Origin: Natrialba chahannaoensis JCM 10990
GTDB lineage: Archaea; Halobacteriota; Halobacteria; Halobacteriales; Natrialbaceae
Direction of reading: 5' to 3'
DNA length: 36,765 bases
NCBI RefSeq assembly: GCF_000337135.1
Contig: NZ_AOIN01000040.1
Span: 402-37,166, forward strand
The notes below the pieces were generated by a model. The model worked only from the letters and a program-made list of their open reading frames with translations, did not search any database and had not been told where the DNA came from. The position numbers and the translations under genes are program-made. Shown piece after piece: positions 1 to 36,765 of the stretch (positions are counted from its first letter, which is position 1; every line of letters starts with the position of its first letter).

Positions 1-69
1 ATAAGCCCGCCTGCGTATTGGTGAGTACTGGAGTGGGAGACCCTCTGGGAGAGCCGATTCGCCGCCCCT
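1..69 (+). rRNA. rrf: 5S ribosomal RNA, 3' part (5' end lies outside the window)
   Basis: The first 69 bases read as the 3' two thirds of a haloarchaeal 5S rRNA. The blocks GATAAGCCC-like, GGTGAGTACTGGAGTG and CCTCTGGGAGA are followed by the closing TTCGCCGCC. The order 5S, terminator, tRNA-Cys is the usual 3' end of a haloarchaeal rRNA operon. The 5' end is missing, presumably because assembly stopped in a repeated rRNA operon. Confidence 0.9.
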
Positions 70-92
70 ACTCATACTTCAACTTATACTTA

Positions 93-126
93 CGCCCTGC
101 AGAGCCATCGCTCTGCGGGGCGTTTT
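93..126 (+). terminator. Hairpin with T-run behind the 5S gene
   Basis: A 12-bp stem (93-104 with 111-122, one G-T pair) closes a 6-nt loop and is followed directly by TTTT at 123-126. It sits 24 nt after the 5S 3' end, so it is a likely terminator or processing hairpin of the rRNA operon. tRNA-Cys starts 76 nt further on and may have its own promoter. Confidence 0.7.
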
Positions 127-202
127 GCATGTATGCAGTCAGCGGATCACGGCTACGCCGTACCGCTATGCTTAAACGAACGCAGTAACAACAATCAGTT
201 GC

Positions 203-278
203 GCCAAGGTGGCAGAGTCCGGCCGAACGCAGCGGCCTGCAGAGCCGCCTACCGCCGGTTCAAATCCGGCCCTTGGCT
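203..278 (+). tRNA. trnC: tRNA-Cys (anticodon GCA)
   Basis: All four arms fold. The acceptor GCCAAGG (203-209) pairs with CCTTGGC (271-277), with T278 as discriminator. The anticodon stem GCGGC/GCCGC encloses the loop with GCA. The T arm is GCCGG-TTCAAAT-CCGGC. CCA is not encoded. tRNA-Cys directly behind 5S rRNA is the standard haloarchaeal arrangement. Confidence 0.95.
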
Positions 279-421
279 TATACCAAATCCCTTACAATCC
301 AACTGGGTTGTGGGATTCATCGACCGCACAACGCGGTTGATGAGTACTTTTCCAACACTCAAACATGTAGTAATCATCAATCGTGTACTGTGATAGCGAC
401 GGCTAACGGTGGTGTCGCGGC

Positions 422-739
422 ATGAGCCGCTCCTACAAGGGTACTCCGCTTGACGGCACCGTCCAGAACATCACCGAGCGTCCCGATCTCAAGAAGCAAG
501 CCGAGCAGGTTGAGTACGCTACCGAACCGGAACCCGTCGGTGGGGAACGCACTGAGGGCGTTCCGGAAATTGGTGACGACCAAGACGTCGAGCGGCCGAA
601 TGTCGACGGTCAAACATTGTCAAGGTATCGTCGCTCTGGCGGTCTCGGCACACGACTTGCCGAACTCGCTGTTCGGCACTCCAACTGCGAGGATCTCGAC
701 CACTACGCCGAAGCGCTGCTCGAGGAGGTGTCCAACTGA
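422..739 (+). CDS. Small acidic hypothetical protein, possibly a decayed gene
   Basis: A 105-residue reading frame rich in Glu and Asp, with no motif I recognise. The last 30 residues (RLAELAVRHSNCEDLDHYAE and on) look like a genuine helical segment. The stop at 737-739 overlaps the start of an open stretch in another frame that continues with a plausible protein sequence (766-954). The two could be one ancestral gene split by a frameshift near 737. It lies in the decayed zone between tRNA-Cys and tRNA-Lys and may not be expressed. Confidence 0.35.
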   Translation: MSRSYKGTPLDGTVQNITERPDLKKQAEQVEYATEPEPVGGERTEGVPEIGDDQDVERPNVDGQTLSRYRRSGGLGTRLAELAVRHSNCEDLDHYAEALLEEVSN

Positions 740-765
740 TCGGCGATCGGTCGGCTGGCATCGAC

Positions 766-954
766 GTGATCGAGCGCTACAAGAATCAGTACGACCGTAA
801 GATTACGTACGAGCCGCGGTCGGACGGCCGTGTCGAGAAGACCGAGTACGAATGGAGTAGTGCTGACCGGTGGCGCTTCGTCGGGTCCGAGACTCTCGAG
901 GATGTCGACCTCGAGGCCGTGACCGGCGCGACGAACAGTCAGACCGGGCCGTAA
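766..954 (+). pseudogene. Fragment of a hypothetical gene, copy A of a duplicated segment
   Basis: This is 62 codons with a convincing protein pattern (IERYKNQYDRKITYEPRSDG, then EYEWSSADRWRFVG). The same frame is open back to about 721, suggesting an upstream part lost by frameshift. Bases 838-954 are nearly identical to 1675-1776 (copy B). The main difference is a 15-bp block (901-915) bounded by CTCGAG at 895-900 and 910-915, which copy B lacks. That is the signature of slippage between two short direct repeats. An Orc1-like fragment follows at 1018-1055. I do not recognise the family. Confidence 0.5.
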
Positions 955-1017
955 CGGACCGGCTCCTTTTCTACTCGATTTCGAGCGATCAGCCCTCAAC
1001 GAGGTGGACACCTCCCG

Positions 1018-1055
1018 GACCTAGATGTCCTCGGTGACCTCTACGAGGTTGAACC
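1018..1055 (+). pseudogene. Tiny relic resembling an Orc1/Cdc6-type ATPase segment
   Basis: Read from 1018 the bases encode DLDVLGDLYEVE. This resembles the segment between Walker B and the sensor region of haloarchaeal Orc1-type ATPases, and corresponds to NFLGDLLEVE in the larger relic at 1866-2779. No other part of such a gene is visible beside it. Its position just after copy A mirrors copy B followed by the larger relic. The match is short, so this is an inference. Confidence 0.35.
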
Positions 1056-1109
1056 AATCAATTTTATAAAATACTGATAATGGGTTCTATCCGCAACTGC
1101 TTGCGTGTG

Positions 1110-1498
1110 TTAGTAGTGTCTGAACTTTACGTTCACGTCCGAATCTGATTCACTTGAGACCACTTTGTCAAGCTCGTCAAATCTGATGAACACATACTCA
1201 TTCGGGTCACTGTTTGGATAGCCATTGACACGTCCTTCGAGAGTCCAGACGCCGTCGTTTCATCCAGTGTGAGGGTCCTGCCATCAGATATTACATCAAT
1301 ACCGCTCCCTTCAAACTCTACAGTGAACGAACCGTAACCTGTTATGGAGAGTGATCCATCAGCTGAAGAGGGCGTTGCATCAGATTCTGAAGCTGATGCT
1401 GACCCACCAATGGTAGCTACACCACCGAGGGCAACTGCTGTTGCCGCCGTTCCCTTTTTAAGCACGTTACGCCGAGTCGGCTGGGTGTCTTCCGACAT
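1110..1498 (-). pseudogene. Tat-exported small secreted protein with a one-base frameshift
   Basis: The start at 1498 opens a Tat signal peptide: TRRNVLKKG, then a hydrophobic Ala/Gly/Val stretch to about residue 35. A Ser/Asp-rich mature part follows, with a beta-type domain (SITGYGSFTVEFEGSGIDVI). After LTLDE the annotated frame turns into unlikely sequence, but the neighbouring frame continues smoothly as NDGVWTLEGRVNGYPNSDPN and ends at a stop at 1110-1112 after DVNVKFRHY. The switch falls at the run TTT, 1258-1260 (AAA on the coding strand). Adding one A restores a single protein of about 129 residues. It is either a recent mutation or a sequencing error. The gene is AT-richer than its surroundings. 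Function unknown. Confidence 0.7.
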
Positions 1499-1524
1499 AT
1501 GCAGTTAGTGAATATACATGATTG

Positions 1525-1533
1525 CTATTAATT
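1525..1533 (-). promoter_or_regulatory. A/T box for the Tat-exported protein
   Basis: The minus-strand sequence AATTAATAG is centred about 30 nt upstream of the ATG at 1498. This is the spacing expected for an archaeal TATA box of a leaderless or near-leaderless transcript. Confidence 0.45.
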
Positions 1534-1674
1534 CTTTTCTAGGAAACCAAATAATAACTACGGAAGTAAAGGACTAGATGAGTGTTTGCCTATTTTAACA
1601 CCTATTCAGTTGATGCTCAACTATCGACTACTGGTGCGATTGATCACGGATATAGTGATGTCTCAAGTCTCGAA

Positions 1675-1776
1675 AAGGCCGAGTACGAATGGAGTAGTGC
1701 TGACCGGTGGCGCTTCGTTGGGTCCGAGATTCTCGAGGCCGTGACCGGTGCGACGAACAGTCAGACCGGACTGTAG
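1675..1776 (+). pseudogene. Copy B of the duplicated gene fragment
   Basis: Near-identical to 838-954 apart from the missing 15-bp block between CTCGAG repeats and a few substitutions. It encodes EYEWSSADRWRFVG and the same ending, VTGATNSQTG. The open frame extends back to 1582, but 1582-1674 shows no similarity to the matching part of copy A, so the similarity starts abruptly at about 1675. Copies A and B enclose the frameshifted Tat protein, and an Orc1 relic starts 90 bp downstream. Confidence 0.55.
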
Positions 1777-1865
1777 AACTCCTTCCCTTTCTGGCGTACT
1801 CTGTCGGAACTGTTTCGAAATGACCCCCGTCAGCCCTTTTATATCACCCATTGAAACAGTCACGT

Positions 1866-2779
1866 ATGATTCAAGATCGGTGGGTCTTCGACGACGAATA
1901 CCAGACCACGATCCTCCACCGGAACGAGGAACTCCAGTCACGTTCGCGACTCCTCGAGCCGTCGACTCACGGCTGTCGCGCAGAGGTCGTCCTCATCTAC
2001 GGCCCTTCTGGTGTCGGGAAGACAGCAACCACTTGTTGACTGCTTCGCGATCTCTACCAGCGGGCGAGCGACCAGTCGGTTGGCATCGAGTGCTCGGAGG
2101 CGACGCCACACGAAATCGTGTACAAGCACCCGGGCACTGGGACCGTCCACCAGAACCAGTCTCGTAGCGCGCTCCTTGAGCAGCCTGACGTGGTTCCGGA
2201 GCTCAATTTCCTCGGCGACCTCCTTGAGGTGGAGATGGCTCGGTGATCGCGATTGCCTACCAGCAAGTCGAGTGGCTTGCCCGACTCAGCGACGACGTTG
2301 AGCCAAACTTCGCTGCGGATGCACAACTCGAGTTCCGCAAGTACGACGAAGCCGAACTTGTGGATATTCTTGAGCCGAGAATCGACCGCGGCCTGATTGG
2401 ACAGCCAGCAACGACCGAGCAACTCGAGTAGATCGCCGACGAGACTGGTGGGGTGGCTCGCTGGGCAATCCAGTCGGTGCTGGCCGCTGCGGAGTTGGCC
2501 GAGGAATGCAACCATGACCGGTTCCGAGAGCAGGATGTCTGCGATTCGTTCGAACGTGCGGCTCACAAGATCCGGCAGGCGAATCTACGCAGTCTGCCCG
2601 TTGTGCACGGTCGGATGTGCGAGTTAGTGCGTCTGGTGGGGCCGGTTACAGGTGAGGGGAGGAAAGCGGCCTATCGCGAGCACCAGGTGGCTGTTTTCGT
2701 GAGACAGAATCGGAGTCCAGTCACCTGGCGTCAGGCCTGGAATAGTGACCTGCTATCGAACGGACTGTGTCGATTTTGA
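1866..2779 (+). pseudogene. Degenerate Orc1/Cdc6-type AAA+ replication initiator
   Basis: Three stretches line up with one haloarchaeal Orc1/Cdc6-like ATPase. From the ATG at 1866 come VFDDEYQ and a Walker A motif GPSGVGKT. A TGA at 2037-2039 interrupts the frame, which then resumes as LLRDLYQRASDQSVGIECSE. After a second TGA at 2244-2246 the frame shifts and continues as VIAIAYQQVEWLARLSDD. A TAG at 2429-2431 interrupts, and the same frame resumes as IADETGGVARWAIQSVLAAA through 2779. These are the sensor and lid parts of the AAA+ domain and the start of the winged helix. The Walker B DEAD-like motif is missing. In life such proteins bind origins, often on plasmids or integrated elements. 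With at least two stops, a frameshift and a deletion this copy is dead. The chromosomal origin gene it resembles is unlikely to be here. Confidence 0.8.
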
Positions 2780-2796
2780 GTGGCCTTGTCGTGACC

Positions 2797-2863
2797 TTTC
2801 CCTGCGTTCGAATCGCGCTGGTTCCGTTACCTGTTGCTCACGGATTTGTTCGTGACAGGGAAA
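2797..2863. repeat. 8-bp inverted repeat ending exactly at the tRNA-Lys 3' end
   Basis: TTTCCCTG (2797-2804) is matched in inverted orientation by CAGGGAAA (2856-2863), whose outer edge touches the last base of tRNA-Lys (2864). The arms are separated by 51 nt, too far for a simple terminator. It could be a chance match or the scar of an element inserted at the tRNA 3' end. Confidence 0.3.
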
Positions 2864-2937
<74 letters not shown>

Positions 2938-3042
2938 CGTGTATTCCACTATTGGTGAGTAGTGGTTAAACGTTTCTTTCTTCGGTGCCGGACGACGGGC
3001 TATGAGTCGATATTAGAACGCTGAAACTCAAGCACCCGCTCG

Positions 3043-3750
3043 TTACTCGAGATACGATTCAAGTGCGGCCGTGACGATTTCACCGGGACCGACGCCGTCG
3101 AGAGAGGCTTGTCGCCGGAGGTCGCGGTAGCTAGCTGGCGAGAGCGTGAGTTCGAGGCGACCGAGTTGGGAGCCGTGTGTGGCGAGTGCGTTTTCGATCG
3201 AGGTGCCGTCGTTGACGGCGCTCGCGATGCTGCGGACATCGCGGACGGTGAGATCGTCGTCGATGGCGGCCCAGGCGAGGAGGAGTCGGGCCTCGCCGCC
3301 GACGCGGGCGATGTGTTTGGCGGCAGTGGGGGCGATCTGTCCGAGTGCGACCTGTTTGCGCACGGATCGGGGGAGGTCGTGAACGCGAGCCCACTTCCGG
3401 ATGAACGAAACGGTGACGTCGTCGCCGGCTCGTTCGGCGGCAGCTTTGTACGATCCTTCGCCGCGAACCAGTGCTGCGCAGGCAGCGGCCCCGCGGAGCA
3501 TGTAGAGGTGGTCGTCGTCGCTGGCACCCGTTGCGAACTGTGCGACGGTCTCTGCGGCGTCCTGAAGGCTGTCCGGATCGTCCGGATCAAACTGCACAGC
3601 CCGGGTCGCGTGCTGGCCGGTGACGGATTCGTCACCGCGGATAACTGGCGCGCCGACGGGGGATTCCCGATCGGTCGGAATCGACCGGCTGCGATCACGC
3701 TCGTCACGGCGGTGTCCACGAGACGTGTCGCCGGGACCGGGATCTGTCAT
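3043..3750 (-). CDS. Conserved haloarchaeal protein with a ParB-like helix-turn-helix region (DUF7119-like)
   Basis: A 235-residue soluble protein with an Arg/Asp-rich disordered N-terminus (about 1-50), then a conserved core. The core contains YMLRGAAACAALVRGEGSYK and a block like ParB/KorB DNA-binding helices (VTVSFIRKWARVHDLP, then LGQIAPTAAKHIARVGG). The C-terminal part (about 195-235, LSPASYRDLRRQASLDGVGP) looks like a ribbon-helix-helix or small helical tail. I recall this as the haloarchaeal DUF7119 family; no function is established. The HTH-like pattern suggests DNA binding or a regulatory role. It is convergent to nothing and lies just downstream of the small gene at 3814-3957 on the same strand. 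Confidence 0.85.
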   Translation of the reverse strand: MTDPGPGDTSRGHRRDERDRSRSIPTDRESPVGAPVIRGDESVTGQHATRAVQFDPDDPDSLQDAAETVAQFATGASDDDHLYMLRGAAACAALVRGEGSYKAAAERAGDDVTVSFIRKWARVHDLPRSVRKQVALGQIAPTAAKHIARVGGEARLLLAWAAIDDDLTVRDVRSIASAVNDGTSIENALATHGSQLGRLELTLSPASYRDLRRQASLDGVGPGEIVTAALESYLE

Positions 3751-3813
3751 GAGTTAGTGCCGTGTATGTCCTTGAACGCTAAAAGTGTCGCTACCTCACA
3801 GACCGGAGCTCGT

Positions 3814-3957
3814 TCACCCGTCATCCTCGCGCTGTTCGGCGAGGTGTTCCCAGATTTCGGTGCAGCCTGCACCTTCCTCGATGTCATCCAGGTGGGCATC
3901 GTCTCGCTCTTCGTCCTGTTCGATTGACTCCGGACTCCGTTCTGCCGCATTCGTCAT
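3814..3957 (-). CDS. Small acidic conserved protein, 47 residues
   Basis: A 47-residue frame from ATG at 3957 to TGA at 3814-3816 starts MTNAAERSPESIEQDEERDD and ends with GAGCTEIWEHLAEQRE and a short acidic tail. The composition (a third Asp+Glu) is typically halophilic. The GAGCTEIWEHL block resembles a small conserved protein I remember from haloarchaea, but I cannot name it. A CTTATGC box at 3981-3988 lies about 27 nt upstream of the ATG, supporting expression. The single Cys could coordinate a metal or form a disulfide; this is speculation. Confidence 0.7.
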   Translation of the reverse strand: MTNAAERSPESIEQDEERDDAHLDDIEEGAGCTEIWEHLAEQREDDG

Positions 3958-3980
3958 ACCCACCAGTACGAACGCGGTCC

Positions 3981-3988
3981 GCATAAGT
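3981..3988 (-). promoter_or_regulatory. A/T box for the 47-residue gene
   Basis: ACTTATGC on the minus strand lies 24-31 nt upstream of the ATG at 3957, the position of a TATA box for a leaderless haloarchaeal mRNA. It would also drive the DUF7119-like gene downstream. Confidence 0.5.
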
Positions 3989-4171
3989 AGCCTCTCGCAA
4001 GCAAGCGATACCCGTACTCTCCCCTAGCGGGGATTATTGCCGCTGTCTGATTCGGTGAAAATCCCGAAATTACGACCACGTGCTGCGGTTTCCTCGACAA
4101 ACTCCGTCATCGGCGATGCACAACGTTGCGACCAGCGATGCACAGAGGGTCACCGAGCACATAGTCCGCCT

Positions 4172-4501
4172 ATGACCATCGCACTGCGAACGCTCGACGA
4201 TGGGGCCTGGATCAGCGTCAACGACTCTCGAGAGGTCGGTGTGAGCGACATCTGGACGCTTCCTGGGCACGAGTTCTGCAACTGTGAGACCCCGCATGTG
4301 CTGCTCGAGGCGTTTTCCGGTGTCGATCTTCGCGGTGTCGACACACACGTCATCGCGGACGCTGTCGGGATGTGCATCGACTGTGGAACGCGCGACGGCA
4401 TCGACTCACTCGTGGTCGGTCGAATCGTCGACGGCGAATTCAAACGCTACGAACCAGGGTCGGTACAGAGACCGTCTGTCGCTGCGTCTGGTGACCGATA
4501 A
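4172..4501 (+). CDS. Hypothetical protein with Cys pairs (possible metal site)
   Basis: A 109-residue protein starting MTIALRTLDDGAWISVNDSR. The frame is open upstream to 4037, but 4037-4171 lacks protein-like character and the ATG at 4172 gives the natural N-terminus. It carries CNC (in HEFCNCETPH) and CIDC (in GMCIDCGTRD), separated by about 35 residues, which together could bind zinc or an iron-sulfur cluster. The rest looks like a small alpha/beta domain ending in a disordered tail. Family not recognised. It stands alone upstream of the reductase gene, with its own intergenic region on both sides. Confidence 0.65.
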   Translation: MTIALRTLDDGAWISVNDSREVGVSDIWTLPGHEFCNCETPHVLLEAFSGVDLRGVDTHVIADAVGMCIDCGTRDGIDSLVVGRIVDGEFKRYEPGSVQRPSVAASGDR

Positions 4502-4608
4502 TTCTATTCGCTGGCGTCCCAACCATTGGTTCGTGTTCACATTCCTCTTCTCTGGCAAGATGTTCCGCAACCAGTGAGAGGCGGCCGGGTCTGACGCGAC
4601 ACACGGGC

Positions 4609-4616
4609 GTATATGG
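4609..4616 (+). promoter_or_regulatory. TATA box that fixes the reductase start
   Basis: GTATATGG is centred 27 nt upstream of the ATG at 4640. An alternative ATG at 4613 lies inside this box, so a leaderless transcript starting at about 4640 excludes it. This is the reason for choosing 4640 as the start of the reductase. Confidence 0.65.
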
Positions 4617-4639
4617 CCCTCTCTCTATCTAGTGAGCAA

Positions 4640-6415
4640 ATGCCTACTGACGTCGAGGAGTGGAAGGACGAAATCTACGGCACAGACATTCGAGACCACA
4701 TCGAGCGGTTCGCCGAGGACGGCTGGGAGTCGATCCCGGACGACGAGAAGGACGCCTGGTTCGAGCGGTTCAAGTGGTACGGTCTGTACCACCAGCGGGC
4801 CGGACAGGAGTCGTACTTCATGATGCGGATTGGGCCGCCGGGTGGCGTGCTTGAGCCAGGCCAGTTCCGCCGAATCGTCGAGATCGCAGACGAGTACGCC
4901 CGTGGCCCGGTCTCGAACCCCGAGTTCGGCAACGGCTGGCTCGACGTGACGACGCGTCAGGCGATCCAGTTGCACTGGATTCGAATCGAGGACGTACCGG
5001 ACATCTTCGAGGCACTCGAGGACGTCGGGCTCTCGACGGTCCAGGCCTGCGGTGACTCCTGGCGAAACATCGTCGGCTGTCCGGTCGCCGGGAAGGACAA
5101 GCACGAGCACGTCGATGCTGCCGCGCTCGCGGACGATCTTCATGACACGTTCAAGAAAAACGAAGCGCACTCGAACCTGCCGCGTAAGTGGAAGGTCTCC
5201 GTCACGGGCTGTGACGAGGGCTGTGGTCAGGGCGATATCAACGATCTGGCGTTCGAGCCTGCGGAGAAGGTGATAGATGGTGAAACCGTCACGGGATACA
5301 ACGTCCGCGTTGGTGGCGGACTGGCGCGCAACGAGCCGCGGTTCGCGAAGAATATTGACGTCTTCGTGACGCCGGAACGGGCCGTCGAGGTCGCCGGAGG
5401 AATCTCCGCGCTCTTCCGTGATCACGGAGACCGGGAAAACCGCTACAACGCGCGTATCAAGTTCCTCGTCGACGAGTGGGGGCCAGAGAAGCTTCGTGAC
5501 GTCCTTCAGGAGGAGTACATCGACTTCAAACTCGAGACGGCAGGCGAAGACCTGCGCCATTCCTACAGCTACAACGCTGGCGACGCGGACGGGAAGCACG
5601 ATCACGTTGGCGTTTACGAGCAGGACGACGGGAACAACTACATCGGATTGAACGTCCTCATGGGCCGCCTCGGAATCGACGACGGCTACGAAATCGCCGA
5701 CGCAGCCGAGGAGCACGCCTCCGGTGAGGTTCGTTTGACCCAGCGCCAGAACATCATCCTGACGGACGTGCAGGACGACAAAGTCGACGCGCTGCTCGAC
5801 AACCCAGTCTTCGACGAGTACAGCCCGGATCCCCACCCGTTCCAGCGCGGGTCGATCGCCTGTACTGGCAGCGAGTTCTGTTCGCTCTCGATCGTCGAGA
5901 CGAAGAACCGACAGGTGCGTTTCTCGCGCTGGCTGGTCGACAACGTCTCGCTTCCTGAAGGCGTCGAGGATTTCCACATCCATCTCTCGGGCTGTACGGC
6001 ATCCTGTGCCCAGCCTCAGATCGCGGATGTCTCCCTGCGTGGCATGAAGACCCGCAAGGACGGCGAACCGGTCGAGGCGCTCGACATCGGCCTCGGTGGT
6101 GGCCTCGGCGAGAATCCGCAGTTTGCCTCCTGGGTATCAGACCGCGTGCCGGCCGACGAAGTGCCGGGTGCGATCGAGAATCTGCTCGCCAACTTCGACG
6201 ACGCGCGTGAAGACGGCGAGAGCTTCCGTGAGTTCGTTGCTGCCCGCGACGACGAGGAACTTGCCGACCTCATCGAGCCCGAGGAGACGAGCTACGAGGA
6301 TCCGTTTATGCACAACACCAAGCAGACCTGGTACCCGTACGCGGAGGAAGACGGACTCGACGACAGTCCTGCGCCTGCCCGCGCGGACGGGACGCCGATC
6401 CCATCCGACGACTGA
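4640..6415 (+). CDS. nirA: Ferredoxin-dependent nitrite/sulfite reductase
   Basis: A 591-residue cytoplasmic siroheme enzyme reducing nitrite to ammonia (or sulfite to sulfide) with ferredoxin electrons. It has the two-fold repeat of the family: an N-terminal ferrodoxin-like half (YHQRAGQESYFMMRIGPPGG, about 50-70), a first siroheme domain (GDSWRNIVGCPVAGKD and VTGCDEGCGQGDIND), then a second copy. The 4Fe-4S/siroheme ligands are Cys408 and Cys414 (CTGSEFC) with Cys452 and Cys456 (GCTASCAQ), the classical CX5C and CX3C pattern. Length fits haloarchaeal NirA. No nitrate reductase, transporter or sulfate genes lie nearby, so context does not decide between nitrite and sulfite; similarity to haloarchaeal assimilatory NirA favours nitrite. 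Confidence 0.9.
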   Translation: MPTDVEEWKDEIYGTDIRDHIERFAEDGWESIPDDEKDAWFERFKWYGLYHQRAGQESYFMMRIGPPGGVLEPGQFRRIVEIADEYARGPVSNPEFGNGWLDVTTRQAIQLHWIRIEDVPDIFEALEDVGLSTVQACGDSWRNIVGCPVAGKDKHEHVDAAALADDLHDTFKKNEAHSNLPRKWKVSVTGCDEGCGQGDINDLAFEPAEKVIDGETVTGYNVRVGGGLARNEPRFAKNIDVFVTPERAVEVAGGISALFRDHGDRENRYNARIKFLVDEWGPEKLRDVLQEEYIDFKLETAGEDLRHSYSYNAGDADGKHDHVGVYEQDDGNNYIGLNVLMGRLGIDDGYEIADAAEEHASGEVRLTQRQNIILTDVQDDKVDALLDNPVFDEYSPDPHPFQRGSIACTGSEFCSLSIVETKNRQVRFSRWLVDNVSLPEGVEDFHIHLSGCTASCAQPQIADVSLRGMKTRKDGEPVEALDIGLGGGLGENPQFASWVSDRVPADEVPGAIENLLANFDDAREDGESFREFVAARDDEELADLIEPEETSYEDPFMHNTKQTWYPYAEEDGLDDSPAPARADGTPIPSDD

Positions 6416-6585
6416 GTCTTGGGTACTGCCCACGTCTGCTACTTGCTCCCCTCGTCGGTACCCACCCTCGGCATCCGCGGTGAACAACTGCTCGTATATT
6501 CTCACAGAACGCGACTGAGTCCGTTGTATACACAGACTGCCAGCTGTTGGAAGTCCCTAAGTGCCCGTAGCGCGAGGCCCTAGCC

Positions 6586-6867
6586 ATGTCCGACCGACTG
6601 ATGCGGGTCAACGCCTACACCACGCTCGACTACGTCGAGGCGTCAGCGAAAGGCCACGAGTTCGAGTTCGACTCTGTTGCCGTCCTCAACGCCACGACCG
6701 ACCGCGAGGAGCCCGACTGCGTCCGCCTCCAGTTCGAACTCGACAACGCCACCGAGCAACACCTCCCCAAGCACATGGAGGAACTCGAGTTAACGCCGGA
6801 TCAGGCGCGCGAGCTTGCGGGGGAACTCGAGACGTATGCGGATCGTGTCGATGCGGAGGCAGAGTGA
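6586..6867 (+). CDS. DUF6360-like small haloarchaeal protein
   Basis: A 93-residue acidic protein beginning MSDRLMRVNAYTTLDYVEAS and ending with a helix, TPDQARELAGELETYADRVD. I recognise the pattern as a haloarchaea-specific family (I recall it as DUF6360). It has no known function and no visible catalytic or membrane features. A weak CCTAAG box lies at 6556-6561, about 27 nt upstream of the ATG. It stands as a single gene between the reductase and the AT-rich island. Confidence 0.8.
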   Translation: MSDRLMRVNAYTTLDYVEASAKGHEFEFDSVAVLNATTDREEPDCVRLQFELDNATEQHLPKHMEELELTPDQARELAGELETYADRVDAEAE

Positions 6868-6926
6868 GCCAGATCGCCACGTGATCGTTGTGTAGTGGTG
6901 GCGAAACGGGGTCGTTGACTAGCCTG

Positions 6927-7355
6927 CTACTCGATGTCGATATCGATAGTGTACGTATTTGTATTAGTTGCCATGGATGAGACGTTGAGTATGTAGCTAT
7001 CGGGTTCCGCAGCTGTCATTGACACTGTTTCGCCGTCGCCCTGCGTCTCAGAGCGGTCGAGAATTGATCCGTCTTGACGACGGAGTATGAGGGAGAGTGG
7101 GCCGTCATCGTATGTGTACTGCAGTGACGCTGTTACTGTCTCTCCCTCATCGAGGTCGATGCTGAAATAGTGGTCTCCATCTTCCTCGATCGAAAAGTCA
7201 CCGTATGTGTATCCTTGTAGTGGGTCAGGGTTCTCGAGAGACGTATTACTAGGGGTAACGAACTCTTCGACAGGTTCTTCGTGGCCCTGATTGCAGCCTA
7301 TCAGGAGTAGTGTTCCACACACACTGATCGTCTGCAGGTATGTTCGCCGTTGCAT
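6927..7355 (-). CDS. Exported lipoprotein with a PPC-like beta domain
   Basis: A 142-residue protein. Residues 1-22 form a signal sequence with a lipobox LLIGC, so Cys21 is the likely lipidated residue. The mature part carries a bacterial pre-peptidase C-terminal (PPC)-like beta sandwich: YTYGDFSIEEDGDHYFSIDL, then GETVTASLQYTYDDGPLSL, then a closing Asn/Thr-rich strand (NTYTIDIDIE). PPC domains usually sit at the end of secreted proteases; here the domain is a separate protein encoded 10 bp behind a protease gene, so the two probably work together at the cell surface. The gene is AT-richer than most of the window and looks acquired together with its neighbour. Confidence 0.75.
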   Translation of the reverse strand: MQRRTYLQTISVCGTLLLIGCNQGHEEPVEEFVTPSNTSLENPDPLQGYTYGDFSIEEDGDHYFSIDLDEGETVTASLQYTYDDGPLSLILRRQDGSILDRSETQGDGETVSMTAAEPDSYILNVSSMATNTNTYTIDIDIE

Positions 7356-7365
7356 ACACTACTAT

Positions 7366-8475
7366 TCAATCAAGTGTTGCGTTGACAGCATCGAGGACGT
7401 ACTCTGCTTGCGTCCCAACATCCCATGCATCAGGTGGATACTCTGAATATCTGCATGCATTATTCATTGATACTAATTTTCCATCGAAGTCAACATATGG
7501 TGCACCAGAGTCACCCTTCTCTGCTTTATCTGACCCATATACAACTTGGTGATCGACATAGGATCCAGTGTAGGAAGTACTATTTGCGTAATTTTCTTTT
7601 ATTTTGGTCCGTGCACCAGCGACTAAACATTGTACACTATTCCTGATTGTGTAATCGCTCAAACCTTCCCACGTCCAATATCCTGTAATATTCGGAATCT
7701 CATCGACTGTTTCTCCGATATCCGCAGATGCCGAATCTGAATCTAGCTTTGCAGCCCAAATATCATCGTCAGTATCATCATCATCATATTCACCTATAGT
7801 TTTAGAACTTGAACATGTGTATGAAGGGTGATGGATATTATTTGCTGACTCATCCATTACATGCTCTGCGGTGATTATCTTCTTGTAGTCCTCATCTTTG
7901 TCTTTTGCAACTAAACATAATGTACCGAAGGAACTCATATCGCTTATTTGTGACCCGCCTTTTAACCCATCGAATTGTTCACAAATGCGTGCCTCATTTT
8001 TTGGATTGTCACAAGGTCCGTCATCTCCGTCATCAAATCCGCAGTATCCGACAGACTTTTCTTCATAAGAAACAGGCACGTTGTATATTTCATCTGGCAA
8101 TTTCTGTTGTTCTCGTGCGCTGTTTTCGTCCACCTGTAATTGAATACCGATGTCTTCTTCCTTCTCAGAATGTTGTACAAGGGTAATCTCATTAACATTG
8201 CTATGGTGTTCAAAGAAAGATTGCTGATCCAGGTCACAAAACACTTTTAGGCGTCTATACCTCTCTTGCGGAACCAATCGCACTTGTTCTGGCCTGCCTT
8301 GTTTATCACGTGTATACACAACTGGGACTCCATCGTGAGATTCACCAGTTACCGTTTCTATTGCAGACTTGAATCCTGTAATCCCTACTCCAGCTCCACC
8401 GAATGTTTTCAGCAATCGCCGCCTGGAGGTATCTAACTTGATCACGTCGCCCTTGTTGGATTTGTTATCGCTCAT
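7366..8475 (-). CDS. Tat-exported trypsin-like (S1-type) serine protease
   Basis: A 369-residue protein. The N-terminus has a Tat signal (TSRRRLLKTFGGAGVG) with a short hydrophobic stretch. A pro-like region follows (VPVVYTRDKQGRPEQVRLVP), a block I associate with haloarchaeal secreted proteases. The chymotrypsin-fold catalytic triad is visible: His in TAEHVMD, Asp in a DDDIWAAKLD block, Ser in GDSGAPYV. Several Cys residues could form disulfides. Tat export suits folding in high-salt cytoplasm. It is cotranscribed with the downstream PPC-type lipoprotein (10 bp gap). The gene has unusual AT-rich codons (many Asn, Lys, Ile, Ser) compared with flanking genes, a sign of recent transfer. Confidence 0.85.
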   Translation of the reverse strand: MSDNKSNKGDVIKLDTSRRRLLKTFGGAGVGITGFKSAIETVTGESHDGVPVVYTRDKQGRPEQVRLVPQERYRRLKVFCDLDQQSFFEHHSNVNEITLVQHSEKEEDIGIQLQVDENSAREQQKLPDEIYNVPVSYEEKSVGYCGFDDGDDGPCDNPKNEARICEQFDGLKGGSQISDMSSFGTLCLVAKDKDEDYKKIITAEHVMDESANNIHHPSYTCSSSKTIGEYDDDDTDDDIWAAKLDSDSASADIGETVDEIPNITGYWTWEGLSDYTIRNSVQCLVAGARTKIKENYANSTSYTGSYVDHQVVYGSDKAEKGDSGAPYVDFDGKLVSMNNACRYSEYPPDAWDVGTQAEYVLDAVNATLD

Positions 8476-8499
8476 GCATTTTAATAACCAATCCCTTAT

Positions 8500-8508
8500 T
8501 ATATATAA
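8500..8508 (-). promoter_or_regulatory. TATA box of the protease/lipoprotein unit
   Basis: TTATATATA on the minus strand lies 25-33 nt upstream of the ATG at 8475, inside a strongly AT-rich stretch (8476-8640). It would give a leaderless or nearly leaderless mRNA covering both genes. Confidence 0.6.
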
Positions 8509-8640
8509 TTTTTGTAGATATTATTAAATTTATAATATCCTATTCATATGTATGGGTTTCGGTGGTTTTAAAATAGAACAATAAAATTAGGAGAGAATTC
8601 AATTGATAGCAAGATTATAAACAAAACCATCTATTGAGAC

Positions 8641-8671
8641 GACGCCTGCGACGGCAGGCGTCTCGCTTTTT
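8641..8671 (+). terminator. Perfect 9-bp hairpin followed by a T-run, upstream of the YciF-like gene
   Basis: GACGCCTGC (8641-8649) pairs perfectly with GCAGGCGTC (8654-8662) around a GACG loop, followed by TCGCTTTTT. There is no + strand gene ending just upstream. The hairpin lies 34 nt ahead of the ATG at 8705 and directly after the AT-rich island. It may be the terminator of a gene removed when the island inserted, or a structured 5' leader if transcription starts from the A/T boxes near 8613. Confidence 0.5.
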
Positions 8672-8704
8672 CACACGCTTGGCGAAGCCGTTCGTGATCG
8701 TCTC

Positions 8705-9199
8705 ATGACCGTCGATACCATCCACGACCTGTTCGAGCACGGCCTCGAAGACATCTACCACGCAGAACACGAACTCCTCGATGCGCTCTCCGAACTGGAG
8801 TCGAATACGGAGCGCGAGGAGATTGCGGAGGCGTTCGCAGAGCACCGTGCGGAGACGGAAGAACAAATCGACCGTCTGGAGGAGGTCTTCGAGATGTTCG
8901 GCGAGCCACCCGAGAAAGAAGAGTGTGAGGGAATCAAGGGTCTGATCGAGGAGTACGAGGAGTTCGCCTCGATGGATCCCTCCCAGGAGGTGATGGACTT
9001 TCACAGCATGGCAGCCGCGGAGAAGACCGAACACTACGAAATCGCGGCCTACGGTAATCTGATCCCGCTCGCGGATCAGCTCGGAATGGACGACGCAGCA
9101 GATCTGCTAGAGGAGAATCTCCGTGAAGAACAGGCGGCGCTCGACGAGTTGAAGGAGCTGACGGAGTCGTACGAGATGGACGCCATTCCGGCGGAGTAA
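8705..9199 (+). CDS. YciE/YciF-like ferritin-fold protein (DUF892)
   Basis: A 164-residue all-helical acidic protein that matches the DUF892 (YciE/YciF) family in length and pattern: the opening DLFEHGLEDIYHAEHELLDAL, the middle HRAETEEQIDRLEEVFEMFG, and the end EKTEHYEIAAYGNLIPLADQ. Family members form four-helix bundles related to ferritin with a carboxylate/His metal site; the Glu and His residues of the EIY-AEH and EKTEHYE blocks fit that role. In bacteria relatives are induced by osmotic and other stress. It stands as a single gene. A 6-bp hairpin at 9214-9229 lies just behind its stop. Confidence 0.9.
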   Translation: MTVDTIHDLFEHGLEDIYHAEHELLDALSELESNTEREEIAEAFAEHRAETEEQIDRLEEVFEMFGEPPEKEECEGIKGLIEEYEEFASMDPSQEVMDFHSMAAAEKTEHYEIAAYGNLIPLADQLGMDDAADLLEENLREEQAALDELKELTESYEMDAIPAE

Positions 9200-9518
9200 T
9201 TCCCGAGGCTAACTCCGCTGACGAGCGGAAAGCGAGAATGAAGGCGGATTCGAAGACACTGACGAGAGCGCGTGAGATGGGCTAGGGTACCGTCTGAACG
9301 GGTCCCTTTGCCCACCTGACGTGTGGTTCTCTGTGACGTTTGTGTAGCGAGATTGGTAGCACTGGTGTACCGTCGACGACCCGAGTTAGCAGATTCGTCC
9401 TCGGACAACGGCATAGGTGTCTTGTACCGCAGAAATCAGTTGTTGCCGCTGTATGTCAGTTCCGCGCGCAATATACTTATACGATGATACAGTGCATTGA
9501 CACAGTGGGTGTTAGATA
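9200..9518. other. Intergenic region, 319 bp
   Basis: No protein-like frame. It contains a small hairpin (TCCGCT/AGCGGA, 9214-9229) just after the YciF-like gene and an A/T-rich box AATATACTTATA at 9469-9480. The box is the likely promoter of the transporter, giving a leader of roughly 10-20 nt. Confidence 0.5.
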
Positions 9519-10979
9519 ATGGCAGACGCACCAGCAAAAACTGCACGAGCGGAGTGGGGAACACGGTTTGGGTTCCTCATGGCGATGATCGGTGCCATGG
9601 TCGGTGCCGGGAACATCTGGCGATTCCCGTACGTAATGGGAGACAACGGCGGTGGCGCGTTCGTCCTCGCGTTTCTGGTCCTGTTGTTCCTGCTCGCAGT
9701 CCCTGGCCTGATGGCTGAGGTCGCGCTCGGTCGCTATACGAACAAAGGTGTCATCGGCGCGTTCCGGGACGTTCTCGGACCCGGCGGGATGGTCGGGCTC
9801 GGTGTCATCGTCCTCCTGGTGAACATCGCGCTGATGTCGTACTACTCGCCGCTGATCGGCTGGACGCTGTACTACGCCGTCCACTCGCTGCTGTTTACGT
9901 TCACGGCGAGCGGCTTCGAAGCCGGCGCGTTCATGGACACGTTCTTCGCGAACTCGGCACTGATGATCGGCCTCCACACGATCGTTATGGGGTCGATTGC
10001 GGCGATCCTCATCCTCGGCATCCGTCGTGGCGTCGAACGGCTCGTCGTCTACGCGGTGCCGGCGCTCGTCATCGCACTCGTCGTGATGACGATCCGTGGG
10101 CTCACGCTCCCCGGCGCAAGTGAGGGGATTACGTTCATGTTCAGCGTCGACTGGGGCGCACTCGCCGCCAGCGAGACCTGGATCGCCGCCCTCGGCCAGG
10201 CGTTGTTCTCGACCGGGCTCGGCTGGGGGATCGCCCTGACCGTCGGCAGTTACCTGCGTGAGTACGACGACGTACCGCTCGGCGGCGGCGTCTTCACGGC
10301 GCTCGGCGAGTCGAGCATCGGTATCCTCGCCGCGCTCGCGATCTTCCCGATCGTCTTCGCCGTCGGCGTCGAACCGGACGCCGGTGCCGGACTCGCGTTC
10401 GTCTCGCTCGTCCAGGTCTTCCCCGAAATTCCGCTCGGTGGACTGGTCGCGATCCTGTTCTTCGTCGGGTTCTTCCTCGCAACGTTCACGTCCGGGCTGC
10501 TGATCACCGAAGTCAGCGTGACGACCGTGAGCGAGGAGACCAGACTCGATCGCACACAGACGGTGCTCGCCGTCTGCGGTGGTATCTGGCTCCTTGGCAT
10601 TCCGAGCGCCTACTCCGCGGACATCCTCGACTTCCTCGACTTCGTCTTCGGAAACTGGGGGCTGCCGCTTGCAACGCTCGCGATCATCGGCGTCATCGGC
10701 TGGGTTCTCGGACCCAAACGACTCCGCATGCTTGCGGTCAACCGCAACGCCGGCATCTACGTCGGCAAGTGGTGGGACCCAGTCATCAAGTACGTCATCC
10801 CGGCTGTCATGCTGTTCATCATGGGCTACTTCGCCTGGGAGAACTTCCGTGAACCAGAGATGATCGCTGGAATGTTCGTGCTCGTCCTGTTCCCGATCAT
10901 CGGCTACGCCATCATGTCGGTCGTCGAGGGTCGTGGCGAGAAACCGGGTACCACAGAGGTCACCGGAGGTGATGACTGA
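9519..10979 (+). CDS. Sodium-dependent transporter, NSS (SNF) family
   Basis: A 486-residue integral membrane protein with 11-12 hydrophobic segments. The NSS signature of TM1 is clear: GTRFGFLMAMIGAMVGAGNI followed by WRFPYVMGDNGGGAF. This unwound TM1 region binds Na+ and the substrate carboxylate in LeuT-type carriers. TM6-TM8 contain VDWGALAASETWIAALGQAL and FSTGLGWG, also typical. The family takes up amino acids or related solutes with Na+. The exact substrate cannot be told from sequence. The stop TGA overlaps the ATG of the next small gene by one base, so the two are translationally coupled. Confidence 0.92.
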   Translation: MADAPAKTARAEWGTRFGFLMAMIGAMVGAGNIWRFPYVMGDNGGGAFVLAFLVLLFLLAVPGLMAEVALGRYTNKGVIGAFRDVLGPGGMVGLGVIVLLVNIALMSYYSPLIGWTLYYAVHSLLFTFTASGFEAGAFMDTFFANSALMIGLHTIVMGSIAAILILGIRRGVERLVVYAVPALVIALVVMTIRGLTLPGASEGITFMFSVDWGALAASETWIAALGQALFSTGLGWGIALTVGSYLREYDDVPLGGGVFTALGESSIGILAALAIFPIVFAVGVEPDAGAGLAFVSLVQVFPEIPLGGLVAILFFVGFFLATFTSGLLITEVSVTTVSEETRLDRTQTVLAVCGGIWLLGIPSAYSADILDFLDFVFGNWGLPLATLAIIGVIGWVLGPKRLRMLAVNRNAGIYVGKWWDPVIKYVIPAVMLFIMGYFAWENFREPEMIAGMFVLVLFPIIGYAIMSVVEGRGEKPGTTEVTGGDD

Positions 10980-11296
10980 TGCCACTTCCAGCCGAGGTAC
11001 TTGGCATGCTCGCGTTCACGTTGCTTGCCTTCTGGGGAATCGCCCTCTGGGCGCTGACTCGCACGCTCCGTCAGGAGAGTCGGAAGGTCGAAATCCTGAA
11101 ACATCAGGATCGGATGGACACCTACTCACCGAGGGCCCTCGCCGACCTCCGTGAGTGGATCGAAAACAATCCGGACGATCCGCTCGCCGACCGTGCGAGA
11201 GAACGGTACAACGAGTGCGTTGACGTCCTCACGCAGACCGACCGGCACTTCTACGACTGGTCGGACGCCGAAATCGAGCGGCTCGAACGACTCTAA
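10979..11296 (+). CDS. Small one-TM protein coupled to the NSS transporter
   Basis: A 105-residue protein. Residues about 5-27 form one membrane helix (LGMLAFTLLAFWGIALWALT). A charged cytoplasmic domain follows, with a TPR-like helical look (LADLREWIENNPDDPLADRA). The ATG shares its A with the transporter stop codon. In bacteria, NSS genes are often followed by a small one-TM protein (MetS-type beside MetP), and this could be an analogous accessory subunit, although the sequence is not obviously homologous. Function inferred from position only. Confidence 0.75.
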   Translation: MPLPAEVLGMLAFTLLAFWGIALWALTRTLRQESRKVEILKHQDRMDTYSPRALADLREWIENNPDDPLADRARERYNECVDVLTQTDRHFYDWSDAEIERLERL

Positions 11297-11336
11297 GTCA
11301 CGTCTTTCCCTCTTCGATCGGTTTCCAGACACACCG

Positions 11337-11344
11337 CTTTTATC
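11337..11344 (+). promoter_or_regulatory. A/T box for rimI
   Basis: CTTTTATC is centred 27 nt upstream of the GTG at 11367. It supports this GTG as the start of a leaderless transcript, rather than the open frame that extends back to 11151 inside the preceding gene. Confidence 0.6.
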
Positions 11345-11366
11345 ACTCGGCATAGTAGCACACTCT

Positions 11367-11855
11367 GTGACGGTACCGGTACCCGAAAGTCACGGCGACG
11401 GCGCTGACGACGACCTCGCTATTCGTCCAGCCGAGCAGGCAGACCTCCTCGCCGTCGTCCGAATCGAAAACGAGTCGTTCTCCCAGCCCTGGCCGTACGA
11501 CGCGTTCGACCGGTTCCTCGGCGAACCTGGTTTCCTCGTCGCCCTCGTCCACGACCAAATCGCCGGCTACGTCGTCGCTGATGTCTCCGCTTCGTTCGGC
11601 CGCCAACTCGGCCACATCAAAGATATCGCCGTTCACCCCGACCGACGCGGAATGGGCGTCGGCTCCGCGCTCCTCTCTCGGTCGATCGCCATCCTCGCAG
11701 CCCACGGTGCCGACTCGATCAAACTCGAGGTCCGCCGAACCAATGACGGGGCCAAACGACTCTACCGCCAATTTGGCTTCGAACCGATCCGACACGTCCC
11801 CGGCTACTACGGCAACGACGAGGACGCGATTATTATGGTCCGCCAACTCGAGTAA
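11367..11855 (+). CDS. rimI: RimI-like ribosomal protein/N-terminal acetyltransferase
   Basis: A 162-residue GNAT acetyltransferase, start GTG chosen from the A/T box 27 nt upstream. The acetyl-CoA loop is RRGMGVGSALL after the beta strand HIKDIAVHPD, and the C-terminal motif LEVRRTNDGAKRLYRQFGFE followed by GYYG is typical of RimI and archaeal Ard1-like enzymes. In archaea these acetylate N-termini of many proteins. The opening LAIRPAEQADLLAVVRIENE also fits. Monocistronic. Confidence 0.88.
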   Translation: MTVPVPESHGDGADDDLAIRPAEQADLLAVVRIENESFSQPWPYDAFDRFLGEPGFLVALVHDQIAGYVVADVSASFGRQLGHIKDIAVHPDRRGMGVGSALLSRSIAILAAHGADSIKLEVRRTNDGAKRLYRQFGFEPIRHVPGYYGNDEDAIIMVRQLE

Positions 11856-12005
11856 CCCGGTATCTGTTGTCCCGGATGTGTTCTCTTGCTCTCTCGCTCC
11901 CTTATCTGCTCATCCTCTCATCCTCTCATACTCGAGTACGAGGTGCATCCGCCAGTTACGGCTGGAGACGTGGCCGTTTTACTACGCGCGCTCCTAGTGG
12001 GTGGT

Positions 12006-12506
12006 ATGGGATACGCCTGCCCCGTCTGTGCGGCCGAACAGGCCGACGCGGAGCACCTCGCGAATCATCTCGCGATTACGGCCTCGCTCGGCCGTCAGGA
12101 ACACCAGGAGTGGCTCGCCGAGCACGCGCCAGAGTGGGAGGAGTGCTCACCGCCGGAACTTGGTGAGGTCGTTGCAGAGCACGCACCGGAGATCGAGACA
12201 CCGTCGTTCGAGGGTGGGTCGGGTGGGAATCGGGGTGGGGCTGGTCACGATCATAGCCACGGCCACGGTCACGGTCATGGTCATGGTCACGACCACACCC
12301 AGGGCCGCCCAACCGGCCTCGAAGCCGACCTGGCCCGTCAGAGCCGCCAGCGCGGCCGCGGCTCGATGACCGCCGAAACCGAACACGTCCTGCAGGAAGC
12401 CTCCGAACTGACGCGACAGATGGCCGAAAATGCATCAGATGAGGAGGAGGACTCGAGTACCAGCACAGAATCGGGTGCGGCCTCGGAATCGGAGACAGAC
12501 GAGTAG
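12006..12506 (+). CDS. DUF5810-like protein with N-terminal zinc-finger-like motif and His-rich linker
   Basis: A 166-residue protein starting MGYACPVCAAEQADAEHLAN. The CPVC pair with the following HLANH histidines looks like a small zinc finger (C2H2 type). A helical part follows to about residue 60. Then comes a low-complexity linker with a Gly/His repeat (HDHSHGHGHGHGHGHDH, from a GGTCAY hexanucleotide run at about 12250-12297), and a last acidic helix (TAETEHVLQEASELTRQMAE). I recall the family as DUF5810. It is followed by a DUF5809-like gene, as in other haloarchaea. An A/T box TTTTACT at 11977-11983 supports the start. The His run could bind Ni, Zn or Cu; unproven. Confidence 0.8.
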   Translation: MGYACPVCAAEQADAEHLANHLAITASLGRQEHQEWLAEHAPEWEECSPPELGEVVAEHAPEIETPSFEGGSGGNRGGAGHDHSHGHGHGHGHGHDHTQGRPTGLEADLARQSRQRGRGSMTAETEHVLQEASELTRQMAENASDEEEDSSTSTESGAASESETDE

Positions 12507-12593
12507 CTGACGAGTTTTAGGCCTCACTCCCAGTAGACAACTGCGTTGAGGAAACACGCAATTTGTAACTTGCTCCCGCCACCAGAAATGGGT

Positions 12594-13019
12594 ATGCACA
12601 CCGTTGGAACAGCGACGTTCTCGTCGATGGACGACGCGCGCGAACGCTATGCGGACGCCGGGCCGACGGCCCAGACGGTCGTCCGCGAGGTCGCCAAGGC
12701 AATGGCGTTCGACCGCGAGGAGTACGGCGAGCGCGTCACGAGCGACGTCGTCGAGACTGCACGCGACGTGCTGTTTGCGAGTTCGCTCGCGGTCACCGTC
12801 GGTACTCGTGAGGAGTTCGACGACTGGCGGGAGTCCTACGAAGGTGAGGTGTCCGTCATCGGTAATGAGAACGTTGACCGCGTCGTCTGGCATGCCGGGC
12901 CGGACGAGGAGGCGGTCGCCGCGACGTTCCAGAACGAGGAAGAAGCGGCGGTTTCGACGTTGCGCCGGCAGGCGTTCGGACGGCTCTACCGCGAATACGT
13001 CGAGCGCAGCGAGTCGTAA
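12594..13019 (+). CDS. DUF5809-like haloarchaeal protein
   Basis: A 141-residue acidic soluble protein with the pattern of the haloarchaeal DUF5809 family: MHTVGTATFSSMDDARERYA, then VVREVAKAMAFDREEYGERV, then VVETARDVLFASSLAVTVGT. The frame is open back to 12546; an ATG at 12588 and one at 12594 are both possible, and 12594 gives the family-like N-terminus. It sits 87 bp behind the DUF5810-like gene. No function is known. The C-terminus is a plain charged helix. Confidence 0.82.
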   Translation: MHTVGTATFSSMDDARERYADAGPTAQTVVREVAKAMAFDREEYGERVTSDVVETARDVLFASSLAVTVGTREEFDDWRESYEGEVSVIGNENVDRVVWHAGPDEEAVAATFQNEEEAAVSTLRRQAFGRLYREYVERSES

Positions 13020-13044
13020 GCACTGTTTTAGTTCTCGAACCAGC

Positions 13045-13098
13045 GTTCCTACAGCTACCCTCGTTCCTACAGCTACCCTCGTTCCTACAGATACGGCC
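13045..13098. repeat. Three tandem 18-bp units carrying the stop codon of the Nudix gene
   Basis: GTTCCTACAGCTACCCTC occurs twice (13045-13062, 13063-13080), and a third, decayed unit follows (13081-13098). The third unit contains the CTA that is the TAG stop of the minus-strand Nudix gene (13085-13087). Since 18 is a multiple of three, the same TAG recurs in frame in each unit, at 13067-13069 and 13049-13051. Confidence 0.8.
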
Positions 13099-13627
13099 GG
13101 AGCAACGCCCCATCGTGGAGATCTGTTGGAAGCGTTTCGAACCACGACGCGGCCGAGATTTCCGCTGGCGTTATCCCCAGGTTCTCGGCGTCGGCGAGTG
13201 GCCCGTCGGCACTGGCTGCAAAGACGACGTACGTTCCAGTGTACGTCTCGTCAGTCGACGCCGAGCGGTAGGTTTGCTCGAGCACAACCAGCGGCTCGTG
13301 AATCGTTGCATCCAGTCCGGTTTCCTCACGGACCTCGCGGCGCGTAGCGGCACGCACCGTTTCGCCGGATTCGACGGCACCACCGGGTAACACCCACCCG
13401 TCGGACCAGCAATTCGAAACGAGCGCGATTCTGCCGTCTCCATCGTACACTCGAGCGGCTCCCGTACAGGCCGTTCCGTTCACCGCCCAGTCGCGAAACG
13501 ACTGGAAGCGAGCCGCTGAGAGACGGATGGTCTGTTGCTCGCGCGGGACTCCATCGAATTCGTCGTCGAACATCTCACTCTCCACCATCTCCTGCCATGT
13601 CCGGCCCGAAAAAATGCGTTCCGGCAC
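13085..13627 (-). CDS. Nudix hydrolase
   Basis: A protein of up to 180 residues with the Nudix box GGAVESGETVRAATRREVRE then ETGLDA, matching GX5EX7REUXEEXGU. It hydrolyses a nucleoside diphosphate linked to some moiety; the substrate is not predictable. The core begins with CTGAARVYDGDGRIALVSN and ends ISAASWFETLPTDLHDG. The ATG at 13627 is used here; an internal ATG at 13591 (MVESEMFDDEFDG) is equally possible. It is divergent from another Nudix gene that starts at 13671, leaving only 43 bp between starts. The last codon and stop lie in a tandem repeat. Confidence 0.85.
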   Translation of the reverse strand: MPERIFSGRTWQEMVESEMFDDEFDGVPREQQTIRLSAARFQSFRDWAVNGTACTGAARVYDGDGRIALVSNCWSDGWVLPGGAVESGETVRAATRREVREETGLDATIHEPLVVLEQTYRSASTDETYTGTYVVFAASADGPLADAENLGITPAEISAASWFETLPTDLHDGALLRPYL

Positions 13628-13670
13628 GCAACCCGCACCTATTACGGCTCTGACCCGGTATACGCCACCA

Positions 13671-14306
13671 ATGACGATACCCGACGAGTGGACGCTTCTC
13701 GAGGAAGTGACCGAGTACGAAACACCGTGGTACGACGGTGGGTACGATCTGCTCGAACAACCCGACGGAAGCGACCAGCGCTACTTCTGGGCCGACCTCC
13801 CGCCAGCCGTCGTCATCGTCGCATGCGTCGATGGACGAGTACTCGAGTCGGCGTCCAGTGTTGAACTCGGGACCGGGGCCGAGTCCGAGTCAGTCGACAC
13901 CCAGCAGAACCGCGATCACATCCTCTTCGTCGAACAGTACCGCCCAGCAATCCGCGAAACGCACCTCGAGCTCCCGGCGGGAATCGTCGAGGACGGGGAG
14001 TCCTACACCGAGGCAGCGGCTCGGGAGTTGGAGGAAGAGACCGGCTTTCGACCGACGAGTACGGTACTCTTACAGGAGTATGCGGTCGCGACGGGAGTAC
14101 TCCGACACGATCGGGGAATCGTCTACGCAGACGGGCTGGTTCCTGGTGAACGTGAGTTAGATTCGAACGAGTTTCTCGAGGTGACGACCGTGCCGGTCGA
14201 CCACGCACTCAAGCGAGCACGCGAGCAGCCGGCGAACGACGCAACGCTGACAGCGCTTTTGCTCGCTCACGAGGACGGGGTGCTGTCTGACTCTGTTGTC
14301 GAGTAA
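13671..14306 (+). CDS. Nudix hydrolase, ADP-ribose pyrophosphatase-like
   Basis: A 211-residue protein. The Nudix box is AGIVEDGESYTEAAARELEE then ETGFRP, preceded by ILFVEQYRPAIRETHLELPA. The EQYR-x-LELPAG context is that of ADP-ribose/ADP-sugar pyrophosphatases, so ADP-ribose is the likeliest substrate. A helix-rich tail (VPVDHALKRAREQPANDATL) ends the protein. The ATG at 13671 has an A/T box CCTATTACG at 13638-13646, about 29 nt upstream, which supports it over the more upstream open frame from 13527. It is divergent from the other Nudix gene. Confidence 0.87.
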   Translation: MTIPDEWTLLEEVTEYETPWYDGGYDLLEQPDGSDQRYFWADLPPAVVIVACVDGRVLESASSVELGTGAESESVDTQQNRDHILFVEQYRPAIRETHLELPAGIVEDGESYTEAAARELEEETGFRPTSTVLLQEYAVATGVLRHDRGIVYADGLVPGERELDSNEFLEVTTVPVDHALKRAREQPANDATLTALLLAHEDGVLSDSVVE

Positions 14307-14357
14307 TATGGAAGTTGGACTGGGCAAGCGCAGCGACTAGTATGAGGTACGACCGCG

Positions 14358-14612
14358 TTACCGGCTTGCGCTGTGGCCCGCCGGTTCAGAATCCTGGCCG
14401 TGATCTTGCTCTCCGCCTGGTTCGTCGACAAACTCGTCGCGTTCGAACTGAACTGCAGCGATGACATGGCCGACGATTGCCGCGAGGATGATGAGCCCGC
14501 CCGCGACTGTTGTCATCGTCAGCCCGCCCATGAACAGCCCCGCGACGAGTACCATCGTACCGACGAGCTGGACGCCGAACAGCGCTTCATATGTTACCAA
14601 TTCACTTACCAT
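14358..14612 (-). CDS. Small two-TM membrane protein
   Basis: An 84-residue protein with two hydrophobic helices, about residues 12-31 (LFGVQLVGTMVLVAGLFMGG) and 33-55 (MTTVAGGLIILAAIVGHVIA). A charged, disordered C-terminal tail (EPGGEQDHGQDSEPAGHSAS) follows. No known domain. It is convergent to the Nudix gene that ends at 14306 and divergent from the rhodanese at 14772. Haloarchaea carry many such small membrane proteins of unknown role. Confidence 0.72.
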   Translation of the reverse strand: MVSELVTYEALFGVQLVGTMVLVAGLFMGGLTMTTVAGGLIILAAIVGHVIAAVQFERDEFVDEPGGEQDHGQDSEPAGHSASR

Positions 14613-14771
14613 GCGTATATCTACGCAATCGAGGATGATAACGCCTTGTTGCGGTCTCCCTGTCTGTCACTCGCGCTGGTCTGTTCGTAATGGGGAGACA
14701 GCCCACTACAATCTGTCCGGGTTGCGATCCGACCCATGCTCTTATTCTTCCGGCAGCCCAACGCGAGCGTA

Positions 14772-15167
14772 ATGGACGGCGAAATCTCTCCCGACGAAGT
14801 CAAGGAGTTACTCGAGTCGGACGCCGACGTTCGCATCGTCGATATCCGCGATCAGCACAGTTTTTCCCACAGCCAGATTCCCGGCAGCGAGAACGTGCCC
14901 TTCCAGGAACTCACGAGTCGCGTCGAGGAACTCGAAGATGCCTCGCGTATCGTCACCGTCTGTCCGCACGGGAAGGCGAGTGTACAGGCAGCCCAACTGC
15001 TCAGTTCGTACGAGGGAACCGCGGATGCACAGATCGAGAGTATGGCTGGCGGTCTCGAAAAGTACGGTATGAAGTTCGGGCTCGTCTCCGGTGGCACCGA
15101 GGCGAGTGCTGACGGTGGTGCCAACAGTGAGAGTAGCGCTGACGCTGGTGCAGAGTCCCCGTTCTAA
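14772..15167 (+). CDS. Single-domain rhodanese-like protein
   Basis: A 131-residue protein: opening ISPDEVKELLESDADVRIVD, then IRDQHSFSHSQIPGSENVPF, the standard rhodanese fold. The active-site loop is VCPHGKAS with Cys64, so it can carry a persulfide or act as a sulfur transferase. The last 25 residues (Ala/Ser/Gly/Asp) are disordered. A CTTATTC box at 14741-14747 lies 28 nt upstream of the ATG at 14772, supporting this start over an upstream GTG/ATG at 14736. Monocistronic. Confidence 0.88.
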   Translation: MDGEISPDEVKELLESDADVRIVDIRDQHSFSHSQIPGSENVPFQELTSRVEELEDASRIVTVCPHGKASVQAAQLLSSYEGTADAQIESMAGGLEKYGMKFGLVSGGTEASADGGANSESSADAGAESPF

Positions 15168-15358
15168 CTGTCGGTGTTGTCGCGCCGCTCGTCGTAACCA
15201 CTCTCCAAGCGCGAAGAAAGGGTCAGACGACCCATACGACACCGCTCGGCACCGCGAAAATACCGGGCCGCGGTTACTCATCGTCCGATTCGAGACCGGC
15301 GAGTTGCCGGTCGCCATTGCGTCGTGGGTTCGGAAGTCGTCTCAGATCATCGCGGGCA

Positions 15359-15652
15359 TTAGGCGACGTTGAAACCGCGATCCCGAAGGAACTCTTCGAT
15401 GCGTCCGGTGTGATTGCCCTGCAGCTCGATCTGACCGTCTTCGACGGTCCCGCCACAGGCAAACTTGGACTTGAGATCCGACGAGAGACTGTCCAGATCG
15501 ACGTCCTTCGGATCGAATCCTTCGACGATCGTTACCTCCTTACCGTATCTGCGCTCGTCAATGCGGATGTTGAGTTGCTGTTGTCCCTTGGCCACGTCTT
15601 CACAGACGCAGAGTTCCTCAGGCAGCCCGCACGTCGAGCAGACTTCCGACAT
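15359..15652 (-). CDS. sui1: Translation initiation factor eIF1/SUI1 family protein
   Basis: A 97-residue protein of the SUI1/YciH family that promotes correct start-codon selection on the small ribosomal subunit. The N-terminus holds [13 protein letters not shown], four Cys that probably bind zinc. The SUI1 domain ([20 protein letters not shown], then [20 protein letters not shown], then a [15 protein letters not shown] ending) is complete. Start at 15652 agrees with a TATA box 25-32 nt upstream. It lies 119 bp behind the transglutaminase gene but has its own promoter. Confidence 0.93.
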
Positions 15653-15676
15653 TACGTTCCTTGCTACGAAATGGCC

Positions 15677-15684
15677 ATATTAAA
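15677..15684 (-). promoter_or_regulatory. TATA box of the SUI1 gene
   Basis: TTTAATAT on the minus strand, centred 28 nt upstream of the ATG at 15652. This is a clear leaderless promoter separating the gene from the transglutaminase operon upstream. Confidence 0.65.
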
Positions 15685-15771
15685 CACTATCGGGACCTAC
15701 ATGCTGTCGTGTGGTTCTTTTTGAGTGACCCACCCCGTACGGTACTCATTTTGGAGCGTCTCGAGCGCTGA

Positions 15772-18240
15772 TCAGTTCCCGGAGTGGGTGGTGTCGTCAT
15801 CGTCACAGGTACTCTTGTCACCGTTCTCGCTGCTATCGTCACCACTGCCACCACCGCCATCCCCATCGCCAGTATCGGCACCTATCCCACCCATCGGCAA
15901 CTGTTCGCGCGCAAGTTCGTCAACGGCCTCGATCGTCTTCGCTGCCTCTTGCCGGCTCACACCGCCGCCGTAGACGGCTCGCTCGTAGGACTCGAGTACC
16001 GTCTCGATTCGATCGTCTGCGGGATCCAGGCTGCCTTTACCATCGCCCGTGACCTCGTCCCGAAGCGCTGCGACGTACGACCGGGCTGACTCACCCGGTC
16101 GCCGAGCTCGGTGAGTCCGGCCGAGCAGTCGCTCGAGGCGGCGATAGGCGCGCGCCGCGTCGTCGTCGGGGTTGTCAGTCGATCGTTGCCAGAAGAGGCC
16201 GACGAGGTGCTGGAGGCGCTTTCGGCCGTCCGTGCGATGGATGCCAGCTGCGAGCCCAATGAGGACGACTGTTGTGAGTGCAAGCAGTTCGCGTGAGACG
16301 GTAAATGGAAGCGAGAGTGCGCTGCGCTCGTCGCCCGTGTCACTGCCGTCATCGGAGCCGGGATCGGTTCCGTCGGTCGTTCCATTGTTTCCGTTTTCTG
16401 GGTCTGGATCAGGATCGGGTTCTGGATCACGTTCGTCACCGTTCGTCTCATTGTTGTCCTCTTCTTCGGGATCTGCTGGATCACGTTCGTCCTGTTCGTC
16501 TTCGTCGTCATCATCCTCGCGGACCGGCACGTCTTCGCTCTCTTCGATGTCGACGTTCTCGACGCCATCTTCGCGTGCGTCCTCGAGTTGGTCGGCGTGG
16601 ACATCGTCGCGTTCACCGCTTGGCGTCGGTTCGAAGGCGACCCAGCCGTGATCGGGGAAGTAGACCTCGACCCAGGCGTGAGCGTCGAGTCCACGGACGA
16701 CGTGGGTGGTGTCGTCAACCTGCTGGCCACTGGTGTAGCCGGTGACGTACCGTGTCGGCACCTCCTCAGCGCGCAGCATCTGGGTCATCGTCGTCGCGAA
16801 GTAGATACAGTAGCCCTCGTCCATCTCGAAGAGGAACTCCTCGGCGACGTTGCCACTCGGCTGGTCGACGTCGAGCGAGTACGACTTCGACGTCCGGAGG
16901 TGGTGCTCGATCGCCGCCGCCTTCTCGTACGGCGTCTCGGCGTCAGCCGTTACGTTCGCGGTGTACTCGGCAAATTCGTCGGATGTATCCTCGGGCTGTT
17001 GCAGGTAGCGATCCCTGACGTGTTCGGGATAGTCGGTTCCTGCCTGTTGGAGCTCGCCATGCCCGGGGTCGACGATGGCGCTCTCGGCGACGTAGCTGTC
17101 ACCCTCGATCAACGTGGTCGAGGGGTGGACCTGCCCGTGTGAGGTGACCTCTGCGTACTGCGCTGCGCCGTCGGTGACCGACAACGGCTGTGGCGCGACC
17201 GGCATGACGCCGATATCGGTCTCCGCGGTCACGAGTTGCTGCATCGTCTCGTGGTCGCCCGGCGGCTCGTTTATCGGCCCGTCGAGTGGCTGTTCCTGTC
17301 CAGTTCGGACCCACTCGTCCCCTGTGAACCGGTCATAGACGCCCGTCCGCCAGTAGGAGGGGCGTTCCGATTCGACCGTAAAGCGAACCTCCGGTGAGAG
17401 GTCGACCTGCCCGGTGAACCCCGAGCGCTCACCGGCCGAATCGATGGTGCCCTCAAGTGTTCCCGCGTCCGTTGCCCCGATGCTCGCTGGCCCCGAATCA
17501 CCGCCGGGGACGAACGAGACGGACAGCGAGAGGACGATGATGAGCGCAAAGAGGACTGCAAGCAGGTCGGCCTGGCTGATCGAGCCGCCGCGGCGCTCGA
17601 GTTCACCGAAGCCAACTGCACCCAGCCCGGCGAGCGTGCCAAGCAGGGTGACGTTGAGGTTGGCGTCACCGGTGAGCACCAGGAAAAGGAGGGCGAAACC
17701 GCCGGGGAGGACACTCAGCGCGTAGCGACCGCGGAGGGCGAGATACCACGTGAGGAACACCGGCGCGGGGGCAAAACCCAGCGTCCAGATGCCGGCTTCG
17801 ACGGTGCGGATGAGCTGGTGTCCGGTCGCGAGCGTACCGATGTCAGCGGCCAGCGCGCCGGTCTGTGAGAGCACGATACCGACGCCGACACCGCTGCTCT
17901 CAAGGTAGTAGGCGAAGCCGAGACCGGCGACGGTGAGCGCCGCGAGCAGTGCGGTTCGTGGCCGGATCAGCCGTGCCAGTAGCGTTCCGGCGAGGAGCAT
18001 CCCGACGACGAGTGCGAACAGCGACGGCGTTCCGCCGACGGCCTGGGTCACCTCGTGGAGGACGCGGACGAACGACGCAATCAGCAACAGCGCGCAGCCA
18101 AGCGCGAGGATACGGAACATGTCGGGGCCGATCGACCGGGACTGGGATGCAGTGTCGGTGACACCGAGCGAGATCGTCCGCGCGTTTCGGCGGTCGCTGC
18201 TGGTTCCGGTGGCGCTACCACTGCCGGTATCTGTGCTCAC
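15772..18240 (-). CDS. TgpA-type membrane transglutaminase-like protein (DUF3488/DUF4129)
   Basis: An 822-residue membrane protein, last gene of the MoxR-DUF58-transglutaminase set. Residues about 40-250 hold six or seven TM helices (DUF3488). An extracytoplasmic transglutaminase-like domain follows, with Cys478 in EGYC and His521 in HAWVEVYF. The third triad position, usually Asp in FDPTP, is Glu537 in FEPTP. A very acidic linker (about 550-640) leads to one more TM helix and a cytoplasmic helical domain of DUF4129 type (AYRRLERLLGRTHRARRPGE). The end is low-complexity Gly/Asp. Start is GTG at 18240, sharing four bases with the DUF58 stop. Likely a peptidase or crosslinking enzyme at the membrane; the role in archaea is unknown. 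Confidence 0.88.
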   Translation of the reverse strand: MSTDTGSGSATGTSSDRRNARTISLGVTDTASQSRSIGPDMFRILALGCALLLIASFVRVLHEVTQAVGGTPSLFALVVGMLLAGTLLARLIRPRTALLAALTVAGLGFAYYLESSGVGVGIVLSQTGALAADIGTLATGHQLIRTVEAGIWTLGFAPAPVFLTWYLALRGRYALSVLPGGFALLFLVLTGDANLNVTLLGTLAGLGAVGFGELERRGGSISQADLLAVLFALIIVLSLSVSFVPGGDSGPASIGATDAGTLEGTIDSAGERSGFTGQVDLSPEVRFTVESERPSYWRTGVYDRFTGDEWVRTGQEQPLDGPINEPPGDHETMQQLVTAETDIGVMPVAPQPLSVTDGAAQYAEVTSHGQVHPSTTLIEGDSYVAESAIVDPGHGELQQAGTDYPEHVRDRYLQQPEDTSDEFAEYTANVTADAETPYEKAAAIEHHLRTSKSYSLDVDQPSGNVAEEFLFEMDEGYCIYFATTMTQMLRAEEVPTRYVTGYTSGQQVDDTTHVVRGLDAHAWVEVYFPDHGWVAFEPTPSGERDDVHADQLEDAREDGVENVDIEESEDVPVREDDDDEDEQDERDPADPEEEDNNETNGDERDPEPDPDPDPENGNNGTTDGTDPGSDDGSDTGDERSALSLPFTVSRELLALTTVVLIGLAAGIHRTDGRKRLQHLVGLFWQRSTDNPDDDAARAYRRLERLLGRTHRARRPGESARSYVAALRDEVTGDGKGSLDPADDRIETVLESYERAVYGGGVSRQEAAKTIEAVDELAREQLPMGGIGADTGDGDGGGGSGDDSSENGDKSTCDDDDTTHSGN

Positions 18241-19556
18241 GGCAACACCCCCGATTCTTCTCCCGTGCCCGTCCCAGTGCCATTGTCGTGGTTGTGAGGG
18301 CCGTTCGTCGCCTGGCGCTGGCGATCCCGTCTCCGTTCTTGGTCGCGTTCATGTTCGTGCCTGTGCCTGTTCCCCTGCCCGCGACCTCGTTCCGACGTTC
18401 GATCTGCACCTCCCTCGTTTCGAAGTCGATCGAATTCGAACTCGAACTCGAGTGCACGCTCGCCGTGGGCTGCGTGCCCTTCCCCAATGATGACGGTCGT
18501 GCCGGACGTCCCGGCCACAACGCAGACATCGGCGTCAGCGCGTTCTTGCTCCGTGAGTGTGGCTGTCCCTGCGCGAGGCTCGAGTGCGGCGAGGACGCCG
18601 AGCAGGTCGTAGTAGTGGTCCAGCCCGGTGTCGGGCTGGCGTTCGGTGCCGTCGACGAGGAGGCCAACCTGAATGTTCGCCTCGTGAATTGCCGTTACGA
18701 CGCTCGCGACTGCGCTCGCGAGGTCGTCCTCACGGCCGGAGAGACACTCTGCAGCGACGGTGATCGAACCGAGTCCCTCGTCGGCGGCGTACTCCGTGAC
18801 GACGAGATCGTCCTCGGGCTGTTTGGCGGCGGCCTTCCAGTGGACGTCACGCAGCGAGTCACCGCGGCGGTACTCCCGGAGGTGGTCGAACTCTTTGCGG
18901 CTTCGGCGGGCTGTTGCATCTGCGATGGTTTGCAGTCGCTGTCCCAGTTCGCCGTCGAGGCTGCAGATCGCTGGATACACCGTGATCTGAATTCGCTCGT
19001 CGTACTCGTAGCGGCGTGCGAACAGTCCGAAAATATCGCTAACGGTGATCGAGACGGGACCGACAGCACGTTCACCACGGCTGGTGAGCTCGACTTCGTA
19101 GCTCACGTGCGTCTCGCCGTCGAGAATCGCACGTGTCGAGAGTTCGTCCATCTCGTCGGTGGCCGTCGGTCGAAGTCCCGTCCCAACCGCATCGCGAACC
19201 GTTGCGGCGATGTCGCTCTCCGTCTCGATGACGAACGCTATTTCGCGTGTCTCGCCGACGAAGCCGTCGTCAACGGGCTGTCGTCTGACAGCCGGTCGGT
19301 CGCGCCGAAACGTGATGAGGAAGCTGGCAGCCAGGACGATGACCAGCGGTGCGACGATGGCGTTCAGTGCTCGTGGACCGTACTGCCAGCTCATTGCAAG
19401 CGAGCCGACGATTGCAACAAGGACGACCCACCCGCGAGCAGTGACTCTCATGTGTGCGGTGTGGGTGTCGTGGCTGTTCCTGTAGTTGTACCTGGTACTG
19501 CTATCGGTCCCGGTACTGGTGCTGGTACCTCCATCATCGCCACTGTCATCCGTCAA
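18237..19556 (-). CDS. DUF58 domain protein
   Basis: A protein of up to 439 residues. After a Ser/Thr-rich N-terminus, two TM helices (VVLVAIVGSLAMSW and LNAIVAPLVIVLAASFLITF) anchor a beta-rich part. The DUF58 signature follows: REYRRGDSLRDVHWKAAAKQ (about residue 230). The last 80 residues are low complexity (Arg/His/Gly). DUF58 proteins are encoded beside MoxR ATPases and are thought to be their partners. Frame start TTG at 19556 overlaps the end of the MoxR gene; the ATG at 19451 (MRVTARGWVVL), just before the first TM, is an equally good start. The stop overlaps the GTG of the transglutaminase gene. Confidence 0.88.
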   Translation of the reverse strand: MTDDSGDDGGTSTSTGTDSSTRYNYRNSHDTHTAHMRVTARGWVVLVAIVGSLAMSWQYGPRALNAIVAPLVIVLAASFLITFRRDRPAVRRQPVDDGFVGETREIAFVIETESDIAATVRDAVGTGLRPTATDEMDELSTRAILDGETHVSYEVELTSRGERAVGPVSITVSDIFGLFARRYEYDERIQITVYPAICSLDGELGQRLQTIADATARRSRKEFDHLREYRRGDSLRDVHWKAAAKQPEDDLVVTEYAADEGLGSITVAAECLSGREDDLASAVASVVTAIHEANIQVGLLVDGTERQPDTGLDHYYDLLGVLAALEPRAGTATLTEQERADADVCVVAGTSGTTVIIGEGHAAHGERALEFEFEFDRLRNEGGADRTSERGRGQGNRHRHEHERDQERRRDRQRQATNGPHNHDNGTGTGTGEESGVLP

Positions 19557-20553
19557 CCGGAACCTGCTCGAGTGCGTCCGCGACGATTGCTTTTCCGTCC
19601 CGTGTGCGGTTGTTCGTCTTCACACGGTGGCTCAGCACGACGGCAGCTTCGGCCTGCACGTCGTCCGGCGTCACGTAGTCGCGACCATTGATGACCGCGC
19701 GAGCCTGCGCCGCCCGGAGTAACGCGATCGTTCCGCGTGGACTCGCACCGATATGGGCGTTTTCGCGTGTATAGCCTGCTAACCGGGTCACGTACGCCCG
19801 AACTGGCGCTGCCACCTCGATGCGGGAGACGGTTTCCCGAGCACGCACCAGCGTCTCGCGGTCCGTGACGGACTCGAGTTCCTCGATCGGATGGGTGCCG
19901 ACGGTTCGGCCGAGCAGTTCGGCTTCGTCCTTGGGGTCTGGATAGCCGAGATGCAGTTTCTTCATGAACCGATCGAGTTCGGCAAAGGGAAGATCGTAAG
20001 TTCGGTTCGGCTCGATGGCGTTCTGCGTTGCGATGACGGTGAACGGCGAGGGGAGTGACCGCGTTTCACCGTCAGCCGTGACCTGCTGTTCTTCCATCGC
20101 CTCAAGGAGCGCAGATTGTGTCTTCGGCGGTGCACGGTTGATCTCGTCGCCGAGAACGATATTGCCGAAGATAGGGCCGGGCTGGAACTCGAACTCGCGG
20201 GTCTGTTGGTTGAAGACGTTCACGCCGGTCACGTCCGTTGGCAACAGATCCGGGGTGAACTGAATCCGGCGGAACGTACAGTCGACCGAGGTCGCAATCG
20301 ACCGCGCGAGCATCGTCTTTCCGACGCCGGGAACGTCGTCGAGCAACACGTGTCCGCGGCCAAGGAGGGCGGTGATGACGTGCTCGATGACGGACTCGTG
20401 GCCGACGATCACGCGCGCGACGTTGTCCTCGATGTCGGTACCGATCGACTCGACGCGTGTGAGCGGTAAGGGGTCGATTTCCTCAGTCTGCTCGTCAGCG
20501 TCAATCGGCGTCGTCTCGAGTACCATGTCGGTCGGTGGGTCAGCATCAGTCAT
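19546..20553 (-). CDS. MoxR-family AAA+ ATPase
   Basis: A 335-residue soluble ATPase. Walker A is GVGKTMLARS (K79), Walker B is LGDEINRAPPKTQ (D136, E137), with sensor 1 in FTVIATQNAIEPNRTY. The C-terminal lid has HIGASPRGTIALLRAAQARA, a hallmark of MoxR. These ATPases act as chaperone-like activators of partner proteins, often von Willebrand A or DUF58 proteins. It starts the three-gene operon, its end overlapping the DUF58 start by 11 bases, and the two others follow in overlap. The first 35 residues are acidic and disordered. ATG at 20553. Confidence 0.93.
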   Translation of the reverse strand: MTDADPPTDMVLETTPIDADEQTEEIDPLPLTRVESIGTDIEDNVARVIVGHESVIEHVITALLGRGHVLLDDVPGVGKTMLARSIATSVDCTFRRIQFTPDLLPTDVTGVNVFNQQTREFEFQPGPIFGNIVLGDEINRAPPKTQSALLEAMEEQQVTADGETRSLPSPFTVIATQNAIEPNRTYDLPFAELDRFMKKLHLGYPDPKDEAELLGRTVGTHPIEELESVTDRETLVRARETVSRIEVAAPVRAYVTRLAGYTRENAHIGASPRGTIALLRAAQARAVINGRDYVTPDDVQAEAAVVLSHRVKTNNRTRDGKAIVADALEQVPVDG

Positions 20554-20830
20554 CGGTCGAGGTGGGTGAGGGAGGGTGGTTCGTAGGCGGGGAGCACGGA
20601 TTCATCTCGTTTGTCCGACTTGCGCAGGTCGTGAATATATGCTTTGTGTCGTTCCGGGTGACTATCATCCGCGCAGACTGCTTTCTGTGTGAGTGGGTCT
20701 CGTACCGTACTACGACGGCTTCAATAAAGTATGCTTGGCCTGCTGGCGTCGTTTGACAGGTCGTAGATGACCGCTGGCGGCGCTACGCAGCAGGTACTAA
20801 TCAGAAAATGATACTGTGTGTATCGCCGAT
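20554..20830. other. Intergenic region between the MoxR operon and the cold-shock gene
   Basis: 277 bp with no credible gene. It holds a palindromic-looking A/T box AATATATG at about 20634-20641, a possible promoter for the MoxR operon with a leader of some 50 nt, and a further A/T box AATAAAGTAT near 20723. I see no clear terminator for the cold-shock gene. Confidence 0.4.
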
Positions 20831-21025
20831 CTAGAGGCGCTCGACGTTCGTCGCGCGCGGCCCTTTCTCGGCCTCTTCGATCTCGAACTCGACTTCCTGG
20901 CCCTCTTCTAGGTCAGGTCCGCCAACGTCTTCCATGTGGAAGAACACGTCCTCGTCCGCGTCCTCGGTCTCGATGAATCCGTAACCGCCGGTGTCGTTGA
21001 AGAATGCAACCGTGCCTTTCGCCAT
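20831..21025 (-). CDS. cspA: Cold-shock domain protein
   Basis: A 64-residue cold-shock protein binding single-stranded nucleic acid. MAKGTVAFFNDTGGYGFIET contains the RNP1-like motif (GYGFIE; the usual Lys-Gly-Phe-Gly is replaced by Gly-Gly-Tyr-Gly), and VFFHMEDV is the RNP2-like block (VFVHFS in bacteria). The protein is very acidic (haloarchaeal adaptation). The start is the ATG at 21025, which gives the family N-terminus; the open frame extends to 21109 but crosses the promoter. Confidence 0.95.
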   Translation of the reverse strand: MAKGTVAFFNDTGGYGFIETEDADEDVFFHMEDVGGPDLEEGQEVEFEIEEAEKGPRATNVERL

Positions 21026-21050
21026 TGCAGGTTTACAAAGCGGCGATGAA

Positions 21051-21059
21051 GATATAAAT
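21051..21059 (-). promoter_or_regulatory. TATA box of the cold-shock gene
   Basis: ATTTATATC on the minus strand, centred 30 nt upstream of the ATG at 21025, a strong archaeal TATA box for a leaderless or nearly leaderless mRNA. It confirms the internal ATG as the start. Confidence 0.75.
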
Positions 21060-21200
21060 GTTCGGGGGACTGGCGCTCTATCCGTCCGAAAACCGACTGA
21101 TATCACCACGTAGACGGATCATGTGGCGCTTTTCCGAAAGTCGACTCTCCGAGCGAGCGACCTCCGGTACAGAACCACAACAGACAGTCTCAGGCGGTAC

Positions 21201-21569
21201 TTACCAGACCTTACACGCTGGGCAGACGAACTGGCCGTCGTCACGCCAGAGGCGGCGACTCTCTGCGTCACACTCCGTGCAGGTGTGTGGGAACTCGCTG
21301 TCGGGAGGTTGGACCGCGTAGGTGGCAAGCGAGGTGGTGAGTTCGATAGTGGTCGCGTCAGTGGCGGATTTCTCGTCCCCTGTGTCTGTTTCTGTCTGAG
21401 AGTCTGCCGTCGATGTGGGTGCGGATTCAGAATCAAACGCTGATCCGTTCTCTGCCGCTGACTCGGACGCAGCGTCGTCGTCTGCGTCCGTTCCAAACGA
21501 AGACAGGGTCGCGTCGTCAGTCACAGCCGTCCGTACGACTGTATTTGGCTTAGGTCCGGCGGTGTACAT
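21201..21569 (-). CDS. Hypothetical protein with C-terminal zinc ribbon
   Basis: A 122-residue protein. Residues 1-85 are a disordered acidic Ser/Thr/Asp region. The C-terminus carries CTECDAESRRLWRDDGQFVC then PAC, that is CX2C and CX2C separated by 14 residues, a small zinc ribbon like those of many short haloarchaeal proteins. No function known. An A/T box near 21597-21605 (CAGTATAGT on the minus strand) is about 30 nt upstream of the ATG, which supports expression. Confidence 0.7.
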   Translation of the reverse strand: MYTAGPKPNTVVRTAVTDDATLSSFGTDADDDAASESAAENGSAFDSESAPTSTADSQTETDTGDEKSATDATTIELTTSLATYAVQPPDSEFPHTCTECDAESRRLWRDDGQFVCPACKVW

Positions 21570-21709
21570 GCCGCACAGCAGACACCACTCTCACGCATCA
21601 CTATACTGCACCCTGCACCACACCGCGACCGCCGCTGGCACAACCCGTCCCAGCCACCTCCTCGCACGCGACCGGCACGGCCAAGTACCACCGGTGACAA
21701 CCCCCACGC

Positions 21710-21904
21710 ATGGAAACCGTCGCAGTACTGAACGCCATCGTGGATAACATCATCGAGATGAACGAATACTTCAGTGGTGTCGCGACCGGCGAGGGATTCG
21801 CACCGCTGCTTATGATCGCCGGCACACTCCTCGTCGTCTTCTCGCTGGGCGTCTTCGGTGCGCTCACCGCCGGTGCGTTCGCCGGCCTCTTTACGAGCAA
21901 CTAG
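21710..21904 (+). CDS. Small membrane protein, 64 residues
   Basis: A 64-residue protein with an N-terminal amphipathic part (METVAVLNAIVDNIIEMNEY) and one or two hydrophobic stretches (FAPLLMIAGTLLVVFSLGVF and GALTAGAFAGLF). The pattern looks like a real short membrane protein, of a type found in haloarchaea without known function. It is divergent from the zinc-ribbon gene. No clear TATA box was seen, which lowers confidence slightly. Confidence 0.65.
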   Translation: METVAVLNAIVDNIIEMNEYFSGVATGEGFAPLLMIAGTLLVVFSLGVFGALTAGAFAGLFTSN

Positions 21905-22057
21905 ACACTCCACTGCAGTCGTTTTGTCACCACTCACCTCAGATTTCCATCGAGCCATCGCTGACTCACCTCGCAACGGAACTCCGATCCACAACCCAAC
22001 TTCTGTCTACAGTTCAACTGCTGTCCGTAACGCACTCTCGCTCCCGCCCGTAACTCA

Positions 22058-23101
22058 CTACTCCGCCGACATCGCCTGCTCCATTGCTTCGCTCGCCTTC
22101 TCGACCGCACTCTCCAGCTCCGGGCCTAACGGTGAGCCCACAACGATGCCGTCGACGTACTCGAGTACCGCCCCAAACTGTTCGGCCACCTGTTCGGTCG
22201 TGCCGGCGATACAGAACGCGTCGATCATCTCTGGGGTGACGTAGCCGAAGGCCTCGGTGAGATTGCCCTGCGAGAGCGCGTCGCTGACGGCTTCGGCAGC
22301 CTCGCGGTCGATATCGTGGCGGTCGAGCACCGGGTCGGCCGCGCCGCCGACGATGAACGCAACTGGCGGTCGTGCGGCCTCGCGGGCGTCATCTTCGTCA
22401 TCCGCGACGCTCACGCTGGCAAAGGCGAGCGCCTCGAACGGGCCGTGCTCGTCCGGGCGCTCCTCGAGTCCATGTTCCAGTTGTCCCGCGGCCCACTCGA
22501 GGTCCTTCGGGTGGGCAGCGTTCACCAGCACGCCGTCGGCGTGCTTGGCGCTCATCCGGAGCATGTGTGGGCCTTGCGCGCCGACGTAGACTGGGAGCTG
22601 CCCGGACGGCGGCTCGAGATTGAGCGACGCGTCGCTGGCTTCGAAGGTGCCGTCGTGACTCACAGTGTCGCCCGCCCAGAGGTCACGCGCCACGCCGAAC
22701 GTCTCGAGGACGCGCCGGAGCGGCCGCTCGTGCTCGATGCCGAGATTCGCGAGCGAGGAGCGGTCGCCCGCGCCAATACCGAAGACGGCACGGCCGTCGC
22801 TCTCCTCGTCGATGGTCGCGGCCTGACCGGCGAGTTTGACGGGATGGCTCTCGTATGGGTTGATGACGCCTGGACCGAGTCGAATCTCGTCGGTCGTCTG
22901 CGCCATGCGCGAGAGCGTCACGAACGGGTCGCGGTTGAAGTAGTGGCTGCTCGTGAACGCGATGTCGAAGCCCTCGTCTTCGGCGAGTGCGGCGAGGTCG
23001 GCGATGCGCTCGGTCGGATGTTCGGGGGTGAGTTCGATACCGATGGTCGGCTCGTTTCCTGGTTGTGTATCGTTGTTCATACGTTGTGTATTGTCGTTCA
23101 T
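22058..23101 (-). CDS. mer: F420-dependent luciferase-fold oxidoreductase (Mer family)
   Basis: A 347-residue TIM-barrel protein of the luciferase-like F420 family, closest to 5,10-methylenetetrahydromethanopterin reductase: TIGIELTPEHPTERIADLAA, then DIAFTSSHYFNRDPFVTLSR, then VPVYVGAQGPHMLRMSA-like (PVYVGAQGPHMLRMSAKHAD) and a C-terminal SPLGPELESAV. It reduces a pterin-bound C1 unit (or a related substrate) with reduced F420. Haloarchaea do not make methane, so the role is in C1 or folate-like metabolism. Start ATG at 23101 overlaps the cofE stop (ATGA); a second ATG follows seven codons on, inside the direct repeat MNDNTQR/MNNDTQP. Confidence 0.9.
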   Translation of the reverse strand: MNDNTQRMNNDTQPGNEPTIGIELTPEHPTERIADLAALAEDEGFDIAFTSSHYFNRDPFVTLSRMAQTTDEIRLGPGVINPYESHPVKLAGQAATIDEESDGRAVFGIGAGDRSSLANLGIEHERPLRRVLETFGVARDLWAGDTVSHDGTFEASDASLNLEPPSGQLPVYVGAQGPHMLRMSAKHADGVLVNAAHPKDLEWAAGQLEHGLEERPDEHGPFEALAFASVSVADDEDDAREAARPPVAFIVGGAADPVLDRHDIDREAAEAVSDALSQGNLTEAFGYVTPEMIDAFCIAGTTEQVAEQFGAVLEYVDGIVVGSPLGPELESAVEKASEAMEQAMSAE

Positions 23102-23880
23102 GTGCCACCCTCCCACTCCCAGCCGCGGAGCGCCTGTCTGATGAGATCGTCCTCGACCGATCGAAACAGTTCGTCGCTACCCGCGAGGTCGCCGAACGCC
23201 CAGTCGCTAACGACGACCGCAGGCGTGCCGCCGGCCCCCTCGCCGGTGACGAGGTTTGCCGCTGCGGCGAGTTCGTCCACGACGGACTGTACCGTCACGC
23301 CCAGTTCGCGGCCGTCTCGGTCCTGTTCTCCGCGCCAGTCACGACTTGCTGGCATCCCATCCCAGCCGATTGCGACGCCGCGTTGTCCGTGACGGAACGG
23401 CCGCCCGCAGGTGTCGGTGACGATTACGGCTACGTCCTCGTAGCCGTGCTCAGCCAACCCGTCTCGGATTCGGGCCGCACTCTTACTCGGCCGTTCGGGT
23501 AGCAAGAGCAGGTCGTGCTCCGGCACGTTCGAGCGGTCGATACCTGCGTTCACGCAGATGTGGCCGAATCGCGTCTCGGTCAGCAGGAAGGGCGCGTCGA
23601 TCAGCAGTTCCGTACTCTCCTCGAGTACCGCCTGGGCAAACCGGGGGTCTTTCTCTTCGCCGGCGAGCTCGGCGAGTGTGTCGGCGAGATCCTGGGCGCG
23701 GCCGCTGATGGGGTACTCCGTGAGGTCGGCGGTTCGCCCCTCGCCCTTCGAGACGACCGTGCTGGCGACGGTGAGCACGTCGCCGTCGGCGAGGTCGTCG
23801 CCGGCCCGGTCCGCGATGAGATCGGCGAGATCGTCGCCGGGACGGATCTCGGGAAGGTCCGTCACTGGTGAGAGTTCCAT
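23098..23880 (-). CDS. cofE: Coenzyme F420-0:L-glutamate ligase
   Basis: A 260-residue GTP-dependent ligase adding glutamate residues to F420-0. Family blocks are visible: GDVLTVASTVVSKGEGRTAD, then FLLTETRFGHICVNAGIDRS, then VIVTDTCGRPFRHGQRGVAI followed by GWDGMPA-like, and the C-terminal LVTGEGAGGTPAVVVSDW. The metal and GTP-binding acidic residues lie in these blocks. It is cotranscribed with mer (ATGA overlap), placing a cofactor-finishing enzyme and a cofactor user in one operon. A small membrane protein gene lies 36 bp upstream. Confidence 0.94.
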   Translation of the reverse strand: MELSPVTDLPEIRPGDDLADLIADRAGDDLADGDVLTVASTVVSKGEGRTADLTEYPISGRAQDLADTLAELAGEEKDPRFAQAVLEESTELLIDAPFLLTETRFGHICVNAGIDRSNVPEHDLLLLPERPSKSAARIRDGLAEHGYEDVAVIVTDTCGRPFRHGQRGVAIGWDGMPASRDWRGEQDRDGRELGVTVQSVVDELAAAANLVTGEGAGGTPAVVVSDWAFGDLAGSDELFRSVEDDLIRQALRGWEWEGGT

Positions 23881-23916
23881 ACTGGAGAGTCGGCGAGCGG
23901 CATCAAAAGGGCACCG

Positions 23917-24162
23917 TCACCGGAGAGAGTCGTCAGCTCTCCCCTCCAGAAACGCGTCGACACCGCGAAAGAGGATTCGAATGACGAATAGGAGCCCGTA
24001 GAACCAGAGACACAGTGCGACGACCGTTCCGAACACGCCGAACAGGTCTCTGGCAAGCAGTGCGCCGTAGCCGGTGAAGATGAGTGCCACCAGTATTCGT
24101 CCGAAGACCCACTGCGAAATCTCGTCGACCGACGCGGTCGGCGTTGGCTCGAACGCGTTCAT
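23917..24162 (-). CDS. Small two-TM membrane protein at the head of the cofE-mer operon
   Basis: An 81-residue protein starting MNAFEPTPTASVDEISQWVF. Two hydrophobic helices follow (VALIFTGYGALLARDLF and FGTVVALCLWFYGLLFVIRI) and a charged end (LFRGVDAFLEGRADDSLR). The frame also allows an ATG at 24171. The A/T box at 24182-24190 favours 24162. It is 36 bp ahead of cofE on the same strand. Whether it serves F420 metabolism or simply shares the promoter is unknown. Confidence 0.75.
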   Translation of the reverse strand: MNAFEPTPTASVDEISQWVFGRILVALIFTGYGALLARDLFGVFGTVVALCLWFYGLLFVIRILFRGVDAFLEGRADDSLR

Positions 24163-24181
24163 GCGGATCACGAATGAGTCG

Positions 24182-24190
24182 AATTACTAA
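24182..24190 (-). promoter_or_regulatory. A/T box of the small-TM/cofE/mer unit
   Basis: TTAGTAATT on the minus strand lies 20-28 nt upstream of the ATG at 24162. This is the likely promoter of the three-gene unit. Confidence 0.5.
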
Positions 24191-24210
24191 CTATTTCCGA
24201 TCCTGACTGC

Positions 24211-24270
24211 ATCCATATCTGCATCAGCATCTGCATCTACGTCTCCATCTCCATCTGTATCTCTATCACT
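24211..24270. repeat. Hexanucleotide microsatellite (ATCTGC-like, about 10 units)
   Basis: Sixty bases made of ten 6-nt units of the type ATCTGC, ATCAGC, ATCTAC, GTCTCC, ATCTCC, ATCTCT. It is imperfect and lies in non-coding DNA between hyuB and the small-TM gene. Confidence 0.75.
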
Positions 24271-24297
24271 CGAGTCCCGCTGTACTCGAGGTACTCC

Positions 24298-24358
24298 GTA
24301 TCTGCTACTCCTCGTCTGCTACCCTCGTCTGCTACCCTCGTCTGGCACTCCTCGTCTA
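24298..24358. repeat. Tandem 13-14 bp repeats running into the hyuB stop codon
   Basis: CTCGTCTGCTACC at 24311-24323 and 24324-24336 is exact. Decayed units precede (24298-24310) and follow (24337-24350 and 24351-24358). The hyuB stop (CTA, 24356-24358) lies in the last unit, the same arrangement as at the Nudix gene at 13085. Confidence 0.75.
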
Positions 24359-25975
24359 CTTCTCCTCTTGCTCACCGTGTCCACCACCGCCGGGCGTCCG
24401 CACGGTGACTGTCGTTCCCGCGTCGACATCGACCGTCGTCTTCGCGGGCACCGGCTCGCCATCGAGCAGGTTCTCACCCGTCGCACCGCCCTCGCCGCCA
24501 GCGACGCCCGCTGGTGCGTGGCGGCGGCGCTCGGTCAGCAGCGAGACCGTCGCGTCCGCCTCGACCGTGACGGTGCGCTCCAGTCCCTCGCCGCCGCGGA
24601 ACCGGCCGCGGCCGCCGCTGCCCTCGCGCAGTGCGTAGCGTTCGACCCGGAGTGGGTACTCCGTCTCGAGTGACTCGACCGGCGTGTTGAGCGTGTTGGT
24701 CATTCCGACCTGCACGCCGTCCATACCGTCGCAGTCGGCACGAGCGCCGAAGCCGCCTGCGATGGTCTCGTAGTAGGTGAACGAGCCATCTCGCGCGCCG
24801 ATGGTTAGGTTGTTCATCGTGCCCTGGCCCTGCGCCGGGACGCGGTCGGGCGCGGCCTCGGCGAACGCAGTGAAGACCACGTCGGTCACGCGCTGGCTGG
24901 TCTCGACGTTGCCGCCGACGACTGCAGCCGGCGGCTCAGGGTTGAGCAACGTTCCTTTTGGTGCGTGAACGCTCACGGGCTCGTAACAGCCGTGATTCGG
25001 GGGAATCTCAGGATCGGTGAGACAGCGCACGACGAAGTAGACGGCACTTGTCGCAACTGCGCGCGGAGCGTTGAGGTTGCCCGCCAGCTGCGCTGCAGTG
25101 CCCGAGAAGTCGACATCGACCGACGCGCCGTCGATGGTCACGGCGACGCTGATCTCGATATCGTCGTCCGTTACGCCGTCGCCCTCCAGATAGTCCGTCG
25201 CCTCGTAGGTGCCGTCGGGTAACGCCGCGAGTTCGTCCTCGATCCGCTCGCGCGAGTAGTCGATGACGGCGTCGAAGCCCGACACCACCGTCTCGCGGCC
25301 GTGTTCGTCGAACAGGTCTCGCAAGCGTTCCGCGGCTCGCTCGTTCGCCGCGCGCTGGGCTCGCAAATCAGCCCGGCGCTCGCGGGCGTTTCGCACGTTC
25401 GCCAACAGCAGCGAGCGCACCTCCTCGCGGACCTCGCCGCCGGCCACCAGCCGCGTCGGCGGTATTCGAAGTCCCTCCTGGTAGATCTCCTCCGCGCCCG
25501 CGGGCATGCTGCCGGGCGTCATCCCACCAACGTCGGCGTGGTGGGCGCGCGAGACCGCATAGCCGACGATTTTGCCCTCGACGGCAAGCGTGGAGACCAT
25601 CGTCACATCCGGGAGATGTGTCCCGCCCTCGAACGGGTCGTTGAGCACGAAGACATCGCCAGGTTCTGGGTCGAACTCGAGTACGGCGTCGACGGCGGCG
25701 GGCATTGCGCCGAGATGGACGGGGATGTGTTCGGCCTGGGCGATCATTCGACCCTCGGCGTCGAAGAGTGCGGTCGAGCAGTCGCGGCGTTCTTTGATGT
25801 TGGGGGAGTAGGCCCCGCGAATCAGTGTTTGGCCCATCTCCTCGGCGATGCCGGCGAGCTGGTTGCGCAGGACTTCGAGGGTGACGGGGTCGATACGTTG
25901 GTCTGTGGTCGTGGGAGATTCGTCAGTCGAGCTGTTGGCTGCTGAGTCGTGGTTTGTCGAATCGTGATCAGTCAT
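24356..25975 (-). CDS. hyuB: Hydantoinase/5-oxoprolinase subunit B
   Basis: A 539-residue protein of the HyuB family. Its blocks are complete: [20 protein letters not shown], then [20 protein letters not shown], then [13 protein letters not shown], then [20 protein letters not shown], and the C-terminal [20 protein letters not shown]. HyuA and HyuB together hydrolyse a cyclic amide (hydantoin, 5-oxoproline or N-methylhydantoin) with ATP. The N-terminal 25 residues are a disordered Ser/Thr/Asp tail. The start overlaps the hyuA stop by four bases (ATGA). The substrate cannot be read from sequence. Confidence 0.93.
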
Positions 25976-28086
25976 TCCTCACTCACCTCCGGACGCGTCA
26001 TCGCAAGCGTTCCATCCGGCAGGATCTCACCCGTCCACCCGGGCGGGATCACCGTCGTACTCTCTGCCTGTTCGAGCACCGCCGGACCGTCGACCCTCGC
26101 GCCGGGTGCGACTCGGTCACGCTCGTAGACTGTCGCCTCGCTCTGTTCTTCGTCCGCGCCGGGGAAATGGGCGGTTCGGGTGCCGACGACCGCATCACCG
26201 CTCCCCTCGTGGCGAACGGTCGGCTCTGCGCCGGGAACGGTCGCCGTCGTGCGCAGATTGACCACTTCGATTGTCTCGTCCAGCGCGTACCCGTAGGTGC
26301 GCTTGTGGGCCTCGTGGAAGCGGTCGGCGACCGCGTCGGCGTCGAACGTCCCCGCCGCGCCCACGGGAACGGTCAACTCGAAACTCTGTCCGGCGTACCG
26401 ACAGTCCGCCGCCCGTTCGAGTTGGGCCGCGTCCGGATCAGAGACATCTGCCAGCACGTCTTCGACCAGATCGTCGTACATCTCGCTGATCGTCGCTGGC
26501 GAGGCAGACTCGAGTGCAATACCCACAGTCCGAACGGCGTCGTGACTCTCGTCGGCGGCGAGGAGGCCGAACGCCGAGAGGACGCCGCCGGGGCGGGGCA
26601 CGAGCACGCGCTCGACTGAGAGCGCGTCGGCCAGCGCCGCGGCGTGCATCGGCCCTGCGCCGCCGAAGGCGACGAGTTCGAACGCGCGGGGGTCGTGGCC
26701 GCGCTCGACCGTGACGCTGCGGATCGTTCGGGTCATCGTCGCGTTCGCCACGCGGTAGACGCCGCGGGCGGCCTCGAGTGCGCCGTCCAGACCAGCCTCT
26801 TCGGCAAGACTCGCCAGGGCGTCGTGGGCCGCCTCGACATCGAGAGTCATCTCGCCGCCGAGCGCGGTTTCGGGGCCGATGTAGCCGAGGACGACGTTGG
26901 CGTCGGTCACCGTCGGTCGCGTGCCGCCGCGGCCGTAGCAGGCGGGACCGGGCTGTGCGCCCGACGATTCCGGGCCGACGCGGAGTGCGCCGCCGGCGTC
27001 GACCCAGGCGATCGAGCCGCCGCCGGCTCCGACGGTGTTCACGTCGACCATCGGCGTCCGGATTGGGAGGCCGTCGATTTCGGCGTCGGTCGTCCGCTCG
27101 GCGCGGCCGTCCCGGACGAGGCTCACGTCGCTCGAGGTGCCGCCCATGTCGAAGGTGACGAGCCCTTCGGGTGTCTCGCGGTCTGTCTCTGCAGGTTCGT
27201 CGCTGTCGCCGCTGCCACTGGAACCGCCGACGGTCGCCCCCGCGCCGACGACACCCGCGGCCGGACCGGAGAGTGTCGTCGTAACGGCGTGTTCCCGGAC
27301 CGTTTCCGGTGCTGCGGTGCCGCCGTTCGCCTGCATAATCTGCGGTTCGGGAATCCCCGCGTCGTCGGCCTGCTCGACGAGTCGGCCGATGTAGCGGTCG
27401 ATCGCGGGGCGGACGTAGGCGTCGACCGTGGTCGTCGACGTGCGCTCGAACTCGCGGAACTCGGCAAGCACCTCGTGGGAGGCCGACACCGGAACCGAGA
27501 GCTCCTCGCGGAGCATTTCGGCGACCTGGCGCTCGTTCGACGGGTCGGCGTAGGCGTGCAGGAGCGAGACCGTGACGGCCCCGACATCCGCTTCGCGGAG
27601 TTTCGCTGCGAGGTCACGGACCTCGTCGGGGTCGACCGGCCGTTCAGCGCCCTCGGCCGTCGTCCGCTCGTCGACCTCGAACCGCCGTTCGCGGGGGACG
27701 AGCGGCGTCGGTTTCTCGGCGTCGAGGTCGTAGAGCGAGGGCCGGTCTTGGCGACCGATCTCGAGTACGTCGCGAAAGCCGGCGGTGGTGACGAGTGCCG
27801 TCGCCGCGCCGTCGCGTTCGAGGAGGGCGTTGACCGAGACGGTCATCGCGTGGTTGAACTCGTCGATTTCGCCGGGGTCGATGCCCGCGTCGGCGCAGGC
27901 TTTCTCGATGCCTTCGAGGACGCCGACGTGCTGGGGGTCCGTGCTCGGCACCTTTGCGGTGACGAGACCGTCAGCGACGGAGAGGGCGACGTCGGTGAAG
28001 GTACCGCCGACATCGACGCCGATGCGGGTATTCGAATCGTGTTTCGTTGTATCCTGCTGTGTCGCGTGTGTGTTCATTTCGTTCAC
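25972..28086 (-). CDS. hyuA: Hydantoinase/5-oxoprolinase subunit A
   Basis: A 704-residue ATPase subunit. The actin-like phosphate loop RIGVDVGGTFTDVALSV lies at about residues 21-37. Further conserved blocks are FNHAMTVSVNALLERDGAAT, VTFDMGGTSSDVSLVRDG, and the Gly-rich GAGGGSIAWVDAGGALRVGP then ESSGAQPGPACYGRGG, where substrate and metal bind in the family. It activates the cyclic amide with ATP for ring opening by the complex with HyuB. Two ATGs, at 28086 and 28077, are possible. It starts 20 bp after the transporter stop, so all three genes are likely cotranscribed. Confidence 0.93.
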   Translation of the reverse strand: MNEMNTHATQQDTTKHDSNTRIGVDVGGTFTDVALSVADGLVTAKVPSTDPQHVGVLEGIEKACADAGIDPGEIDEFNHAMTVSVNALLERDGAATALVTTAGFRDVLEIGRQDRPSLYDLDAEKPTPLVPRERRFEVDERTTAEGAERPVDPDEVRDLAAKLREADVGAVTVSLLHAYADPSNERQVAEMLREELSVPVSASHEVLAEFREFERTSTTTVDAYVRPAIDRYIGRLVEQADDAGIPEPQIMQANGGTAAPETVREHAVTTTLSGPAAGVVGAGATVGGSSGSGDSDEPAETDRETPEGLVTFDMGGTSSDVSLVRDGRAERTTDAEIDGLPIRTPMVDVNTVGAGGGSIAWVDAGGALRVGPESSGAQPGPACYGRGGTRPTVTDANVVLGYIGPETALGGEMTLDVEAAHDALASLAEEAGLDGALEAARGVYRVANATMTRTIRSVTVERGHDPRAFELVAFGGAGPMHAAALADALSVERVLVPRPGGVLSAFGLLAADESHDAVRTVGIALESASPATISEMYDDLVEDVLADVSDPDAAQLERAADCRYAGQSFELTVPVGAAGTFDADAVADRFHEAHKRTYGYALDETIEVVNLRTTATVPGAEPTVRHEGSGDAVVGTRTAHFPGADEEQSEATVYERDRVAPGARVDGPAVLEQAESTTVIPPGWTGEILPDGTLAMTRPEVSEE

Positions 28087-28106
28087 GTTTGTCTCTGTGT
28101 CGTGTC

Positions 28107-29312
28107 TTAGAGGACGATGATATCGTACAGTGTCTGCAGACCGATTCCGATGACAACGAGCGTCACTGCGCCGCCGAGGATGTTCTGAAGCGTGCTGTTG
28201 GTATGCTCGCCGAGCAGTTCCTCGTTGTTCATCGCATAGATGAGGAAGGCCGCGAGGATCGGGAGCAGGAGTCCGTTCGCGACCTGTGCGAAGACGATCA
28301 CCTGGACAGGATCGTAGTCGAGCGCCGAGAAGGCGATTCCCGTTCCGAGGATCGTCATCCAGATGAGCCGAAAGCGCGTCGAGGTGAGGTCTCGTTCCCA
28401 GCCGAGCGCGCCGGCGGTGGCGTACGCGCCTGCCAGCGGTGCGCTCATCGCACTCGTGAACCCGGCTGCAAAGAGACCGATCGCGAAGAACCAGAGCGCG
28501 TAGCCGCCGAAGACTGGCTCGAGTTGGTCCGCCATCTCGCCGACGTTTCCGATCGAGGTGCCTTCGGGGAACACTGCAGCCGCCGTGACGACGATCGAGG
28601 TCGTGATGAGGCCGCCGATAACGACCATCCCGATCGTGTCAGTGCGACACTCGGCGAGGTCGCTCGCGCCGTCCCATCGCTCCTGGACGGTGCTCGCGTG
28701 CAGGAACAGGTTGTAGCCGACGACCGTGGTGCCGATGAGTCCGGCGATCAGGTAGGCCGAGCCGTCGGGAATCGTCGGGACGAGGCCCGCCGAGAGCGAT
28801 CCGATGTCCGGTCGCACGATGGCCGCATTGAGCACGAACGAGAGTCCCATGACGATCACGAGTCCGATAAAGACGTGCTCGATCAGTTTGTAGTTCCCCG
28901 TCCAGAGCAAGCCGGCGGCGACAAGACCGATGAGCGGCCCCCAGACGTTCTCGCTGATGTCGGTAACCGTGGCGAGCCCTGTCGCACCGCCGACGATGTT
29001 GCCTGTCTGGAACGCCGCCGTTCCGATACCAATCGCACTGACGACTAGCACGACGACACTCGTCTTGACTAGCGGGTTCGAGAACTCGCTTCGAAATGCT
29101 TCGCCCAATCCTTCCTGCGTGATCAGTCCGAACCGCGCGCTCATCTCCTGGAGCACGATCGTCGCGAAAATCGAGAAGACGATCGTCCACACGAGTACAT
29201 ATGCGTATTCGGCACCGAGCACGCTCGCAGTCGTCACGGTACCTGGTCCAATGAACGCCGCGGCGACGAGTGCACCTGGTCCGATCGATCGTATGCGGTC
29301 AATGACTCCCAT
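28107..29312 (-). CDS. Nramp-like transporter lacking the metal-binding residues
   Basis: A 401-residue membrane protein with about 11 TM helices in LeuT-type arrangement. It aligns with Nramp: TM1 IGPGALVAAAFIGPGTVTTA and TM6 GTTVVGYNLFLHASTVQERW. In metal-transporting Nramps TM1 has DPGN and TM6 has an A-x-x-MPH block. Here DPGN is GPGT (residues 22-25) and MPH is VGY (198-200), with Thr at the Ala position; all the metal ligands are replaced. It sits directly ahead of hyuA and hyuB, so I infer an organic substrate. The start MGVIDRIRS at 29312 is preferred; ATG 29327 is possible. No other transporter in the window could serve HyuAB. Confidence 0.85.
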   Translation of the reverse strand: MGVIDRIRSIGPGALVAAAFIGPGTVTTASVLGAEYAYVLVWTIVFSIFATIVLQEMSARFGLITQEGLGEAFRSEFSNPLVKTSVVVLVVSAIGIGTAAFQTGNIVGGATGLATVTDISENVWGPLIGLVAAGLLWTGNYKLIEHVFIGLVIVMGLSFVLNAAIVRPDIGSLSAGLVPTIPDGSAYLIAGLIGTTVVGYNLFLHASTVQERWDGASDLAECRTDTIGMVVIGGLITTSIVVTAAAVFPEGTSIGNVGEMADQLEPVFGGYALWFFAIGLFAAGFTSAMSAPLAGAYATAGALGWERDLTSTRFRLIWMTILGTGIAFSALDYDPVQVIVFAQVANGLLLPILAAFLIYAMNNEELLGEHTNSTLQNILGGAVTLVVIGIGLQTLYDIIVL

Positions 29313-29503
29313 GATGATTGTCCACATGCATCGCTCGGAGAAACCACCAAAAGCGTTGTTAAGAATTACACATACGTCTCGAGGCCAGGAAATTTGGAGT
29401 ATGAACGAGTATGAATCCGTATGAACACCGCCGCTGTGGGAGACAGAACGCCCCCATTCTGAGCCACGTTCATTCTCGAGTCTAGTCAGGCTACTCTCCC
29501 GGC

Positions 29504-30067
29504 TCACGCCGCGTCAGGTGCCGTATCGCGGTCTTCTTCGGTGATGATCGCCTTCGACACGCCGCGTTCGACCTCGAGTTCAGTCCCGATTCGAACCGTG
29601 CTCCGTTCGATAAATCGCGTCATGAACCAGCAGATCGACTCCGAGGGAAAAACCACATGATACATTCCCTCTTCTTCCCCTCGAACCTCGAGAAAGCCAC
29701 AGAACGACAGCCACTCGAGTAACTCCCCAACGCCGGAAAACCGATCCGCGTACTCGCGGGCGTGATAGTCGGAGACGCGGTCTGCGGCGTCGACGAACTC
29801 GGGGTCTGGGTCGCCACCGGCGTAGCTGTACTCCAGAAAGGCGTGCAAGAAGTCGACATCGAGTAGGACGTGTTCGCCCGAGGCGAGCATGCGGTAGTAC
29901 TGTTCTAAGTTATCACTCGGCTGGCGCTCTGCGGCGTCGAAGTTGGCCGCGTAGAAGGCGAGCGCGCGCCGGACGACCTCGCTCTGCCCGGCGTTCGTCT
30001 CGGCGACCAGTGTCTCGAGGGCGGTCTGGGCCTCATTGTCGAGTGAGACCGTTACGCGCTGTGTCAT
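29504..30067 (-). CDS. Ribbon-helix-helix protein, haloarchaeal type
   Basis: A 187-residue protein. Residues 1-45 form a ribbon-helix-helix domain: MTQRVTVSLDNEAQTALETL then VAETNAGQSEVVRRALAFYA. The rest is a helical regulatory-looking domain (EYYRMLASGEHVLLDVDFLH, then GVGELLEWLSFCGFLEVRGE, then ESICWFMTRFIERSTVRIGT). RHH proteins bind DNA as dimers. It is encoded just upstream of the transporter-hyu operon on the same strand, with 191 bp between, so it is a candidate regulator of it. The family is common in haloarchaea and the partner unknown. A GTATAG box lies at 30091-30096. Confidence 0.85.
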   Translation of the reverse strand: MTQRVTVSLDNEAQTALETLVAETNAGQSEVVRRALAFYAANFDAAERQPSDNLEQYYRMLASGEHVLLDVDFLHAFLEYSYAGGDPDPEFVDAADRVSDYHAREYADRFSGVGELLEWLSFCGFLEVRGEEEGMYHVVFPSESICWFMTRFIERSTVRIGTELEVERGVSKAIITEEDRDTAPDAA

Positions 30068-30090
30068 GGTCGCTGGTCGGACTCAAGACG

Positions 30091-30096
30091 GGTATA
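30091..30096 (-). promoter_or_regulatory. A/T box of the RHH gene
   Basis: CTATAC on the minus strand lies 24-29 nt upstream of the ATG at 30067, the position of a TATA box for a leaderless mRNA. Confidence 0.55.
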
Positions 30097-30160
30097 GTTC
30101 ACGCACGGTGGCTCCGCTGTTCCCGAAAGTCATTCCGTTGCGGCCCCCATGAGGCCACGT

Positions 30161-31546
30161 ATGAGCGATTCCACGAACGGCGATGGGACCGAATCTGAAT
30201 CTGAATCCACCCACGCCGATGTCGTCACCGCCTTTCTCCGCCATCGCGGCGAAATCCTCCTCTTGCGCCGCAGCGACGCCGTCGGCACCTACACCGGGCG
30301 GTGGGGCGGCGTCTCCGGCTTCGCCGAAGGCGACCCCGACGCACAGGTCCGCACTGAAATCCACGAAGAAACTGGCCTCTCGGACGCCGAAATCGACCTC
30401 GTCCGGTCCGGCCGCTCCGTCTCCGTTACCGATCCCGATCTCGACCGCGAGTGGACGGTCCACCCCTACCTGTTCGACGCCGACAGCCGCGACGTGACTC
30501 TCAGTGCGGAGCACGACGCACTCGAGTGGACACCACCAACGACCATCTGCATCGACCCGGACCGCCAGACGGTGCCGGCGCTGTGGACGGCCTACGAGCG
30601 CGTTGCACCGACGGTGCGCTCGATTACGGCGGACGACGAGCACGGAGCGGCCGCGCTCTCGATCCGCGCCCTCGAAGTGCTTCGGGACCGAGCGGGACTG
30701 GTGGTCGCCGAGCGCACGGATTCCGGCGACGGCGACAATGCGGACCAGCACGTCGACGCTAACGCCGAGGAGGAATGGGCCGAACTCACCGCGCTCGCCG
30801 AGCGACTCCTCGAGGCGCGGCCGTCGATGGCGGTGCTCCGAAACCGGGTGAACCGGGCGATGGCGACGGCGATCGAGGACCTCGACGCGGAGGCGGCTCC
30901 GGACGCACAGGTTGTACTCGAGTCCACCCTTGCAGGAATCGACCGCGCGATTACTGCGGACGACGACGCTGGGGCAACTGCGGCCGACGCCATCGACGGT
31001 GCTGTGCTCACCCTCTCGCGCTCTGGAACCGTCGTCGACGCGCTTCGGGCCGGCGCGCCGTCACGGGTGTTCGTCGCCGAATCCAGACCCGCGTTAGAGG
31101 GAGTCGACATCGCCGAGGAACTGTCCGCTGGTGCCGTCGACTGTCCCGTGACGCTCCACACCGACGCCGCAGCCGCGCACGTGCTCGCAACCGAATCCAT
31201 CGATCGGGTGCTCGTCGGCGCGGACACGATTCGCCATGATGGCGCTGTCGTGAACAAGACCGGGACGCGCGCAGTCGCCATTGCCGCTGCCCACGAGGAC
31301 ATTCCCGTGACCGTCGTCGCCGCTACGGACAAAACCTCGACTCGTGAGGAGGTTGCACTCGAGTCCGCCGCGCGCGATGCGGTTTACGACGGCGACGCTG
31401 CGGTCGATGTGCTGAACCCGACGTTCGACATCACACCCGCCGACTGCGTGACAGCGTTCGCGACGGAACAGGGGCTGCTCGCGCCCGCCGAAATCGGGGG
31501 AATCGCTGAGAACCTGCGTGCACTCGAGTCCTGGCGCGACCACTGA
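30161..31546 (+). CDS. Nudix domain fused to an eIF2B-like (R15P isomerase-like) domain
   Basis: A 461-residue two-domain protein. Residues about 15-150 form a Nudix domain with GGVSGFAEGDPDAQVRTEIH then EETGLSDA; the box deviates from GX5EX7REUXEEXGU (Gly and Thr for the second Glu and Arg), so its activity is uncertain, though the EE pair is present. After a linker, residues about 205-460 form an eIF2B/MtnA/ribose-1,5-bisphosphate isomerase-type domain: LSRSGTVVDALRAG, then SRPALEGVDIAEELSAGAVD, then DRVLVGADTIRHDGAVVNKT and GTRAVAIAA. In archaea the isomerase belongs to the AMP-phosphorylase pathway. The fusion is known in haloarchaea. Start MSDSTNGDG at 30161; 30149 also possible. Its stop codon overlaps an 82-bp palindrome. 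Confidence 0.85.
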   Translation: MSDSTNGDGTESESESTHADVVTAFLRHRGEILLLRRSDAVGTYTGRWGGVSGFAEGDPDAQVRTEIHEETGLSDAEIDLVRSGRSVSVTDPDLDREWTVHPYLFDADSRDVTLSAEHDALEWTPPTTICIDPDRQTVPALWTAYERVAPTVRSITADDEHGAAALSIRALEVLRDRAGLVVAERTDSGDGDNADQHVDANAEEEWAELTALAERLLEARPSMAVLRNRVNRAMATAIEDLDAEAAPDAQVVLESTLAGIDRAITADDDAGATAADAIDGAVLTLSRSGTVVDALRAGAPSRVFVAESRPALEGVDIAEELSAGAVDCPVTLHTDAAAAHVLATESIDRVLVGADTIRHDGAVVNKTGTRAVAIAAAHEDIPVTVVAATDKTSTREEVALESAARDAVYDGDAAVDVLNPTFDITPADCVTAFATEQGLLAPAEIGGIAENLRALESWRDH

Positions 31547-31627
31547 TACGGTTCGCTGTAAGTCCTTACCGGCGCAACCGCAGGGCGGGTCGCGGTTGCG
31601 CCGGTAAACAGTTACAGCAATCCGTAT
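31546..31627. repeat. 82-bp palindromic element (REP-like)
   Basis: Two 36-nt arms (31546-31581 and 31592-31627) are inverted copies with 30 of 36 positions matching, enclosing a 10-nt loop. The innermost 16 bp of each arm (TTACCGGCGCAACCGC and its complement) match perfectly. The outer tips read ATACGG and CCGTAT. The left arm begins on the last base of the TGA stop of the preceding gene. It can act as a terminator hairpin, but a length of 82 bp with structured tips looks more like a dispersed palindromic repeat or a small MITE-like element. Confidence 0.8.
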
Positions 31628-31940
31628 GAAGCGACAGAGGGAAACCCGTTCGTCGAGTAGGGATCGGCGGCGGCCGTGACGAGCAGTTACCCCCTCCGAG
31701 CCCTTTGTGACGAGGACTTTTCCCGAGCCGCCGTTTCCGAACGGATCTAGCGCCGGCCATTGCGACGACACTGTTACAGGTTGGCAATGGTTGAACATTG
31801 AGTTGTCTGCATCGAGTGATGTGCAACCCAGTCCAACCAACTCGCCGGTGAGGGGCAATATCCGATACTCACTCCCAGTCTCGACCGTGAAATCACGTTT
31901 CTCGGTATTCACGACCGGGGACGGCGTCTTTCCAGCGACC
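31628..31940. other. Non-coding stretch between the palindrome and the dehydrogenase relic
   Basis: No gene recognised. A plus-strand frame is open from 31707 into the relic, but shows no dehydrogenase-like pattern before 31941. A minus-strand frame also stays open with a fairly protein-like composition, without recognisable motif. This is probably where the N-terminal, NAD-binding half of the dehydrogenase gene was lost or overwritten. Confidence 0.35.
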
Positions 31941-32254
31941 GAACTCGCCGACGCTGAGTTCATCGACGCTATGCGCGACGATGCCTCCTTCGTCAACATC
32001 GGCACGGTTCCAGTGTCGCTGAGCCTGCAGTGGTCGATGCACTCGAGTCCAACTCGATCGAAGGCGCGGGCCTCGACGTGTTCGAGACGGAGCCGCTGCC
32101 AGAGGAGTCTCCGCTGTGGGAGATGGACGAAGTGATCATCACGCCTCACTGTGCCGCGTTTACGGTGGATTACTTCCGTGATGTTGGTGGACTGGTTCGA
32201 GAGAACGTCGAGCGCCTCAGAGATGGAAAGGAACTAACGAATCAGGTCGTCTGA
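31941..32254 (+). pseudogene. C-terminal relic of a D-2-hydroxyacid dehydrogenase
   Basis: The frame at 31941 reads ELADAEFIDAMRDDASFVNI then G, which is the segment just after the NAD-binding loop of D-isomer-specific 2-hydroxyacid dehydrogenases. A frameshift at about 31995-32015 moves to a second frame that continues EPAVVDALESNSIEGAGLDV then FETEPLPEESPLW, the catalytic His block ITPHCAAF, and the end of the protein at 32254. The N-terminal half with the GXGXXG loop is missing. The remnant is therefore dead. Intact relatives reduce 2-oxo acids with NAD(P)H. Confidence 0.8.
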
Positions 32255-32285
32255 CTGCTGAAAGGTTTCGATCTGAATAGATTGC

Positions 32286-32293
32286 GTTTAAGC
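32286..32293 (+). promoter_or_regulatory. A/T box of the Nudix gene at 32316
   Basis: GTTTAAGC is centred 27 nt upstream of the ATG at 32316, in line with a leaderless haloarchaeal transcript. Confidence 0.55.
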
Positions 32294-32315
32294 GGTATGT
32301 TCACCTTTCGCCGAT

Positions 32316-32783
32316 ATGGAAACAACGCGCCATTTCACAGCAACGGTCTACATCGTCAACGACGGTGCGACTGCCCTCCACGAGCACAAGCGTCTCGGGT
32401 TGACGATTCCACCGGGCGGTCACGTCGATCGGGACGAACTACCTGCGCAAGCCGGCATTCGAGAGGTCCGTGAAGAGACAGGTCTCGAGGCGACACTGCT
32501 CTCCGATCCAGAACCGATTGGAGCACCCAAAGGTCGGCCGCTTCCGACACCTCGCCACCAGATGCTCTATGATATCAACACCCACGACGGCACGGTGGGT
32601 CACCAACACATCGATCTGATTTACTACGCGACGGTCCCGAGCCGCGATATTTCGCCTGCCAACGACGAGGTGAACGCTGCGGCGTGGGAGTGGTACACGA
32701 AAGCAGATCTTCTTCAAAGTGACCTGCCTGACGATGTTGTTACGCTGGGGACGGAAGCGATTACTGCTGCCGCCGAGTTTTGA
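32316..32783 (+). CDS. Nudix hydrolase
   Basis: A 155-residue Nudix protein, METTRHFTATVYIVNDGATA then LHEHKRLGLTIPPGGHVDRD. The Nudix box GGHVDRDELPAQAGIREVRE then ETGLEA matches the consensus exactly. The block following (HQHIDLIYYATVPSRDISPA) is typical of small single-domain Nudix enzymes on nucleotides or dinucleotides. It is the only gene between the dehydrogenase relic and the GNAT gene. It is one of four Nudix domains in this window. Confidence 0.9.
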   Translation: METTRHFTATVYIVNDGATALHEHKRLGLTIPPGGHVDRDELPAQAGIREVREETGLEATLLSDPEPIGAPKGRPLPTPRHQMLYDINTHDGTVGHQHIDLIYYATVPSRDISPANDEVNAAAWEWYTKADLLQSDLPDDVVTLGTEAITAAAEF

Positions 32784-33054
32784 TACCGTTCTCTGCTGAA
32801 GCCTCCACACGAACAACTGGGTGTCGACTCAAGCAGTTGCGAGGGTTGTCTAACCCGGGGAAGAAGGCTTATAGAACTCTTCTCATTGTGTTGACTACAT
32901 CGACTCTCCCGGTGAACTGGCCGATAAGTAGGTCTGCGAACTGACTACCAATCAATATAGCAGATATCAACCATATTGAGCGGCGTACAAGATAGAGTAC
33001 GCATATCTTGTTAAATAGACGCCACCGCTTCGGGAAAGAGAACAGGTTCGCTCG
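32784..33054. other. Intergenic region with an inverted repeat
   Basis: 271 bp without a gene. It is less GC-rich than the surroundings. ACAAGATA (32987-32994) and TATCTTGT (33004-33011) form an 8-bp stem with a 9-nt loop, 44 nt behind the stop of the minus-strand GNAT gene, a possible terminator for it. A box GGCTTATAG near 32867 has no gene at a fitting distance. Confidence 0.45.
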
Positions 33055-33525
33055 TTATTGGATCTGCTTTTCCATCACGATTTCGTCGTACTCTCGATAC
33101 TCCAGAGGATATGGTTCGGTCCTCTCGTATCCACGGTTTCGATACAGAGCAGGTAAATATGGATGCTCCTCGGGCGTCGTTAGCCAGACTGTTGAGTGGC
33201 CCCACTCCCGGACTAACGCTTCCGCATAATCTAACAGTTCACCACCGATTCCTTTGCCTTTCCACTCTTCATGTACCGCGAGTCGGCTGAGTTTTATTCG
33301 ATCATCATCAGTGACCTCTAGACGAACTCCTCCCACGATTTCGTCGTCCATTTGGGCGACGAATAGTCGGCTGTCCTCTACCCAGTTTTTTACCGTTTCC
33401 GAGGTTGCTGATGCAGCCTTCGTGGGGAACCCTAGTCGTTGGTTTTCCGAATATGCACTCCGATAGACCTCCGCGAGTGTCTCGGCATCAGCCACGCTCG
33501 CTCCCCGGATCGCTACTTCTATCAT
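33055..33525 (-). CDS. GNAT-family N-acetyltransferase
   Basis: A 156-residue acetyltransferase, MIEVAIRGASVADAETLAEV then YRSAYSENQRLGF. The acetyl-CoA loop is EEWKGKGIGGELLDYAEALV after the strand IKLSRLAVH. The C-terminal block YLPALYRNRGYERTEPYPLE is typical of the family. The substrate is unknown. A box ATTTAATAG on the minus strand at 33554-33562 lies about 30 nt upstream of the ATG. The gene has a lower GC content than most neighbours. Confidence 0.88.
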   Translation of the reverse strand: MIEVAIRGASVADAETLAEVYRSAYSENQRLGFPTKAASATSETVKNWVEDSRLFVAQMDDEIVGGVRLEVTDDDRIKLSRLAVHEEWKGKGIGGELLDYAEALVREWGHSTVWLTTPEEHPYLPALYRNRGYERTEPYPLEYREYDEIVMEKQIQ

Positions 33526-33896
33526 CAGTTACTGAGAACGTGTCATCCAATCACTATTAAATGCCATCAAAACGGTGGGTTATCGACTCCATCGTCCCAA
33601 ATCACACGGGATTTGCTGCATCCTGCCTCTGTCTTGCACGGCATTCCAAACAGACTCCGGATAGATCAGAGTACAGTGCGTTCATTCCTTCGCCTGTACT
33701 TGTCGTTCGTCGGGTAGTCGCAGAGAAGGTACGAACTGTTCTATGTCTCCTTCGGGAAAGGTACTCTCCACACTGATTACCGCGAGTTTTTATCGAGCGA
33801 AGCGGGAGCGAAGATCCCGCGAGGGCCGAGGGAGCGTTGCCTTCTCTCGAGATTTGCCGAGGGCCAGCTTTGCTGGTCCGCAGCGTAAACGTTCGC
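33526..33896. other. Intergenic region, 371 bp
   Basis: It contains the GNAT promoter at its left end. Several frames stay open on both strands, but none looks like protein. The right part (33790-33895) is made of short GC-rich words such as GCGAGCGAAGCGGGAGCGAAG, often found behind haloarchaeal genes. I see no gene, tRNA or clear repeat. Confidence 0.45.
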
Positions 33897-34514
33897 TTAG
33901 AAGAATTTGAACAGATCGTCCCGGTTCTGTTCGTGCAGGTGCTCCCGAACCGACTCGTTCAGCGAACTGATCTGACCGTTCTTCGCGGTGATCGGCGCGA
34001 TGGTCTCTTGCCACTGTTTCCACGGCGGGAGGATGCCGAGACGGTCACAGAGCTCGTTCAATCGCTCGTCGCGGTCGTCGACTTTGTCCATCTTGTTGAC
34101 GGCGACGACGGTCGGGATTTCGAGTTCCCGCAGGAAGTGGAACATCTCCACGTCGTAAGGGATCTCGTCGGGGCCGGAGTGGCGGTCGATGATGTCGATG
34201 ACGCTCTTGCCGTCGACGACCAGAACCGCGACGAGAACGTTGTCGGCATACTCCTCGATGTACTGGACGATGTTCGTCTTGATTTGTTCACGTTGCTCCT
34301 CGTGGACACCGCTCATGAAACCGAATCCAGGGAGGTCGGTGATGACGAAGTCTTCGGGTGCCCAGTCGTAGTGGTTCGGACTGCGGGTGACGCCGGGATT
34401 GCCACCCGTGTCGAAGCTGTGACCGGTGAGTTCGCGCATGAGCGTCGATTTGCCCACGTTCGAGCGGCCGACGAGGATAACTTCGCCCTCGCGATTGGGG
34501 CGGGTATCGAACAT
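33897..34514 (-). CDS. engB: GTP-binding protein EngB (YihA/YsxC family)
   Basis: A 205-residue GTPase linked to large-subunit ribosome assembly. All G motifs are present: G1 GRSNVGKST (16-24), G2 in GVTRSP, G3 DLPGFG, G4 NKMD, G5 ITAKNG. The opening is [20 protein letters not shown], so the family start is right. A TATA box (GTTTATAAGC region) at 34537-34546 lies about 27 nt upstream of the ATG, a clear leaderless promoter. The gene is divergent from the DUF389 protein. Confidence 0.95.
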
Positions 34515-34536
34515 ACCGCTGCTAGGGCGCTCTCGG

Positions 34537-34546
34537 GTTTATAAGC
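34537..34546 (-). promoter_or_regulatory. TATA box of engB
   Basis: GCTTATAAAC on the minus strand is centred 27-28 nt upstream of the ATG at 34514. It is one of the cleanest archaeal TATA boxes in the window. Confidence 0.75.
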
Positions 34547-34640
34547 ACCGTGACTGGGCCGGCGCTGTGGCGTCTCTCCCGCCAGCAGATCGTTCGGAGA
34601 TGCCCCCAAGTTATGACCCCCGGGGTATTCAGTGGCTCAC

Positions 34641-35933
34641 GTGCGCCTCGTACAGCTGACGGTTCCAACCGGGAGACGAGAGACGATTCTCGAGACGCTC
34701 GACGAGCGAGAAATCGATTACGTCGTCACGGACGAGGCCAGCAACCGGGAGTACACCGCTGTCGTCTACTTTCCGCTGCCATCGGCTGCGGTTGAACCCG
34801 TTCTCGACGAACTACAGGACGAAGGGATCGACGAGGATGCTTACACCGTCGTTGTCGACGCCGAAACGGTAGTCTCACGCCGATTTCAGGCGCTCCGAGA
34901 CGAGTACGAGAAGGGTGATGTCGAGTCAGATCGCATCTCCCGCCAGGAGCTGCAGGCCGAAGCGGAGTCGCTGACCCCGACGTTCGGCGTCTACGCGACG
35001 ATGACGATCGTGAGCGCCGTCGTCGCGACCGCCGGCCTGCTGCTTGACTCGCCGGCCGTCGTCGTCGGCTCGATGGTCATCGCGCCGTTGATCGGGCCGG
35101 CACTCGGCGCGAGCGTCGGCTCCGTGATCGACGACGAGGAGCTGTTTACCGAGAGTATTCTCTACCAGCTCATCGGGATTGTACTCGCAATTGCGGCCGC
35201 AGCCGTCTTCGCCTGGCTGGTCCGGACGACGAACATCGTCCCACCGGGTCTCGATATTGGCTTGATCGACGAAATTTCCGAACGGCTCACACCGGACTTG
35301 CTCTCGCTCGCGGTCGCGCTCGGGGCCGGCGTCGCCGGGATCGTGAGTATCGCGACAGGGATCTCCGTCGCCCTCGTCGGGGTGATGATCGCGGCTGCGC
35401 TCATTCCGCCCGCTGCGGCCGCTGGCGTCGCTATCGCCTGGGGAGAGCCGTCGGCCGCAATCGGCTCGACTGCGCTCGTTCTCGTCAACGTGCTCTCGGT
35501 GAATCTCGCCGGACTGTTGACGCTCTGGTACGCCGGCTATCGCCCCGAAAATCTGTTCTCGCGGGACGAAACCGAGCAACGCGTCCGTGAGCGAGTTGTC
35601 GGACTCGCCGCGATCGTGTTCATCTTCGCGATCTTCCTCGGTGGCATTACCTACGCATCCTACGGGCTTGCGACGTTCGAGGAGAGCGCACAGAACGAGG
35701 CCGAGATCGTCCTCGGAGAGGACGAGTTCGCGGAGTACCAGCTTATCGAAACGGAGGTGATCGTCGACGAGGACTACCCGTTCGTCGGGCCTGAACGCGT
35801 CATCGTGACGATCGGCGGCCCACCCGGTGAGGAAGAGCCTGGCATTGCCGATACGGTAGCGGAGCGAATCAATCAACAGACGAACGAGGACGTCATCGTC
35901 GAGATCAGGTACATCGGTCAGGTCGAGCGGTGA
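34641..35933 (+). CDS. DUF389 (TIGR00341) membrane protein
   Basis: A 430-residue protein. Residues 1-110 are a soluble cytoplasmic part with a ferredoxin-like or ACT-like look (RLVQLTVPTGRRETILETLD). The DUF389 membrane domain follows, with six or more TM helices. Its first helix region is FGVYATMTIVSAVVATAGLL, then SPAVVVGSMVIAPLIGPALG and the central ISVALVGVMIAAALIPPAAA. A beta-rich C-terminal part (about 350-430) is extracytoplasmic or cytoplasmic. Function of the family is unknown. The GTG at 34641 gives the usual family N-terminus, RLVQLTVP; a GTG at 34632 is also open. Confidence 0.9.
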   Translation: MRLVQLTVPTGRRETILETLDEREIDYVVTDEASNREYTAVVYFPLPSAAVEPVLDELQDEGIDEDAYTVVVDAETVVSRRFQALRDEYEKGDVESDRISRQELQAEAESLTPTFGVYATMTIVSAVVATAGLLLDSPAVVVGSMVIAPLIGPALGASVGSVIDDEELFTESILYQLIGIVLAIAAAAVFAWLVRTTNIVPPGLDIGLIDEISERLTPDLLSLAVALGAGVAGIVSIATGISVALVGVMIAAALIPPAAAAGVAIAWGEPSAAIGSTALVLVNVLSVNLAGLLTLWYAGYRPENLFSRDETEQRVRERVVGLAAIVFIFAIFLGGITYASYGLATFEESAQNEAEIVLGEDEFAEYQLIETEVIVDEDYPFVGPERVIVTIGGPPGEEEPGIADTVAERINQQTNEDVIVEIRYIGQVER

Positions 35934-35948
35934 GGCCGGTCGCCGGCT

Positions 35949-36377
35949 CTATCGTCTGCGAAACCGCTCAAGCCGGCTGGCTCGTTCCGGTTCTGACTCC
36001 AAAGCCGACTCATGTCCTTTCTCTGTTGGCTCTGTCGTCGATTCCGTCTGTTTCCGTGTTTCGGAAGCTGTCGATTTCGACGACTGTCGCCGGCTATCGT
36101 CTCCGTTTTCGGACTTCTGGTCTGCACTCGAGTCCGATCCTGGCTTCACTGCTGACCACAGGCTGCTGGCCAGCCAGCGAAGCCAGTTTCGTGGCCCACC
36201 GATACGCTTGACGAGATACGTCGGGAAATACAGTGCGATCGCTCCGAGCAGGAAAAAACCGATGCCGGCGACGACACGGTCCGTTCGAACGAACTCGAAG
36301 CCGACGACGAACATCGGCCCCGCCATCGAGAGTCCGGCGGCGAGCTGGAGCATGCTGAAGATGCCGGGTCCCTTCAT
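35949..36377 (-). CDS. Small two-TM membrane protein with a charged tail
   Basis: A 142-residue protein. Residues about 7-30 (FSMLQLAAGLSMAGPMFVVG) and 33-55 (VVAGIGFFLLGAIALYFPTY) are membrane helices. The last 75 residues are a hydrophilic Ser/Glu/Arg-rich disordered tail. I recall a similar haloarchaeal small-membrane family near Nog1, but cannot name it. It converges on the DUF389 gene (15 bp between stops) and lies on the same strand as the Nog1 fragment that starts outside the window, so it may be cotranscribed with it. Confidence 0.75.
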   Translation of the reverse strand: MKGPGIFSMLQLAAGLSMAGPMFVVGFEFVRTDRVVAGIGFFLLGAIALYFPTYLVKRIGGPRNWLRWLASSLWSAVKPGSDSSADQKSENGDDSRRQSSKSTASETRKQTESTTEPTEKGHESALESEPERASRLERFRRR

Positions 36378-36416
36378 GCTCTCGTCACCTCCTCACTCCG
36401 TCTGCTCGACTCGTCC

Positions 36417-36440
36417 GTTCGCCAGTTCGCCAGTTCGCCC
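36417..36440. repeat. Three tandem 8-bp units (GTTCGCCA)
   Basis: GTTCGCCA at 36417-36424 and 36425-36432, with GTTCGCCC at 36433-36440, in the short gap behind the Nog1 gene. It resembles the tandem repeats behind the Nudix gene (13045) and hyuB (24298). Confidence 0.7.
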
Positions 36441-36477
36441 GCTCGTCCGCTCGTGGCCTCGTGAGTTCATACGCCAG

Positions 36478-36745
36478 TTAGCCGTCGAACGGCAACTCAG
36501 GCTCGAAGTCGATCGCCTCGACGGCCGCCTCAAGCACCGTCTCGACGTTCTCGCCCGTCTCGACGCTCATCTCGTAGTCCGCGTTCAACTCGTCGAGCAG
36601 GCTCTCGTCCCACGCCTCTGCGCGGTCCACCTTGTTCGCGATCGTCAACACCGGTACCGTCTCGAACTGTGCCGCGATCGAATCGCGCAACTCGAGTTGC
36701 GACGCCAGCGGATAGCCACACTCGGCGCTGGGGTCGACCATCACG
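36478..36745 (-). CDS. Nog1-type GTP-binding protein, C-terminal fragment (cut by the contig end)
   Basis: About 89 codons, starting inside the gene at the adapter border and ending at a stop at 36478-36480. DPSAECGYPLASQLELRDSI then AAQFETVPVLTIANKVDRAE matches the G-domain end of Nog1 (the DPSE/A-CGYPLE-Q block and the G4 NKxD motif), so the family is clear. Nog1 proteins are GTPases of large-subunit assembly. The missing 5' part lies off the contig. The frame that includes MCIRDS at the start is an artefact of the adapter; VMVDPSAEC is the first real sequence. Confidence 0.88.
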
Positions 36746-36764
36746 CTGTCTCTTATACACATCT
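36746..36764. other. Nextera transposon adapter (19-bp mosaic end), sequencing artefact
   Basis: CTGTCTCTTATACACATCT is the exact complement of the 19-bp mosaic end used in Nextera libraries. The next base, C36765, also fits the i7 read-through adapter. It is at the very end of the window and breaks the Nog1 frame. Read on the minus strand it yields MCIRDS and, in another frame, MYKRQR, well-known signatures of untrimmed adapter in predicted proteins. Confidence 0.97.
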
Positions 36765-36765
36765 C

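What the first reader, a model, noticed from the sequence alone, without database searches (positions are those of the whole stretch)
24356..29312. Nramp-like transporter without metal ligands in one operon with hydantoinase/5-oxoprolinase genes
The transporter has the Nramp fold and TM6 context (NLFLHAS-x-VQ), but DPGN has become GPGT and the MPH block VGY, so all canonical Mn/Fe ligands are gone. It is 20 bp ahead of hyuA, and hyuA overlaps hyuB. From established knowledge, the Nramp-family gene ycsG of Bacillus subtilis also lies in an operon with 5-oxoprolinase genes. The inference is that this branch carries a cyclic amide such as 5-oxoproline or hydantoin rather than a metal. The RHH gene upstream is a candidate regulator.
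Basis: partly seen in the sequence, partly recalled or inferred. Interest (0 to 1): 0.65.

Follow-up and report, generated by a model that had tools for sequence, protein, structure and literature searches.

The report
Metal-transporter cousin for cyclic amides
A haloarchaeal gene that looks like a manganese/iron transporter has lost every metal-holding residue, and across archaea and bacteria its relatives sit beside either of two unrelated ATP-driven enzymes that open cyclic amides such as 5-oxoproline, so it most likely imports such a nutrient rather than a metal.

Summary
The operon reads RHH regulator, Nramp-like transporter, hyuA, hyuB. The transporter has GPGT for DPGN and VGY for MPH, and the TM3 glutamate is Asn, so all canonical metal ligands are gone. 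It is not an oddity of one genome. It belongs to a well-supported clade (98/94) of haloarchaeal and bacterial Nramp-related proteins. In Halobacteria 56 of 58 loci have hyuAB on the same strand. In Bacteroidota 36 of 41 have pxpABC, the unrelated bacterial 5-oxoprolinase. In Pseudomonadota 3 of 9 have HyuAB and 1 has PxpABC. Eight Nramp-family loci outside the clade have neither. One transporter clade paired with two non-homologous ATP-dependent cyclic-amide hydrolases points to uptake of a cyclic amide, most likely 5-oxoproline. The RHH regulator gains support from three TTCATAC repeats with exact 10-bp spacing before the transporter promoter, conserved across haloarchaea and found nowhere else in this genome. 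Transport was not tested. HyuAB often occurs without the transporter. Structure prediction failed.

The parts
29504..30067 (-). RHH (CopG-type) DNA-binding protein, 187 aa, candidate local regulator
   Evidence: Pfam RHH_1 E=1.2e-5; an ortholog precedes the transporter in 54 of 58 haloarchaeal loci
29399..29425 (-). Operator candidate: three TTCATAC repeats at 29425-29419, 29415-29409 and 29405-29399, exact 10-bp period
   Evidence: Conserved at the same distance in most haloarchaeal loci: 160 hits against 20.7 in shuffles; the double repeat occurs only here in the 4.3-Mb genome with up to 1 mismatch; 0 of 100 shuffles of the window reach it
29348..29366 (-). Conserved promoter-like block TTCTTAACAACGCTTTTGG just upstream of the transporter start
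   Evidence: Consensus TCT.AACAAC..TTTT in the alignment of 24 haloarchaeal intergenic regions; promoter role inferred
28107..29312 (-). Nramp-related transporter, 401 aa, proposed 5-oxoproline / cyclic-amide importer
   Evidence: Pfam Nramp E=3e-94; clade and linkage
29238..29249 (-). TM1 motif GPGT (residues 22-25) in place of DPGN
28998..29000 (-). TM3 Asn105 in place of the conserved Glu (DraNramp E134)
28713..28721 (-). TM6 motif VGY (residues 198-200) in place of MPH
25972..28086 (-). hyuA, ATP-binding subunit of an ATP-dependent cyclic-amide hydrolase; DVGGTFTD at residue 25, DMGGTSSD at 313, GAQPGP at 376
   Evidence: Pfam, solved relatives, motif positions
24356..25975 (-). hyuB, metal-site subunit; tetrad Asp65, His120, Asp123, His145
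   Evidence: Pfam, alignment with CapB and N-methylhydantoinase, positions

Best explanation
The gene encodes a secondary transporter with the Nramp (LeuT-type) fold whose central site no longer holds a metal and instead takes up a small cyclic amide, most likely 5-oxo-L-proline. HyuAB in the same operon then opens the ring with ATP to give glutamate. The RHH protein represses or tunes the operon by binding the TTCATAC tandem repeats. Shown: the gene order, the motifs, the clade, the repeated linkage with HyuAB or PxpABC, and the conserved repeats. Inferred: that the protein transports, the direction, the substrate, that HyuAB here is a 5-oxoprolinase, and that the RHH protein binds the repeats. 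A plausible structural reading, from general knowledge of APC-superfamily carriers, is that GPGT in the broken part of TM1 offers backbone amides to a carboxylate, as GxG-type TM1 motifs do in amino-acid carriers.
For: Metal site: D to G22, N to T25, M to V198, H to Y200, TM3 E to N105, fixed or nearly so in 58 haloarchaeal and 50 bacterial members. Clade: haloarchaeal plus bacterial members form one clade with support 98/94, tree built without the motif columns. Linkage: HyuAB same strand 56/58 Halobacteria; PxpABC same strand 36/41 Bacteroidota plus 1 HyuAB on the opposite strand; 3 HyuAB and 1 PxpABC of 9 Pseudomonadota; none at eight Nramp-family loci outside the clade. The partner type changes at least 3 times on the tree, so the constant is the chemistry, not one gene. 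An unlinked Bacteroidota member (L201) is next to gamma-glutamyltransferase. HyuA and HyuB keep the ATP motifs and metal tetrad described for caprolactamase in PMC8453981. This genome has no PxpA, so HyuAB could be its 5-oxoprolinase. Precedent from another Nramp-related group: C. glutamicum PxpT is needed for growth on 5-oxoproline, with complementation (PMC13274462).
Against: No uptake or binding data for any member of this clade. HyuAB-type enzymes also act on hydantoins, caprolactam and ketones, so the family does not fix the substrate. Haloarchaeal members have VGY where bacterial ones have VPY, which could mean a different ligand. In more than half of the haloarchaeal operons a maleate-isomerase/Amdase-like gene follows hyuB (34 of 58), whose role is unexplained; the window lacks it. 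Four Bacteroidota and five Pseudomonadota members have no ring-opening enzyme nearby. HyuAB orthologs occur without the transporter in about 85 of 139 genomes. YcsG and MumT, which lack the same ligands, are reported to raise cellular Mn (PMC10448178, PMC5050338).
Confidence: 0.68

Rival explanations
1. The transporter carries another cyclic amide or imide in haloarchaea, such as hydantoin or N-methylhydantoin, and HyuAB is an ATP-dependent hydantoinase; the Amdase-like gene present in many loci would be a racemase for that substrate.
For: The best solved relative of HyuA and HyuB is named N-methylhydantoinase; 34 of 58 haloarchaeal loci carry an Amdase/Asp-Glu racemase superfamily gene; TM6 is VGY in haloarchaea and VPY in bacteria.
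Against: The same transporter clade pairs with PxpABC, known only as a 5-oxoprolinase, in 37 bacterial loci. The HyuB ortholog is in 139 of 194 haloarchaeal genomes, mostly without the transporter, which fits repair of endogenous 5-oxoproline better than use of a rare nutrient.
Confidence: 0.18
2. It is still a divalent-metal importer (Mn2+ or another) with an altered site, supplying the metal that HyuB or PxpABC needs; the operon couples metal supply to the enzyme.
For: B. subtilis YcsG (renamed MntG) raised cellular Mn and is MntR-regulated (PMC10448178); A. baumannii MumT affects Mn accumulation (PMC5050338); HyuB has a metal tetrad; EleNRMT shows that a non-canonical site can move Mg2+.
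Against: All side-chain ligands including the TM3 Glu are lost here, whereas EleNRMT keeps the TM1 Asp and TM3 Glu. Canonical and NRMT-type relatives show no such linkage. PxpT is required for growth on 5-oxoproline (PMC13274462). YcsG and MumT are in another clade.
Confidence: 0.1
3. It exports or exchanges a product such as glutamate, or carries an unrelated solute, and its place beside ring-opening enzymes reflects inheritance of an operon rather than a shared substrate.
For: Some members lie away from any ring-opening enzyme.
Against: Independent pairing with two non-homologous enzymes in three phyla is hard to explain by inheritance.
Confidence: 0.04

Closest known systems
PxpT / YcsG (MntG) / MumT group of Nramp-related proteins ('G-motif 3' of PMC12873925)
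   Same: Nramp fold, Gly for the TM1 Asp, Tyr for the TM6 His, Asn for the TM3 Glu, next to pxpABC; PxpT is required for growth on 5-oxoproline
   Different: Separate clade (100/100 against 98/94), GPGF instead of GPGT, GGY instead of V(P/G)Y; phmmer with the window protein does not find MumT at 1e-3; sisterhood not rejected (AU p 0.32) and not shown
Canonical Nramp/MntH Mn and Fe transporters
   Same: Pfam Nramp over its full length; 1e-38 to the solved chain 10ky, probably BfraNramp
   Different: All DPGN, MPH and TM3 Glu ligands replaced
EleNRMT, Nramp-related Mg2+ transporter
   Same: Nramp-related, non-canonical site, TM10 Asn-Gly
   Different: Keeps the TM1 Asp (NDAGG) and TM3 Glu, has Trp at the His position; falls with the canonical group in the tree
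CapAB caprolactamase / HyuAB / 5-oxoprolinase family
   Same: HyuA ATP motifs, HyuB Asp-His-Asp-His tetrad, two subunits
   Different: 38% identity to CapA, far below the CapA and CapB equivalog cut-offs; substrate untested

Membership tests
Pfam Nramp superfamily (PF01566) | Full-length profile match above the gathering score | tested here: met
   316 bits against cut-off 29.8, profile 1-356 of 357
Canonical Nramp/SLC11 metal transporter | DPGN in TM1 | tested here: not met
   GPGT, invariant in the clade
Canonical Nramp/SLC11 metal transporter | MPH in TM6 | tested here: not met
   VGY (VPY in bacterial members)
Canonical Nramp/SLC11 metal transporter | TM3 Glu (DraNramp E134) | tested here: not met
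   Asn105
Canonical Nramp/SLC11 metal transporter | Divalent metal transport | not testable with these tools
   needs uptake assay
YcsG/PxpT/MumT 5-oxoproline-linked group | Falls inside that clade | tested here: not met
   separate clades in the tree; being sister groups is not rejected
YcsG/PxpT/MumT 5-oxoproline-linked group | Gly/Tyr/Asn at the three ligand sites | tested here: met
YcsG/PxpT/MumT 5-oxoproline-linked group | Required for growth on 5-oxoproline | not testable with these tools
   needs mutant
ATP-dependent HyuAB / lactamase family | ATP motifs in A, Asp-His-Asp-His metal tetrad in B | tested here: met
   motifs as in PMC8453981
ATP-dependent 5-oxoprolinase (HyuAB/OXP type) | Hydrolyses 5-oxoproline | not testable with these tools
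   needs enzyme assay
RHH (CopG) regulators with tandem-repeat operators | RHH domain and helically phased short repeats nearby | tested here: met
   RHH_1 and 10-bp-spaced repeats; binding not tested

The most novel reading that the evidence does not exclude
A whole clade of Nramp-fold proteins, spread over Halobacteria, Bacteroidota and Pseudomonadota and not the YcsG/PxpT group, has become organic cyclic-amide importers that pair interchangeably with two non-homologous 5-oxoprolinases. With the YcsG/PxpT group this would be a second or a deeper change from metal to organic substrate (or the reverse) within Nramp, and the GPG...Y...N set would be its signature.
Probability: 0.55. Interest if true: 0.75.

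Novelty: new variant of a known kind. Interest (0 to 1): 0.62.

Why it matters
Most Nramp-related groups are described as entirely uncharacterised (PMC12873925), and the one contested case is called an Mn importer by one group (PMC10448178) and a 5-oxoproline importer by another (PMC13274462). A separate clade lacking the same ligands, paired with either of two unrelated cyclic-amide-opening enzymes, bears on that dispute and names proteins in which it can be tested. It would also show how a metal site and an organic-acid site can interconvert in one fold, and many 'divalent metal transporter' annotations would be wrong.

Tried and rejected
Structure prediction: only two sequences were admissible; mean pLDDT 33.5, so no fold search or pocket analysis was made. 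Using YcsG from memory: rejected; the group was represented by MumT and four pxpABC-linked plasmid copies. A codon-restricted pattern scan of genome contigs gave five loci; only the Haloarcula one carries the gene at the pattern, but a Gillisia genome reached this way has a true member elsewhere. CapA Lys40 as a marker of oxoprolinase against lactamase: dropped, since in the alignment position 40 is not a lysine. NCBIfam names (caprolactamase, MntH): all below their cut-offs except Nramp_1, so not informative. A motif count of the HyuB metal tetrad over other loci used truncated hits and a strict pattern and is not relied on. Plasmid search for PxpA neighbours gave several loci without an Nramp gene.

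Full report
Observation. The transporter stop and hyuA start are 20 bp apart and hyuA overlaps hyuB by 4 bp. Pfam confirms Nramp, the three hydantoinase-A domains, Hydantoinase_B and RHH_1. TM1 carries GPGT and TM6 VGYNLFLHAS. Column by column, the canonical D, N, M and H are G22, T25, V198 and Y200, and the TM3 Glu is N105.

Haloarchaeal relatives. Of 194 haloarchaeal genomes, 55 carry an ortholog at 53% identity or more besides weaker paralogs; the next best matches drop to about 32%. With two plasmid copies (Halocatena marina, Haloarcula litorea) and the window itself this gives 58 loci. HyuAB lies on the same strand in 56 of 58, the RHH gene in 54, and a gene of the Amdase / maleate-isomerase family after hyuB in 34. 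The exceptions are L068 (no HyuAB) and L094 (transporter plus the Amdase-like gene only). Copies on plasmids suggest that the operon moves.

Bacterial relatives. A profile of 17 haloarchaeal orthologs (A1) found nothing close elsewhere in the archaeal phylum but 41 strong matches in 345 Bacteroidota genomes and 9 in 349 Pseudomonadota genomes. All carry GPGT and, in TM6, V(V/I)PYN(L/I)FL(H/Y). In Bacteroidota 36 of 41 are followed on the same strand by pxpA, pxpB, pxpC; one faces a fused HyuA-HyuB gene. In Pseudomonadota three are next to HyuAB and one to PxpABC. More distant members L216, L220 and L221 also lie by HyuAB. The eight Nramp-family loci outside the clade (L095-L099, L223-L225) have neither. 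L201, without either enzyme, is followed by gamma-glutamyltransferase. PxpABC and HyuAB share no homology (established knowledge) but both open cyclic amides with ATP, so the shared feature is the chemistry.

Tree. With the two motif regions left out, haloarchaeal and bacterial members form one clade (98/94), the haloarchaeal part 100/97, the YcsG/MumT group another (100/100), canonical Nramps another (100/100). Forcing this clade and the YcsG group together is not rejected (AU p 0.317), so whether the GPG...Y...N set arose once or twice is open. The enzyme partner changes at least three times along the tree.

Literature. B. subtilis YcsG lies in the pxp operon; one study renames it MntG as an Mn importer and notes possible polar effects in the earlier 5-oxoproline work (PMC10448178). 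C. glutamicum PxpT, 50% identical to YcsG, is needed for growth on 5-oxoproline, with complementation, though direct uptake was not measured in the passages I read (PMC13274462). MumT of A. baumannii is described as an Mn importer (PMC5050338), yet has MGPGF and VGGY, no canonical ligand, and is followed by pxpA. A January 2026 preprint places MntG in a 'G-motif 3' group and calls the other Nramp-related groups, apart from NRMT-like, entirely uncharacterised (PMC12873925). No paper found in the held library names the clade described here.

The enzyme. HyuA keeps DVGGTFTD, DMGGTSSD and GAQPGP, and HyuB keeps Asp65, His120, Asp123 and His145, the motifs defined for caprolactamase in PMC8453981. 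The haloarchaeal HyuA is closer to that of the transporter-linked L220 (47%) than to the second HyuA of its own genome (39%). The genome has no PxpA. The HyuB ortholog is in about 139 of 194 haloarchaeal genomes (my count), far more than the transporter; in sister genomes hyuAB sits at the same place without RHH and transporter (L228, L229). Transporter and HyuB ortholog co-occur (54 of 139 against 1 of 55, Fisher 1e-8, not corrected for kinship). My reading (inference): HyuAB is a housekeeping enzyme that repairs endogenous 5-oxoproline, and the RHH-transporter pair adds use of the external compound.

Regulation. Upstream of the transporter lie three TTCATAC repeats at exact 10-bp spacing, conserved at the same distance in most haloarchaeal loci (160 hits against 20.7 in shuffles). 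The double repeat occurs only here in the 4.3-Mb genome with up to one mismatch. Short helically phased repeats are what RHH dimers bind side by side (general knowledge). This makes the RHH protein a dedicated local regulator, by inference.

Limits. No transport, enzyme or binding data exist here. The structure prediction failed. Samples of bacterial phyla were limited to two. The role of the Amdase-like gene is unknown. Counts of loci are not independent events.

Noticed in passing
L106:5713-6963: A. baumannii MumT, described as an Mn importer, has MGPGF in TM1 and VGGY in TM6, so no canonical metal ligand, and is followed by pxpA and other pxp-like genes.
   Followed up: partly
L228:4796-8625, L229:4804-8573: In two genomes of the window's genus hyuAB lies at the same place between the Nudix/IF-2B gene and cofE, but RHH and transporter are absent: a clean presence/absence of the two-gene module.
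   Followed up: partly
L217:3974-8191, L218:3703-8170: A side branch of the clade with VVTY in TM6 lies directly after genes of a 2-oxoacid:ferredoxin oxidoreductase (two subunits) in two genomes; possibly another organic-acid substrate.
   Followed up: partly
L201:7001-10055: An unlinked Bacteroidota member is followed by gamma-glutamyltransferase, a source of 5-oxoproline precursors.
   Followed up: partly
L094:5162-7200: A haloarchaeal ortholog (53%) followed by the Amdase-like gene but not by HyuAB; that genome's HyuAB lies elsewhere (G077:C1:2776847).
   Followed up: partly
L095-L099, L103, L224, L225: Haloarchaea hold other Nramp-related groups without metal motifs (GPGS with TTFSIAAAxYQ; FGSGS with ALWPNFFLE), function unknown.
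   Followed up: no
L002, L003: The window's genome has two other Nramp-family genes; L002 also lacks DPGN and MPH (AGPAT, GAVHITLLTMQ); L003 was not examined.
   Followed up: no
24205-24355: Low-complexity purine-rich repeats (gacgaggngtagca, gatgcagatg) between hyuB and the next small membrane-protein gene.
   Followed up: no
L034:10944-11690: Amdase/EutA-like gene after hyuB in 34 of 58 haloarchaeal operons, absent from the window; own-genome search for the family found nothing but its control did not ring either.
   Followed up: partly
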